The notes under the pieces were generated by a model. The model was not told the DNA's origin. It ran no database searches and saw only the letters and a list, made by a program, of their open reading frames with translations. Positions 1-64,000 of a DNA stretch of 64,000 nt are shown here, in pieces. The stretch's first letter is position 1. Every line of letters starts with the position of its first letter. A program made the translations under genes and the position numbers. The stretch lies in contig NZ_CP041242.1 of assembly GCF_006547045.1 (NCBI RefSeq), positions 2,552,001 through 2,616,000 of the forward strand, given 5' to 3'. The DNA is from Lysobacter alkalisoli. GTDB lineage: Bacteria > Pseudomonadota > Gammaproteobacteria > Xanthomonadales > Xanthomonadaceae.

Positions 1-2043
<2,043 letters not shown>

Positions 2044-2302
2044 GAGTTCCCCTCGTGGCATGACGGACAGACGGGTGTCCGGGAACCGGACGCCCACGGG
2101 AATGCAGCTGCACACCTTCAACAGTGTGGCTTCTCCCCCTGTCCGTACGCCCTGCCAGCGGCACGCCCGTGCTGAACACCGGGTGCCTGAGATCGAACCA
2201 GGGCATCGCGTCGAAGCGGTCGCGACCGACGGAAGCTATCCCGCCACGGCCCCAATGCGCAAGGGCATGGCGGCATGGGGCCTCATGGCCGCTCCGTCAT
2301 GT

Positions 2303-3670
2303 TCAACGGAACGGCATGCCGCCGCGGCCGCCCATCATCCCCTTCATGCCGCGCATCATGCCCTTCATGCCGCCGCGACCCAGCTTGCCCATCATCTTTT
2401 CCATCTGCTGGTACTGCTTCATCAGCTTGTTGACATCGGCCGGGGTCACCCCGGAACCGGCAGCGATGCGCTTGCGGCGCGAGCCGTTGAGCAGGGCCGG
2501 GTTGCGGCGCTCCTTGAGCGTCATCGAATTGATGATTGCGACCATCCGCGGCACTTCCCTGCCGGTGACCTGGTTCTTGACGTGGTCGGGGATCTGGCCG
2601 ACGCCGGGCAGCTTGTCCATCAACCCGGACAGGCCGCCCATGTTCTGCATCTGCTCGAGCTGCTCGCGCATGTCGTTGAGGTCGAAGCGCTTGCCCTTGG
2701 CGACCTTCTCGGCCAGCTTGCGCGCCTTGTCCTGGTCGACCTGCTGCTCGACCTGCTCGACCAGGCTCAGCACGTCGCCCATATCGAGGATGCGGCTGGC
2801 GACGCGGTCGGGATGGAACACGTCCAGCCCGTCGGTCTTCTCACCGGTACCGATGAACTTGATCGGCCGGCCGGTGATGTAGCGCACCGAGAGCGCGGCG
2901 CCACCGCGGGCGTCGCCGTCGGTCTTGGTCAGCACCACGCCGGTCAGCGGCAGTGCCTCGCTGAAGTGCTTGGCGGTGTTGGCGGCATCCTGGCCGGTCA
3001 TCGAATCGACCACGAACAGGGTCTCGACCGGGTCGACCGCGGCGTGCAGCGCCTTGATCTCGGCCATCATCGCTTCATCGATGCTGGTACGGCCTGCGGT
3101 GTCGACCAGCAGCACGTCGACATAGGACCTCTTCGCATCCGCGATCGCGGCGCGGACGATGGCCTCCGGCTTCTGCTCGGCGCTGGACGGGAAGAACAGC
3201 ACGCCGACCTGATCGGCCAGCGTCTTGAGCTGCTCGATCGCGGCCGGACGGTAGACGTCGGCCGACACCACCATCACCTTCTTCTTGCGCCGTTCCTTCA
3301 GGTGACGAGCCAGCTTGCCGACGGTGGTGGTCTTGCCCGCACCCTGCAGGCCGGCCATCAGGATCACCGCCGGCGGCGAGGTATTGAGGTTCAGCTCGGT
3401 GGCAGCCGATCCCATCACCGTGGTCATCTCGTCGCGGACGACCTTGATCAGGGCTTGGCCGGGGGTCAGCGACTTGAGCACTTCCTGGCCGACCGCGCGC
3501 ACCTTGATGCGCTCGATCAGGGCCTGCACCACCGGCAGCGCGACGTCGGCCTCGAGCAGTGCAATGCGCACCTCGCGCAGCGACTCGCGGATGTTCTCTT
3601 CGGTCAGGCGGCCGCGGCCGCGCAGGCGTTCGATGGTGCCGGACAGGCGCTGGGTCAGGGATTCGAACAT
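2303..3670 (-). CDS. ffh: Signal recognition particle protein Ffh (SRP54)
   Basis: This 455-residue GTPase binds 4.5S RNA and signal sequences and delivers nascent inner-membrane proteins to FtsY. The sequence shows the N domain, a P-loop GLQGAGKTTT, DVYRPAA, DTAGR and TKTDGDARGG (the NG GTPase domain), then a helical M domain. The methionine-rich tail (MKGMMRGMKGMMGG) is typical of Ffh. I chose the ATG at 3670 because the protein then begins MFESLTQRL, as in the family. The frame stays open to 3811, but that extension is unlike Ffh and would overlap the divergent promoter region. It is transcribed divergently from the CcsA-like gene. Confidence 0.97.
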   Translation of the reverse strand: MFESLTQRLSGTIERLRGRGRLTEENIRESLREVRIALLEADVALPVVQALIERIKVRAVGQEVLKSLTPGQALIKVVRDEMTTVMGSAATELNLNTSPPAVILMAGLQGAGKTTTVGKLARHLKERRKKKVMVVSADVYRPAAIEQLKTLADQVGVLFFPSSAEQKPEAIVRAAIADAKRSYVDVLLVDTAGRTSIDEAMMAEIKALHAAVDPVETLFVVDSMTGQDAANTAKHFSEALPLTGVVLTKTDGDARGGAALSVRYITGRPIKFIGTGEKTDGLDVFHPDRVASRILDMGDVLSLVEQVEQQVDQDKARKLAEKVAKGKRFDLNDMREQLEQMQNMGGLSGLMDKLPGVGQIPDHVKNQVTGREVPRMVAIINSMTLKERRNPALLNGSRRKRIAAGSGVTPADVNKLMKQYQQMEKMMGKLGRGGMKGMMRGMKGMMGGRGGMPFR

Positions 3671-3791
3671 CGTGGTTGCTGCAATCGGAAAGCGGGCCGC
3701 GATTATACCGGCTGCGCGCCCCGGGGCCGGCGGGCGGGAATGACGGAAATATTGCCGGTTTCCGGCCTGCGAACTGTGCGACACTGCGCCG

Positions 3792-4583
3792 ATGACAATC
3801 GTTCTCATCACCGTATTTGCCTACCTCGCGGCGACCGGCCTGCTGGTGCTGGACCTGCGCCGCGACGGCCTGCAGGGCCTGCGCCCGTGGTGGTGGCTGG
3901 CAACGACGGCCTGCCTGTTGCACGCCGGCCGCCACCTGCTGACCTGGCAGGCCAGCGGCGCGACCGACATGCATTTCTTCGCCGCATTGTCGCTGGTCGG
4001 GCTGGGCATGGCGGCCCTGACCACGCTGTTCGGCATCCGTGGGCGGATGGCGGCACTGGGTGTGGTGGTGTTTCCGATCGCTGCCGCCACCCTGGTCGGT
4101 TCTGGAATGTATGCGCCGCACTCGTCAGAGGTGCTGGACTGGCGCCTGCAACTGCACGCCTGGCTGGCCCTGCTCGCCTATGCCACCCTGGCCATCGCCG
4201 CCCTGCTCGCCATCATGCTGTGGTTGCAGGAGCGCGCACTGCGCCGGCGCCAGGTGCAAGGCTGGCTGCGCGCACTGCCGCCACTGGTCGAACTCGAGAC
4301 CCTGCTGTTCCGCAGCATCACAGTCGGATTCGTCCTGCTGACCGCTACCCTGCTGACCGGCGTGCTGTTCGTTGAAGACCTGCTGGCCCAGCATCTGCTC
4401 CACAAGACCGTGCTCAGCCTGTTGTCGTGGTTGGTGTTCGGCGGCCTGCTGGCCGGGCGCCTGGCCTGGGGCTGGCGCGGGACCAAGGCCGTGCACTGGA
4501 CCCTGGTCGCGATGGCGTTGCTGATACTCGCATTTTTCGGCAGCAAGGCGGTCCTCGAACTGGTCCTGCAACGGGCCGGCTGA
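3792..4583 (+). CDS. CcsA/YpjD-family inner-membrane protein (cytochrome c assembly-like)
   Basis: The protein has 263 residues with about eight hydrophobic helices and belongs to the CcsA/YpjD (cytochrome c biogenesis) family. Conserved-looking features are LLHAGRHLL, QLHAWLALLAYATL and HKTVLSLLSWLVFGGLLAGR followed by GWRGTKAVHW. The family carries histidines and tryptophans that handle haem in true CcsA. Whether this short YpjD-type member handles haem is not established. The gene sits next to ffh, a common proteobacterial arrangement, and is transcribed divergently from it. No strong ribosome site is visible before the ATG. Confidence 0.88.
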   Translation: MTIVLITVFAYLAATGLLVLDLRRDGLQGLRPWWWLATTACLLHAGRHLLTWQASGATDMHFFAALSLVGLGMAALTTLFGIRGRMAALGVVVFPIAAATLVGSGMYAPHSSEVLDWRLQLHAWLALLAYATLAIAALLAIMLWLQERALRRRQVQGWLRALPPLVELETLLFRSITVGFVLLTATLLTGVLFVEDLLAQHLLHKTVLSLLSWLVFGGLLAGRLAWGWRGTKAVHWTLVAMALLILAFFGSKAVLELVLQRAG

Positions 4584-4668
4584 GCACCGGCCAGATCCGC
4601 CCGGATCCGAGCAACCTGGATCAATCCACAGCTCGCAGCATGGCCATGCGGAAACGACGGAGACCCGC

Positions 4669-5541
4669 ATGAAACGCCCCGCCACGCGACGCAGTTACGC
4701 CGCACGCATCGAGAAGGTGGTCGAACACCTGGCCAGCCATCTCGACCAGCCGCTGACGCTCGAGCATCTGGCCGGGATCGGCCATTTCTCGCCGTTCCAC
4801 TTCCACCGCATCTATCGCGGCCTGATGGGCGAGACGGTGGCCGGCACCCTGCGCCGCATGCGCCTGCACCGGGCCGCGGCGGAGCTGGTCCATGGACGGC
4901 GCACGCTGGAATCGATCGCCCGGCGTTGCGGTTACGGCAGCAGTGCCGCCTTCAATCGTGCATTCGCGCACAGCTACGGCATGCCACCGGGGGAATTCCG
5001 TCGCCGCCGGGGCGGACCGGTCGAACCGCCGCCCTGTCCCGCCCCATCCGACCCCGAGGACAGCCGCATGTACGACGCCAAAGACGTGAAGATCGAAACC
5101 CTGCCGCCACGCGACGTAGCCGCCCTGCGCCATCAGGGCGACTACCTCGAGATCGGCACCGCCTTCGAGAAACTGTTTGCCTGGGCCGCCGGCCGCGGTC
5201 TGGACCCGGCCCGGCAACGCAGCTTCGGCATCTATTACGACGACCCGGAAAGCAAGCCGGCCGCCGACCTGGTGTCCGATGCCTGCATCGAGATCCAGCC
5301 GGGCATGGAACTCGACGGCGGACCGCGACACATCACCATCGCTGGCGGCCGCCACGCGGTGTTCATCCACACCGGTCCTTACGCCGAACTGGAGCGCGCC
5401 TACCGCTGGCTGTTCGGGGAATGGTTGCCGGCCAGCGGCGAGGAGGCCGCCGACGCGCCGGTGGTCGAGGAATACCTCAACGATCCAAGATCACTGCCCC
5501 CGACCGAATGGCAGACGGCGATCTGCGTGCCGTTGAAGTAG
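4669..5541 (+). CDS. AraC-family regulator with GyrI-like (Bacterial EffB) domain
   Basis: The protein has 290 residues. Residues ~8-110 form an AraC-type double helix-turn-helix DNA-binding domain (LEHLAGIGHFSPFHFHRIYR and RRCGYGSSAAFNRAF). Residues ~125-288 form a GyrI/SbmC-like small-molecule binding domain, shown by PPRDVAALRHQGDY and HTGPYAELERAYRWLFGEWLP. This is the Rob/SAV-type architecture, in which the C-terminal domain senses a lipophilic or cationic ligand. The ATG at 4669 has GGAG six bases upstream. The target genes cannot be read from the sequence. Confidence 0.93.
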   Translation: MKRPATRRSYAARIEKVVEHLASHLDQPLTLEHLAGIGHFSPFHFHRIYRGLMGETVAGTLRRMRLHRAAAELVHGRRTLESIARRCGYGSSAAFNRAFAHSYGMPPGEFRRRRGGPVEPPPCPAPSDPEDSRMYDAKDVKIETLPPRDVAALRHQGDYLEIGTAFEKLFAWAAGRGLDPARQRSFGIYYDDPESKPAADLVSDACIEIQPGMELDGGPRHITIAGGRHAVFIHTGPYAELERAYRWLFGEWLPASGEEAADAPVVEEYLNDPRSLPPTEWQTAICVPLK

Positions 5542-5574
5542 GCCTGTCGCAAGGAACCGCCCCGGCCGGGGCGC

Positions 5575-6987
5575 TCACACCGCTTCCAGCGCCTCGGCCA
5601 ACCGCTCCACCGCCACGACCTGCATATCGCCGACGCGCCCCGACTTGGGCGCGTTCGCGCGCGGCACGATCGCACGCTTGAAACCGTGCGTCGCCGCTTC
5701 CTTCAGGCGCTCCTCGCCGTTCGGCACCGGGCGGATCTCACCGGACAGACCGACCTCGCCGAAGGCGATGGTGCGATCCGGCAATGGCGCGTCGCGCAGG
5801 CTCGACAGCACCGCCAGCAGTACCGGCAGGTCGGCGGCGGTTTCCTGCACGCGGATGCCGCCGACGACATTCACGAACACGTCCTGATCGCCGACCCCGA
5901 CGCCCCCGTGCCGATGCAGCACGGCCAGCAGCATCGCCAGCCGATTGCCTTCCATGCCGACCGCGACCCGTCGCGGATTCGACAGCGGCGAGGCATCGAC
6001 CAGCGCCTGCACCTCGACCAGCAGCGGCCGGGTGCCCTCGCGGGTGACCATCACGCAACTGCCCGGCTGCGGCTCGCGGCTGCCGGACAGGAAGATCGCC
6101 GACGGGTTGGGCACCTCGCGCAGGCCCTTGTCGCCCATCGCGAACACGCCCAGTTCGTTGACCGCGCCGAAGCGGTTCTTGAACGCGCGCAATACGCGGA
6201 AGCGACTGCCGCTCTCGCCCTCGAAATACAACACCGCATCCACCATGTGCTCGAGCACGCGCGGTCCGGCGATGCCGCCCTCCTTGGTGACGTGGCCGAC
6301 CAGGAACACCGAAGTGCCGGTTTCCTTCGCGTAGCGCACCAGCCGCGCGGCGCTCTCGCGGACCTGGCTGACCGAGCCGGGCGCGGCGGTCAGCGATTCG
6401 GTCCACAGGGTCTGCACCGAGTCGGCGACGATCAGGCCCGGCCGGGTTTCGGCCGCCTGCTCGAGGATCTTCTCGATGCCGGTCTCGGCCAGCGCGTGCA
6501 CGCCGTCCAGCGGCAGGTCGAGGCGCGCACCGCGGCCGGCGACCTGCGACAACGACTCTTCGCCGGTCACGTACAGCGACGGCAGCGTCGCCGCCATCTT
6601 CGCCACCGCCTGCAGGAGCAGGGTCGACTTGCCGATGCCCGGGTCGCCGCCGACCAGCACCACCGCACCATGCACGAGGCCACCGCCGAGCACGCGGTCG
6701 AGCTCGCCGATGCCGGTCGAGACCCGATCCGCCTCGGTGTGCTGCACGTCCTTGAGCGCGGTGACCTTCGGCGGGTCGACCTTGCCGGCCCAGCCGCTTC
6801 GCCGCGAGGCCGCGCCCTTGGCCGCCGCCGCGGCCGGCTCGACCACGAACTCGCTCAGCGAATTCCAGGCACCGCACTCGGCGCACTGGCCCTGCCACTT
6901 GTTGTGGTCGGCGCCGCATTCGGCGCAGACGTAGGCGGTGCGGGCCTTGGGTTTGGCCTTGGAGGATTTCGGGGGCGCGATCGACAT
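5575..6987 (-). CDS. radA: DNA repair protein RadA (Sms)
   Basis: RadA is a RecA-like helicase that drives branch migration of recombination intermediates. The sequence shows an N-terminal zinc ribbon (CAECG...CAECGAW), a Walker A GGDPGIGKSTLL, the RadA-specific KNRFG motif and a C-terminal Lon-like domain ending near GFKRAIVPRANAPKSG. Starting at the ATG at 6987 the product has 470 residues. A GTG three codons upstream (6996) is the only realistic alternative and has a slightly better GGGTAGA ribosome site. Confidence 0.96.
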   Translation of the reverse strand: MSIAPPKSSKAKPKARTAYVCAECGADHNKWQGQCAECGAWNSLSEFVVEPAAAAAKGAASRRSGWAGKVDPPKVTALKDVQHTEADRVSTGIGELDRVLGGGLVHGAVVLVGGDPGIGKSTLLLQAVAKMAATLPSLYVTGEESLSQVAGRGARLDLPLDGVHALAETGIEKILEQAAETRPGLIVADSVQTLWTESLTAAPGSVSQVRESAARLVRYAKETGTSVFLVGHVTKEGGIAGPRVLEHMVDAVLYFEGESGSRFRVLRAFKNRFGAVNELGVFAMGDKGLREVPNPSAIFLSGSREPQPGSCVMVTREGTRPLLVEVQALVDASPLSNPRRVAVGMEGNRLAMLLAVLHRHGGVGVGDQDVFVNVVGGIRVQETAADLPVLLAVLSSLRDAPLPDRTIAFGEVGLSGEIRPVPNGEERLKEAATHGFKRAIVPRANAPKSGRVGDMQVVAVERLAEALEAV

Positions 6988-7027
6988 GTTGCCCACTCTA
7001 CCCGGCTCGGGTCGCAGACCGCGAGAC

Positions 7028-8314
7028 TCAGAGGCGCCCGTCGACGCCCCCGCCCAGCACCGACTTCACGTCGTAGACCACGCATTCGGGCTTGCCGTAG
7101 CGGCGCACCGTCTCGATTCCGCCTTCGAGGAACGCCCGGTGCGGCACCGCCAGGATCACCGCGTCGTAGGCGCCGGCTTGCGGTTCGGCCAGCAGTTCGA
7201 TGCCGAACTCTGTTCGCGCCTCGTCCGGGTCGGCGAGTGGATCATGTACATCCACCCGCGCATGCGAAGCAGCCAGCTCGCGGACGATATCGACCACGCG
7301 GGTGTTGCGCAGGTCCGGGCAGTCCTGCTTGAAGGTCAGGCCCAGCACCAGGATCCGCGAGTCGACCACATGGATGCGCTTGCCGGCCATCAGCCGCAGC
7401 ACCTGGTGGGCGACGTGCAGGCCCATGCGGCTGTTGATCCGGCGCGCGGCGAGGATCAGCTCCGGGTGGTAGCCGAGCACGGTGGCCTTGTGGGTCAGGT
7501 AGTACGGATCGACGCCAATGCAGTGGCCGCCGACCAGGCCGGGAGTGAAAGGCAGGAAGTTCCACTTGGTCCCGGCCGCGGCCAGCACGTCGTTGGTGTC
7601 GACGCCCATCATGTTGAAGATCATCGCCAGCTCGTTGACCAGGGCGATGTTGACGTCGCGCTGGGTGTTCTCGATCACCTTGGCCGCCTCGGCGACCTTG
7701 ATGCTTGGCGCGCGGTGGGTGCCGGCCTCGATGATGGTGCGATACAGGCCGTCGACGAAGTCCGCCGTTGCCGGCGTCGAGCCCGAGGTGACCTTGGTGA
7801 TCGTCGCCAGTCGCCGCTGGCGGTCGCCGGGATTGATCCGTTCCGGGCTGTAGCCGCAGAAGAAGTCCTCGTTGAAGCGCAGCCCGGACACCTGTTCGAG
7901 GATCGGCACGCAGACCTCCTCGGTCGTGCCCGGGTACACGGTGGACTCGTAGATCACCGTGTCGCCGCGCTTGAGCAGGCCGCCGACCATGCGGCTGGCC
8001 GCCTCGACCGCCTCCAGCGCGGGGCGGTTGGCCTCATCGACCGGCGTCGGCACCGTCACGATGAAGACGTTGCAGCCGGCGATGTCCGCCGGGGCGATCG
8101 TGAAGGACAGCTTCGTGGCCGCAGCGATCTCGTCGGCCGACGTCTCCAGCGTCCTGTCGTTGCCGGCCTTCAATTCATCGACGCGGCCGGCATCGATGTC
8201 GAAGCCAAGGGTCTCGAAGTGGCGCCCGAACGCGACCGCCAGTGGCAGCCCGACGTAGCCCAGGCCCACGATGGCGATACGGACATCCCCGGGCAATGGA
8301 AAGATCGACTGCAT
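7028..8314 (-). CDS. UDP-N-acetyl-hexosamine 6-dehydrogenase (TviB/WbpO-type nucleotide-sugar dehydrogenase)
   Basis: This 428-residue enzyme of the UDP-glucose/GDP-mannose dehydrogenase superfamily oxidises C6 of an NDP-sugar in two steps, coupled to reduction of 2 NAD+. An N-terminal Rossmann motif IVGLGYVGLPLA binds NAD. ESTVYPGTTEE, GYSPERINPGD, the central helix segment with KVIENTQRDVNIALVNE, and GVDPYYLTHKA are diagnostic of the VipA/TviB/WbpO/WbpA group that makes UDP-GalNAcA or UDP-GlcNAcA. The catalytic Cys lies in VGGHCIGVDPYY. The ATG at 8314 gives the family-length protein, and the 45-codon upstream open extension is implausible. The product probably feeds surface polysaccharide, but no other polysaccharide gene is nearby. 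Confidence 0.93.
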   Translation of the reverse strand: MQSIFPLPGDVRIAIVGLGYVGLPLAVAFGRHFETLGFDIDAGRVDELKAGNDRTLETSADEIAAATKLSFTIAPADIAGCNVFIVTVPTPVDEANRPALEAVEAASRMVGGLLKRGDTVIYESTVYPGTTEEVCVPILEQVSGLRFNEDFFCGYSPERINPGDRQRRLATITKVTSGSTPATADFVDGLYRTIIEAGTHRAPSIKVAEAAKVIENTQRDVNIALVNELAMIFNMMGVDTNDVLAAAGTKWNFLPFTPGLVGGHCIGVDPYYLTHKATVLGYHPELILAARRINSRMGLHVAHQVLRLMAGKRIHVVDSRILVLGLTFKQDCPDLRNTRVVDIVRELAASHARVDVHDPLADPDEARTEFGIELLAEPQAGAYDAVILAVPHRAFLEGGIETVRRYGKPECVVYDVKSVLGGGVDGRL

Positions 8315-8393
8315 GCAGAACCTGTGGGTATCGCAGTGGAGGACGGCGGCCACTCTAGCAGGCGGTCGAGGCCGCGCGTGCCGGGCCGGATAC

Positions 8394-8425
8394 GAAACAG
8401 GCCCGCCGGTTGGCGGGCCTGTTTC
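8394..8425 (-). terminator. Hairpin terminator downstream of tRNA-Thr
   Basis: A perfect 14-bp stem (GAAACAGGCCCGCC against GGCGGGCCTGTTTC) with a 4-nt loop lies about 70 nt downstream of the tRNA on the minus strand. It lacks a long U tract, so termination by it is likely but not certain. Confidence 0.6.
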
Positions 8426-8494
8426 GAGCACATCCGGGCAGGCTTTCACCTTCGGATCATTGCCAGCGGCGGTTGTATTCCCGTCGCTTGTACG

Positions 8495-8570
8495 TGGTGC
8501 CGGAGATAGGAATCGAACCTACGACCCCATCATTACGAATGACGTGCTCTACCAACTGAGCTACTCCGGC
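8495..8570 (-). tRNA. tRNA-Thr (anticodon CGT)
   Basis: This 76-nt cloverleaf is read on the minus strand. The acceptor stem is GCCGGAG/CTCCGGC, followed by A and an encoded CCA. The D arm is GCTC...GAGC. The anticodon loop TTCGTAA lies on a 5-bp stem CGTCA/TGATG (with one G-T pair), giving anticodon CGT, which reads ACG (Thr). The T arm carries GGTTCGATTCC. It lies about 90 nt downstream of ispH on the same strand. Confidence 0.97.
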
Positions 8571-8663
8571 GGAAACTGGTGCGACAACCTGGCCGCCAAG
8601 GCTGCCAGGGGACGTGAATTCTAGGGCCCGCAAGGGGAGCCGGTCAATTGAAGGCCCGAACCG

Positions 8664-9623
8664 TCAGTCCACCAACTGGACCCGCAGCTCCTTCGGCAGT
8701 GCGAACACCATGCTCTCGGACTCTCCATCGAGCTCGGCGACGTGGGCGGCTCCCAGCTCGCGCAGGCGCTCGATCACGCCGCGGACCAGCACCTCGGGCG
8801 CGGACGCGCCGGCGGTGACGCCGATCCTGCGACGACCCTGCACCCAGCGCGGGTCGATCTCGACCGCGCCGTCGATCAAGTGGGCCTCGGCGCCCTCGCG
8901 CTCGGCCAGCTCGCGCAGGCGGTTGGAGTTGGAGCTGTTGACCGAGCCGACCACCAGCACCAGGTCGCACTGGACAGCCAGTTCGCGCACCGCATCCTGG
9001 CGGTTCTGGGTGGCATAGCAGATGTCGTCGTTCTTGGGGCCCTGGATGGCCGGGAAACGACGGCGCAACGCCTCGATCACTGCACGGGTATCGTCCACCG
9101 ACAGGGTGGTCTGGGTGGTGTAGGCGAAGTTGTCCGGCTGCCCGACCTGCAAGGCCTCGACGTCGTCGATGTCCTCGACCAGGTAGATGCTCCCGGCACC
9201 GGCCTCGCGCCGCCATTGGCCCATCGTGCCCTCGACCTCGGGATGACCGGCGTGGCCGATCAGCACCACGTCGCGACCGGCACGGCAATGGCGGGCGACC
9301 TCGAAGTGCACCTTGGTCACCAGCGGACAGGTGGCGTCGAACACCTTCAGCCGGCGCCGCTCGGCCTCGCCGCGCACCGCCTGCGAGACGCCATGGGCGC
9401 TGAAGATCACGGTGGCGCCGTCCGGCACTTCATCCAGTTCCTCGACGAAGATCGCGCCGCGGTGGCGCAGGTCGTCGACGACGAAGCGGTTATGCACGAC
9501 CTCGTGGCGGACGTAGATCGGCGCACCGAGCGTTTCCAGTGCGCGCTTGACGATCTCGATCGCGCGGTCGACGCCAGCGCAGAAACCACGGGGATTGGCG
9601 AGCAGGACATCCATGGGCGTCAT
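8664..9623 (-). CDS. ispH: 4-hydroxy-3-methylbut-2-enyl diphosphate reductase IspH
   Basis: The last enzyme of the MEP isoprenoid pathway, an Fe-S protein that converts HMBPP to IPP and DMAPP. It has 319 residues. The three cluster cysteines are seen in [24 protein letters not shown] and [11 protein letters not shown]. The substrate motifs [16 protein letters not shown] and [12 protein letters not shown] are present. The ATG at 9623 is favoured because GAGGAG lies just upstream, though a second ATG three codons in is possible. It follows lspA on the same strand, as in many gammaproteobacteria. Confidence 0.97.
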
Positions 9624-9668
9624 TCTACTCCTCGGCGGGCGGGTCGGCGGAGGGGTGCCGGAGCAAGT

Positions 9669-10178
9669 TCAGCCCTTCCCTGCCCCGTCCTGCGCCTTGG
9701 GGCCGAACAGCCCGAGCACGACGATTCCGATCGCGCCGGCCACGATCGCCGAATCGGCGATGTTGAACGCCGGCCAGTACCAGCCGCGCCAGTACCACTG
9801 GATGAAGTCGACCACGTGGCCGTGGGCCAGGCGATCGATCACGTTGCCGATCGCGCCACCGATCACCAGCGCGTACGGCAGCGCGGTGCGCCAGTCGTGG
9901 CGCGGCGTGCGCGACAGCCACCAGCCAAGCAGGCCGCTGATGCCGACCGCCAGCACGGTGAAGAAGTACTTCTGCCAGCCGCCGGCGTCGCTGAGGAAAC
10001 TGAACGCGGCGCCGGTGTTGTAGGTGCGGTACCAGTTCCAGAAGCCTTCGATCACCGGGATCGCGGTGTATTCGGGCAGCGAGGTCAGCACCCACCACTT
10101 GGTGAGCTGGTCGAGGAGGATGACCAAGGCCGATACCAGCAGCCAGATCAGGGCATTGGGTTTTGGGAATGTTGTCAT
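9669..10178 (-). CDS. lspA: Lipoprotein signal peptidase (signal peptidase II)
   Basis: An inner-membrane aspartyl protease that removes signal peptides from prolipoproteins. It has 169 residues and four membrane helices. The catalytic aspartates sit in [10 protein letters not shown] and FNIADSAI, and the [10 protein letters not shown] motif is present. It lies between ileS and ispH on the minus strand. This window encodes at least two likely lipoprotein substrates (22406 and 32682). Confidence 0.97.
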
Positions 10179-10189
10179 TTTGTGTGTCT

Positions 10190-10270
10190 GTCATCCCCGC
10201 GAAGACGGAGACCCGGTCTCTTGGATCGTGAAGGTTGAAATTCCGGTATTCCCGCCCTCGCGGCAATGGC
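10190..10270. repeat. Degenerate interspersed inverted repeat between ileS and lspA
   Basis: GTCATCCCCGCGAAGACGG, about 40 bases further ATTCCCGCCCTCGCGGCAATGG, resembles a decayed copy of the better repeat at 41743-41823. The match is partial and the call rests on that resemblance only. Confidence 0.4.
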
Positions 10271-10281
10271 GACCCCGGGTT

Positions 10282-13146
10282 TCAGAACCACTGCCGGTCT
10301 TCGCCCGGCCCTTCCACGTTGCTCACGCAACGCCCGCACAACTGCGGGTGCTGCGGGTTCGAGCCGACGTCGGCGCGATGGTGCCAGCAACGCACGCACT
10401 TGGTTTTCGCGGTCGCGGCAGCGGTGACCGTGATCTCATGCGCATCGTCATCGGCGACGATTTCGACATCGCCGCTGATGAACAGGAACCGCAATTCCTC
10501 CGCCATCGGTGCCAGCCAGTTCTGGTCGGCGACGCCGCAACGCAGGGTGATCTCGGCCTCCAGCGCGGCACCGATCTCGCCGGCCGCACGCATCGGCTCG
10601 AGCACCGCACTGACTTCCTCGCGGATGCCGAGCAGGCGCTCGACCCGCTTGGCCAGCAGGGACGCGTCCTCCTCGTGCATCGGCGCAAGTCCGTCGTACC
10701 AGGTCGCGAACAACACGTTGTCCCTGCGTTCGCCGGCGTTGCCCTCTCCATCGACCGGCGCCGGCAGATAGCCCCACAACTCGTCGGCGGTGAAGCTCAG
10801 CACCGGTGCGATCCAGCGCACGAAGGCCTCGGCGATGCGGTACATCGCGCTCTGCGCGGAACGGCGGCCGCGCGAGTCCTCCTGCATCGTGTACAGGCGG
10901 TCCTTGGTGACGTCGAGGTACAACGAACCGAGGTCGACGCTGCAGAAGTTCAGCAGCACCTGCACGATCTCGGCGAAGTCGTAGCGCTCGTAGGCGGCCT
11001 TGACCTTCTCCTGTACTTCCCAGGCGCGGTGCACGATCCAGCGATCCAGCGCGACCATGTCATCGAGCGGGCGCAGGTCGCGCGCCGGCTCGAAGCCATG
11101 CAGGTTGCCGAGCAGGAAGCGCGCGGTGTTGCGGATGCGCCGGTAGGCGTCGGCGTTGCGCTTGAGGATCTCCTGCGACAGCGACATCTCGTTGCTGTAG
11201 TCGGCCGAGGCAATCCACAGACGCAGGATGTCCGCGCCCAGGGTCTTCATGATGTCCTGCGGCTCGATGCCGTTGCCGAGCGACTTGGACATCTTGCGGC
11301 CCTTCTCGTCGACCGTGAAGCCGTGCGTCAGGCATTGCCGGTACGGCGCCGCCCTGTCCATCGCCACGCCGGTCAGCAGCGAGGACTGGAACCAGCCGCG
11401 GTGCTGGTCGGAGCCTTCCAGGTACAGGTCGGCCGGCTTGCCGAAGCCGCGCTCGGCGAGCACGCATTCGTGGGTGACACCGGAGTCGAACCAGACATCA
11501 AGAATGTCGGTGATCTTGTCGTAATGCGCAGCGTCATCGCCCAGCAGTTCGGCGGCGTCCAGCGCGTACCAGACGTCCACCCCGTCCTGCTCCACCTTGT
11601 CGGCAACCGTTCGCATCAGTTCGGTGCTGCGCGGATGCGGTTCGCCGGTCTCGCGGTGCACGAACAGCGCGATCGGCACGCCCCAGGTGCGCTGGCGCGA
11701 GATGGTCCAGTCCGGGCGGCCCTCGACCATGCCGGCGATGCGCGCCTCGCCCCACTTCGGGAACCAGCCGACGGTCTTGATCGCCGCCAGCGCGTCGGCG
11801 CGCAGGTTGGCCTGCTCCATCGAGATGAACCACTGCGGGGTGGCGCGGAACGCGATCGGGGTCTTGTGGCGCCAGCAGTGCGGGTAGCTGTGCTCCATCT
11901 TCGCGAAGGCGAGCAATGAACCGTTCTCGCGCAGCGCATCGACGATGACGTCGTTGGCCTTCCAGATGTGCTGGCCGGCCAGTGCGTGGCCGTCGGCCGG
12001 CGGTGTCGACGGCAGGTAGACGCCGCGACCGTCGACCGGGTTGATCTCGGCGGCGCTGTACTTCTCGATCAGGCCGTACTGCTTGCTGGCCGCGTAATCC
12101 TCCTGGCCGTGGCCGGGCGCGGTATGCACGGCGCCGGTGCCCTCCTCGGCGGAGACGTGGTCGCCCAGGATCACCGGGATGTCGCGGTTGTCATAGAACG
12201 GATGCGCGAACAGCATGCCTTCCAGAGCGGCACCGGCGACACGGCCGTGCACCACGGGCTCATCGACGCCATAACGCTGCAGCGCCTTTCCAGCCAGCGC
12301 ATCGGCCAGCACCAGCCAGCGCCGGCCGCCGTTGTGCGCCGGCCCTTCGACCAGGGCATATTCGAGTTGTGGCCCCATCGACACCGCCAGCGAGGCCGGC
12401 AACGTCCACGGCGTGGTGGTCCAGATCGGCACCGCGACCTCGACGCCGTCGGGCAGTTCGACGCCGAACGCCTTTGCCACCGTCTTCGCGTCGCGCGCGG
12501 CGTAAGCCACGTCGATCGCCGGCGACACCTTGTCCTGGTACTCGATCTCGGCCTCGGCCAGCGCCGAGCCGCAATCGAAGCACCAGTGCACCGGCTTCAC
12601 CCCGCGGGTCAGGTGGCCGTTGTCGATGATCCGCGCCAGCGCGCGCATCTCGTTGGCCTCGAAGCGGAAGTCGAGCGACTTGTACGGATTGTCCCAGTCG
12701 CCGATCACGCCCAGACGCTTGAAGTCGCGGCGCTGGATGTCGATCTGCGCCTCGGCGTACTCACGGCACTTCTGGCGGAATTCGGTCGCGTCGAGTTTCA
12801 CCCCGACCTTGCCGTACTTCTTCTCGATCGCGATCTCGATCGGCAGGCCATGGCAGTCCCAACCCGGCACGTACGGCGCATCGAAGCCAGCCAGATACTT
12901 CGACTTGACGATGATGTCCTTGAGGATCTTGTTGACCGCGTGGCCGAGGTGGATCGCGCCATTGGCGTACGGCGGGCCATCATGGAGGACGAACAGCGGC
13001 CGACCGGCGGCGTTCTCGCGCAACCTGGCATACAAGCCTTCGGCCTCCCAGCGTTCCAGCGTCTTCGGCTCGCGCTTGGGCAGGTCGCCGCGCATGGGAA
13101 AATCCGTGGCGGGCAGTTGCAAGGTGGCTTTGTAATCGATGCTCAC
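10282..13146 (-). CDS. ileS: Isoleucyl-tRNA synthetase
   Basis: The protein has 954 residues. The class I signatures are the HIGH-type motif in [12 protein letters not shown] and [10 protein letters not shown]. The editing (CP1) domain lies between them, and the C-terminal zinc finger [12 protein letters not shown]...CGRCVSNV is typical of bacterial IleRS type 1. The start is a GTG at 13146 that overlaps the ribF stop in a GTGA tetranucleotide, implying translational coupling. A downstream ATG would cut into the conserved N-terminus. Confidence 0.97.
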
Positions 13147-14108
13147 ACAGTGGCTCGCAGTTGTTCTTCGGAGAGGATACGGCGTGCAGCTTCCGCATCG
13201 CGGTGCATCTGCGCGACCAGGGCCGGCAGGTCGTCGAACTTTTCCTCGTCGCGCAACTTGGCGACGAACTCGACCTCGATCCGGCGCCCGTACAGGTCGC
13301 CATCGAAATCGAACAGGTGGGCTTCCAGCAACGGCTCGACGCCGTCCACCGTCGGCCGGGTGCCGAGGCTGGACACCGACGGCATCGGCCGGCTTTCACC
13401 CGGAGTGCTGCCGACGCCGTGCACCCAGGTCGCATAGATCCCGGACAACGCCGGCATCTTGCCTGCAAAACGGATGTTGGCGGTCGGAAAGCCGAGCGTA
13501 CGGCCCAGCTGCCGTCCTCGCACCACCCTTCCGCCGATCGCATAGGGGCGACCAAGCAGGCGGGCGGCGACCTCGAAGTCACCGGCGGCCAGTGCGGCGC
13601 GGATGCGGGTGGCCGACACGCGCTCGCCATCGAGCATCACCGGTTCGATTTCGCCGGCGACGAGGCCGTGCGCGGAACCGACCCGGCGCAGCGTGTCGAT
13701 GTCGCCTGCCCGGCCCTTGCCGAACCGGAACCCGGGACCGACCCAGACTTCGCGCGCCGACAGATGTTCGACCAGCACGCGACGGACGAAGGCTTCCGCA
13801 TCCAGCCCGCTCAGCCGCGCGTTGAAGCGCAGCAGGCCGACCTGATCGACGCCCAGCGCATGCAGCCCCTCGACCTTGGCCCGCGCCTTCAACAGCCGCG
13901 GCGGCGGTGCGGCCGGGGCAAAGAACTCCCGTGGCAACGGCTCGAAAGTGACCGCGATCGCGGGCACGCCAAGGGCGTGCGCACGCGCGACGGCATGGCG
14001 CACCAGCGCCCGATGGCCCAGGTGGAGGCCGTCGAAGGCGCCGATGCAGACCACGCTACCGTGCGGGCACCGGGGCCCAGCGTCGACGTCACGAAACAGC
14101 CTGCTCAT
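13143..14108 (-). CDS. ribF: Bifunctional riboflavin kinase / FAD synthetase
   Basis: The product has 321 residues and makes FMN and FAD. The N-terminal FMN adenylyltransferase domain shows [14 protein letters not shown] and [13 protein letters not shown]. The C-terminal kinase domain shows [20 protein letters not shown], a [11 protein letters not shown] segment and the [12 protein letters not shown] block. The frame is open further upstream, but [11 protein letters not shown] at 14108 fits the family start. It ends in a 4-nt overlap with ileS. Confidence 0.96.
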
Positions 14109-14169
14109 AGAGCCGGGCAGTATATATCGAGCCTGCGCGCAAACAGGCGCGGGCTGACGGGCGTCGGAC

Positions 14170-15777
14170 TCAATGCCGCAGATGCCGCGGCCGCAACCCC
14201 AGCAGGGCGAGGGTTCCGCCGTAGGCCAACGCACCGGCCGCCACCGCCGTCAGTAGCCAGATCCAGCGCCAGGCCATGTCCAGAGCCGCCCAGGTCCCGA
14301 CATGGGCGCGGACGGCCAGCACCGCAGCTGTCATCACCAGCGTGGCGATGACGATCCTGAACAGCCAGCGCCCCCAGCCGGCCGCCGGCCGATAGACCCC
14401 GTCGCGACGCAACCACCGCCACAACAAGGCGGCATTGACCACCCCGGCCACCGCGGAGGCAGCGGCAATGCCCACATGCGCCTCGGCCACACCCAGCTTC
14501 CACATCGGGGTGACCAGGACGACGATCAGAACCACGTTGACGATCACGGTGATGATCGCCGCGCGCATCGGCGTACGGGTGTCCTGGCGCGCGTAGAACG
14601 CCGGCAGCAACACCTTGCTGAGCATGAAGGTCGGAATTCCCGCACTCATCGCCACCAGCGCCACGCCAACCATGCGGGTGTCCTCGGCGGTGAACTCGCC
14701 GCGCTGGAACAGCGAGGCGGTCAATGGCTCGGCCAACAACGCCAGCCCCAGCGCCGCCGGCACGCCGATCAGCAGCACGACGCGCAACCCCCAGTCCAGC
14801 GATTTCGAATAGCCATCCTCGTCCTTGGCCGCGTGATGGCGCGACAGCTGCGGCAGGATCACCGTGCCGACCGCGACCCCGAACAGCCCCAGCGGCAGCT
14901 CGGTCAGGCGGTCGGAGTAGTACAGCCAGGACTGTGCCGCCGGCACCAGCAGCGAGGCGAACGCGGTGCCGACCAGCAGGTTCACCTGCGCCACCGAGGA
15001 CGAGAAGATCGTCGGCAGCATCAGCCGGCCGACCTTGCGTACGCCCTCGTGGCGGAAGTCGAAGCGCAACCGCGGGCGGATGCCGAGCCGGCCCATTGCC
15101 GGCCACAGCACCAGCACCTGCAGGACGCCGGCCGCCAGCACGCCCCAGGCCATCGACGCCTCCGGCAACTCCAGCCGTCCAGCCAACAGCAGCATGGCGG
15201 CGATCATCGCCAGGTTATGCAACACCGGGGTCAGCGCCGGCAGGCCGAAGTGACGGAAGCTGTTGAGCACGCCGCCGGCCAGCGCCGTCATCGAAATGAA
15301 CACCAGATACGGAAAGGTGATCCGCAGCATGTCCGCCGCCAGCGGCACGGTGCCGGCATCGGTGCTGGCGAACACCAGGAACAGCTTGGCCACCCACGGC
15401 GCCGCCAACATGCCGAGCCCGCTGACGATCACCACCGACGCGAACAGCGCGCCGGCGACGTGGTCGAGCACGTCCTGCATCGCCTTCCGGTCGCCCTTTT
15501 CCTTCAGCTCCGACAGCACCGGCACGAATGCGGACGAGAACGAGCCTTCGGCGAAGATCCGGCGCAGGTAGTTGGGGATGCGGTAGGCGACGACAAAAGC
15601 GCTCATCGCCGGTCCGGCGCCGAACAGGCTGGCGGTGACCGCGTCGCGCAGGTAGCCGGCGATGCGCGAAATGAAAGTCATCGCGCTGAATATGGCGCTG
15701 GAGCGCAGCATGCCGCGCTGGCGTGACTTCCCGGGCCGGGGCGGGTCGCTGCCTTCCTGAATGGAGTTATTGCCCAA
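14170..15777 (-). CDS. murJ: Lipid II flippase MurJ (MviN)
   Basis: This MOP-superfamily transporter flips lipid II across the inner membrane for peptidoglycan synthesis. It has 535 residues and about 14 hydrophobic segments. The N-terminal ISRIAGYLRDAVTASLFGAG and YRIPNYLRRIFAEGSFSSAFVPV blocks are diagnostic. I chose the TTG at 15777 because AAGGGG lies at ideal spacing. This adds ~22 residues before the usual MLRSS start at 15711, which is the alternative. It is divergent from rpsT, as in many gammaproteobacteria. Confidence 0.95.
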   Translation of the reverse strand: MGNNSIQEGSDPPRPGKSRQRGMLRSSAIFSAMTFISRIAGYLRDAVTASLFGAGPAMSAFVVAYRIPNYLRRIFAEGSFSSAFVPVLSELKEKGDRKAMQDVLDHVAGALFASVVIVSGLGMLAAPWVAKLFLVFASTDAGTVPLAADMLRITFPYLVFISMTALAGGVLNSFRHFGLPALTPVLHNLAMIAAMLLLAGRLELPEASMAWGVLAAGVLQVLVLWPAMGRLGIRPRLRFDFRHEGVRKVGRLMLPTIFSSSVAQVNLLVGTAFASLLVPAAQSWLYYSDRLTELPLGLFGVAVGTVILPQLSRHHAAKDEDGYSKSLDWGLRVVLLIGVPAALGLALLAEPLTASLFQRGEFTAEDTRMVGVALVAMSAGIPTFMLSKVLLPAFYARQDTRTPMRAAIITVIVNVVLIVVLVTPMWKLGVAEAHVGIAAASAVAGVVNAALLWRWLRRDGVYRPAAGWGRWLFRIVIATLVMTAAVLAVRAHVGTWAALDMAWRWIWLLTAVAAGALAYGGTLALLGLRPRHLRH

Positions 15778-15907
15778 TCGAATCCCCTTGGTCGTCGCGG
15801 TTGACGCAAGCCACTGAATTGACCATAATTTCCTGTCTACTTGCTCGGTTCAAGCCCTGCAAGCTTCATTTCCAGCTCCAATTGCCAAACTATTCCAGGA
15901 TTCCGTC

Positions 15908-16177
15908 GTGGCCAACATCAAGTCCGCCAAGAAGCGCGCCAAGCAGACCGTCGTGCGCAACGCCCGCAACGCCAGCCAGCGTTCGATGCTGCGCACCTAC
16001 GTCAAGAAGGTGCTCAAGGCCCTGGGCGAGAACGACGCCGCCGGCGCCGAAGCCGCCTTCACCGCTGCCCAGCCGATCCTCGATCGCTACAGCGCCCGTG
16101 GCCTGATCCACAAGAACAAGGCCGCCCGCCACAAGAGCCGCCTGAACGCCCGCATCAAGGCGCTCAAGGCTGCCTGA
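15908..16177 (+). CDS. rpsT: 30S ribosomal protein S20
   Basis: 89 residues, beginning [12 protein letters not shown] and rich in Lys and Arg, match bS20, which binds 16S rRNA helices during 30S assembly. The start codon is GTG, preceded by CAGGA. Weak starts on rpsT (UUG in E. coli) are known to help autoregulation by excess S20, so the non-AUG start may matter here too. It is divergent from murJ and followed by a clear terminator. Confidence 0.97.
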
Positions 16178-16222
16178 GGCAGGCTACTCCTCCGGCCCTT
16201 TCGGCTGGCGGATGAAAGACAG

Positions 16223-16250
16223 AAACCCGGCTTCGGCCGGGTTTTTGTTT
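16223..16250 (+). terminator. Rho-independent terminator of rpsT
   Basis: AACCCGGC-TTCG-GCCGGGTT followed by TTTGTTT, 46 nt after the rpsT stop. It is a stable UUCG-capped stem with a U tract. Confidence 0.92.
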
Positions 16251-16267
16251 GGCAGGATTGCCTGTGG

Positions 16268-16460
16268 GGAAGACGGAGGCCATGGGGTTTGCGGGACACG
16301 CTGTGAACCCCCGCTTCGCGGGTCCGGCCCTCGCGTGCAGCGCTCGAGCGTTCGGCAGCGCGCGAAGCAGTGCTTCGCAAACGCGCTGCCTCACCCATGG
16401 GCGCTCATCGTCGGCCTCCTGCCTCCGAAGGTCCCGCAAACCCCATGGCCACCGTCTTCC
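16268..16460. repeat. Long dispersed inverted repeat, copy A
   Basis: 30-bp arms beginning GGAAGACGG and ending TTTGCGGGAC (left 16268-16297, right 16431-16460) are complementary apart from one base. They enclose ~130 bases that themselves hold GCG-rich palindromes. Flanking sequence on the right (GGACACG, then GGCGCT, then GAACAAA) is shared with copy B at 29528. It lies between the 3' ends of rpsT and obgE. No coding sequence is credible from 16178 to 16658. Related copies are at 29528-29636 and 55871-56068. Confidence 0.85.
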
Positions 16461-16658
16461 TGGACACGTTCCCGGCGCTTTGAACAAAGAACAACCGAAG
16501 TCCAAGCCTCCACGCTCGCGAAAGGCGCTGACCGGCGGGGTGGGTGTTGCGGAGAGTGGACCAAGGATGGTCCACGACCCGATTTTGAGACAGGACGTTG
16601 ATATGAGGGCGGAGCAACACCCACCCCGACGGGCGGCGCCCCCTCCGAAGCCGACAGC

Positions 16659-17783
<1,125 letters not shown>

Positions 17784-17805
17784 TCATGCAACGCCGTACG
17801 CGCGA

Positions 17806-18066
17806 TTACTCCGCGGTGACGACGCTGACAGTGCGGCGCTTCTTCGGACCCTTGGTCGAGAACTCGACCTGGCCATCGACCAGCGCGAACAGGGTGTGGT
17901 CGCGGCCGAGGCCGACGCCCGGACCCGGGTGGAACTGGGTGCCGCGCTGGCGGACGATGATGTTGCCGGCCTCGATGGCCTGGCCGCCGTAGATCTTGAC
18001 GCCCAGGTACTTCGGGTTGGAGTCGCGGCCGTTGCGGGTGGAGCCTACGCCCTTTTTATGTGCCAT
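17806..18066 (-). CDS. rpmA: 50S ribosomal protein L27
   Basis: 86 residues beginning [22 protein letters not shown], the classical bL27 N-terminus that reaches the peptidyl-transferase centre. There is no Firmicutes-type cleavable extension. It lies 12 nt after rplU in the same operon. Confidence 0.98.
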
Positions 18067-18078
18067 GACTGCTTCTCC

Positions 18079-18390
18079 TTACTTGCCGGCGATGCCGGTG
18101 ATTTCGATTTCGGTGTAATGCTGCCGGTGGCCCATCTGCTTGCGATGGTGCTTGCGGCGGCGGAACTTGACGATGCGCACCTTGTCGGCGCGGCCGTGGC
18201 CGATGACCTTGGCGGAAACGGTGGCGCCCTTGACCTCGTCGCCGACCTTCACACCATCGCCGTCGCCCAGCATCAGGACGTTGTCCAGCTTGATCTCGCT
18301 GCCGGCTTCGACATCGAGCAGCTCGACGCGCAGGGTCTCGCCCTGCATCACGCGGTACTGCTTACCGCCGGTGACTACAACTGCGTACAT
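18079..18390 (-). CDS. rplU: 50S ribosomal protein L21
   Basis: 103 residues beginning [14 protein letters not shown], with the [25 protein letters not shown] segment characteristic of bL21, which binds 23S rRNA. It is the first gene of the rplU-rpmA(-obgE) unit, with AGAGGA before the ATG. Confidence 0.98.
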
Positions 18391-18743
18391 GACCAGATTC
18401 CTCTGTAGTTATTTTGGTCGCTGCCGCCCAATGCGGGGCGGACAGAAGCGGAATTCTAGCCGCAACGCCGCCCCCGCGCAAACCCGCTCCGGCCCGCCCG
18501 ACGGGCCCGAGGCGTCAACCTGAACGCAGCAGGGCCCGCCGTTCAGGCAGCCGTGGCAGCGGCGCGGACGGATCGGATCGGAACTCCGGGACCGAGGCCA
18601 TCACTGCTGACACCATGCTGGCCGCAATTCTCTTCTCCGGATTTGCCCCCAAATCAGCCAGCCGATACGCTCAGCTGTTCGCCGCCGTGTCGGGCGGCTC
18701 CCCCACAGATGTTGCTCCACGACCCTGCAGGCCCCCACCACGC
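18391..18743. other. Divergent intergenic region between rplU and uvrA
   Basis: This 353-base stretch is without a gene I can support. It must hold the promoters of rplU (minus) and uvrA (plus). Near the rplU end there is an AT-rich pocket (TAGTTATTTTGG) and a short GACCA/TGGTC inverted repeat. I searched by eye for a LexA-type SOS box of the TTAG...TACTA kind and found none. Confidence 0.5.
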
Positions 18744-21673
<2,930 letters not shown>

Positions 21674-21677
<4 letters not shown>

Positions 21678-21958
21678 GCGAACGTACCGGCGACAAGGCC
21701 GACACCTCCCCGCAACCTGCCGGCTCGGCGACCAGGCCGACGGCGAAAAAGGGTGCCGCGAAGAAAGCAGCGCGCAAGACCGCGACACGCAAGCGGACCG
21801 GCGCCAAGGCCAAACCGGACGCGACAACACCTGCCAGGGCCGTCCAGACTCCCGACGAACGGAAAGCGGACACCGCACCGTCCCGGGGCGACAAGACGCC
21901 CGTCCCCCTGTCGACGCGGCTGCTGCACGGCCAGTCGTTCTGCTGCGCACGCCGATGA
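21674..21958 (+). CDS. Lys/Ala-rich reading frame, probably the N-terminal part of the following thioesterase
   Basis: 94 codons begin at an ATG overlapping the uvrA stop. The composition is low-complexity and basic ([18 protein letters not shown]), like a histone H1-type tail. The end reads [11 protein letters not shown] and then loses sense. The neighbouring frame continues [13 protein letters not shown], the conserved start of the hot-dog thioesterase. One extra base near 21936 would fuse the two into a single 21674-22332 gene. As it stands, the frame ends in an ATGA overlap with the thioesterase ATG. Either reading is possible; I favour one split gene. Confidence 0.55.
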
Positions 21959-22332
21959 CGGTGCGCTGGAGCGATCTCGACGCCTTCAATCACGTCAACA
22001 ATTCGAGGTACCTGACGTTCCTGGAAGAAGCACGCCTGTGCTGGATGATCGGCGTGCCGGGCCAGGGGCTGGAAGATGGCGTGGCACCGGTGGTCGCCGC
22101 CGCCCACCTCAACTACCGGCGCCCGATCGAGTGGCCGGCCAATATCGCGATCGAGCTGTTCGTCGAGCGCCTTGGCAACACCAGCCTGAGCATCGGCCAT
22201 CGCATCGTCGACGAGGGCAACGACGACACGCTGTACTGCGACGGCAACGTGGTGATGGTCTGGATCGACCGCGCCACCGGCCAGGCCGCGCCACTGCCCG
22301 ACGCCGTGCGCGAGGCCTGCTCGACAGGGTAA
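21955..22332 (+). CDS. Acyl-CoA thioesterase (4-hydroxybenzoyl-CoA thioesterase / YbgC-like hot-dog fold)
   Basis: 125 residues from the ATG at 21955. VRWSDLDAFNHVNNSRYLTFLEEAR is the hot-dog thioesterase signature, with the active-site Asp in DLDAFNHVNN. ANIAIELFVERLGNTSLSIGHRI and DGNVVMVWID complete the fold. The family hydrolyses acyl-CoA thioesters; the acyl chain here is unknown. The conserved LLRTP stretch lies in frame just before the ATG with no start codon, which supports a frameshift from the upstream basic frame. Confidence 0.85.
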   Translation: MTVRWSDLDAFNHVNNSRYLTFLEEARLCWMIGVPGQGLEDGVAPVVAAAHLNYRRPIEWPANIAIELFVERLGNTSLSIGHRIVDEGNDDTLYCDGNVVMVWIDRATGQAAPLPDAVREACSTG

Positions 22333-22405
22333 GGAGTACGTTTCCAGCAAACACGTTTCCGCTGCAGGCTCTATGATGGCCGCAAGGTCGTGTACGGAGT
22401 CCGAG

Positions 22406-23991
22406 ATGCGTCGCCCACAGCAATCCCTGCCGCTGATCGTCGTCTGCCTGCCAGCCGCCTGCCTGCTCGCGGCATGCTCCCCCTCCGGGCCACCCGACGG
22501 CGCCCCGCCTGCCAGACCCTCCGTCGAGACAAGCGCGCCGACCGACAGCGAAACCACGACCACTGGCGGTAGCGTCGGCACCCGCCTGACGGTCTACAGC
22601 GGCGACTACGAAGCCCTCGGGACAGCATCCCGGCCCGCTCGGGCATGCCCGGGTATGCCCTCGTCGATCGCAATCTGCGCTACGAGCTCGCCGCCGGCAG
22701 CAACGCGATCAGTGCCAGCAATGTGCCTCCCTCGATGGACGTGGAAGCAGCGTTGCTTCGCCCCGAGAGCGGAAACGTCAACATCATCGGCCAGCGCTAC
22801 GTGGCCGCATTGTCGGGGACCGATGACGTCCTCGGCCGTGCCATCGGCCGCCGGGTCACGGTGGAGCACACGGCCGGCAGCGCAAAGCAGACCGACAGCG
22901 GCATTCTGCTCGCCGCCAGCGACGGCCTCAGCCTCGCGCTCAACGATGGCCGCATCAAGGTCATCCGCGATTACGACAACTTCAGCATCGCTGCCACCGG
23001 CAACACCCTGCCGCGCGAAGCGAACCTGCAGTGGACGGTGGAGGCCGAACAGGCCGGCGATGCCAGCTTCGTGCTCAGCTACCCGATGAGCGGCATGGCG
23101 TGGCGGGCCGAGTACCTGGCCACGATCGCGCCCGGCGCCGACTGCAGCCTGGCCTTGGACGGCGCCGCGCTGGTGATCAACCGCTCCGGCGTGGGGTTCG
23201 ACAATGCCAATCTGACCCTGGTGGCCGGCCAACCTGCACGCGCCCGCCAGAGCGGGTACATGGGTGACCGCTACCGCGCGGAGGTCGCGGCCGACTTCGC
23301 GATGGCTGCAGCGGCTCCGCCGATGCCGGTCGTCCGCGGTTCGGGCGAGTACCACGCCTACGTGGTGCCGGGCACGAGCCGGGTCAGCAACGGTGCGGTC
23401 GAGCGGCTGCCGCTGTTCGCGCCGCGCCAGGCCGTCGCCTGCTCGCGTGACTACGTAACCGATGCCGGGACCAGCGACTGGACGCCACCGCGCCCCATGC
23501 TCGCCCCTGACCAGCGCGGCCTGACCGGCAGCATGCCGGTCAATGTCAGCGTGTCGTTCGACAATGATCGTGAAGCCGGACTCGGCCAACCGCTGCCGGC
23601 CGGTCGCGTGCGTGTGTTCGACGGCAGCGACTTCCTCGGCGAATCGATGCTCGGCCACACCCCTGCCGGCAACGAGGTCCGGCTGCGGGTCGGCAAGGCG
23701 TTCGACATCACCGCCGACCGCGAAGCGACCGCCTTCAATGTCGACAACAACCGTCGCCGCATCACCGAGTCGTTCGCGGTCACCGTACGCAATGCCAAGG
23801 ACGAAGAGGTCACCGTGCGTGTGCTCGAACCGATGCAGCGCTGGCGCGACTGGGAAATCACCGCCAGCAGCCTGCCGGCACAGAAGAAGGATGCACAGAA
23901 CGTGGAATTCGAAGTGCCGGTGCCGGCCCAGGGCGAAACCCGCCTGACCTACACGGTCCGTTACCAGTGGCCGGAGGGCGTGCGCCCATGA
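22406..23991 (+). pseudogene. DUF4139 lipoprotein, broken by one frameshift near 22620
   Basis: The ATG at 22406 opens a lipoprotein signal peptide with lipobox LLAAC|S and then a Pro/Thr-rich linker up to TRLTVYSGDYEALG. After the GGG at 22619-22621 the sense moves to the other frame. That frame runs through DSIPARSGMPGYALVDRNL to PEGVRP at 23991 and holds the DUF4139 domain, a beta-rich outer-surface protein of unknown function common in Xanthomonadales. Restoring one G gives an uninterrupted protein of about 528 residues. The end overlaps the next start in ATGA. It could be a true pseudogene or a sequencing error. Confidence 0.85.
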
Positions 23992-24752
23992 ACGGCGAGC
24001 TGGTCGAAACCCTCCATCACGGCGAGGTGACCGAGCTCCGGCTCGCGCGGGCGCCGGTCAATGCTCTCGACCCGGCCCTGTGCGACGCCCTGCGCGGGGC
24101 TGTGGCCGCGGCGGTAGAGGACGGCGCGCACGGCATCGTCCTCAGCGGTGGTCCCAAGGTGTTCTCCGCCGGCCTCGACGTGCCCTATCTGTTGTCGCTG
24201 GGCGATGACAAGGCGGCACTGAAAGCCGCCTGGGAATCGTTCTTCACTGCCGCCGAGGCGCTCGCCGCATGTCCGGTGCCGGTGGCGGCGGCGATCGCCG
24301 GTCATGCCCCGGCCGGCGGCTGCGTGCTGGCGCTGTGCTGCGATTATCGGGTAATGGCATCGGGCCCATTCCGGATCGGCCTCAACGAGACCCGGGTCGG
24401 CCTGGTCGCGCCGGAAGGTATCCAGCGGTTGATGCGCCGCGTGGTCGGTCCGTACCGCGCGGAGCGACTGCTGGTCGCCGGCGAGATGGTCGATGCGCAG
24501 CAGGCGCTGGACTTCGGCATGGTCGACGAACTGGCCGATATCGACACGGTCGCACAGCGTGCGCGGGATTGGCTGGAACAGTTGCTGGCGCTGCCGCGCG
24601 AGGCGATGCTGCAGACCCGTGCGATCGCCCGCGCCGACATTGCCGCCGCATTGGAACCGGAACTGATCCAGCTCGATGTCTTCATCGACCGCTGGTACGA
24701 CGAGGGCACCCAGCAGGCGTTGAAAGCGCTGGTCGCCAGCCTGGGGAAATAA
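23988..24752 (+). CDS. Enoyl-CoA hydratase/isomerase (crotonase) family protein
   Basis: 254 residues from the ATG at 23988, which overlaps the preceding stop. Crotonase oxyanion-hole elements are GPKVFSAGLDVPYLL and GHAPAGGCVLALCCDYRV. At the catalytic position the sequence reads NETRVGLVAPEG. It may act as an enoyl-CoA isomerase or hydratase in fatty-acid oxidation. The fold is divergent enough that the substrate cannot be given. It ends convergently with the sulfurtransferase gene. Confidence 0.88.
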   Translation: MNGELVETLHHGEVTELRLARAPVNALDPALCDALRGAVAAAVEDGAHGIVLSGGPKVFSAGLDVPYLLSLGDDKAALKAAWESFFTAAEALAACPVPVAAAIAGHAPAGGCVLALCCDYRVMASGPFRIGLNETRVGLVAPEGIQRLMRRVVGPYRAERLLVAGEMVDAQQALDFGMVDELADIDTVAQRARDWLEQLLALPREAMLQTRAIARADIAAALEPELIQLDVFIDRWYDEGTQQALKALVASLGK

Positions 24753-24794
24753 GGTTCTTCTCCCATGCGCGGGGATCTCCGAAGAGAAGCGGAC

Positions 24795-25670
24795 TCAGTC
24801 CCCCGTCGCGACCGGCCGTGCCGGATCCTCGATCCAGCCGCTCCAGGAACCGGTGAACAGACGCGCCCCGGGCAGGCCGGCGTGCGCCATCGCCAGCAGG
24901 TGGTGGCACGCGGTCACACCCGAGCCGCACATCGCGACCAGTTCGCGTGGCTCGCGTCCAGCCAGCAACGTTTCGAATTCGAGCGCGAGCACGTCGGCCG
25001 GTTTCGCCATGCCGTCGACCAGGTTGGCCGCGAACGGCCGGTTGAGCGCGCCCGGTACGTGGCCACCGACGCGATCGATCGGCTCGACCTCGCCACGGAA
25101 CCGCTCGGGGGCGCGCGCGTCGACCAGCAGGCCGCCGGTGTCGAGATGGGCCTGGACCTGGCCGGCATCGAGCAGCAGGTCCGGATCGAAGCTGCCGGAA
25201 TACGGAGCCTTCGGAGCAACAGGCGCAGGCTCACCGGCCTCGACCGGCAAGCCGAGCGCCTGCCAGTGCTGCCAGCCGCCGTCGAGTACGGCGACCCGCG
25301 AATGGCCGAGCGCGCGCAACAGGAACCACAACCGTGCCGCGGCCAACGCACCGCCAGCGGCGTCGTAGGCCACCACCTGGCTCGACGGCGAAATGCCCCA
25401 TGCGCCGAGCCTGGCGGTGAAGTCGGCAGCATCCGGCCACGGATGGCGGCCGTGCTCGATCTTTCTCCGGTCGGACAGGTCGCGGTCGAGATGCGCGTAT
25501 CGCGCGCCTGGAATGCGAGTCTGCCGCCACGCCACCTCTCCGACATCCGGGGCAGCCTGTTTGACTGCCAATTCGAAGCGCGCATCGACCACGACGAGAT
25601 CGTCACGACCGAGCGCATCGGCCACCTCCACGGCGGAAACCCAGCTGCTCCACGCACCGCCCATCGTCAT
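24795..25670 (-). CDS. Sulfurtransferase (3-mercaptopyruvate sulfurtransferase/thiosulfate sulfurtransferase, two rhodanese domains)
   Basis: 291 residues with two rhodanese domains. The N-terminal one is inactive (VVVDARFEL...IPGARYAHLDRDLSD). The C-terminal one carries the catalytic Cys loop MCGSGVTAC, the CGSGV(T) form typical of SseA-type 3-mercaptopyruvate sulfurtransferase. The ATG at 25670 overlaps the Nudix stop in ATGA, so the genes are coupled; a second ATG two codons on has better-spaced GGAG. It is the third gene of a DUF1289-Nudix-sulfurtransferase operon. Confidence 0.93.
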   Translation of the reverse strand: MTMGGAWSSWVSAVEVADALGRDDLVVVDARFELAVKQAAPDVGEVAWRQTRIPGARYAHLDRDLSDRRKIEHGRHPWPDAADFTARLGAWGISPSSQVVAYDAAGGALAAARLWFLLRALGHSRVAVLDGGWQHWQALGLPVEAGEPAPVAPKAPYSGSFDPDLLLDAGQVQAHLDTGGLLVDARAPERFRGEVEPIDRVGGHVPGALNRPFAANLVDGMAKPADVLALEFETLLAGREPRELVAMCGSGVTACHHLLAMAHAGLPGARLFTGSWSGWIEDPARPVATGD

Positions 25671-26311
25671 ACTCCGGTTCGCGCCTGCGTCAGGCGCTCG
25701 CGCAGGTTCAGCAGCATCGAGGCTGTCGCGCCCCATATGCGCTGTTCAGGGTAGCGAAACTCGAGTACCTCGCGACGACGGCCGCCGAAATGCATCTCCT
25801 GTCGGGTCAGATTGACCGGGTTCATCAGGTAGCGGAGCGGGACCTCGAACGCCTCGGCGACCTCGGACGGGTCCGGACGCGGCACGAAACCGCCGGCAAT
25901 GCTCGCCACCACCGGCGTCACCCGGAACCCGGTAATGGTCGCAAGCGGGTCCAGGAAACCCAGCGGTCTCACATTGCCCGGCGGCAATCCGATTTCTTCA
26001 TGCGCCTCGCGCAGCGCGGCGGCGACAACATCCGGATCGCCGGTTTCGATCCGCCCTCCCGGGAAGCTGACCTGGCCAGCGTGGTTGCGCAGGCCGGCGG
26101 TGCGGCGGGTGAGCAGGACGTGGGTCACGCCGTCACGCGGCACCAGGCCAACCAGCACAGCGGCTTCGGCAGCCGGCACGTCCGGGGGAAGCAGATCGCG
26201 GATCTCGTCGATGTTCCATCCCGATCCGGCCGGCGGCGCGGTGAGCGGATGCAGAGCGGCATCCAGCCCCGGGCAGTCCTGTGGCCAGGTTCCGGGCACC
26301 GGCGCGCTCAC
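25667..26311 (-). CDS. Nudix CoA pyrophosphatase (NudL/YeaB-like)
   Basis: 214 residues. The Nudix box GGRIETGDPDVVAAALREAHEEIGL is complete, and the upstream LLTRRTAGLRNHAGQVSFPGG is the UPF0035/NuCoA motif. This group splits CoA and CoA esters into phosphopantetheine and 3',5'-ADP. The start is a GTG in a GTGA overlap with the preceding DUF1289 stop. Confidence 0.94.
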   Translation of the reverse strand: MSAPVPGTWPQDCPGLDAALHPLTAPPAGSGWNIDEIRDLLPPDVPAAEAAVLVGLVPRDGVTHVLLTRRTAGLRNHAGQVSFPGGRIETGDPDVVAAALREAHEEIGLPPGNVRPLGFLDPLATITGFRVTPVVASIAGGFVPRPDPSEVAEAFEVPLRYLMNPVNLTRQEMHFGGRRREVLEFRYPEQRIWGATASMLLNLRERLTQARTGV

Positions 26312-26493
26312 CTGCGACTGGTCTCCCGCTCGGGCAGGGTCGTTTCCATCATGCGGAGACGCTCATCGTCGTTCATCTGCGGCCAGCGTGCGATCTCGTC
26401 GGAGGTACGGTAGCAGCCTTCGCAGACACCTTCCTCATCGAGACTGCACACCCCGATGCAGGGGCTGAGGACGGCACGGAACGGGTAATTCAT
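26308..26493 (-). CDS. DUF1289 small Cys-rich protein
   Basis: 61 residues. SPCIGVCSLDEEGVCEGCYRTSDEIARW is the DUF1289 signature: four cysteines in C-x3-C-x7-C-x2-C, probably a small metal-binding knuckle. The function is unknown. I prefer the ATG at 26493 to the TTG at 26511. Its stop overlaps the Nudix GTG, making it the first gene of a three-gene coupled operon. Confidence 0.85.
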   Translation of the reverse strand: MNYPFRAVLSPCIGVCSLDEEGVCEGCYRTSDEIARWPQMNDDERLRMMETTLPERETSRR

Positions 26494-26512
26494 GAGGCGC
26501 TTCTTAAACAAG

Positions 26513-26537
26513 GCCGCCCGCGTTTTGTGCGGGCGGC
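26513..26537 (-). terminator. GC-rich hairpin upstream of DUF1289, possible terminator
   Basis: GCCGCCCGC-GTTTTGT-GCGGGCGGC, a perfect 9-bp stem between the FKBP gene and DUF1289. There is no clean U tract on either strand. A neighbouring ATCCCGG/CCGGGAT pair around an A8 run (26566-26592) may provide the U-rich stretch on the minus strand. Confidence 0.5.
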
Positions 26538-26608
26538 GAAGTCAACGTCAAAGTCGAAAGCTGGATCCCGGGCAAAAAAAAGCATGCCGGGATGACGATC
26601 TGGCAAAG

Positions 26609-26631
26609 CCGTGCGCGCAAAGCGCGCACGG
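26609..26631 (-). terminator. Hairpin after the FKBP gene
   Basis: CGTGCGCGC-AAA-GCGCGCACG, a perfect 9-bp stem with a triloop, starting 10 nt after the FKBP stop. It is followed on the minus strand only by CTTTGCC, so it may protect the 3' end rather than terminate. Confidence 0.55.
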
Positions 26632-26640
26632 GCCAAATCG

Positions 26641-27327
26641 TCACTTGACGGTGGCGAGCTTGATTTCGAACTGGACAGCGACGTTCGGCGGGAACGGGGT
26701 CCGCGGGTCGGCACCGTATGCCTTGTCCGGCGGCAGGGTCACTTCCCACTTGGAGCCGGCCGGCATCTGCAGCAGCACCTCGCGCATGGCCGGCATCTCG
26801 ATCTCGCTCAGCTTGATCTCGGGGATGTTCTGCGCCGGGCGCGCCGGGTTCGGACGTTCGCCCCAGGCGTACGGGCCGGCGACCTCGAGGCCGACAGTGC
26901 TGGCCTGGGTCGGCTTGGCACCGTTGCCGGTCTCGATCACGCGGTACTGCACGCCGCTGGGCAGGGTCTGCACGCCGCTCTTGGCCCGGTTCTGGGACAG
27001 GAAGGTGTCGCTGCGGCTCTTGTTCTCGGCCGAGGCCTTGTCCCACTCGGCCTTGGCCTTGGCGGTCTGACGCTGCTGCATGTTCTGCACTGCGGTACGC
27101 AGCTGGTCGACCGGTACCGCCGGATCCTTCTTCGCGTAGCCGTCCTGCAGGCCCTTGATGATGGTGTTGATGTCGACGGCTTCACCGCTCTCGACGGCGT
27201 TGCGGCCCAGGTCATAGCCCAGCGCGTAGCTCAGCTTGCCCTGCTCCGAGGACGTGTCCTGGGCAGCGGCAGCGCTGGCGGCGAGGACCAAGGCAGTCGT
27301 GGCAACTGCGAGAAAACGCAACTTCAT
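26641..27327 (-). CDS. Periplasmic FKBP-type peptidyl-prolyl isomerase-like protein with atypical active site
   Basis: 228 residues. Residues 1-24 form a Sec signal peptide (LAASAAAA|Q). Residues ~25-120 form the helical FKBP_N dimerisation domain (KLSYALGYDLGRNAVESG). An FKBP-like domain lies at the C-terminus (SGVQYRVIETGNGAKPT...GSKWEVTLPPDKAYG...PPNVAVQFEIKL). The segment that should carry the Tyr, Phe-Asp and Trp of the catalytic pocket is replaced by EVAGPYAWGERPNPARPAQ. It may be a chaperone rather than an isomerase. The ATG at 27327 gives the signal peptide at the N-terminus. Confidence 0.88.
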   Translation of the reverse strand: MKLRFLAVATTALVLAASAAAAQDTSSEQGKLSYALGYDLGRNAVESGEAVDINTIIKGLQDGYAKKDPAVPVDQLRTAVQNMQQRQTAKAKAEWDKASAENKSRSDTFLSQNRAKSGVQTLPSGVQYRVIETGNGAKPTQASTVGLEVAGPYAWGERPNPARPAQNIPEIKLSEIEMPAMREVLLQMPAGSKWEVTLPPDKAYGADPRTPFPPNVAVQFEIKLATVK

Positions 27328-27593
27328 TCGGTAAAACCTCCGATATGTGGCGCGGAACCGGGCGGATCGCCCATACGACATGACGACCGCTCAAGTACCG
27401 GTCTTGGGGTCCGGACGGACACACGAGGCTTGCCCGGACGCGCTAGGATACCGGCGCCGCGGCTTAACCGCCACTGACGCCACCAGCTGTGACCGGACAT
27501 GGCCGACCGAGTTCCCGCCGCTGATGCCACAGCTCCCACCGTGCGCACAAAACCGGACTTCGTTCACCTTTCGCCCTGCCAACACCTATTCAT

Positions 27594-28376
27594 ATGTCTG
27601 AGATTCCATTGCTGATCCGCCGCGAAGGCTCTGTCCTCGTCATCACCGTCAACCGTCCCGACAAGCTGAACGCACTCAACGCCGCCACCCTGGACGCGCT
27701 GGATGCCGCGTTCGCCGCGGCGGCGGTCGATGACCAGGTCCGTGCCGTCGTGCTGACCGGAGCCGGACCCAAGGCCTTCGTCGCCGGCGCCGACATCGCC
27801 GAGATGAACACGCTCACCCCGGTGCAGGGCCGCGATTTCTCGCTGCGAGGGCAGCGGATGATGCGCCGGGTCGAGAGAATGCCCAAGCCGGTGATCGCGA
27901 TGATCAACGGCTTCGCCCTCGGCGGTGGGCTGGAACTGGCGATGTGCTGCCACCTGCGCATCGCCGCCGATACCGCGAAGGTCGGCCAGCCGGAGATCAA
28001 CCTCGGCCTGATCCCGGGCTTCGGCGGCAGCCAGCGCCTGCTGCGCCTGGCCGGCCGTGCCGCCACGCTGGAACTGTGCCTGCTCGGCGCACCGATCGAT
28101 GCCGCGCGCGCGCAGGCACTGGGCATCGTCAACCGGGTGGTGCCGGCGGCCGAGCTCGAAACCGAGACGATGAAGATCGCTGCCCAGCTGGCCGGCTCGG
28201 CGCCGCTGGCGCTGCGCGGCATCCTCGACTGCATCGACGTCGGTGGCGAGTGCGGGATCGAGGAGGGGCTGGAGTACGAGGCCAGCCAGTTCGGGCTGAT
28301 CTTCTCCACCGACGACATGCGCGAAGGCACCAGCGCCTTCCTGGAGCGCCGCAAGCCGGCGTTCAAGGGCGCGTGA
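27594..28376 (+). CDS. Enoyl-CoA hydratase (crotonase)
   Basis: 260 residues beginning MSEIPLLIRREGSVLVITVNRPDKLNAL. Oxyanion-hole motifs are GPKAFVAGADIAEM and NGFALGGGLELAMCCHLRIA. The second catalytic Glu is in GQPEINLGLIPGFGGSQRL, and the first Glu is in GGGLELA. It is a close fit to short-chain enoyl-CoA hydratase (FadB/EchA type) of beta-oxidation. It is followed with GTGA overlap by a small Cys-rich gene and then nth. Confidence 0.93.
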   Translation: MSEIPLLIRREGSVLVITVNRPDKLNALNAATLDALDAAFAAAAVDDQVRAVVLTGAGPKAFVAGADIAEMNTLTPVQGRDFSLRGQRMMRRVERMPKPVIAMINGFALGGGLELAMCCHLRIAADTAKVGQPEINLGLIPGFGGSQRLLRLAGRAATLELCLLGAPIDAARAQALGIVNRVVPAAELETETMKIAAQLAGSAPLALRGILDCIDVGGECGIEEGLEYEASQFGLIFSTDDMREGTSAFLERRKPAFKGA

Positions 28377-28759
28377 GCCGAATCTGCTCCGGCTGCGATT
28401 GCGGTGATGCCGGCGCTACGGCTGTGCATGCCGTGATCGAGGCGCTGCTCGCAGACGATCTGGATCGCGCGATCGACCTGGGCCTGATGACGGTCGCGCC
28501 CTGCCCCGGCTGCTCGCCTGCCTGCCGCGGGAAGCTGACCGATGCCCGCGCCGCCCGCGAGCGCGCCCTCGCCGCGCGCGAGCGTTTCCGCAACCGCCAG
28601 GCCCGGCTGCAGCGCCTCGCCGAAGAACGCCGGGAGCGCCGCGAGAAAACCGCGACCGCTTCACAACCGGCGCCCGGCCGCACCCGCCCGCCTCTGCCCG
28701 ACGCGGCGGCGGCGGCGCTGGCTCGGGCCAGGGCCCGTGCCGCGGAGCGGGGACGCTGA
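28373..28759 (+). CDS. Conserved-looking Cys-rich protein with coiled-coil tail, function unknown
   Basis: 128 residues from a GTG overlapping the crotonase stop. The N-terminus has ICSGCDCGD and, after an acidic helix, APCPGCSPACRGK, six cysteines in CxxCxC and CxxCxxxC spacing that could bind zinc or an Fe-S cluster. Residues ~65-128 are highly charged (ARERALAARERF, RLAEERRERREK), a likely basic helix. Its stop shares an A with the nth ATG, so it is translated in one run with the endonuclease. I do not recognise a named family. Confidence 0.8.
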   Translation: MSRICSGCDCGDAGATAVHAVIEALLADDLDRAIDLGLMTVAPCPGCSPACRGKLTDARAARERALAARERFRNRQARLQRLAEERRERREKTATASQPAPGRTRPPLPDAAAAALARARARAAERGR

Positions 28760-29481
28760 TGGCCGGGACGACTTCGCGCAAGGTCGCCGCACGCAACGCA
28801 CCTGCGAGGAAACGCGCCACCCGTCGGGTCTCCAAGCTCAAGCCGGCCGAGGTGGTCGAACTGTTCGAACGGCTGAAATGGCTGAACCCGAAGCCGACCA
28901 CTGAGCTGGAATTCAGCACCCCCTACGAACTGCTGGTGGCGGTGACGCTGTCGGCACAGGCGACCGATGTCGGTGTCAACAAGGCCACGCGCAGGCTGTT
29001 CCCGGTCGCCAGCACGCCGCAACAGATCGCCGCGCTCGGTGTGGAGGGGCTCAAGCCGTATATCTCGACCATCGGCCTGTACAACACCAAGGCCGCCAAC
29101 GTGGTGGCGATGGCGCAGCAGCTGATCGAGAAGCACGGCGGCGAGGTGCCGCGTGACCGCGAATCGCTGGAAGCCCTGCCGGGCGTCGGCCGCAAGACCG
29201 CCAACGTGGTGCTCAACACTGCATTTGGCGAGCCGACGATGGCAGTGGACACGCATATCTTCCGCGTCTCCAACCGAACCGGGCTGGCGCCGGGCAAGAC
29301 CGTGCGCGCGGTCGAGGACGCGCTGCTGGCAACGGTGCCGCCGGAGTTCCTGCACGATGCGCACCACTGGTTGATCCTGCACGGCCGCTACGTCTGCAAG
29401 GCGCGCAAGCCGGATTGTCCGCAGTGCGTGATCCGGGATATCTGCAAGTTCAAGGACAAGACGCCAGGCAAACCGACGTAG
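28759..29481 (+). CDS. nth: Endonuclease III (DNA glycosylase/AP lyase)
   Basis: 240 residues. The helix-hairpin-helix LPGVGRKTANVVL holds the catalytic Lys and VDTHIFRVSNR the catalytic Asp. The C-terminal 4Fe-4S loop is C-x6-C-x2-C-x5-C (CKARKPDCPQCVIRDIC). It removes oxidised pyrimidines in base excision repair. A ~30-residue basic N-terminal extension (RKVAARNAPARKRATRR) precedes the usual start. Confidence 0.96.
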   Translation: MAGTTSRKVAARNAPARKRATRRVSKLKPAEVVELFERLKWLNPKPTTELEFSTPYELLVAVTLSAQATDVGVNKATRRLFPVASTPQQIAALGVEGLKPYISTIGLYNTKAANVVAMAQQLIEKHGGEVPRDRESLEALPGVGRKTANVVLNTAFGEPTMAVDTHIFRVSNRTGLAPGKTVRAVEDALLATVPPEFLHDAHHWLILHGRYVCKARKPDCPQCVIRDICKFKDKTPGKPT

Positions 29482-29527
29482 CCGATTCAAAACAAGACTC
29501 TTTTCCCTATTGCGGGATTGTCTGCGG

Positions 29528-29636
29528 GGAAGCCAGCGGCCATGGGTTTGCGGGACACGCCGCAAGTACGTCCATGTAGGCTCTTCCGAAACATCCATGT
29601 TTCGGAAGGTCCCGCAAACCCATGGCCACCGGCTTC
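29528..29636. repeat. Long dispersed inverted repeat, copy B
   Basis: The left arm (29528-29556) reads ...GGCCATGGGTTTGCGGGAC and the right arm (29609-29636) is its complement. The inner part holds a second palindrome, CTTCCGAAACAT/ATGTTTCGGAAG (29583-29607). It lies between the convergent ends of nth and the porin gene. Beyond the porin terminator I see nothing else in 29482-29806. The inner palindrome reappears inverted in copy C, and the outer flanks match copy A. Confidence 0.85.
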
Positions 29637-29747
29637 TGGACACGCGGCCGGCGCTCGAACAAAAAGCCAGCCGAAGTTGCGAACCCCCACTCCGCCGGAC
29701 GGCGACTCTGGCCGAAGCCGGCATCCCCGGAAACGGGAGAAACAAAG

Positions 29748-29776
29748 AAAAAACGCCCCCGCTGTAAACGGGGGCG
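29748..29776 (-). terminator. Rho-independent terminator of the porin gene
   Basis: On the minus strand CGCCCCCG-TTTACAG-CGGGGGCG is followed by TTTTTT, 30 nt after the porin stop. Confidence 0.9.
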
Positions 29777-29806
29777 CCGGCTTCGACAGCGAGAGAGGCG
29801 AAGCGC

Positions 29807-31105
29807 CTAGAAGCTGAACTGCGTGCGGACGGCGTACTGCCCGGTCTTGTCGCCGGTGAACTCGTTGTCGCCCTTGGTGTAGTTGAACATCACGCGCACG
29901 TTCGGGGTGATGTAGTAGTTCAGGCCGAGGATGTACGAACTGACCTCGAGATCGGACACATCCTTGTTCTCGATGTTGTCGTAACGCGCGGTCAGCTCCC
30001 ATGCGCCCGTGTCGCCCACCTTGGGCGAACCGAACACACCGTTGCCGGCCTTGTACGGCTTGTGCTCGCCGGTCAGGAACCAGCTGCCCATCACATACCA
30101 GCTCTCCACATCCTGGCTGGCGCCCAGCGGCGCGCCGAATTTGGCCTTGGCGTATTCGGACTGGAAGAACAGCGGGCCGAACGCACCGGCGAATTCCAGC
30201 CCGAACGAATCCACTGAATCGCCGCTGGCACCGGTGGTGGTGGCGATGGTCTGCGACGGACCGCGACGACCGGCGTAGGCGACCGCCGCCCGCATGTCTC
30301 CCGAACCCTTGTTGGCGTTCTCGTGACTGACAGACAGGCCAAGGTGCAACGTGTTGTCGTCGTCGTTGATCGGCGCGAAGGTCGCACGCGCCGCCGCGCC
30401 CATGCCTTCGTTGCGCGGACCGCTGGCGTTGCGGGTGTTGTACACGGTCGCACCGAAGGTGTAGTTGTCGCCTCCGGTCAGGTAACCCAGACCCTGCGCG
30501 AACTGGCGGCCGCCGTACAGGCCGCTGGCCGAGGAGAACGGGCGCTCCATCATCGTGATCTCGTTGGAGCTGGTCAGCTCCTCCATCGAGCGGTACGGCT
30601 TGAAGTGACCGATGGTCCACTTGCCGCCCAGGCCGCTTCTGGCAATGAACACGTCGCGGTAGCCGTCGGTGGTGCTGCCGGCCGAGAAGTCCTGCTCGAC
30701 CTTGTAGTCCCAGCCCAGCGCCTTGCCGGACAGGGTCAGGCGGGTGCGGCGGAACTCGGTGGTGCCGGTGGTGCTGGCCTCGTCGCGGTCAAAGGCGTAG
30801 GCATCGAAATGGATGCGGCCGCCGAGCGAAGCCTCGTACTTCTTGTCCGCGGAGGTGACCTTGAAACCACCCTTGGTCTCGACCCTGGCCGAACCTGTGT
30901 TCAGCGTGTCCAGCTTCGCGGCGGTATCGATGTTGACGTCCGACTGGGCGTCGGTGCGGCTTTCCAGTTCGGTGACCTTGGCCTGCAGCGCCTCGATCTG
31001 GGCCTTGAGCTGGGCCAGTTCCTGATCGCTGGGGGCCGCGGCGGCCGAGAAGCTGGCGCTGCCAATGGCGACGGCGATGGCAGTTGTCAGGATGGAAGAA
31101 CGCAT
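29807..31105 (-). CDS. OprO/OprP-type phosphate-selective porin
   Basis: 432 residues. A signal peptide ends SAAAA|P. Then comes a periplasmic coiled coil (ELAQLKAQIEALQAKVTELESR), and then a beta-barrel ending in the outer-membrane signature Phe (RTQFSF). The barrel matches the O/P porin family (GGRIHFDAYAFD, YKVEQDFS, GHFKPYRSMEELTSSNEITMMERP), which in Pseudomonas selects phosphate or polyphosphate. It is divergent from pstS, and the Pho-box-like repeats in the shared region are oriented towards it. The ATG at 31105 has GGAG nine bases upstream. Confidence 0.92.
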   Translation of the reverse strand: MRSSILTTAIAVAIGSASFSAAAAPSDQELAQLKAQIEALQAKVTELESRTDAQSDVNIDTAAKLDTLNTGSARVETKGGFKVTSADKKYEASLGGRIHFDAYAFDRDEASTTGTTEFRRTRLTLSGKALGWDYKVEQDFSAGSTTDGYRDVFIARSGLGGKWTIGHFKPYRSMEELTSSNEITMMERPFSSASGLYGGRQFAQGLGYLTGGDNYTFGATVYNTRNASGPRNEGMGAAARATFAPINDDDNTLHLGLSVSHENANKGSGDMRAAVAYAGRRGPSQTIATTTGASGDSVDSFGLEFAGAFGPLFFQSEYAKAKFGAPLGASQDVESWYVMGSWFLTGEHKPYKAGNGVFGSPKVGDTGAWELTARYDNIENKDVSDLEVSSYILGLNYYITPNVRVMFNYTKGDNEFTGDKTGQYAVRTQFSF

Positions 31106-31219
31106 GGAATCCGGCTCCATTGAATATGGTGAATACGGTGGGAGGTACTGGGCTGCTGTCCAGGGACAGCCGCACGATGGTCGAAGCACATATGAAGACG
31201 GCGCACAGCGTGCGAAACA

Positions 31220-31263
31220 AATCTGACAGGAAGATGTGGTTTACATGACACTTCAGTGACGCA
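31220..31263 (-). promoter_or_regulatory. Pho-box-like PhoB binding array upstream of the porin (shared with pstS)
   Basis: On the minus strand four 11-base units follow in phase: GCGTCACTGAA, GTGTCATGTAA, ACCACATCTTC, CTGTCAGATTT. Units 2 and 4 are close to the CTGTCAT plus AT-rich spacer consensus of PhoB. The array lies ~115 nt upstream of the porin start and ~147 nt upstream of pstS. The rest of the 31106-31409 gap shows nothing else I can name. Confidence 0.72.
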
Positions 31264-31409
31264 CCCGCACCACAGGCTGGTCGGAGCGGCCACCCGGTCA
31301 CCGAACCGCCACATGACCGACGCGGGATTGAAACACGATGGCGATGCAATTCCCGCAGGAGCAGGCCCAGCCCCGGGCCGGTCCGTGTCATCACTCCAGG
31401 GAGCCATCC

Positions 31410-32429
31410 GTGTTCAAATCCTTCACCCTTCGCGCCGCCACCGTCGTGCTCGCCTCGGCCGCGGCCGTCAACGCGCATGCCGCCGACATCACCGGCGCCG
31501 GCGCCACCTTCATCTATCCACTGTTGTCCAGGTGGTCGGCAGACTACAACCAGGCCACCGGCCACAAGATCAACTATCAGTCGATCGGATCGGGCGGTGG
31601 CATCGCCCAGATCAAGGCCCGCACCGTGGACTTCGGCTCGTCCGATGCGCCGTTGAAGTCCACCGAACTGGCCAGGCACGGGTTGGCCCAGTTCCCATCG
31701 GCGATCGGCGGTGTGGTGCCGGTGGTCAACATCCAGGGCGTGCAGGCCGGTGCGATGAAGCTCGACGGCGAGGTCCTCGCCAACATCTTCCTCGGCAGGA
31801 TCACCAAGTGGAACGACCCGGCCATCGTCGCGCTCAACGGCGGCATCGACCTGCCGGACATGAGGATCACCGTCGTCCACCGCTCCGACGGTTCGGGCAC
31901 GACCTTCAACTTCGCCAACTATCTGTCCAAGGTCAGTCCGGAGTGGAAGACCCGGGTCGGCGAAGGCACCGCGCTCAACTGGCCGGCCGGCGTCGGCGGC
32001 AAGGGCAACGAGGGCGTGGCCGCCTACGTCAAGCAGATCAAGGGCGGCATCGGCTACGTCGAGCTGGCCTATGCACTGCAGAACAACCTGTCCTACCTGC
32101 GCATGAAGAACGCCGCCGGCAACTTCGTCCTGCCCAACAGCGAAAGCTTCGCCGCTGCCGCCGCCAGCGCGGAATGGACCACGGCCAGGGACTTCGACCT
32201 GGTCATGACCAATGCCCCGGGCGAAAACGCCTGGCCGATCGCCGCGACCAACTTCATCCTGATGTACAAGCAGCCCAAGGATGCCGCGCGCTCCAGGCAC
32301 GCCAAGGACTTCTTCCGCTGGGCCTACAACAACGGCCGGACCCAGGCCGAGTCGCTGCACTACGTGCCGCTGCCGCCCGAGCTTGTCCAGCAGATCGAAG
32401 CCTACTGGGCCGAGAACATGAACTTCTGA
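31410..32429 (+). CDS. pstS: Phosphate ABC transporter substrate-binding protein PstS (first copy)
   Basis: 339 residues. A Sec signal peptide ends AHA|ADITG, so this copy is periplasmic and soluble. Phosphate-binding segments are GAGATFIYPLL, QSIGSGGGIAQIKARTVDFGSSDAPL, HRSDGSGTTFNFANYLS and GVGGKGNEGVAAYVKQIKG. The start is a GTG at 31410 with CAGGGAG seven bases before it. The frame is open 24 codons upstream but without a signal-like sequence. It is followed by a terminator and a second pstS, which differs in being a lipoprotein. Confidence 0.95.
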   Translation: MFKSFTLRAATVVLASAAAVNAHAADITGAGATFIYPLLSRWSADYNQATGHKINYQSIGSGGGIAQIKARTVDFGSSDAPLKSTELARHGLAQFPSAIGGVVPVVNIQGVQAGAMKLDGEVLANIFLGRITKWNDPAIVALNGGIDLPDMRITVVHRSDGSGTTFNFANYLSKVSPEWKTRVGEGTALNWPAGVGGKGNEGVAAYVKQIKGGIGYVELAYALQNNLSYLRMKNAAGNFVLPNSESFAAAAASAEWTTARDFDLVMTNAPGENAWPIAATNFILMYKQPKDAARSRHAKDFFRWAYNNGRTQAESLHYVPLPPELVQQIEAYWAENMNF

Positions 32430-32453
32430 TCCGTACCCCCTTGCCACCTTCCG

Positions 32454-32480
32454 GAAAGCGGGCCCAGTGCCCGCTTTCTG
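32454..32480 (+). terminator. Terminator after first pstS
   Basis: AAAGCGGGC-CCAGT-GCCCGCTTT followed by CTGCTTTCT, 25 nt after the stop. Confidence 0.8.
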
Positions 32481-32598
32481 CTTTCTGGAATGCCGGTGCC
32501 CGGGCAAGCCCGGCCAGGCCCCACGCCAGCAGCGCCAGCCCGGCGGCGGCCCGTGCGCCTGTCGGGCCTCTTCACTGACAAACATGAACGGGGCCGCG

Positions 32599-32631
32599 GT
32601 GTCATCGTGATGTAACAAAAACATCATTTCA
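32599..32631 (+). promoter_or_regulatory. Pho-box-like repeats upstream of second pstS
   Basis: Three in-phase 11-base units, GTGTCATCGTG, ATGTAACAAAA and ACATCATTTCA, lie 50-80 nt before the second pstS start. The first and third fit the PhoB heptamer plus AT-rich spacer pattern. Confidence 0.65.
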
Positions 32632-32681
32632 TAGGCACGCCCGCTGGCCGCATGGCCGGCACTACCCTCATGGAGTCCCGC

Positions 32682-33781
32682 ATGAAAGTCACGCCGGCCC
32701 GTATCGCCGTCCTTTCCATTGCCATCGCATTGGCCACTGCCGCCTGCCAGCCAGGCAGCGACACCGCTGCGCCGACTGCCGGCACCGATGCCGCTCCGAC
32801 CGCGGACGCCCCTGCCGCCCGCGACAAGATCAGTGTGGAGATCACCGGTGCCGGCGCGACCTTCATCTATCCGCTGCTGTCGAAGTGGTCCGACGACTAC
32901 AACAAGGCTACCGGCGCCAAGATCAACTACCAGTCGATCGGTTCGGGCGGCGGCATCGCCCAGATCAAGGCCGGCACCGTCGACTTCGGCTCGTCCGACA
33001 AGCCGTTGCCGCCGGAAGAACTGGCCGAAGCCGGCCTGGCCCAGTTCCCGTCCGCGATTGGCGGCGTGGTGCCGGTGGTCAATCTAGAGGACATCGCGCC
33101 GGGCGAATTGCGCCTGACCGGCCCCTGATCGCCGACATCTACCTCGGCAAGGTCAGCAAGTGGAACGACCCGGCGATCGCCGGTATCAATCCCGGCCTGG
33201 CCCTGCCCGACGCCAAGATCACCGTCGTGCACCGCTCCGACGGTTCCGGCACCACCTTCAACTGGGTGAACTACCTGTCCAAGGTCAGCACCGAGTGGGA
33301 GAGCAAGGTCGGCGAAGGCACCTCAGTCAGCTGGCCGACCGGCGTCGGCGGCAAGGGCAACGAAGGCGTGGCCGCCTACGTGAAGCAGATCAAGGGCTCG
33401 ATCGGCTATGTCGAACTGGCCTACGCCACCCAGAACGACATGGCCTACACCTCGATGCAGAACGCCGCCGGCAACTGGGTGCGCCCGAGCGCCGAAGCCT
33501 TCCAGGCCGCGGCGGCCAGTGCGGACTGGGCCAACTCCAGCGACTTCAGCCTCATCATCACCAATGCCGAGGGTGCGGATGCCTGGCCGGTCGCCGCCAC
33601 CAACTTCATCCTGATGTACAAGGAGCCGAAGAACGCCAAGCGCTCGCAGGACGCGATCGACTTCTTCACCTGGGCGCTGGAGAACGGCGGCCCGCAGGCC
33701 GACGAGCTGCACTACGTGCCGCTGCCCAAGCCGCTGGTCGAGCAGATCGAGGCCTACTGGGCCGCCGAGATCAAGCTGTAA
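32682..33781 (+). pseudogene. pstS: Second PstS, lipoprotein type, broken by one frameshift near 33125
   Basis: The ATG at 32682 (GGAG seven bases upstream) opens a lipoprotein signal with lipobox ATAAC|Q and an Ala/Thr/Pro linker. PstS sequence closely similar to the first copy follows (GAGATFIYPLLSKWSDDYNKATG). At GGC CCC TGA (33120-33127) the frame stops. In the neighbouring frame PstS continues without loss (IADIYLGKVSKWNDPAIAG to AEIKL at 33781). One extra C restores an open gene of about 366 codons. It precedes pstC, so it is probably the operon's own binding protein. The break may be a sequencing error. Confidence 0.88.
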
Positions 33782-33791
33782 GCACGGGCAT

Positions 33792-33829
33792 CCGCAACGC
33801 GCCGCCCCCTCGTCGGCGGCGCGTTGCGG
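33792..33829 (+). other. Strong intercistronic hairpin between second pstS and pstC
   Basis: CCGCAACGCGCCGCC and GGCGGCGCGTTGCGG form a perfect 15-bp stem around an 8-nt loop, 11 nt after the pstS stop. No U tract follows, so it is more likely an mRNA-stabilising or attenuating structure than a terminator. Confidence 0.8.
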
Positions 33830-33901
33830 ACCAGCCCTCGCGATGGCGGCCGCGACCGCCGGCATGCACGACCTCTTCCCTACCCGGCTTCTGGCTTTCC
33901 G

Positions 33902-34873
33902 ATGAACGCTACTACCCTGCCCACCACCGCAGCGAGCCAGCGCGACGCACGCGACCTGCGGGCCGATCGCGGTTTCCGCTGGCTGGTTACCGCCGCCGGC
34001 GTTTTCGTCCTGGTTTCACTTGGGGCGGCCGCGCTTTCGATGCTGTGGGGCGGGCGTGCAGCCTTCCAGAAGTTCGGCCTCGAATTCTTCTGGCGCGATG
34101 CCTGGAACCCGGTACTGCAGGATTTCGGCGCGCTGGTGCCGATCTACGGCACCCTGGTCACCTCACTGATCGCGATGTTGATCGCGGTACCGGTCAGCTT
34201 CGGTATCGCCATGTTCCTGACCGAGATCGCGCCCAAGTGGCTGCGCGGACCGGTCGGTGCCGCGATCGAGCTGCTGGCCGGCATTCCCTCGATCATCTAC
34301 GGCATGTGGGGCCTGTTCGTGCTGGTGCCGTTCCTGGCCGAGCACGTCTACCCCTGGGTCAACGACAACATGGGCGAGCTGCCGCTGGTCGGCGCGCTGT
34401 TCTCCGGGCCGCCGCTGGGGCTGGGCATGGGTACGGCCGGCTTGGTGCTGGCGATCATGGTGATCCCGTTCATTTCCTCGGTGATGCGCGAGGTGTTCCT
34501 GACCGTGCCCGGACAGCTGAAGGAATCGGCCTATGCGCTGGGCTCGACCAAGACCGAAGTGGTCTGGGATGTGGTCCTGCCCTACACCCGCTCGGCGGTG
34601 ATCGGCGGCATCTTCCTCGGGCTCGGGCGCGCGCTGGGTGAAACCATGGCGGTGACCTTCGTGCTCGGCAACGCGCACCGGCTCATCGTCTCCCTGCTCG
34701 AACCCGGCAACTCGATCGCAGCGACCATCGCCAACGAGTTCGCCGAGGCCGATTCGCCCATGTATCTGTCCTCGCTGATCGCACTCGGCTTCGTGCTGTT
34801 CATCGTGACCTTCGTGGTGCTCACGATCGCGCGCCTGATGCTGCGCCAGCTGGCCAGAAAGGAAGGCAACTGA
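33902..34873 (+). CDS. pstC: Phosphate ABC transporter permease PstC
   Basis: 323 residues with six to seven membrane helices. The permease EAA-like loop reads VPGQLKESAYALGSTKTEVVWDVVLPYTRSAVIGG, and GLGRALGETMAVTFVLGN is typical of PstC. The ATG at 33902 gives the normal N-terminus. Its stop overlaps the pstA ATG in TGATG. Confidence 0.96.
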   Translation: MNATTLPTTAASQRDARDLRADRGFRWLVTAAGVFVLVSLGAAALSMLWGGRAAFQKFGLEFFWRDAWNPVLQDFGALVPIYGTLVTSLIAMLIAVPVSFGIAMFLTEIAPKWLRGPVGAAIELLAGIPSIIYGMWGLFVLVPFLAEHVYPWVNDNMGELPLVGALFSGPPLGLGMGTAGLVLAIMVIPFISSVMREVFLTVPGQLKESAYALGSTKTEVVWDVVLPYTRSAVIGGIFLGLGRALGETMAVTFVLGNAHRLIVSLLEPGNSIAATIANEFAEADSPMYLSSLIALGFVLFIVTFVVLTIARLMLRQLARKEGN

Positions 34874-35724
34874 TGAGCGCCTCGCTGTACGGTATTCGCC
34901 GCGCCAAGAACATCATCGTCCAGACCCTGGCGATCGCAGCCACCGTTTTCGGCCTGTTCTGGCTGGTCTGGATCCTGATCACCACCCTGGGCAAGGGCAT
35001 CGACTCGCTCAACCTGGCCCTGTTCACCCAGATGACGCCGCCGCCCGGCAGTTCCGGCGGCATGCTCAATGCCTTCTTCGGCAGTTTCGTGTTGAGCATG
35101 CTCGGCATCGCTTTCGGTGCGCCGATCGGTGTGCTGGCCGGCACCTACCTGGCCGAGTACTCCGCCACCAGCTGGATCGGGGGAACGGTGCGGTTCGTCA
35201 ACGACATTCTGCTGTCGGCGCCGTCGATCGTGCTCGGCCTGTTCGTGTATACCCTGGTGGTGGCGCAGATGGGTCACTTCTCCGCGCTCGCCGGCGGCAT
35301 CGCCCTGGCCTTCATCGTGCTGCCGGTGGTGGTGCGCACCACCGACGAGATGCTGCGCCTGGTCCCGACGCAGATGCGCGAAGCGGCACTGTCGCTCGGC
35401 GTCCCGCAGTGGAAGGTGATCGTGCAGGTGCTGTACCGCTCGTCGCTGCCCGGCATCGTGACCGGCATCCTGCTCGCCCTGGCCCGTATTTCCGGCGAAA
35501 CGGCGCCGCTGCTGTTCACCGCGCTGAACAACCAGTACTGGACCAACGACATCATGTCGCCGATGGCGAACGTACCGGTGGTGATCTTCCAGTACGCCAT
35601 GAGCCCGTACGAAAACTGGCATACCCTGGCCTGGGCCGGTGCCTTCATCCTGACCATGTTCGTCCTCGTCGTCAGCCTGCTGGCCCGCACCATCGTGCTA
35701 CGCAACAAGTTGACCCATGACTGA
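34873..35724 (+). CDS. pstA: Phosphate ABC transporter permease PstA
   Basis: 283 residues with six helices. Signature segments are [35 protein letters not shown] and [14 protein letters not shown]. It pairs with PstC to form the inner-membrane channel. It overlaps pstB by 8 nt. Confidence 0.96.
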
Positions 35725-36574
35725 CCTTTCCCTGGATCCCGCCATGAACGACGTCGCCAGCGGCGCTCCCGCCCAGCGCATCAACACCGTGACCCCGGGT
35801 CGCGACACCCTGCCGCCCGCCCCGGTGAAGCTGGAGGCGCGCGGGCTGGACTTCCATTACGACAAGTTCCATGCGCTGAAGGGCATCAACCTTGAAGTTC
35901 CGGAGAAGCGCGTGACCGCGCTGATCGGACCCTCGGGCTGCGGCAAGTCGACCCTGTTGCGCGTGTTCAACCGGATCTACGCGCTGTATCCGAAGCTCGA
36001 AGCCAGGGGGGAAGTGCTGCTCGACGGCGAGAACATCCTGGCGCCGAAGTACCCGATGAACCGGCTGCGCAGCAAGGTCGGCATGGTGTTCCAGAAGCCG
36101 GTGCCGTTCCCGATGACGATCTACGAGAACGTCGCCTATGCCATCCGCCATCACGAGCGGCTGTCGAAGTCGGAGATGAACGACCGCGTCGAACAGGCAT
36201 TGCGCCAGGGCGCGCTGTGGGACGAGGTCAAGGACAAGCTGAACCAGAGCGCGCTGGGGTTGTCCGGCGGCCAGCAGCAGCGTCTGTGCATCGCCCGCGC
36301 GGTCGCACTGCGTCCGGACGTGCTGCTGCTCGACGAGCCGACCTCGGCACTGGACCCGATCTCCACCAGCCGCATCGAGCAGCTGGTCGAGGAGCTCAAG
36401 CACGAGTACACCATCGTCATCGTCACCCACAACATGCAGCAGGCCGCGCGCGTGTCGGACTACACCGCCTTCATGTACCTGGGCGACCTGATCGAACACG
36501 GCGAGACCGAGCAGATCTTCTCGGCGCCGGGCAAGCAGCAGACCGAGGACTACATCACCGGTCGTTTCGGGTGA
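35717..36574 (+). CDS. pstB: Phosphate ABC transporter ATPase PstB
   Basis: 285 residues. Walker A is [16 protein letters not shown], the signature [21 protein letters not shown] and Walker [17 protein letters not shown], with the switch His in [15 protein letters not shown] ~35-residue N-terminal extension precedes the usual start. Confidence 0.97.
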
Positions 36575-36707
36575 GACGAGCTGTTTGCGCGGCACTGCCG
36601 CGCAGCTCGCCGAACGCCCGGCCACGGATGGCCGGGCCGGGCGATCCGAAGCCACGACCACAACGCCATGGACGGCTGCGACCATCCGGGCAGGAACCAC
36701 ACCAGAG

Positions 36708-37418
36708 ATGAGCACCGACATGCACGACCATATCGTCAAGAGCCACGATGAAGAGCACAAGCGCCTGCTCGACGAGACCCTGCGCATGGGCGAAATGGCC
36801 GCGTCGCAGCTGGAAGCCGCGCTCGACGTGGTCGAGCGGCGCGACGACAAGGCGGCCGAACGCATCATCGCCAACGACGAGGCGATCGACGCACTCGAGC
36901 AGGAAATCAGCCACGACGTGATGAAGCTGGCCCTGCGTGGTCCGCTGGCCCGCGATCTTCGCGAGATCCTGGCGGCGATCCGCATCGCTTCCGACATCGA
37001 GCGCATCGGCGACTACGCCGCCAACGTCGCCAAGCGCTCCACCGCGCTGAACCTGATGCCGGCCCTGCCCCATGTCGCCGGCCTGCACGCACTCGGCACG
37101 TTGGCGGTGAAGCAGGTCCGCGACGTGCTGGCCGCCTATCGCGACAGCGACATCGAGGCCGCCCAGCGCATCCGCGAGCGCGATGCCGAGATCGATGTCG
37201 CCTACACCGGTCTGTTCCGCGAACTGCTGACCTACATGATGGAGGACGCACGCAGCATCACCGCCTGCACCCATCTGCTGTTCATGGCCAAGAACATCGA
37301 ACGCATCGGCGACCACGCAACCAACATCGCAGAGAACATCTGGTTCCTGGTCAGGGGCGAGGACGAACTGCCGCCGCGCGAGAAGCGCGACGATTCAAGC
37401 ACCACGACCTCTCCCTGA
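36708..37418 (+). CDS. phoU: Phosphate signalling regulator PhoU
   Basis: 236 residues forming two repeated three-helix bundles. The metal-binding E(D)xxxD-type motifs appear as IRIASDIERIGDYAANVAKR and LLFMAKNIERIGDHATNIAEN. PhoU links PstSCAB activity to PhoR/PhoB silencing when phosphate is plentiful. The ATG at 36708 follows GAG; another ATG four codons on is possible. phoR/phoB are not in the window. Confidence 0.96.
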   Translation: MSTDMHDHIVKSHDEEHKRLLDETLRMGEMAASQLEAALDVVERRDDKAAERIIANDEAIDALEQEISHDVMKLALRGPLARDLREILAAIRIASDIERIGDYAANVAKRSTALNLMPALPHVAGLHALGTLAVKQVRDVLAAYRDSDIEAAQRIRERDAEIDVAYTGLFRELLTYMMEDARSITACTHLLFMAKNIERIGDHATNIAENIWFLVRGEDELPPREKRDDSSTTTSP

Positions 37419-37639
37419 GGTTCGGCGGGCGCCGCCGGTGCCCGTCATGGGGGCTCTGCACAGCCCACCCCCGACAGCCTCATCAGGACCTTGTCCTGAT
37501 CCGCCGGGATCACGGGGCCGCTTGTACTTGCCCGGGCGACATGGGTGCGACCTTTCGCCGCGCCCTGCGTTCGCAATGAACGAAAAATGAACGCGCCTGA
37601 GACGTTGCCGGGCCCTACCGCGGCGGCAACACCTCCTGT

Positions 37640-37666
37640 GTAACCCTCATGCTCCGCCCTGCGTAA
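37640..37666 (+). promoter_or_regulatory. ECF-sigma-type promoter upstream of the metallophore operon
   Basis: GTAACC (37640-37645), then 16 nt, then CGTAA (37662-37666), 70 nt before the hvfA start. This matches the GTAACC-N16-CG layout of ECF promoters, including those I recall for Caulobacter SigF, which controls related metal-stress genes. The rest of the 37419-37735 gap holds a GGCG/CGCC hairpin after phoU (about 37423-37440) and no credible gene. No ECF sigma gene is in this window. Confidence 0.55.
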
Positions 37667-37735
37667 GCAGCAGGGTGTCGGCGGCCGGACCATCCGGCAC
37701 CGGCCCGCATCCACTGGAGAGAGAGGAATCACGAC

Positions 37736-38074
37736 ATGAGCAGCAACAAGAAACCGGTCGCACTCGCGGTTGGCGCCGCCCTGCTGGGCAGCATGGCGAT
37801 GTCCACGTCGGCCTTCGCAATGAGCGATCTGGCCGGCGGTTACATGCAGGCGGCCCAGCAGGCCCAGGATGCCGCCAAGAAAGCTTCCGAAGGCAAGTGT
37901 GGCGAAGGCAAATGCGGCGGCGACAAGACCGACGAGGAAGGCAAGTGCGGTGAAGGCAAGTGCGGTGGCGACAAGACCGACGAAGAAGGCAAGTGCGGTG
38001 AGGGCAAGTGCGGCGGCGACAAGACCGACGAGGAAGGCAAGTGTGGCGAGGGCAAGTGCGGCGGCATGGCGTAA
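37736..38074 (+). CDS. hvfA: HvfA-family EGKCG-repeat RiPP metallophore precursor
   Basis: 112 residues. A Sec signal peptide (VALAVGAALLGSMAMSTSAFA) is followed by a short helix (LAGGYMQAAQQAQDAAKKA). The core is four EGKCGEGKCG pairs separated by GDKTDE, eight Cys-containing EGKCG motifs in all, ending GGMA. In this family the MNIO enzyme HvfB with HvfC turns EGKCG cysteines into oxazolone/thioamide rings that bind copper or other metals. The export signal fits a periplasmic or secreted metallophore. It is the first gene of hvfA-hvfB-hvfC, with GAGAGAGGA before the ATG. Modification here is inferred from the family. Confidence 0.93.
   Translation: MSSNKKPVALAVGAALLGSMAMSTSAFAMSDLAGGYMQAAQQAQDAAKKASEGKCGEGKCGGDKTDEEGKCGEGKCGGDKTDEEGKCGEGKCGGDKTDEEGKCGEGKCGGMA
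37889..38068 (+). repeat. 48-bp tandem repeat coding for the EGKCG core
   Basis: Three full 48-base units start at 37889, 37937 and 37985, and a fourth begins at 38033 and is cut short. Each unit encodes EGKCGEGKCGGDKTDE. Units are nearly identical with mostly silent changes, so copy number can expand or shrink by slippage. Confidence 0.9.
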
Positions 38075-38107
38075 ACGCAAGCGTCCGCAAGAACCCGCTG
38101 TGATCGA

Positions 38108-38965
38108 ATGAACGGCCATCCTCCCTTGTCCACCGACGCCGTCGGCGTCGGCCTGCGGCGGGCCCTGATCGACCCGCTGCTGGCCGCGCCTGCAGGTGCG
38201 TTCGACTTCCTCGAATGCGCGCCGGAGAACTGGATCAGGGTGGGTGGCCGCCTTGGTGAGGCGCTGGAAACGCTCAGCGCCCGCCATCCGATCACCTGCC
38301 ATGGGCTGTCGTTGTCGCTGGGTGGCTGCACGCCTCTGGATGAGACATTCCTCAACCGGGTGCGGCGTTTCCTCGACCGCCACCAGGTCCGGCTCTACAG
38401 CGAACACCTGAGCTACTGCAGCGACGACGGCCAGCTCTACGACCTGCTGCCGATCCCATTCACCGAAGAAGCGGTGCACCACGTCGCCGCGCGCATCCGC
38501 CAGACGCAGGACATCCTGGGCCGCCGCATCGCGGTCGAGAACGTGTCCTACTACGCCGCCCCGCACCAGGCCATGACCGAGACCGACTTCGTCAACGCGG
38601 TACTGGCCGAGGCCGACTGCGACCTGTTGCTCGACGTCAACAACATCTTCGTGAATGCGATCAACCACCGCTACGACGCGCACCGATTCCTGGCCGCGAT
38701 GCCGGGCGAGCGGATCGCCTGCATCCACGTCGCCGGCCACTACGACGAGGCCGAGGACCTGAAGGTCGACACCCACGGTGCCGCGGTCAAGGACGCGGTC
38801 TGGAATCTGCTCGGCGAGGCCTATCATCGTTTCGGCCCACGCCCGACCCTGCTGGAGCGCGACTTCAACTTCCCGCCGTTCGCCGAGCTGCTCGACGAAC
38901 TGGACACCGTTCGCCGGACCCTCGACACGCAGCGCGCGCCGGCCGGCCATTCCGTCCGCGTCTGA
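38108..38965 (+). CDS. hvfB: MNIO-family (DUF692) multinuclear iron oxidase HvfB
   Basis: 285 residues of the DUF692/MbnB-like TIM-barrel family, iron-dependent oxidases that modify cysteines in RiPP precursors. Likely metal-binding blocks are [63 protein letters not shown] and [10 protein letters not shown], giving the His, Glu, Asp and Asn ligands expected. The neighbours, an EGKCG precursor and a DUF2063 partner, point to oxazolone/thioamide formation. The ATG at 38108 lies 34 nt after hvfA. Confidence 0.93.
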
Positions 38966-38966
38966 C

Positions 38967-39740
38967 ATGGCCAACGCCCCGCTCCTTCTGCGCGCGCAGC
39001 AGTTCGAACTGACCCGCTACCTGCGCGACCCCGACTGCGAACCTGCGCCCCCCGGCATCGAACCGCGCCGGCTGCAGGTCTACCGCGAACTGCTGTTCAA
39101 CAACATCGAAAGCCTGCTGGCCGGCAACTTCCCGGTGATCCGCCGGACACTGGGCGAAGCCTGGCCATCGCTGGTACGCCGCTTCTACCGCGACCACCGT
39201 TGCCAGACCCCGCTGTTCCCCGAGATCGCGCGCGAGTTCCTGCGCTTCATCGAGGCCAATCCCGAGGCGGGGCCGCCCTGGCTCGGCGAACTGGCCCATT
39301 ACGAATGGGTCGAGCTGGCACTGCAGATTTCCGAAGCCCGGCAGGACGGTGTCGAGGCCGATCCCGACGGCGATCTGCTCGACGCCAGCCCGGTGCTGTC
39401 GCCCGTGGCCTGGCCGCTGGCCTACCGCTGGCCGGTGCACCGGATCGGCCCGGACTTTCTGCCGGACCAGCCGCCCGCCACGCCCACTCTGCTCATGTTG
39501 CGGCGCGAGCCCGACGGCAAGGTCCGTTTCTCCGAACTGAGTCCATTGGCCTTCCGCCTGGCCGAGCTGATCGGCGAAGCCCCCGCCCGGTCGCAGTGCC
39601 CGATTGGACGCGAACTGCTGGCCGCCGTCGCCAGCGAGGCCGGTGTCCCGGCCGATGACGCCTTCATCGCCCAAGGCCTGGTCCTGCTTCGGCAGATGCG
39701 CGCCAGCGGGGTGTTGCTGGGGACCATGCCGGCAAGCTGA
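38967..39740 (+). CDS. hvfC: DUF2063 partner protein HvfC
   Basis: 257 residues. The N-terminal DUF2063 domain reads LRAQQFELTRYLRDP, LQVYRELLFNNIESLLAGNFPVIRRTLG, FYRDHRCQTPLFPEIAREFLRF and LGELAHYEWVELAL. A C-terminal mixed domain follows. In characterised systems this protein binds the precursor leader and delivers it to the MNIO enzyme. The ATG is one base after the hvfB stop, so the two are made together. Confidence 0.92.
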   Translation: MANAPLLLRAQQFELTRYLRDPDCEPAPPGIEPRRLQVYRELLFNNIESLLAGNFPVIRRTLGEAWPSLVRRFYRDHRCQTPLFPEIAREFLRFIEANPEAGPPWLGELAHYEWVELALQISEARQDGVEADPDGDLLDASPVLSPVAWPLAYRWPVHRIGPDFLPDQPPATPTLLMLRREPDGKVRFSELSPLAFRLAELIGEAPARSQCPIGRELLAAVASEAGVPADDAFIAQGLVLLRQMRASGVLLGTMPAS

Positions 39741-39800
39741 TGTCTGGATGGCTCACCCCGGCTCCCGGAACCACCACGCCGGTCTGCTACCCTTTCGCGC

Positions 39801-40463
39801 ATGCAGATCCCCCGTGAAATCGCTGCCGCGGTCCGCCCGACGGGCGCAAGGGCGGCCGACCTCTCTCCCCTCGCCACGCGTTTCCGCGGCTACCTGCCAG
39901 TGGTCGTCGACGTCGAAACCGGCGGCTTCGACTGGAACCGCCACGCACTGCTCGAAATCGCGGTGGCCCCGATCGATGTCGACCAGAACGGCCGACTCTG
40001 TGTGGGTGAGGTCACCGGCAGCCACGTGATACCGGCGATGGGTACCGAGATCGACCCCAAGTCGCTGGAGGTCACCGGCATCGACATCGATCATCCGTTC
40101 CGTGATGCCCTGCCCGAACGGCCGGCACTGGAGCGCGTGTTCGCCCCGGTGCGCGCGGCGGTCAAGAAGCACGGCTGCCAGCGCGCGATCCTGGTCGGCC
40201 ACAACGCCCACTTCGACCTCAACTTCCTCAACGCCGCGGTGGCGCGCTGCAACCACAAGCGCAACCCGTTCCACCCCTTCAGCGTGTTCGACACCGTGAC
40301 CCTGGCCGGCCTGGCCTATGGACAGACAGTGCTCGCCCGCGCGGCGCAGGCCGCCGGGCTGGAGTGGAACGGCGACGAGGCCCATTCGGCCGTCTACGAC
40401 GCCGAGCGCACCGCACAACTGTTCTGCAGGGTCGTCAACGCCTGGCCTTCGTCTCCCGCATAG
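39801..40463 (+). CDS. rnt: Ribonuclease T
   Basis: 220 residues of the DEDD exonuclease family. The acidic residues are in [26 protein letters not shown] and [14 protein letters not shown] (DEDDh with the catalytic His). [27 protein letters not shown] is the RNase T hallmark. It trims the 3' ends of tRNA and rRNA. Confidence 0.96.
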
Positions 40464-40481
40464 GCGCGCCCGCCGACGTGC

Positions 40482-40799
40482 CTACGGCGTCGCCAGTTTC
40501 AGGCCGACCAGCCCCGCCACGATCAGCAACACGCTGAGCGCACGCAGCAGATTGAGCGGCTCACCGAACAGCACGATGCCGAGCACGACGGTGCCGACCG
40601 CACCCACGCCTACCCACATCGCGTAGGCGGTGCCGACCGGCAACGACTTCATCGCGAGACCAAGCAGACCGACGCTGATCCCCATCGCGGCGACGGTGCC
40701 GACGGAGGGCCACAGGCGGGTGAAACCTTCGGTGTATTTCAGGCCGATCGCCCAGCCGATCTCGAACAGACCGGCGACGACAAGGATGATCCAGGACAT
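40482..40799 (-). CDS. sugE: SMR-family guanidinium exporter SugE/Gdx
   Basis: 105 residues with four membrane helices. [28 protein letters not shown] carries the essential membrane Glu (Glu13), and [20 protein letters not shown] is typical of SMR. The SugE/Gdx branch exports guanidinium in exchange for protons. The guanidine-II riboswitch directly upstream supports this over a quaternary-ammonium role. The ATG at 40799 is set by the family start and GGAG eight bases before it. Confidence 0.95.
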
Positions 40800-40817
40800 G
40801 ACGGAGGCTCCGGCAAG

Positions 40818-40866
40818 CGGGGCCGTCCCCGGGTGGATATGCATGGAATTGCGGGGTCGTCCCCGC
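40818..40866 (-). promoter_or_regulatory. Guanidine-II (mini-ykkC) riboswitch
   Basis: On the minus strand two hairpins lie 19 nt apart. The first is GCGGGG-ACGA-CCCCGC (40866-40851), the second CGGGG-ACGG-CCCCG (40831-40818). Paired stem-loops each with an ACGR tetraloop define the guanidine-II class, which switches on SMR exporters when guanidine binds. The second hairpin ends 18 nt before the sugE ATG, so control of ribosome access is plausible. Confidence 0.93.
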
Positions 40867-40957
40867 TTCCACCCGTGGCCACCTTAGACCACGGAGTGCG
40901 GTATTTTCACACGGCCCGCATACGGCAGGCCGTCCCGCGGGTAAATGACCGGAAGCG

Positions 40958-41716
40958 TCAGCCGGCGCGCTGCCGCACTGCTTCGAACAGGCTGACGCCG
41001 CTGGCGACCGAGACGTTGAGGCTCTCCACCCCGCCGTCGGCATCCGCGCCCGGCATCGGGATACGAACCAGCTGGTCGCAGTTCTCGCGGGTCAGCCGGC
41101 GCAGGCCGTCGCCCTCGCCGCCGAGTACAAGGGCGACGTTGCCGCGCAGGTCGAGGTCGTAGAGCGAGGCCGTCGCTTCGCCGGCCAGCCCGTACAGCCA
41201 CACGCCCAGCTTCTGCAGGTCGCGCATCGCACGGGCCAGGTTGGTGACCGGTACCACCGGCACCCGGTCGGCGGCGCCGGCCGAAGTCTTGCGCACGGTC
41301 GCGTTGACCTGCACCGCCTTGTCCTTGGGGATCAGTACCGCGGTCGCGCCGGCCGCGGCGGCGCTGCGCAGACAGGCGCCGAGATTGTGCGGGTCCTGCA
41401 CGCCATCGAGCACCAGCAGCAGCGCACGCCCTTCGGCGGCCTCGACCAGTCCCTGCAGTTCGTTCTCGCTCCAGGTCCTGGCTGCCGCGTAGCGCGCGGC
41501 CACGCCCTGGTGGCGCAGGCCGCCGGCCACGCCGTCCAGCGCCTGCTGCGCGACCCGGCGCACGTCGATGTCCTTGCGGCGCGCGTTGGTCTCGATCTCG
41601 GCCAGGCGCGGGTTCTTGGCACCGGCTTCGATCAACACCTCGCGCACGTTGTCGGCGTCATGCTCGACCGCGGCCGACACCGCGTTGATGCCGGCGATCC
41701 ATTGGTTGCTGCTCAT
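40958..41716 (-). CDS. rlmB: 23S rRNA (guanosine-2'-O-)-methyltransferase RlmB
   Basis: 252 residues of the SPOUT (TrmH) family. The N-terminal L30e-like substrate-binding domain is followed by the knotted methyltransferase core: LLVLDGVQDPHNLGACLRSA, VALVLGGEGDGLRRL and GVESLNVSVASGVSLFE. It methylates G2251 of 23S rRNA. A 41-codon length and start check is satisfied by the ATG at 41716. It lies downstream of rnr on the same strand, as in other gammaproteobacteria. Confidence 0.95.
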   Translation of the reverse strand: MSSNQWIAGINAVSAAVEHDADNVREVLIEAGAKNPRLAEIETNARRKDIDVRRVAQQALDGVAGGLRHQGVAARYAAARTWSENELQGLVEAAEGRALLLVLDGVQDPHNLGACLRSAAAAGATAVLIPKDKAVQVNATVRKTSAGAADRVPVVPVTNLARAMRDLQKLGVWLYGLAGEATASLYDLDLRGNVALVLGGEGDGLRRLTRENCDQLVRIPMPGADADGGVESLNVSVASGVSLFEAVRQRAG

Positions 41717-41742
41717 TGGGATTCCGATGATGGTTGGTAGCC

Positions 41743-41823
41743 GTCATTCCCGCGAAGGCGGGAATCCATGGACGTTCAGCACTCGAAGGCAAGTCCATGG
41801 ATCCCCGCCTTCGCGGGGATGAC
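41743..41823. repeat. Interspersed inverted repeat (GTCATTCCCGCGAAGGCGGGA type)
   Basis: 31-base arms (41743-41773 and 41793-41823) begin GTCATTCCCGCGAAGGCGGG and end CCATGGAC, and are nearly perfect inverse copies. It occupies almost all of the gap between rnr and rlmB. A decayed relative lies at 10190-10270. Confidence 0.88.
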
Positions 41824-41826
41824 AAG

Positions 41827-44265
41827 CTAGTATTTCTGTTTGTTGCGCTTTGCCGGCTGGCCGCGTGGCGGCAATGACTTCACCCCACGCTCCTCGACCA
41901 GTTTGAAATCGATCTTGCGGTCCTCGACGCTGGCCTTCATCACGATGATGTCGACTCGGTCGCCAAGGCGGAACTCGCGGCCGCCGCGCTGGCCGGTCAG
42001 GGTCTTGCGGATCGGGTCGAAGTGGTAATAGTCGTTCGGCAGCTGGGTGACATGGACCAGGCCGTTGACCTTGGAATCGTCCAGCTCGATGAACAGGCCG
42101 AAGCTGGTCACGCCGCTGATCACACCGGAGAACTCACCGCCCACGTGCTGCTCCATCCACGCCGCGCGGTAACGCTCGTCGACCTCGCGCTGGGCCTCGT
42201 CGGCACGACGCGAGCGCTCGGAGCACTGCAGCGACAGCGCTGCCATCTGCGCCGGCGTGTAGATGAACTTCTCCGCGCTCGCGCCGGACAACGCATGCTT
42301 GATCGCACGGTGCACCATCAGGTCCGGATAACGCCGGATCGGCGAGGTGAAGTGCGCGTAGGCTTCCAGCGCCAGGCCGAAGTGGCCGTGGTTGTCCGGC
42401 GAGTACACCGCCAGGCTCTGGCTGCGCAGGAGTACGGACTCCAGCAGGGTGGCGTCGGGCCGCTCGCGGATTTTCTTGAGGAGGTTGGTGAAATCGCGCG
42501 GCTGCACCTTCGGCCACGGCGGCATGCGCAGCTTGAACTCCTTCAGGAATTCCTGCAGATCGGCATACTTCTGTTCCGGCGGACGCTCGTGGATGCGGTA
42601 CGGCGCCGGCACGTCCTGGGCGAGCAGGAAACGCGCCGCCTCGACATTGGCGGCGATCATGCACTCCTCGATCAGCTTGTGCGCGTCGTTGCGCTGGAGC
42701 ATGCCGGCCTGCACCACTTCGCCAGTGTTGTCGAGCACGAAGCGGACCTCACCGCTCTCGAACTCGATCGCCCCGCGACGCTCACGCGCCTTGGCGAGCA
42801 CCCTGTACAGCTGGTGCAGCTGCTGGATCTGTGGCAACCGGTCGCCGACCACGGCCAGCGCCGCGGAGCGGTCCTCCTCGGGGATCCCGTCGCCCACCGC
42901 GTTCCAGACCTGGGTGTAGGTCAGCCGGGCATGCGAATGCATCACCGCTTCGTAGAAACGCGAATCTGCGACTGCTCCCTCGCGGTCGACCTGCATGTCG
43001 CAGACGAAACACAGGCGGTCGACCTTGGGCTTCAACGAGCAGATGCCGTTCGACAGCGTCTCCGGCAACATCGGCACGACGAAGCCGGGGAAGTAGACCG
43101 AGGTCGCGCGCAGCTGCGCCTCATCATCGAGCGGTGTGCCGGGCCGCACGTAGTGCGACACGTCGGCAATCGCGACCACGAGACGAAAACCGTCGCGGTT
43201 CGGTTCGCACCAGACCGCGTCGTCGAAGTCCTTGGCGTCCTCGCCGTCGATGGTGACCAGCGGCAGGTCGCGGATATCGACACGGCCCAGCCCCTTTCCC
43301 GTCCGCGGGAGAGGGGCTGGGGTGAGGGTCGCCTGCGCATCGACCTCAAGCGGCACCGCGGTGGCTTGGTCGATCACCTCCTGTGGGAACTCGTGCGGGA
43401 TATCGTGCCCATGCAGCGCTGCCTGCACCGCCAGCGAGGCGGTCAGGCGTTCGCCGAGCACGGTCAGGATGCGGCCGATCGGCGGGCGGCGGGCATCCGG
43501 CGGCTGGGTGATCTCGGCCACTACCAGTTGGCCGGGGCGCGCTTCACCACGGGCCTCGGCCGGGATCATCACGTTGCGCTGGATGCGCGGGTCATCGGGT
43601 ATCACGTAGGTGATCCCGACTTCTTCGGTAAACCGGCCGAGCAGGCGGTTGAGCCGGCGCTCGAGCACCTCGACGATCGCGCCTTCGAGGCGGCCGCGCC
43701 GGTCCATGCCGGTGACACAGGCCATCACCCGGTCGCCGTGCATCGCCTTGCGCATCTCGAACGGCGGCAGGAACAGGTCGTCGCCGCCCGCATCCGGACG
43801 CAGGAAGCCGAACCCGTCCGGATTGGCGATCACCACGCCCGGCACCAGGTCCATCTGCTCGGCGGGGGCGAACGCGCCCTTGCGATTGCGCAGCAGCTGG
43901 CCGTCGCGGACCATCGCCCGCAGCCGCGCGTTGAGGGCATCGAAGCGCTCCGGCTCGACAAGCGACAGCCGTTCGGCCAGCGCATCGGCGCTCATCGGAC
44001 CGTCCGCGGCCGTCAGCACCTGCAGGATCATCTCGCGGCTGGCGATCGGGTTGTCGTAGCGGGCCGCTTCACGCTGGGCATGCGGATCGTGGCCAGGCAC
44101 CGCGGGCTTTGCCGATCCTTGCGGCTTGAAGCCCTTCGGCGGCGGTTCCGGCATCCAGCCCGGGAGCTTCTTCCCGGTCTTCCTGCCTGCACCTGTCTTG
44201 CTCGTGCCCGTCTTGCCGGCGTTTCTCTTGCCCGATGTCCCCCGGGTTGGGGTTTTCTTTGTCAT
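41827..44265 (-). CDS. rnr: Ribonuclease R
   Basis: The 812-residue 3'-5' exoribonuclease degrades structured RNA. In order: a basic N-terminal region, the winged-helix/cold-shock part (RKGAFAPAEQMDLVPGVVIANPDGFGFLRPD), the RNB catalytic core (IDGEDAKDFDDAV with the Mg-binding aspartates, HYVRPGTPLDDEA, AYAHFTSPIRRYPDL) and an S1 domain with a basic tail. Residues ~312-327 (TLTPAPLPRTGKGLG) are an in-frame insertion encoded by a REP-like palindrome. The ATG at 44265 gives MTKKTPTRG; the frame runs on through the tRNA-Leu gene, which is not coding. Confidence 0.95.
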   Translation of the reverse strand: MTKKTPTRGTSGKRNAGKTGTSKTGAGRKTGKKLPGWMPEPPPKGFKPQGSAKPAVPGHDPHAQREAARYDNPIASREMILQVLTAADGPMSADALAERLSLVEPERFDALNARLRAMVRDGQLLRNRKGAFAPAEQMDLVPGVVIANPDGFGFLRPDAGGDDLFLPPFEMRKAMHGDRVMACVTGMDRRGRLEGAIVEVLERRLNRLLGRFTEEVGITYVIPDDPRIQRNVMIPAEARGEARPGQLVVAEITQPPDARRPPIGRILTVLGERLTASLAVQAALHGHDIPHEFPQEVIDQATAVPLEVDAQATLTPAPLPRTGKGLGRVDIRDLPLVTIDGEDAKDFDDAVWCEPNRDGFRLVVAIADVSHYVRPGTPLDDEAQLRATSVYFPGFVVPMLPETLSNGICSLKPKVDRLCFVCDMQVDREGAVADSRFYEAVMHSHARLTYTQVWNAVGDGIPEEDRSAALAVVGDRLPQIQQLHQLYRVLAKARERRGAIEFESGEVRFVLDNTGEVVQAGMLQRNDAHKLIEECMIAANVEAARFLLAQDVPAPYRIHERPPEQKYADLQEFLKEFKLRMPPWPKVQPRDFTNLLKKIRERPDATLLESVLLRSQSLAVYSPDNHGHFGLALEAYAHFTSPIRRYPDLMVHRAIKHALSGASAEKFIYTPAQMAALSLQCSERSRRADEAQREVDERYRAAWMEQHVGGEFSGVISGVTSFGLFIELDDSKVNGLVHVTQLPNDYYHFDPIRKTLTGQRGGREFRLGDRVDIIVMKASVEDRKIDFKLVEERGVKSLPPRGQPAKRNKQKY
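43286..43330 (-). repeat. REP-like palindrome inside rnr
   Basis: CAGCCCCTTTCCCG and CGGGAGAGGGGCTG pair around TCCG, followed on the plus strand by GGGTGAGGGT. This is the CCCTCTCCCG...CGGGAGAGGG palindrome familiar between genes in Xanthomonadales, here read in frame as part of RNase R. Confidence 0.8.
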
Positions 44266-44423
44266 GTGCGAATGGTCGCACACCGGTGCGATGCCGGCGT
44301 GGAGGTCCGGGGCCGCTGCTTGTGCCCCGGAACGGTTTGCCGGGAAGCGAACGCGTACTCTGCCCCCAGCGCCCCGGTCATCCAACAGCCCCGGCGCTTT
44401 CCCCTCGATCTGGAGAAGAACCA

Positions 44424-44449
44424 CAAAAAAACCCCGCCGGAGCGGGGTT
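44424..44449 (-). terminator. Terminator after tRNA-Leu
   Basis: On the minus strand AACCCCGC-TCCG-GCGGGGTT is followed by TTTTT, 39 nt after the tRNA 3' end and upstream of rnr. Confidence 0.92.
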
Positions 44450-44487
44450 CTTTGTCGCATGGCTGGTAGTGCCATTGCGAGGAAATA

Positions 44488-44574
44488 TGGTGCCCAGGAG
44501 AGGACTCGAACCTCCACGGAGTTGCCCCCGCTAGCACCTGAAGCTAGTGCGTCTACCAATTCCGCCACCTGGGC
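44488..44574 (-). tRNA. tRNA-Leu (anticodon CAG)
   Basis: This 87-nt class II tRNA is read on the minus strand. The acceptor stem is GCCCAGG/CCTGGGC, then A and an encoded CCA. The anticodon loop TTCAGGT on stem CTAGC/GCTAG gives anticodon CAG, reading CUG. A long variable arm (GGGGGCAACTCC) and GGTTCGAGTCC in the T arm confirm Leu. Confidence 0.97.
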
Positions 44575-44748
44575 AAATCGCGCTGCGGCAGCAGTGCGAG
44601 CCGCGTATGTTGCTGCGCACGAGGACGGTTGTCAATGCCTGCCGACGAAAATTTTTCATCGACCGGTCAGCCCGGGGTGGCAATGCCTCTCCGGGCGGGA
44701 CGGGCACCCGGATAGAATGCCCCCACTGCACACAGAGCTGCTTTGAAC

Positions 44749-46992
44749 ATGACCGAATCCGTACGTCCGGCGTTCCATGGCTTCGAACAGATCCCGCTGA
44801 AGGAATACGCCGAACGGGCCTACCTCGACTACTCGATGTACGTGGTGCTCGACCGCGCCCTGCCGTTCCTCGGCGACGGGCTCAAGCCGGTGCAGCGCCG
44901 CATCATCTACGCGATGAGCGAGCTGGGCCTGAACGCCGCCGCCAAGCCGAAGAAGTCCGCCCGGACCGTTGGCGACGTGATCGGCAAGTACCATCCGCAC
45001 GGCGACAGCGCCTGCTACGAGGCGATGGTGCTGATGGCGCAGCCGTTCTCGTACCGCTATCCGCTGGTCGACGGCCAGGGCAACTTCGGCTCCAGCGACG
45101 ACCCCAAGTCGTTCGCGGCGATGCGCTACACCGAATCCAAGCTGACCCCCATCGCCGAGGTGCTGCTGGGGGAACTCGGCCAGGGCACGGTCGATTGGAC
45201 CCCGAACTTCGACGGCACCATGGAGGAACCGACCTGGATGCCGACGCGGCTGCCGCACCTGCTGCTCAACGGCACCACCGGCATCGCGGTCGGCATGGCC
45301 ACCGACGTGCCGCCTCACAACCTCAACGAAGTCGTCAGCGCGACCGTGCGCCTGCTCGACGATCCCGACGCGACCACCCGCGACCTGTGCGAGCACGTGC
45401 TCGGCCCGGACTATCCGACCGAGGCCGAGATCATCACCCCGCGCGCCGACCTGCTGTCGATGTACGAGACCGGCCTGGGCAGCGTCCGCGCCCGCGCCGT
45501 GTACGAGAAGGAAGGTACGAACATCGTCGTCACCGCCCTGCCCCACCAGGCATCGCCGGGCAAGGTGATCGAGCAGATCGCCGCGCAGATGCGGGCCAAG
45601 AAGCTGCCGTGGCTGGAAGACCTGCGCGACGAATCCGACCACGCCACCCCGACCCGCATCGTGCTGATCCCGCGCAGCAATCGCGTCGACGTCGAACAGC
45701 TGATGGGACACCTGTTCGCCACCACCGACCTGGAGAAGAGCTACCGGGTCAACTTCAACGTGATCGGCCTCGACGGGCGCCCGCAGGTGAAGGGGCTGAA
45801 GGCCTTCCTCGCCGAATGGCTGCGCTTCCGCACTGAAACGGTCACCCGCCGCCTCAAGCACCGTCTCGACAAAGTCGAGCGCCGCCTGCACCTGTTGGAA
45901 GGCCTGTTGATAGCCTTCCTCAACCTCGACGAGGTGATCCGCATCATCCGCAGCGAGGATGAGCCCAGGCCGGTGCTGATCAAGCGCTTCGACCTCAGCG
46001 AGGAACAGGCCGACTACATCCTCGAAACCAAGCTGCGCCAGCTGGCCCGGCTCGAAGAAATGAAGATCCGCGGCGAGGAGTCCGAGCTCGATGCCGAGCG
46101 CGACCGCCTGATCGCGACTCTCGGCAGCAAGGCCAAGCTCAAGAAACTGGTCAAGGACGAGTTGCTGGCCGACGCGAAGAAATTCGGCGATGCCCGCCGC
46201 TCGCCGCTGGTCGCACGCGGCGCCGCCCAGGCGATGTCCGAGACCGAACTGGTGCCGAGCGAGCCGATGACCGTGGTGCTCAGCGAAAAGGGCTGGGTGC
46301 GTGCGGCCAAGGGCCACGACATCGACGCCGCCGGCCTGAGCTACCGCGATGGCGACAGCCTGCTGGCAGCCGCCCGCAGCCGCAGCACCCAACAGGTCGC
46401 CTTCCTCGATTCGACCGGACGCTCCTACTCGACCATCGTGCATTCGCTGCCGTCGGCCCGCGGCAACGGCGAACCGCTGACCGGACGCTTCTCGCCGGCC
46501 GCCGGCGCGTCGTTCCAGGCCGTCGCCAGCGGCGACAACGATGCCCGTTTCGTGCTCGCGTCGAGTCATGGTTACGGCTTCCTCACCCGCTTCGAGAACC
46601 TGACCAGCCGCAACAAGGCCGGCAAGGCGATGCTGTCGCTGACGCCGAACGCGAAGGTGATCCAGCCCGCCGCGGTCGGCGATGTCGGGCAGGACCGCGT
46701 GGTCATCGCGACCACCGCCGGCCACCTGCTTGCGTTCCCGGTCAGCGAACTGCCCGAGCTCGACAAAGGCAAGGGCAACAAGCTGATCGACATTCCCAAG
46801 GCCAAGCTCGGCACCGAGCGGGTGGTCGCGGTGGCGGTGGTACCGCCCGGCGGCACGCTGAGCGTGAAGTCCGGCGCACGCACGATGAGCCTGTCGTTCA
46901 AGGAACTCGACGCCTACATCGGCAGCCGCGCCACCCGCGGTGGACTGCTGCCGCGCGGGTGGCAGAAGGTCGAGGGCCTGTCGGTGGAGTAG
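44749..46992 (+). CDS. parC: DNA topoisomerase IV subunit A
   Basis: 747 residues. The catalytic Tyr is in [11 protein letters not shown]. The quinolone-resistance region reads [19 protein letters not shown], with the sensitive-type Ser and Glu intact. The C-terminal beta-pinwheel repeats ([36 protein letters not shown]) are fewer than in GyrA, which fits ParC. The ATG at 44749 is preferred over the TTG at 44743. ParE is not in the window. Confidence 0.95.
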
Positions 46993-47003
46993 CCGGCAAC
47001 CAC

Positions 47004-47076
47004 GTAGCCCGGGTAGGCGAAGCGCACCCGGGATATGCCTCAAACCCCGGATGCGGCTTCGCCATACCCGGGCTAC
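47004..47076. repeat. GTAG-type REP pair (BIME)
   Basis: GTAGCCCGGGTAGGCGAAGC...ACCCGGG (47004-47032) and its inverted partner ending CCCGGGCTAC (47045-47076) form two facing hairpins. Both outer ends carry the GTAG tetranucleotide typical of REP elements mobilised by TnpA-REP (RAYT) proteins. It lies between parC and tpm. Confidence 0.88.
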
Positions 47077-47097
47077 AACAAAGGTAAGTTGTCTCCG

Positions 47098-47757
47098 ATG
47101 CAACCCGATTTCTGGCACCAGCGCTGGCAGGAAAACCGCATCGGCTTCCACCAGGACAAACCAACGCCGCTGCTGCTCAAGCACTGGCCCTCTCTGGGCA
47201 TCGCACCGGGCAGCCGCGTGTTCGTGCCCCTGGCCGGCAAGTCGCTGGACATGGTCTGGCTCGCCTCGCAGGGTCTGCGCGTGCTCGGCGTCGAGCTGTC
47301 TCAGCTGGCGGTCGAAGCGTTCTTCGTCGAGCACGGGCTAAGCCCGGAAATCGTGGAATCGCAATACGGACGCCATTACCGCGCCGATGCAATCGAACTG
47401 ATCTGCGGCGACGCGTTCGCCCTCGGCAAGGCCGCCCTGTCCGATTGCAACGCCGTGTTCGATCGCGCCGCCCTGATCGCGCTGCCGCCGGAACTGCGCC
47501 GGCGCTATGTCGATGAGCTGCAGGCGCGCCTGCCCGCCGATTGCCGCGGCCTGCTGATCACCCTCGAATACCCGCAGCACGAGAAGGCCGGACCGCCGTT
47601 CAGCGTGACCGAAGACGAAGTTCACGCGCTGTACGACCGCGACTGGGCGATCGAGCGGCTTGAGCGTCGTGACATCCTCGCCCAGCAACCGGGCTTCATC
47701 GCTGAAGGCGTGACCGCGTTGGAGACGGTGGTTTACCGACTCCAGCGACGTGACTAG
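47098..47757 (+). CDS. tpm: Thiopurine S-methyltransferase
   Basis: 219 residues. MQPDFWHQRWQENRIGFHQ, FVPLAGKSLDMVWLASQG and GVELSQLAVEAFF are the bacterial TPMT signature with the SAM-binding site. CNAVFDRAALIALPPELR follows. Bacterial Tpm methylates thiopurines and is linked to tellurite/selenite methylation. Its TAG stop shares CTAG with the stop of the convergent threonine-aldolase-like gene. Confidence 0.95.
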   Translation: MQPDFWHQRWQENRIGFHQDKPTPLLLKHWPSLGIAPGSRVFVPLAGKSLDMVWLASQGLRVLGVELSQLAVEAFFVEHGLSPEIVESQYGRHYRADAIELICGDAFALGKAALSDCNAVFDRAALIALPPELRRRYVDELQARLPADCRGLLITLEYPQHEKAGPPFSVTEDEVHALYDRDWAIERLERRDILAQQPGFIAEGVTALETVVYRLQRRD

Positions 47758-48917
47758 ACGATCGCAGCGTCGACGAGGATTCCTGCCAGCGCCTCGGGCG
47801 TCATGCGCAGGACGGTCGGATTGACCTGCATGGCAAACTCGCCTGTGACGGGGTTGGGGCGAGGCAGCAACACGTCGCGCCTTGCCGCACGTGCTACCAC
47901 GGCCCGGAGATCGCCCCCCTCGACAGCGATGAAGAAACGGCTGGTACCGTTCGGTATCTTGCGCACCTGCAGCCGCTTGTTTGGCTTGAGCAGCGCGATG
48001 AGCTGGTCCGCCGCTCGCCATGACTGTGCGTACTCTTCCTCGTAGCGGTCCACGTACTCGATGGCCGCCGCCGCCACCGGCCACGCCTGTGGCAGTGAGC
48101 CGCCGAACATGCGGCGCATGTGGTACAGCCCGTCGATGAAGGACGCGTCGCCGGCCAGGATCGCCCCGGACGCGGCATTGAAGTGCTTCCACAGCGACAC
48201 GAACACGGTATCGAACAGCGCGGCGTACTCACGGATGCTTCGGCCTGAGTGATACGGCAGATTGAACAGCCGCGCGCCATCCAGATGCAGGCGGATGCCC
48301 TGCTCGCGCGCATACCGGCACACGCGCTCCAGCTCGGTGAAGTCGACCATCTCGTGGTCGCGGCGACGCACCGGCGACTCGATCGAAATCGCACCGATCT
48401 TCATCGGCACGCGTCCGCCACCTGAGCGCTCGACCCAGCGCCTGACCTCATCCAAGGTAACCGTGCTGCGGCCTTCGGCCAGCGGAACCAGGTTCAGACC
48501 GCTAAGCACTTCGCCGCAGTCGCCGCTGTCGCAATAGAAGTGGCTTTCCGCCTGCACCAGCACGCGGCGGTCGTTGCCGGCGAGTTTGCGCAATGCGAGG
48601 TGGTTGGCCAGCGTGCCGGTGGGGACGAACATCGCCGCTTCCTTGCCCAGCTTCTGCGCGAACTTCCGCTCCAGCGCTTCGATGACACCGCCATTGGAAT
48701 AGCCGTCGCTGGTCAGCTCATCGCCGTCGGTCATCCCCTGCAGCAAGGTGGCGTATTCGCGCGGGCTCAGGCCGAGGCCGTCATGGAAAAAGTTGACTTC
48801 CCGAAACAAGCCAGGCGCCGGTTCCGCCGCTTCGACGGTCCCGGCACCCGGCGCCAACCCCAACGCCGGCGACAATGCAGCCAAGCCAGTGGAGCCCAGG
48901 AATTGGCGTCTGTCCAT
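47754..48917 (-). CDS. Tat-exported threonine aldolase-like (beta-eliminating lyase family) PLP enzyme
   Basis: 387 residues. MDRRQFLGSTGLAALSPALG is a twin-arginine signal, so the protein is predicted to be folded with its cofactor and then exported. The rest is a fold-type I PLP enzyme of the threonine aldolase family: MFVPTGTLANHLALRKLAG, AESHFYCDSGDCGE, LHLDGARLFNLPYHSGRSI and the probable PLP Lys in FVSLWKHFNAASGAIL (the usual motif is SLSKG). Its reaction outside the cytoplasm is unknown. Confidence 0.88.
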   Translation of the reverse strand: MDRRQFLGSTGLAALSPALGLAPGAGTVEAAEPAPGLFREVNFFHDGLGLSPREYATLLQGMTDGDELTSDGYSNGGVIEALERKFAQKLGKEAAMFVPTGTLANHLALRKLAGNDRRVLVQAESHFYCDSGDCGEVLSGLNLVPLAEGRSTVTLDEVRRWVERSGGGRVPMKIGAISIESPVRRRDHEMVDFTELERVCRYAREQGIRLHLDGARLFNLPYHSGRSIREYAALFDTVFVSLWKHFNAASGAILAGDASFIDGLYHMRRMFGGSLPQAWPVAAAAIEYVDRYEEEYAQSWRAADQLIALLKPNKRLQVRKIPNGTSRFFIAVEGGDLRAVVARAARRDVLLPRPNPVTGEFAMQVNPTVLRMTPEALAGILVDAAIV

Positions 48918-48981
48918 GCTGGAATCCTTGTGGCAAATGAAGGCCGCTCATCCTACCCGTTCACGTGTTGTCCCGGATCGG

Positions 48982-50105
48982 TTACTCCGGCACGTCGCCA
49001 ACGCGTTCCGCCAACGGGCGCGCGTACTGCACGAGCGAGACCAGGGTCTTGCCGGGCTCCTCGTTCATGACCTCGTGCGCCGAATGCTCGAACCACACCA
49101 GCTGCTTGTGCGGAGCCTGTACTTCCTCGAACCATTCCGCGGCCACTTCGGAGGAGACATTGACGTCGTGCCGGCCGAGGAACAGGAGCAGCGGACAATC
49201 GAGTTGCCTGATCCGGGACATGTCCTGGGCAAGCACGTAAGCGAGCAGCTTTTCCTCGGAGAAGTTGCTGGCTTCCCAGACGCGGGCGACATCGGCGTCG
49301 GTGTACTCGGGGATAGCGCGATCGCTCTGGCTTCGGCTGCGCCGCCCGTGCGGTTGTGGACCATGCCGCCGTAGTGGTTCAGCCATTTGCGTTGCTTGTA
49401 CACGTCGGCCAGCGCGGGGGCGTCGTCGCCTTCGGCATAGGGCGCGATGGACTCCAGTTCGGCGATGGCCTCGGCATTTCCATCAGCGCGCGCCTTGTCC
49501 ATGGTCCAGGCCCAACCGCGGCGTTCGCTCTCGGGGATGTCGGTTCCCTGGCCGATACCGATGTAGGCGTGCAACCAGTCGGGATGGCGCGATGCCAGCT
49601 CAAGGCCCAGATAGCTGCCCCACGAATGGCCGAGGACGAAGATCTTCTCCTTGCCGTACTCGCGACGCAGCCAGGCCACCAATTCGACCGTATCGGCGAT
49701 CATCTGTTCGGGCGTCACCGTCGGCGCGATGAGTTCCGGATCGTTCTCGACATAGGTCTTGCCGGCGCCGCGCTGGTCCCATTGGACAACAGTGAAGTAC
49801 TCCTCCCAGCCACGCTGGAAGTACCAGCTGGTCGGCATCGATACCCAACCCGGTCCACCGTGCAACATCAGCAGGACCGGGTTACGGGCATCGTTGCCAC
49901 GGATCGAGACCCATTGCTCGATGCCTCCGATACGTACCTTTTCCAGCCGCTCGATGCCCTGGTCGGTAACGATGCGACGCATGTCGGCAACGATGCTGGT
50001 TGCCTCCGCACGGCTGTGCGGACCCGGGGCCGGTGCCTCGGCGCCGGCGGGATTGCCGAACACCATCATCAGGACTGCGATGCAGCCGCCGCACACTCTC
50101 TTCAT
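48982..50105 (-). pseudogene. Alpha/beta hydrolase (proline iminopeptidase-like, S33), broken by one frameshift near 49340
   Basis: The ATG at 50105 opens a Sec signal peptide (VLMMVFGNPAGAEA) and an S33-type hydrolase: LMLHGGPGWVSM (oxyanion hole), VVQWDQRGAGKTY and the nucleophile in VLGHSWGSYLGLELA. After MVHNRTGG the frame is lost. The adjacent frame continues SRSQSDRAIPEYTDADVA, then the catalytic Asp in LLLFLGRHDVN and His in WFEHSAHEV, to a TAA at 48982. One extra G restores about 374 codons. It may be a real inactivation or a sequencing error. Confidence 0.88.
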
Positions 50106-50193
50106 CGTGATTCATGTCCCAAAGCGAAAAGATGGAGGATTCGGCGACTCGTCGGCCGAAGCCGGCCGCCTGGACCCGGCCGCTATCGTACCG

Positions 50194-51900
50194 CTAGGTC
50201 AGCGCCGCCTCATGCACCCCCGCAACCGCCCGTCCTGACGGGTCGGCGGCCTTGGCGAACGCCTCGTCCCAGGCGATCGCCGCGGAAGACGAACAGGCGA
50301 TCGACTTGCCGCCCGGCACCGTCGCCGCACAAGCGGGGCCGGGGAAGAACTGCTCGAAGATGTGTCGGTACAGGTAGGCCTCCCGGGTCTGCGGCGGGTT
50401 CACCGGGAAGCGGCTGGCCGCGGCGGCGAACACGCGGTCGCTGATCTGTGCCGCGGCATGATCGCGCAGGCCGTCGATCCAGCCGTAGCCGACGCCGTCG
50501 CTGAACTGCTCCTTCTGCCGCCACAGGATCGAGTCGGGCAGGTAGCCCTCGAATGCCTCACGCAACACCGCCTTCTCGATCCGCCTGCGGCCATCCGGCC
50601 CGGTGCCGACCATCTTGTGCCTGGCATCCATCGACATCGCCACGTCGAGGAAATCGACGTCGAGGAACGGCACCCGCGCCTCCACGCCCCAGGCCATCAT
50701 CGACTTGTTCGCGCGCAGGCAATCGTAGTTGTGCAGGGCGTCAAGCTTGCGGATGGTCTCGTCGTGGAACTCGCGCGCGTCCGGCGCCTTGTGGAAGTAG
50801 AGATACCCGCCGAACACCTCGTCGCTGCCCTCGCCCGACAGCACCATCTTCACCCCCATCGCCTTGATCCGCCGGGCGAGCAGGAACATCGGCGTCGACG
50901 CGCGGATGGTGGTGACGTCGTAGGTCTCGATGTGGCGGATCACCTCCGGCAGTGCGTCCAGGCCTTCCTCGAAGGTGTAGGTGAAGCCATGGTGCACCGT
51001 GCCCAGCGCCTCGGCCGCAATCTCGGCCGCGGCCAGGTCGGGCGAGCCTTCCAGCCCGATCGCGAACGAGTGCAGGCGCGGCCACCAGGCTTCACTGGCG
51101 TCGTCGTCCTCGACCCGCTTGCGGGCGAAGCGTGCCGCCACCGCCGCGACCAGCGACGAATCCAGCCCGCCCGAAAGCAGCACGCCATACGGCACGTCGC
51201 TCATCAGCTGGCGATGCACGGCAGCCTCGAAGGCTTCGCGCAATGCCTGCTTGGATACCTCCACGCCCCGGGTGACATCGTGCTCCCGCCACGGCCGCAC
51301 GTAGTACTGCACGACTTCTCCGCGCTCGCTGTCGTAGTAGTGCCCGGGCGGGAACTGGGCGACGTCGGCACAGGTGTCGGCCAATGCCTTCATCTCCGAA
51401 GCCACGCATAGGCGGCCGTCGGCATCATGTCCCCAGTACAACGGGCAGACGCCGATCGGGTCACGTGCGACCAGGCAGCGCTGCCGCTCTCGGTCCCAGA
51501 GCGCGAATGCGAAGATGCCATTGAGCCGGCCCAGCCAGGCGCCGACATCGCCGCCGCTTTCCACGGCCTGACGGTACAGCGCACTGATGACCTCGCAGTC
51601 TGAGCCGCTCTGGAACTCGTAGGGACGTTCGAGCGCCTGCTCTAGCTCGCGGTGGTTGTAGATCTCGCCGTTGACCGCCAGCACCAGTTGGCCATCACCC
51701 GAACGGATCGGCTGCGCACCGCCTGCAGGGTCGACGATGGCCAGGCGTTCATGGACGAGGATCGCGCCATCGTCGGCGTGGACACCGCTCCAGTCCGGGC
51801 CACGATGGCGCTGGCGTTGCGATTGGCCGAGTGCCTGCCGGCGCAGAGTGCCGATGTCGTCGCCGGGTTGCAGGCCGAAGATTCCTAGGATCGAGCACAT
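50194..51900 (-). CDS. asnB: Asparagine synthetase B (glutamine-hydrolysing)
   Basis: 568 residues. Cys2 (MCSILGIFG) is the class II glutaminase nucleophile, with NGEIYNHRELE and GRLNGIFAFALWD. The synthetase domain has the PP-loop YGVLLSGGLDSSLVAA, then VLSGEGSDEVFGGYLYFHKAP and WGVEARVPFLDVDFLD. It makes Asn from Asp, Gln and ATP. Upstream lie a leader reading frame with Asn codons and a terminator, suggesting control by asparaginyl-tRNA supply. Confidence 0.97.
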   Translation of the reverse strand: MCSILGIFGLQPGDDIGTLRRQALGQSQRQRHRGPDWSGVHADDGAILVHERLAIVDPAGGAQPIRSGDGQLVLAVNGEIYNHRELEQALERPYEFQSGSDCEVISALYRQAVESGGDVGAWLGRLNGIFAFALWDRERQRCLVARDPIGVCPLYWGHDADGRLCVASEMKALADTCADVAQFPPGHYYDSERGEVVQYYVRPWREHDVTRGVEVSKQALREAFEAAVHRQLMSDVPYGVLLSGGLDSSLVAAVAARFARKRVEDDDASEAWWPRLHSFAIGLEGSPDLAAAEIAAEALGTVHHGFTYTFEEGLDALPEVIRHIETYDVTTIRASTPMFLLARRIKAMGVKMVLSGEGSDEVFGGYLYFHKAPDAREFHDETIRKLDALHNYDCLRANKSMMAWGVEARVPFLDVDFLDVAMSMDARHKMVGTGPDGRRRIEKAVLREAFEGYLPDSILWRQKEQFSDGVGYGWIDGLRDHAAAQISDRVFAAAASRFPVNPPQTREAYLYRHIFEQFFPGPACAATVPGGKSIACSSSAAIAWDEAFAKAADPSGRAVAGVHEAALT

Positions 51901-51941
51901 TCAATTGACTCCGTGGATTCGTATGGGAAGCGTTTGGAAGA

Positions 51942-51978
51942 GGAAAAACAAAAAGGCCCGCACTTCGCAGTGCAGGCC
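51942..51978 (-). terminator. Attenuator terminator in the asnB leader
   Basis: On the minus strand GGCCTGCACT pairs with AGTGCGGGCC (one A-C mismatch) around a 4-nt loop, then TTTTTGTTTTT. It ends ~41 nt before the asnB ATG and ~34 nt after the leader peptide stop, so it can only act on asnB transcription. Confidence 0.88.
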
Positions 51979-52027
51979 GGGGGAGAGCGATGGAACCTTG
52001 GGGTACTAGGTGCTAATCACCGGCCTG
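51973..52027 (-). promoter_or_regulatory. Antiterminator pairing of the asnB attenuator
   Basis: On the minus strand CAGGCCGG (52027-52020, leader codons 35-37) is exactly complementary to CCGGCCTG (51980-51973), which includes the left arm of the terminator. The two pairings exclude each other. A ribosome stalled at the Asn codons leaves CAGGCCGG free to block the terminator; one at the stop codon covers it. Confidence 0.75.
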
Positions 52028-52129
52028 TGGAGGGCTGGCGTTGTCATTCTCGGTGACGTTGGAGACCGGCACGCTGCGGCCGCCCGGAAGGGCATTGGCA
52101 AGGGCGGCGCGGGCGCGGATGAAGTGCAT
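52013..52129 (-). CDS. asnB leader peptide (38 residues, Asn codons near the end)
   Basis: ATG at 52129 with AGGA eight bases upstream; TAG at 52015-52013. The peptide begins MHFIRARAALANALPGG and ends VSNVTENDNASPPQAGD. It has four Asn in 38 residues, three of them within seven codons just before the antiterminator sequence. Size, position and the terminator behind it are those of an amino-acid attenuator leader. That it is translated is inference. Confidence 0.8.
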   Translation of the reverse strand: MHFIRARAALANALPGGRSVPVSNVTENDNASPPQAGD

Positions 52130-52234
52130 GGGTCGATCCTGACGCAGTGTCGCCGCCCTTGCAAGCGACGATTTCATATGTAACGGACCGCAGTTTGGAT
52201 AAGCTCGACGAACACCATTCTGGAAGGGGACACC

Positions 52235-54619
52235 ATGGTGCGTTCGCTGGTTAGGGGAGCGCTGCTGCTCCTGCTGGGCGCTGCACTGCTGGTCATCGCG
52301 ATATGGCTGCTGATGGCCGCCAGTCTGCCGAAGCTCGATGGGGGGCTGTCGCTGCACGGGCTCTCGGCCGAGGTCACTGTCGAACGCGATGCGCTCGGCG
52401 TGGTCACCATCGACGCGCGCAACCGAGAGGATGCGATGCGTGCGCTGGGTCATGTCCATGCCCAGGAGCGCTATTTCGAGATGGATCTGATGCGTCGCAC
52501 CGCGGCCGGCGAACTGGCCGCGCTGTTCGGCCCGGCCGCGGTGGAAGCCGACAAACGCCATCGCATCCATCGCATGCGTGCGCGAGTGCGCGAGCACATG
52601 GACACGATCACCGGCACCCAGCGAGCGATGATCGAAGCCTATGTCGAAGGCGTGAATGCCGGCCTTGCCGACCTGAAGGCACGGCCGTGGCCCTACCTGT
52701 TGTTGCGCAAAACACCCGAACCGTGGCGCCTGGAGGATTCAGCACTGGTCGCCTATGCGATGTACTTCGACCTGCAGGACGCTTCCAATGCCGACGAACT
52801 GGCTCTGTGGAAACTGAAGCCGCACCTGCCGGCGCCGCTGTTCGAACTGATCACCCACGGCGGCAGCCGCTGGGACGCACCGATCACCGGTGCGGCGGTG
52901 GGCGACGCGACGCTGCCCGGCCCCGACCGCGTCGACCTGCGCCAACTGCCATTCGACGACACCACGGCAATCGTACCGTTGCCCGATGCCCGGGTCGTGG
53001 GCAGCAACAACTTCGCCGTCGCCGGCAGCCTGACCCGCAACGGCCGCGCGATCGTCGCCGACGACATGCACCTGGGGCTGCGTGCGCCGAACATCTGGTT
53101 CCGTGCCCGCCTGCGCTACCCCGAGCGCAATGCCGCCGGCGGCCGGGTCGACGCCACCGGCTTCACCCTGCCGGGGTTGCCGGCGATCGTGGTCGGCAGC
53201 AATGGGCATGTCGCCTGGGCATTCACCAACAGCTACGGCGACTGGCTCGACTGGCGGCAGCTGCCGCCCTGCCCCCACGCCGCGGCGGACTGCATGCCCG
53301 GCACGACGGTGGTCGAGCGGATCGAAGTGGCCGGTGCCGATGATGTCGATTTCGAGATCGAGGAGACCGCCTGGGGCCCGGTCCTGCATCGCGACGACAA
53401 AGGTAACCGACTGGCGTTGCGCTGGGTCGCACACTTGCCGGGCTCGTTGACGATGGAGCTGGCCCGCTTCGCCGAGACAGGCACGGTGAACGCGGCATTG
53501 CGCCTGGCCGACGACATCGCCATTCCGGCACAGAACCTGCTGGTCGGCGATGCCCATGGGCGCATCGCCTGGCGCCTGCTCGGTCCATTGCCCGATCGCG
53601 GCGAACACTGCATCGCCTCACCACGCGATACCGCCGGCAGATCTGCCGACACGCTCCTGGGCGACCTCGAGGCCTGTCCGCCGTGGGCATTGGCCGCATC
53701 GACCGGCGTCAGCGTGTCCGGCCCCGGCACCGCGCGGCTGTGGACGGCCAACAGCCGCGTGGTCGACGGCGACATGCTGGCGCGCATCGGCGATGGCGGC
53801 TATTCGCTCGGCGCCCGTGGCCAGCAGATCCGCGACTCGCTCGAGGCCCGCCGCCGCTTCGACGAACACGACCTGCTCCGGATCCAGCTCGATGACCGGG
53901 CCCTGTTCCTCCAGCGCTGGCATGACCTGCTGCAACAGCAGGCGCAACAGGCCCGTACCCCGGCGTTGCAGACCGTGGCTGCAGCCGCGGCCGGCAGATC
54001 GGGGCATGCAGGCATCGATTCGGTCGGCTACCGGCTGGTCCGCGGCTGGCGGCTGAAAGTGCTCGAGCGCATCACCGACGGCCTGCTCTCTCCCGCACGC
54101 GACGCACTCGGCGAGGACTTCGCGATGCCGGCATTGAAGCAACTGGAAGGCGTGGCCTGGCCGCTGGTGACCGAGCAGCCTATGCACCTGCTGTCGCCGC
54201 GCCATGACACCTGGCAGGCCCTGTTCGAGGATGCCGCCGCCGAACTGCGTGATGAACTCGAAGCATCCGGGCCGCTGGAAGAGCGCAACTGGGGCGAACG
54301 CAACACCGCCCGTATCTGCCACCCGCTGTCACGTGCCCTGCCCGACCTGGCCAAACCATTGCTGTGCATGCCGGCCGAACCGCTGCCGGGCGACAGTCAC
54401 ATGCCGCGCGTGCAGGGTCCTGACTTCGGCGCATCGCAGCGGATGGTGGTTTCGCCCGGCCATGAGGCCGACGGCATCGCCCACATGCCCGGGGGCCAGA
54501 GCGGCCATCCGCTGTCGCCGTTCTGGGGCGCAGGCCATGACGACTGGGTGCATGGCAGGCCAACGCCATTCCTGCCGGAACCGGCACGGTACACGCTGGT
54601 ACTGACGCCCGCGAAGTAG
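52235..54619 (+). CDS. Penicillin acylase family (Ntn-hydrolase) protein
   Basis: 794 residues. An N-terminal membrane anchor or signal (LLLLLGAALLVIAIWLLMA) is followed by the alpha chain (VTVERDALGVVTIDA, GHVHAQERYFEMDLMRRTAAGEL). The Ntn nucleophile is Ser257 in VVGSNNFAVAG, where autocleavage would create the beta chain. VSPGHEADGIAHMPGGQSGHPLSP is the conserved C-terminal block. Family members split amide bonds of beta-lactams, acyl-homoserine lactones or other N-acyl compounds; quorum quenching is possible but unproven. It is divergent from the asnB leader. Confidence 0.93.
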   Translation: MVRSLVRGALLLLLGAALLVIAIWLLMAASLPKLDGGLSLHGLSAEVTVERDALGVVTIDARNREDAMRALGHVHAQERYFEMDLMRRTAAGELAALFGPAAVEADKRHRIHRMRARVREHMDTITGTQRAMIEAYVEGVNAGLADLKARPWPYLLLRKTPEPWRLEDSALVAYAMYFDLQDASNADELALWKLKPHLPAPLFELITHGGSRWDAPITGAAVGDATLPGPDRVDLRQLPFDDTTAIVPLPDARVVGSNNFAVAGSLTRNGRAIVADDMHLGLRAPNIWFRARLRYPERNAAGGRVDATGFTLPGLPAIVVGSNGHVAWAFTNSYGDWLDWRQLPPCPHAAADCMPGTTVVERIEVAGADDVDFEIEETAWGPVLHRDDKGNRLALRWVAHLPGSLTMELARFAETGTVNAALRLADDIAIPAQNLLVGDAHGRIAWRLLGPLPDRGEHCIASPRDTAGRSADTLLGDLEACPPWALAASTGVSVSGPGTARLWTANSRVVDGDMLARIGDGGYSLGARGQQIRDSLEARRRFDEHDLLRIQLDDRALFLQRWHDLLQQQAQQARTPALQTVAAAAAGRSGHAGIDSVGYRLVRGWRLKVLERITDGLLSPARDALGEDFAMPALKQLEGVAWPLVTEQPMHLLSPRHDTWQALFEDAAAELRDELEASGPLEERNWGERNTARICHPLSRALPDLAKPLLCMPAEPLPGDSHMPRVQGPDFGASQRMVVSPGHEADGIAHMPGGQSGHPLSPFWGAGHDDWVHGRPTPFLPEPARYTLVLTPAK

Positions 54620-54632
54620 CGGCACATAGCAC

Positions 54633-54704
54633 GTAGCCCGGGTAAGCGAAGCGCACCCGGGGATGCTCACTCGAACCCCAATGCGCTTCGCTCGCCCGGG
54701 CTAC
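54633..54704. repeat. GTAG-type REP pair (BIME) between penicillin-acylase gene and dapE
   Basis: GTAGCCCGGGTAAGCGAAGC (from 54633) and the inverted CGCTTCGCTCGCCCGGGCTAC (to 54704) face each other as in the copy at 47004. The GTAG of the right-hand element supplies the TAG stop codon of dapE. Confidence 0.88.
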
Positions 54705-55852
54705 GACCGCGGAGTGGTTTCCTGGGCGAGCAGGCGCTCGATCAACGCCAGGTACAGGTCCGGCAGCGCTTCCAGGTCGGCAACGCGGACATGCTCGTCG
54801 ACCTTGTGGATGCTGGCGTTGACCGGACCGACTTCGATGCAGTGCGCGCCCAACGGAGCGATGAAACGTGCATCCGAGGTGCCGCCGCCGGTGCTTTCCT
54901 CCGGCGCACCGCCACCGAATCGCGCCAGCACTTCGCGTGCAGCCGCGCGCAGCGGACCTTCGGGCGTAAAGAACGGCTCGCCGCTGCGGTGCCAGCGGAT
55001 GTCGAAGTCCAGCCCGTGTGAGGACAGCACGCCCTCGCAGGCCTCGACCAGGCGCTCGGCATCCCAGTGAGGGTTGTAGCGCAGGTTGAACGACACCTGC
55101 AGCTCGCCCGGAATCACATTGCTGGCACCGGTACCGGCATGGATATTGCTGATCTGCAGGCTGGTCGGCGGGAAGGTCTCGTAGCCCTCGTCCCATGCCC
55201 GGCCGGCCAGCTCGGCCAGCGCCGGCAATGCCAGGTGCAGCGGATTGCGCGCCTTGTCCGGATAGGCGACATGGCCCTGCACGCCACGCACGGCCAGCGT
55301 CGCCGACAGGCTGCCGCGACGGCCGACACGCAGCAGATCGCCGAGCCGCTGCTTCGACGACGGCTCACCGGTGATGCACCAGTCGATGCGTTCACCACGC
55401 TCACGGAACACATCGGCGACCTTGCGTACGCCGTCGATCGCATCGCCTTCCTCGTCCGAGGTCAGCAGCAGCGCCAGTCGCCCGGGATGCTCCGGATGCG
55501 CGGCGACGAACCGCTCGGCGGCGACCACGAACGCAGCCACGCTGCCCTTCATGTCGGCCGCGCCACGCCCGTACAGCACGCCGTCACGTATATCAGGCAC
55601 GAACGGATCGCTGCTCCACGCCTCGCGCGGGCCGGGCGGCACCACGTCGGTATGGCCGAGCAACACCAGGGTCGGACCGTCGCCATCGCCGTGGGTCGCC
55701 CACAGGTTGTCGACCTCGCCGAAGCGCAGGTGCTCGCAGGCGAAACCGGCTGCCCGCAGCCGCGCGGCGATCAACTGCTGGCAACCGGCATCGTCCGGCG
55801 TCACCGACGACCGGGCGATCAGTTCACAAGTCAGATCAAGAACGTCACTCAC
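54701..55852 (-). CDS. dapE: Succinyl-diaminopimelate desuccinylase
   Basis: 383 residues of the M20 zinc peptidase family. Metal ligands and catalytic residues are in [24 protein letters not shown] and [13 protein letters not shown], and the substrate loop is [11 protein letters not shown]. It releases succinate from N-succinyl-LL-diaminopimelate in lysine and peptidoglycan synthesis. The GTG at 55852 has GGAGG nine bases upstream; an open extension to 55909 is unlike the family. The upstream operon gap is filled by repeat copy C. Confidence 0.95.
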
Positions 55853-55870
55853 CGCACTCGCCTCCACACC

Positions 55871-56068
55871 ATCATTCCGAGCGTAGCGAGGGGCCTGCTT
55901 TCCGGACATATGTCCAGACGCGATCGGGCATGGCTTTGCGGGACCTTCCGAAACATGGATGTTTCGGAAGAGCCTACAGGGACGTATTCACGGCGTGTCC
56001 TGCAAAGCCATGCCCGGTCGCGTCCCCCGCGGACTTTCAAGGCAGGTCCCTCGCTACGCTCGGGATGA
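55871..56068. repeat. Nested inverted repeat, copy C, between arsC-like gene and dapE
   Basis: The outer arms (55871-55898 and 56041-56068) read ATTCCGAGCGTAGCGAGGGG and its inverse. Inside, GGGCATGGCTTTGCGGGAC (55927-55945) faces GTCCTGCAAAGCCATGCCC (about 56006-56024). At the centre is the same CTTCCGAAACATGG/ATGTTTCGGAAG palindrome as copy B, in opposite orientation. Confidence 0.85.
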
Positions 56069-56074
56069 CCCACT

Positions 56075-56428
56075 TCAAACCCCGAACCGCTTCTTGAAGC
56101 CGTTGTCGGAAAAGCCCTGCGTCACCTCGCCATCGTCCGTCACCACCACCGGTCGACGGATCAACTGCGGATACTCGCGCAGCAGCAGTTTCCACTCCGC
56201 TTCCGATCCGGGCGCCTTGCGGTTGGCCGGCAGATTGCGCCAGGTGGTCGACGATCTGTTGATCATCGCGTCCCAACCACCGAGCTTGTCCTTCCACTCG
56301 ACCAGCGTCTCCGGTGCGCGCGGCTCGTCGCGGTAATCGACGAAAGCGTGTTCGATGCCGAAGCGGTCGAGCCACTTGCGAGCCTTCTTGCAGGTGTCGC
56401 AGTTCTTGAGTCCGTACAAAGTCGTCAT
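56075..56428 (-). CDS. ArsC/Spx-like reductase family protein (YffB type)
   Basis: 117 residues with a thioredoxin fold. MTTLYGLKNCDTCKKARKWLD holds the Cys pair, and LIRRPVVVTDDG is the ArsC-family Arg block. YffB-type members are found beside dapD/dapE and are thought to use glutathione; they are not proven arsenate reductases. The ATG at 56428 is two bases past the dapD stop; an upstream TTG overlaps it. Confidence 0.92.
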   Translation of the reverse strand: MTTLYGLKNCDTCKKARKWLDRFGIEHAFVDYRDEPRAPETLVEWKDKLGGWDAMINRSSTTWRNLPANRKAPGSEAEWKLLLREYPQLIRRPVVVTDDGEVTQGFSDNGFKKRFGV

Positions 56429-56430
56429 CG

Positions 56431-57300
56431 TCAATCCGCCAGCCCGCGCAACAGATCATTGATGCTGGTCTTGGCGCGCGTCTTCGCATCGACCTGCTTG
56501 ACGATCACCGCGCAATACAGCGAATGCGAACCGTCGGCGGCCGGCAACTGGCCGGACACCACCACGCTGTACGGCGGCACGGAACCATACGTGACCTCGC
56601 CGGTGGCGCGGTTGTATATACGCGTGCTCTGGCCGAGGAACACGCCCATGCCGATCACGCTGTGATGACCGACCACGAAGCCCTCGACCACTTCCGAGCG
56701 CGCGCCGATGAAGCAGTGGTCCTCGATGATCGTCGGCGTGGCCTGCAGCGGCTCCAGCACACCGCCGATGCCGGCACCGCCGGACAGATGGCAGTGCGCG
56801 CCGATCTGGGCGCAGGAGCCGACCGTCGCCCAGGTGTCGACCATGGTGCCCTCGCCGACGTAGGCGCCGATGTTGACGAAGCTCGGCATCAGCACCACGT
56901 CCCTGCCGATGTGCGCGCCGCGACGGGCGATCGCCCCAGGCACCACGCGCGCACCGAGGGCACGGAACGCGGCTTCGTCGTAATCGGCGAAACGGGCCGG
57001 GATCTTGTCCCAGAACGGTGCCGGGTACGATTCCACCACTTCCATGTCCTGGGTGCGGAAGTACAGCAGTACCGCCTTCTTCAGCCACTCGTTGACCTTC
57101 CAGCCGCCCTGCCCATCCGGCTCGGCGACGCGGAATTCGCCGCGCTCGATACCGTCGATCACCCGCTCCACCGCCGGCCGGGTCGAGCCGTCGATCTCGT
57201 CGACGGTCAGGCCCTGGCGGCGCTCGAACGCGCTTTCGATGATGACCTTCAGTTCATCGCCTCCGGCCTGCGGAGTGGTCGGATTCTTGCGGGGGGACAT
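56431..57300 (-). CDS. dapD: 2,3,4,5-tetrahydropyridine-2,6-dicarboxylate N-succinyltransferase
   Basis: 289 residues. An N-terminal helical domain ([22 protein letters not shown]) is followed by a left-handed beta-helix of hexapeptide repeats ([40 protein letters not shown]). It transfers succinyl from succinyl-CoA in the lysine/DAP pathway. The ATG at 57300 overlaps the glnD stop in TGATG. Confidence 0.96.
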
Positions 57301-59927
57301 CAAGCATCTCCTTCAAGGCATGCAAGCAAGGCTTCCTTCAAAGCCTGCTGGTGGGGTTCGTCAAGGGGCTGGTCATGGCCGTCGGCATCGACCGCGGTGA
57401 CCTGAAACAGATCCTCGGCACGCTCGCCGAACGTGGCAATCCGGGCATCGTGGACACGCAGCCCCTGGTGGCGCAGGACGCGCGTCACATCCGCCAGCAA
57501 TCCCGGTCGGTCGGTGCATACCAGGCTGGCCTGGGTACGGCCGCCGGCAGTATCGTCGAAAGCGACCTGCGGCACGATGCGGAAATGACGCAGGTGGCGC
57601 GGCTGGGCGCGACGCGGCGGTTTGATCTCGTCCAGGTTGCCGGCCAGCGCGGCTTCGAGGCGCTGTTCGATTTCCTCCGCTGCCGGGATGTGGCGCGGAT
57701 CGGAAGGGATCACCTCGAAACTGTCGAAAATGGTGCCCTCGGGGCCATCCAGCACGCGCGCCTGCTGGATCGCCAGACCAATGCGATCGAGCGTGGCGAC
57801 GATCGCGGCGAACAGGCCGTCGCGGTCGGGCGAATGCACGAACACTTCCATCGCACCGGCGTGCGCGGCAACCGGACGCGCGCGGACCCGGGTGTCGCCC
57901 GTGGCCACGCCGCGCAACGCACCCGCCTGCCAGGCCAACTGGTCCGGACGGCCTCGTCGGAACGCCGCTTCGGGCATGCGCGAGAACAGCGACTCGATTT
58001 CCCTGTCGCCGGTACCGAACGCGGCCAGCATCGCATGCGCTGCTTCGCGGGTTTCGACAGCACGCTCGGCAGCGGCAAGCGGATGCTCCAGACCGCGCCG
58101 CAGCGCCAGCCGCGTCGCAGTGTAGAGATCCGCCAGCAGGCGATCCTTCCACGCATTCCACAGCTTCGGCGAGGTGCCGGCGATATCGGCACAGGTCAGC
58201 AGATAGAGATGATCGAGCCGTTCGCGATCGCCAACCTCGGTGGCGAAGCGATGGATGATTTCCGGATCGGTGATGTCCTGCTTCTGCGCCGTGGTCGACA
58301 TCAACAGGTGCTTGCGGACGAGCCACTCGACCAGGGCGGCATCGATCGCGCTCAGCCCGATCGCGCCGCAGAACACACGGGCGTCATCGGCGCCCAGCTC
58401 GGAATGGTCGCCGCCCCGCCCCTTGCCGATGTCGTGGAACAGGCCGGCCAGCAGCAGCAGCTCGGGCTTGCGCAGGCGCGGCCAGACCTCACGTGCGAGG
58501 GTGAAGCGCTCATCATGTTCGCCGGAGGCGAAGATCGACAGGTTCTTCAGCACCGCCAGAGTGTGCTGATCGACGGTGTAGACATGGAACAGGTCGAACT
58601 GCATGCGCCCGGACACGCGCGCGAAAGCGGGTATCCAGCGCCCGAGCACGCCCAGGCGCGCCATCCGGGTCAGGGTCTTCACCGGCTCGGGACCACGCAA
58701 CAGCTGCAGGAAGCGAACATGCAGTGCCGGCGTGGCGGCCACGAAGTCCGGCAGCTCCGGCAATGCCTCGGCCAGCGCACGCGCGGTCTGCGAATGCAGG
58801 CCACGCACGTCGCCTCGCGCAGCCCAGGTCGCGAAAAGGTCGAATACCTCCGCAGGCTGCCGCGGCCATCCGGCATCGCGCGCGGCCAGGTAGCCACGGC
58901 GCAGTTCGAACAGCGCATCGATCGGTTGCGGTATCGGCTCGCCTTCGATCTGTTCCTCGAAGCGTTGCATCAGGCGTTCACCGATCCGTTGCACCAGCGA
59001 GGCGCTGCGGTAGAAGCCCTGCATCATCTGTTCGACCGCAAGACTGCCGTCGGTGTCGACATATCCCAGGCGCTCGGCCAACCGCTTCTGATAGTCGAAG
59101 CGCAACCGCTCCTCGCGCTTGCCGGCCACCAGGTGCAGGCCATAGCGCAGTCGCGAAAGGTTGATGCGCTCGCGGTCCAGCGATTCGGCCTCATCGGCAC
59201 CCAACTGGCCAGCCGAGACCAACGACTCGAGGTCGGAGGTGCCGATGATGCGCAGCGCCATCCAGTGCAGTGTCTGCACGTCGCGCAGGCCACCCGGGCC
59301 TTCCTTGAGATTGGGTTCGAGGTTGTCCGAGGTGTCGCCGTGACGCGCGTGGCGCTCTCGCAGTTCGTTGCGCTTGGCCTCGAAGAATTCGCGTGCCGAC
59401 CATACCCGCCCGGGTGCGACCGCGGCTTCCAGGGCCTGCCGTGCATCGTCATCGGCATCGAGCGGACGCGACTCGATCAGGCTGGTCATCACGGTCACGT
59501 CGGCTGCGGCGGCCTCGCTGCACTGCGCGATGGAACGCACCGCATGGCCGACCGGCAAGCCGGCATCCCAGAGGCTGGTGAAGAAGCGCGACAGCGCGTC
59601 CTCATGCGCGGCCTGCACCTCCGGTTCGGCCATGACCAGCAAATCGATGTCCGAGTGCGGGAACAGTTCGCCGCGGCCGTATCCGCCTACTGCGAACAGC
59701 GACAGCCCCGCACCCTCTGGCACGCACATCCTCCACGCCGTGAGCACCTGACGGTCGACCGCCATGATCCTGCTGGCCAGCAGGCGATCGATATCGCCCC
59801 CGGCATCGAAGCGGACCGCCAGCGCAGCCTGGCCCTCGGCCAGGGATTCACGCGCGGACGCGGCCCACCCGGCCCACCCGGCATTGGCCGCGGCGTCGGG
59901 GGCGTGACCGATGGGCGGGGGACTCAT
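57300..59927 (-). CDS. glnD: Bifunctional PII uridylyltransferase/uridylyl-removing enzyme
   Basis: 875 residues. Domains in order: nucleotidyltransferase ([21 protein letters not shown]), a helical linker ([20 protein letters not shown]), an HD hydrolase domain ([23 protein letters not shown]) and two ACT domains near 700 and 800. It senses glutamine and modifies PII proteins to set nitrogen metabolism. It lies between map and dapD on one strand. Confidence 0.96.
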
Positions 59928-59931
59928 GGCC

Positions 59932-60708
59932 TCACAGGTCGTTGTCGTCGCCCGGCAGCCGGGTCAGGATCTCGGCACCGTCGTCGGTCACCACCACCGT
60001 GTGTTCCCACTGCGCCGACAGCTTGCGGTCCTTGGTGACCACGGTCCAGCCATCAGGCAGCAGGCGGGTGTGGCGGGTACCCTCGTTGATCATCGGCTCG
60101 ATGGTGAAGGTCATGCCCGGCTTCAGCACCACGCCCTGCCCGGGACGGCCGTAGTGCAATACCTGCGGTTCGTCGTGATAGACCTTGCCGATGCCGTGGC
60201 CGCAATACTCGCGCACCACCGAGAAGCGCTCGGCCTCCGCGTACTGCTGGATCGCGTGGCCAATATCGCCCAGGGTCGCCCCCGGCCTGACCGCGCGGAT
60301 GCCGCGGAACATCGCCTCGCGGGTGACCTCGACCAGCCGCTGCGCCATCACCGACGGCTTGCCGACGATGTACATGCGGCTGGTGTCGCCGTGCCAGCCG
60401 TCCTTGATGACGGTGACGTCGATATTGACGATGTCGCCGTCCTTCAGGACCTTGGCCTCGCTCGGGATGCCATGGCAGATGACGTTGTTGACCGAGGTGC
60501 AGACCGTCTTCGGGAAGCCCTTGTAGCCGACGTTGGCCGGGATGGCCTTCTGTACATTGACGATATGGTCGTGGCAGATGCGATCGAGCTCCTCGGTGGT
60601 CACGCCCGGCTTCACGTGCGGGGCGACGACCTGCAACACCTCGGCGGCCAGGCGGCCGGCAACGCGCATCTTCTCGATTTCTTCGGGGGTCTTGATGGAT
60701 ATGGCCAT
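59932..60708 (-). CDS. map: Type I methionine aminopeptidase
   Basis: 258 residues. The dinuclear metal ligands are in GDIVNIDVTVIKDGWHGDTSRMY (two Asp), YCGHGIGKVYH (His), FTIEPMINEG (Glu) and QWEHTVVVTDDG (Glu region). It removes N-terminal Met. The ATG at 60708 gives MAISIKTPEEI, the family start. It ends 4 nt before glnD. Confidence 0.97.
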   Translation of the reverse strand: MAISIKTPEEIEKMRVAGRLAAEVLQVVAPHVKPGVTTEELDRICHDHIVNVQKAIPANVGYKGFPKTVCTSVNNVICHGIPSEAKVLKDGDIVNIDVTVIKDGWHGDTSRMYIVGKPSVMAQRLVEVTREAMFRGIRAVRPGATLGDIGHAIQQYAEAERFSVVREYCGHGIGKVYHDEPQVLHYGRPGQGVVLKPGMTFTIEPMINEGTRHTRLLPDGWTVVTKDRKLSAQWEHTVVVTDDGAEILTRLPGDDNDL

Positions 60709-60944
60709 GCGCGCATTATCGCCGAATCCGGGGCGGGCTGAATCCACGCCACCCTCGAGGCCTCCGGTGGGGGCCTGGAGGACACCTCACAACACTGAAC
60801 GGATCGGGGCAGCCGGAATTCCTTGACAGGGCAGGCAATGAGTGGAAGTGTCGGGTGCGTCGGGCACGCAACGTGCAGCCCTGCGCAGGCGGCAGACGCG
60901 GCGCCTTCCAGGGTACGGGGGATACAACGCGCCGGAGACACATC

Positions 60945-61451
60945 ATGAGCCGATTCAAACTGCACCTGTCCGCCACCCTGCTGGCCGCCGCGGCCCTGCT
61001 CGGCAGTCCCGCGCTGCATGCGCAGACGGCCACGACGACCTTCGAGGTCAGGATCACCATCGAAAGCAGTTGCACCATCGACACCCCAGCGGCCACCGAT
61101 GTCGACTTCGGCACCCAGCCCTCCAGCGCCACCGACATCGACGCCGTTGGCCAGTTGAACGTCAACTGCACCCCGGGCACGGGCTACACCATCGCGCTCG
61201 ACGAGGGCCAGAACAGCGGCGGCGGCGGCATCGCGGCCCGGGCCATGGCCAACGGCGCCGACCTTGTCCCCTACCAGCTCTACAGCGACGCCGCGCGCAC
61301 GACGGTCTGGGGCGAAACGATCGGTACGGACACGGTGGCCGGCACCGGCACCGGCGCGGTCCAGGCCTACTCCGTATACGGACGCACACCCAGCGCCAAC
61401 TTTCCGGCTGCGAGCTACCTTGACGTGGTAACCGCGACCATCGCCTTCTGA
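60945..61451 (+). CDS. Spore coat U (SCPU) domain pilin, CsuA/B-like
   Basis: 168 residues. A Sec signal peptide (LAAAALLGSPALHA|QT) precedes an SCPU domain: TFEVRITIESSCTIDTPAATDVDFGT, GQLNVNCTPGTGYTIALDEG and YSVYGRTPS ending in TIAF. The paired cysteines and beta-sandwich are typical of chaperone-usher major pilins of the Csu type. GGAG lies eight bases before the ATG. It is the first gene of the pilus operon. The upstream 60709-60944 stretch shows no further feature. Confidence 0.92.
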   Translation: MSRFKLHLSATLLAAAALLGSPALHAQTATTTFEVRITIESSCTIDTPAATDVDFGTQPSSATDIDAVGQLNVNCTPGTGYTIALDEGQNSGGGGIAARAMANGADLVPYQLYSDAARTTVWGETIGTDTVAGTGTGAVQAYSVYGRTPSANFPAASYLDVVTATIAF

Positions 61452-61456
61452 ACGTC

Positions 61457-62227
61457 GTGAAGGGGATGCCGACGCGGTGTCTGCACGCTTGGTCGCTGTT
61501 GCTGCTGGCAACCTTCGCGTTGCTGGCGACGGGCCAGGACGTCCGTGCCGCCAACCTGCAGGTGGCGCCGACATCGATCACGCTGCAGGCCCGGCAAAGC
61601 GCCGGCGGCCTGACCCTGAGCAACACCGGCAGCGAACCACTGCATGCGCAGCTGCGCGTGTTCCGCTGGACCCAGAATGCCGGCGAGGACGAACTGGAGG
61701 CCACCTCCGACATTGCCCTGAGCCCGCCCATGATCGAGCTGGCTCCGGGCGCCCGGCAACTGGTCCGCATCGTGCGTACCGGGCCCCCGCCCGCCGGCCA
61801 CGAAGCCAGCTACCGGGTCATCGTCGACGAACTTCCGACGGCGGAGCGCGGCGATGGCGGCGAGCCGGCACAACCCTCCCCGCCCGGGCTGCAGTTCGTG
61901 CTGCGCTATTCGATCCCGGTCTTCCTGATGCCCGCCGGCGCGCGCGAGCTGGCGCCGGCCCTGCGGACGCGGCTGGTAGACGGCAACCGCATTGAAATCA
62001 GCAACACCGGCGACGGGCACGCGCAGGTCGCGGATCTCGTGTTCGTCGGGCGCGACGGCCAGCGCATTGCCATCGCGCCCGGACTGTCGGGGTACGTGCT
62101 GCCGGGCCAACGCAAGCGCTGGGAACTGCCAGCCCTCTTCACCACGCCGCCTGATGGCGCGTTCAAGGCAAGGATCAACGGTGAACCGGTCGAACGCACA
62201 CTGGCGCTGGACGCGACGACTCGGTGA
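61457..62227 (+). CDS. Periplasmic pilus chaperone, CsuC-like
   Basis: 256 residues. A signal peptide (LLLLATFALLATGQDVRA|AN) is followed by a PapD-like Ig fold: LQVAPTSITLQARQSAGGLTLSNTGSEPLHAQLRVFRW, PPMIELAPGARQLVRIVR and YRVIVDELP (archaic FGL/sigma type). It delivers pilin subunits to the usher. The GTG at 61457 is taken as start; the ATG at 61466 has AAGGGG too close to serve as its ribosome site. It overlaps the usher gene by 47 nt. Confidence 0.91.
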   Translation: MKGMPTRCLHAWSLLLLATFALLATGQDVRAANLQVAPTSITLQARQSAGGLTLSNTGSEPLHAQLRVFRWTQNAGEDELEATSDIALSPPMIELAPGARQLVRIVRTGPPPAGHEASYRVIVDELPTAERGDGGEPAQPSPPGLQFVLRYSIPVFLMPAGARELAPALRTRLVDGNRIEISNTGDGHAQVADLVFVGRDGQRIAIAPGLSGYVLPGQRKRWELPALFTTPPDGAFKARINGEPVERTLALDATTR

Positions 62228-64000
62228 CGCGCTGCTGCTGACCGTGTTCGCCGTCCCTTTTGCCGACACCGCGGGCGCGCAGCCAACGCGGCACGGAGGC
62301 GACGCAATGAGCGGCGATGCGACCAACGACGACTCCGCGCTCCCGGCAGCAGACATCGACGACGAGACACACGGCGAGACGCTATACCTCGAGGTCGTGC
62401 TCAACCACACCCGCCAGCCGCAACTGGTCCGGTTCGTCCGCCGGACCGGCCGCGACCGGGACTCCCGCTTCTTCGTCCACAGCGACGACCTGCGACGACT
62501 GGGCTTCGTACTGGCAGACCGCAAGGACGACGGAATGCTGGCCCTCGACGAACTCGCCGGCGTCGAGGTCCGCTATGACGTCGCCAGCCAGCGCATCGCC
62601 ATCGATGCGCCGCTGTCGCAGCTTTCGCTGGCGACCACGGTACTCAATGTCCCGGACGGCCTTGCCGCGCCGGTCACTGCGACATCGCCCGGCCTGCTGT
62701 TCAACTACGACCTGTATGCCAGCCACGACGACCGGGGCAGCAGCCAGTTGAGCGTCGCCAGCGAACTGCGCCTGTTCGGCGTCGGACCCGGCGTGTTCAG
62801 CACCTCCACGGTCAGCCGCACCTACCGGACTGGTGGAGACGACGAGCAGGATGGCTGGCGTGGCGATACGGTCCGCCTGGACAGCCGCTGGCAACTGTCG
62901 TTTCCCGAGACCGCGCTCACCCTGAGCGTGGGCGACACCTTCAGCGGCTTCCTCAACTGGACCCGGCCGGTGCGCATGGGCGGCGTACAACTCGGCCGCA
63001 ACTTCAGCCTCCAGCCCTATCGCGTGACCGCGCCATTGCCGGCTTTCCTCGGCGAAGTCGCGGTGCCCTCGGCCGTGGATCTCTATGTCAACGGCATACG
63101 GCAATACAGCGGCGAGTTGCCCACCGGCCCATTCCAGCTGACCACGGTGCCGGGCATCAGCGGCGCGGGCAACGCGCAACTCGTGATCACCGATGCCTTC
63201 GGCCGCACCCGCAGCCTCGACTTTCCGTTCTATTCCACCCAGCAGCTGCTGGCCAGGGGACTGTCGGACTGGTCGGTCAGCATCGGCACGGTCCGCGAAG
63301 ACTACGGCGTCGAGTCGTTCTCGTACGCCAGCGAAGCGGTCGCCAGCGGCAACCTGCGCTACGGCGTCAGCGACCGCTTCACGCTGGAATCGCATGCGGA
63401 AACGGGTGACGGGCTGGTCAACGCCGGACTCGGCGGCGTGTGGCTGGCCGGTCGCGCCGGCGTGGTGAGCGCCTCGCATGCGCGCAGCGTGCTCGACGAT
63501 GAGCGTGGGTCGCAGACGACACTGGGCTACAGCTGGAACAACGGCCGCTTCAACATCTCTGCCGACAGTCAGCGCACCCATGGCGATTATCGCGACATCG
63601 CCTCGTTGTACGGCGCACGTGCGCCCACGGTCAGCGAGCGCGCGTTGGCCGGCTTCACCACCCCGGCACTGGGCAACATCAGTTTCAGTTATGTGCGCTT
63701 GAGCCATCCGGACGTGGACATGGACCTGGCCACGATGCGCTACGCCGGTGTGTTCTGGACGCGCAACTTCGCCCGCGGCTGGTCGGCCAACCTGTCGTAC
63801 AACCAGAACCTGGACGACGACCGTGACCGCAGCCTGTACCTGAGCGTCACCGTTCCGCTGGATCACGACCGCCAGTTCGGCACCTCCTGGCAACGCAGCA
63901 ACCGGCGCGACAACGGCCTGGTCGAGCTTGCACAGCCCGTCCCGGGCGACGGCGGTTTCGGTTGGCGGGTGCAGGTGCGCGACGGCGACGACGGCAGCGG
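62181..64000 (+). CDS. Outer-membrane usher, CsuD-like, C-terminus cut by window edge
   Basis: Open from a GTG at 62181 to the right edge, at least 606 codons. The start lies inside the chaperone gene and gives a convincing signal peptide (RRLGDALLLTVFAVPFADTAGA|Q); AGGA precedes the GTG. The usher N-terminal domain (LYLEVVLNHTRQPQLVRFV) and the beginning of the 24-strand barrel (LFNYDLYASHDDRGSSQLS, FLGEVAVPSAVDLYVNGIRQYSGELPTGPFQLTTVPG) are clear. A shorter start at the ATG at 62307 would lose the signal. Confidence 0.93.
   Translation, partial: MNRSNAHWRWTRRLGDALLLTVFAVPFADTAGAQPTRHGGDAMSGDATNDDSALPAADIDDETHGETLYLEVVLNHTRQPQLVRFVRRTGRDRDSRFFVHSDDLRRLGFVLADRKDDGMLALDELAGVEVRYDVASQRIAIDAPLSQLSLATTVLNVPDGLAAPVTATSPGLLFNYDLYASHDDRGSSQLSVASELRLFGVGPGVFSTSTVSRTYRTGGDDEQDGWRGDTVRLDSRWQLSFPETALTLSVGDTFSGFLNWTRPVRMGGVQLGRNFSLQPYRVTAPLPAFLGEVAVPSAVDLYVNGIRQYSGELPTGPFQLTTVPGISGAGNAQLVITDAFGRTRSLDFPFYSTQQLLARGLSDWSVSIGTVREDYGVESFSYASEAVASGNLRYGVSDRFTLESHAETGDGLVNAGLGGVWLAGRAGVVSASHARSVLDDERGSQTTLGYSWNNGRFNISADSQRTHGDYRDIASLYGARAPTVSERALAGFTTPALGNISFSYVRLSHPDVDMDLATMRYAGVFWTRNFARGWSANLSYNQNLDDDRDRSLYLSVTVPLDHDRQFGTSWQRSNRRDNGLVELAQPVPGDGGFGWRVQVRDGDDGS

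Follow-up and report, generated by a model that had tools for sequence, protein, structure and literature searches.

The region upstream of asnB in Lysobacter alkalisoli most probably contains a ribosome-mediated attenuator through which the level of charged tRNA-Asn governs asnB transcription, with a leader that is probably a leaderless mRNA. From the sequence comparisons described here, we give this reading a probability of roughly 0.92. The leader would probably let the cell turn on asnB when asparagine is short. The element was located in a window of 64,000 nucleotides (the whole stretch of DNA that was analysed; contig NZ_CP041242.1, positions 2,552,001 to 2,616,000), and all positions below are counted from the first letter of this window unless stated otherwise.

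Layout of the asnB leader region

The asnB gene (51900-50194, minus strand) encodes a glutamine-hydrolysing asparagine synthase B, whose product matches NCBIfam NF006949 at 848.3 bits (cut-off 499) and also Pfam Asn_synthase; a Shine-Dalgarno-like GGAG precedes it (51912-51909, minus strand). Upstream on the same strand, we recovered the short frame that an earlier, sequence-only reading of this DNA had described as 38 codons with three Asn codons in a seven-codon span and a stop. This leader peptide, MHFIRARAALANALPGGRSVPVSNVTENDNASPPQAGD, extends over 52129-52013, from the ATG at 52129 to a TAG at 52015-52013, and is supported by the open reading frame itself and by its relatives. Asparagine codons occupy positions 12 (52096-52094), 24 (52060-52058), 28 (52048-52046) and 30 (52042-52040), the last three of which (52060-52040, minus strand) are the putative control codons, with Asn-rich counterparts in relatives. 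The U-tailed terminator that had been claimed in front of asnB was located by a terminator scan as a stem-loop of 10 bp with a GCGA loop (51978-51955, minus strand), which covaries among relatives and is directly followed by the U tract TTTTTGTTTT (51954-51944, minus strand). The pairing announced between leader codons 35-37 and the left arm of this terminator proved to be exact: CAGGCCGG (52027-52020, minus strand), the 5' half of the candidate antiterminator (segment 2), is the complement of CCGGCCTG (51980-51973, minus strand), its 3' half (segment 3), which overlaps the terminator left arm. Both halves were assigned from complementarity and covariation. On the other flank of the leader, a penicillin amidase family gene (52235-54619, plus strand) is divergent from asnB; the terminator is therefore not the transcript end of that gene.

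Taken alone, the window is only suggestive. When the 500 nt ahead of asnB were shuffled with dinucleotides preserved, a frame of 12-60 codons with at least three Asn in seven codons appeared in 11/2000 cases, and a perfect 8-nt match was reached against the terminator arm by 34/5000 shuffled leader tails of the window; the case therefore becomes convincing only together with the relatives. The fold of the whole leader is not unusually stable (z -1.45), since 19 of 200 shuffles fold equally well.

Conservation of the leader and of its two stems

We gathered 76 asnB upstream regions, defined by an asnB of at least 68% identity, plus the loci L111-L113. Removing five in which no leader frame was obtained (L008, L010, L039, L088 at a contig end, and L103) and three duplicates left 68 unique loci, each with a short frame holding at least three Asn in ten codons. 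L103 was excluded by hand, its best frame having scattered Asn and no terminator. The contigs of L008, L010 and L039 are labelled Holophagales, Rhodococcus and Deltaproteobacteria, and their asnB, found without a leader, groups inside Lysobacterales in our tree, so that either misassigned contigs or transfer could be involved. The last 25 leader codons contain at least four Asn in 63 of the 68 loci, with runs such as NNNNRNN and NNNANNN; the L. alkalisoli leader is among the weakest, with three, as in five of the 68. Examples are NNNNRNNASLPRAGD in Lysobacter, NNNNRNNLRANNRARPMRDCD in Stenotrophomonas, NNNRANNNANRWRARA in Rhodanobacter and NNNANNNTRIDGWAGV in Dyella. The stop codons of the 68 leaders are TAG (59), TAA (7) and TGA (2), a TAG excess that looks unusual for GC-rich genomes. 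The ten-codon criterion is loose, as it also retrieved frames in 8/38 distant loci (L043-L080), several of them AT-rich frames of Vibrionaceae; therefore the terminator, the pairing and the position were also required. The Asn-rich frames of L061 and L078 were dropped because no convincing terminator stands between the frame and asnB.

A covariance model built from 67 leaders was run on 149 family genomes and its matches compared with the asnB positions in that sample, where asnB was found at E 1e-180 or better in 131 of the 149. Among the matches listed, 113 of the 116 asnB with at least 68% identity have one upstream on the same strand, at 19-357 nt, as opposed to none of the 15 asnB with 62-67% identity; four of these 15 (L115, L116, L117 and L119) were read directly and have no Asn leader. 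Regarding the three misses among the 116, the element of G028 adjoins a fragment of asnB on a separate contig, an Asn-rich leader with a terminator can be seen by eye in G063, and the reading of G009 revealed no leader element. The set of 15 regions from which L111-L113 were taken had leaders in those three and none in eight, while L118, L120, L122 and L124 were left unjudged as the start of asnB was not located. In the genome of L. alkalisoli, the asnB leader is the sole strong match (89.5 bits; the next has 31.3). In L150 (G128:C1:2420700-2423200), an intact element is followed by an asnB frame that is interrupted in the assembly, by a sequencing error or a real change. The 68 loci and the 113 of 116 orthologues among the matches listed indicate that the leader frame and its Asn codons are conserved and do not vary freely, a point on which the sequence-only reading had staked its proposal.

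That reading had also recommended aligning the upstream regions, and in our alignment both the terminator and the antiterminator covary. A terminator is located between leader and asnB in 67 of the 68 unique loci, the exception being L112; in the alignment of these 67 sequences, 93.8% of the cells are paired and seven of the ten pairs changed on both sides. For the antiterminator, 72.8% of the cells are paired, compared with 33-43% when slid by 1 to 3 columns, and its covariation score was above all 500 of 500 shuffles. Two of the five antiterminator measures were not above shuffles, namely the pairs changed on both sides (5 vs 4.7) and the further pair types (9 vs 10.7), and the outer pairs are poorly kept, with 43/67 and 50/67 unpaired in two columns. 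In the 37 of 67 loci fitting the search pattern, a leader A (CAG) always stands opposite an arm U (8/8) and a leader G opposite an arm C (29/29), without mismatch; over the whole alignment, this pair (65:124) is GC in 58, AU in 8, unpaired in none and a gap in one. Inside the terminator, the same arm base forms C-G in 59, U-G in 7 and U-A in 1. The arm U thus gives an AU in the antiterminator, for which it is maintained, although the terminator then mostly has a U-G wobble at that place. Duplex energies point in the same direction: the native leader-arm duplexes average -18.0 kcal/mol, swapped ones -15.4 and shuffled ones -11.4, none of 10000 random leader-arm pairings reached the native mean, and in 45 of 67 loci the native duplex was stronger than that of any of the 20 tails obtained by shuffling. 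For a 1:2 pause hairpin, the native mean was reached by 159 of 5000 permutations, and all 20 shuffles were beaten in only 8 of 68 loci.

The conserved leader, its Asn codons, the terminator and the covarying antiterminator together support the asparagine version of attenuation that had been proposed, and they bear on two other explanations. It is very unlikely that the short frame makes a trans-acting peptide or small RNA, similar to what is reported for peTrpL of Sinorhizobium meliloti, and does not act, or does not only act, as an attenuator in cis. A terminated leader would indeed be a small leaderless RNA, as passages of PMC7298713 describe for rnTrpL, but the N-terminal half of the peptide is dissimilar between genera (by eye), whereas the Asn codons, the spacing and the pairing are kept. 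Hardly credible is a terminator that is constitutive, or regulated by Rho, a binding protein or a riboswitch, accompanied by an Asn-rich frame by chance. A terminator can lower expression by itself, but such a frame stands at the same place throughout the family sample and the antiterminator covaries separately from the terminator. Furthermore, with matches taken up to an E value of 1, the Rfam scan of 51500-52600 placed no T-box or riboswitch on the leader. In that scan, the terminator is overlapped by a weak match to the suhB sRNA (18.6 bits, cut-off 41), and no match above any family cut-off was obtained for the window plus eight relatives, with sub-threshold scores of Thr_leader (30.1 bits, cut-off 55) and Trp_leader (27.8 bits, cut-off 41) at the leader regions of L013 and L017.

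Promoter-like site and the proposed switch

A -35-like box, TTGCAA (52164-52159, minus strand), and a -10-like box, CAGGAT (52141-52136, minus strand), separated by a 17-nt spacer, end 6 nt before the leader ATG. The first was assigned from the kept position of its TTGC and the second by comparison with relatives. Counted from an in-frame leader start codon, a TTGC begins at -37 to -34 in 62 of the 68 loci, and in 0 to 16 loci for 13 other windows of equal width; position -1 is a C in 61 of those 62. Under strict criteria, 17/68 loci have a -35/-10 pair whose end lies 6-8 nt ahead of the start codon, vs 7/1360 shuffles, and five other distance windows gave none or one locus. At the -10 place, relatives have, for example, TACGGT, TAGGGT, TAGCGT or CACTAT. 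This promoter-like site, conserved some 35 nt ahead of the leader ATG, speaks against a transcription start downstream of 52027, and its position suggests that the leader ORF is probably leaderless, with the A of the ATG as the likely start.

The sequence-only reading had given the leader a ribosome site, AGGA (52140-52137), 7 nt ahead of the ATG. On this point we differ, since AGGA lies inside the -10-like CAGGAT and is more likely part of the -10 box. It could still belong to the same attenuator with an ordinary 5' untranslated region, in which AGGA would be a true Shine-Dalgarno site and the promoter would lie further upstream. This arrangement seems rather unlikely: Shine-Dalgarno-like 4-mers do precede 18 of 62 leaders, but 17 of these 18 have CAGGAT at that place and 44 of the 62 have none, whereas asnB itself has one in 60 of the 68 loci; the 17/68 strict promoter pairs close to the start codon also argue against it.

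The mechanism that we infer from these sequences, including the start at the ATG, the stalling, the switching and the response to asparagine, would be as follows. Transcription would begin at or beside the leader ATG, and the leader would be translated as a leaderless mRNA. With ample Asn-tRNA, the ribosome would reach the stop codon and cover segment 2, the left arm would then pair with the right arm, and transcription would end before asnB. When Asn-tRNA is scarce, the ribosome would wait at the Asn codons; segment 2, left uncovered, would capture the left arm while the right arm has yet to be synthesised, and transcription would proceed into asnB. The distances are compatible with these steps. 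A ribosome covers about 10 nt past its A site, and in 50 of 67 loci segment 2 begins to pair 9-14 nt after the last Asn codon (most commonly 11 nt, in 24 loci; 12 nt beyond Asn codon 30 in L. alkalisoli); therefore a ribosome stalled at the last Asn codon should just leave segment 2 exposed, and a ribosome that has reached the stop codon should cover it. Before the right arm is made, the predicted fold energy is -20.7 kcal/mol when the ribosome sits at the last Asn codon and masks up to 10 nt beyond it, vs -3.2 when it is placed at the stop. When the full RNA is folded in silico with segment 2 unmasked, the terminator remains the lowest-energy form, and the switching must therefore be kinetic, decided during transcription.

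The supply of asparagine was considered from the gene content. AsnRS is above the cut-off in 57 of 60 genomes, L. alkalisoli included, and AsnA in none of the 60, with no match in L. alkalisoli; GatB also had no match in the L. alkalisoli genome, in a search that was positive in 12/14 control genomes. With AsnRS present and AsnA and GatB not found, Asn-tRNA should therefore depend on free asparagine. Codon use also differs between the leaders and the genes behind them, AAT accounting for 187/408 Asn codons in the leaders vs 84/546 in the asnB genes (odds ratio 4.65).

Relation to known attenuators and leaders elsewhere

Leader-peptide attenuation is classical for the trp, his, leu, ilv, thr and phe operons. 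The asnB element shares with these a short ORF rich in codons for the product, mutually exclusive antiterminator and terminator, and a terminator before the structural gene; in contrast to them, it would respond to asparagine, is apparently leaderless, has no clear 1:2 pause hairpin and has asnB directly behind it. Asparagine is sensed by T-box riboswitches of Firmicutes, which respond to the charging of tRNA-Asn and control Asn genes by antitermination. Unlike the asnB element, T-boxes bind the tRNA directly and involve no peptide, and the asnB leader region has no Rfam T-box match up to E 1. The attenuators of proteobacteria were reportedly surveyed by Vitreschak and others in 2004.

By word search, asparagine is absent from the main text of an attenuator survey based on terminator analysis (PMC2965389) and goes unmentioned in one of Actinobacteria (PMC1262725). 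For Xanthomonas, one paper lists AsnB2 in a table, which does not refer to attenuation (PMC3771888), and a word search of another retrieved no asnB, asparagine, attenuation or leader (PMC3744752). Passages of PMC7298713 describe an attenuated RNA of S. meliloti trpL whose 5' end coincides with the leader ATG, so that leaderless attenuators are known already; that system differs in its amino acid, tryptophan, and in belonging to another class of bacteria. Within the openly licensed literature, which was the scope of our search, we recognised no earlier description of an asparagine leader peptide. Therefore, the class of attenuator is known and its asparagine specificity is apparently undescribed, a provisional conclusion. 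With this element, asparagine would join the amino acids that are monitored through leader peptides, and there would be a probable account of asparagine synthase control in Lysobacteraceae (Xanthomonas, Stenotrophomonas, Lysobacter and relatives); a new RNA-family entry could start from the 67 aligned leaders. If confirmed, the fusion of promoter and start codon would provide a simple system for the timing of transcription and translation with neither a Shine-Dalgarno site nor an evident pause hairpin.

A comparable arrangement was found in a second lineage. In L062, a locus from a metagenome-assembled genome labelled Rubrivirga (Rhodothermota), asnB is preceded by an Asn-rich frame and a terminator of 13 bp; with its relatives L168, L169, L170, L172 and L173 it makes six of six loci in which the frame holds at least three Asn and the stem measures 13 to 15 bp. 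Pairing between leader and arm did not reach significance in these six loci, where 19 to 123 of 200 shuffled tails were equally strong. Six more distant relatives (L174-L179) have no such leader by eye, and L180 was left out of the comparison because its sequence begins inside the gene. In a tree of 67 asnB proteins from a selection of loci, the two leader-bearing groups are on opposite sides of a branch with 100/97 support. Two origins of the asparagine leader are therefore likely, loss elsewhere being the alternative.

The model also retrieved leaders of other amino acids. Sixteen of the listed matches lie away from asnB, and all but four of these were read; eleven secondary matches were examined as leaders, one being from the L. 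alkalisoli genome. Nine of the eleven, L141 and L145 being the others, are leaders with Leu/Val/Ile or Thr runs before genes similar to ilvC, ilvD or threonine dehydratase; gene names were checked for three (ilvD in L136, a fragment under the cut-off, ilvC in L137 and threonine dehydratase in L140), the rest being assigned by likeness. By eye, a TTGACA stands at -35 to -38 from the chosen leader ATG in the seven loci whose upstream sequence was inspected. The ilvC/ilvD attenuators (L136 in L. alkalisoli, together with L137, L138, L142 and L143) have their layout in common with the asnB element, whose model found them, and differ in having Leu/Val/Ile codons instead of Asn. Considering these leaders jointly with those of Rhodothermota, the chances seem evenly divided on a broader proposal. 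According to it, asparagine attenuation would have two or more origins, one among Lysobacterales and another among Rubrivirga-type Rhodothermota, and the amino-acid attenuators of Lysobacteraceae (asnB, ilvC, ilvD and threonine dehydratase) would be leaderless as a class, with the promoter fused with the leader AUG. The first ribosome would then load at the 5' end while the RNA is still being made, and this loading may replace the timing provided by the trp pause hairpin.

Two of these loci present further features. In the L. alkalisoli genome, outside the window, L136 (G000:C1:589870-589996, minus strand) consists of a LILVLVLI leader and a terminator before ilvD, with TTGACA at -38. In L140 (G156:C72:6633-6758), the Thr-rich leader SATTTTITTREFAG and a terminator precede threonine dehydratase, a threonine-consuming enzyme.
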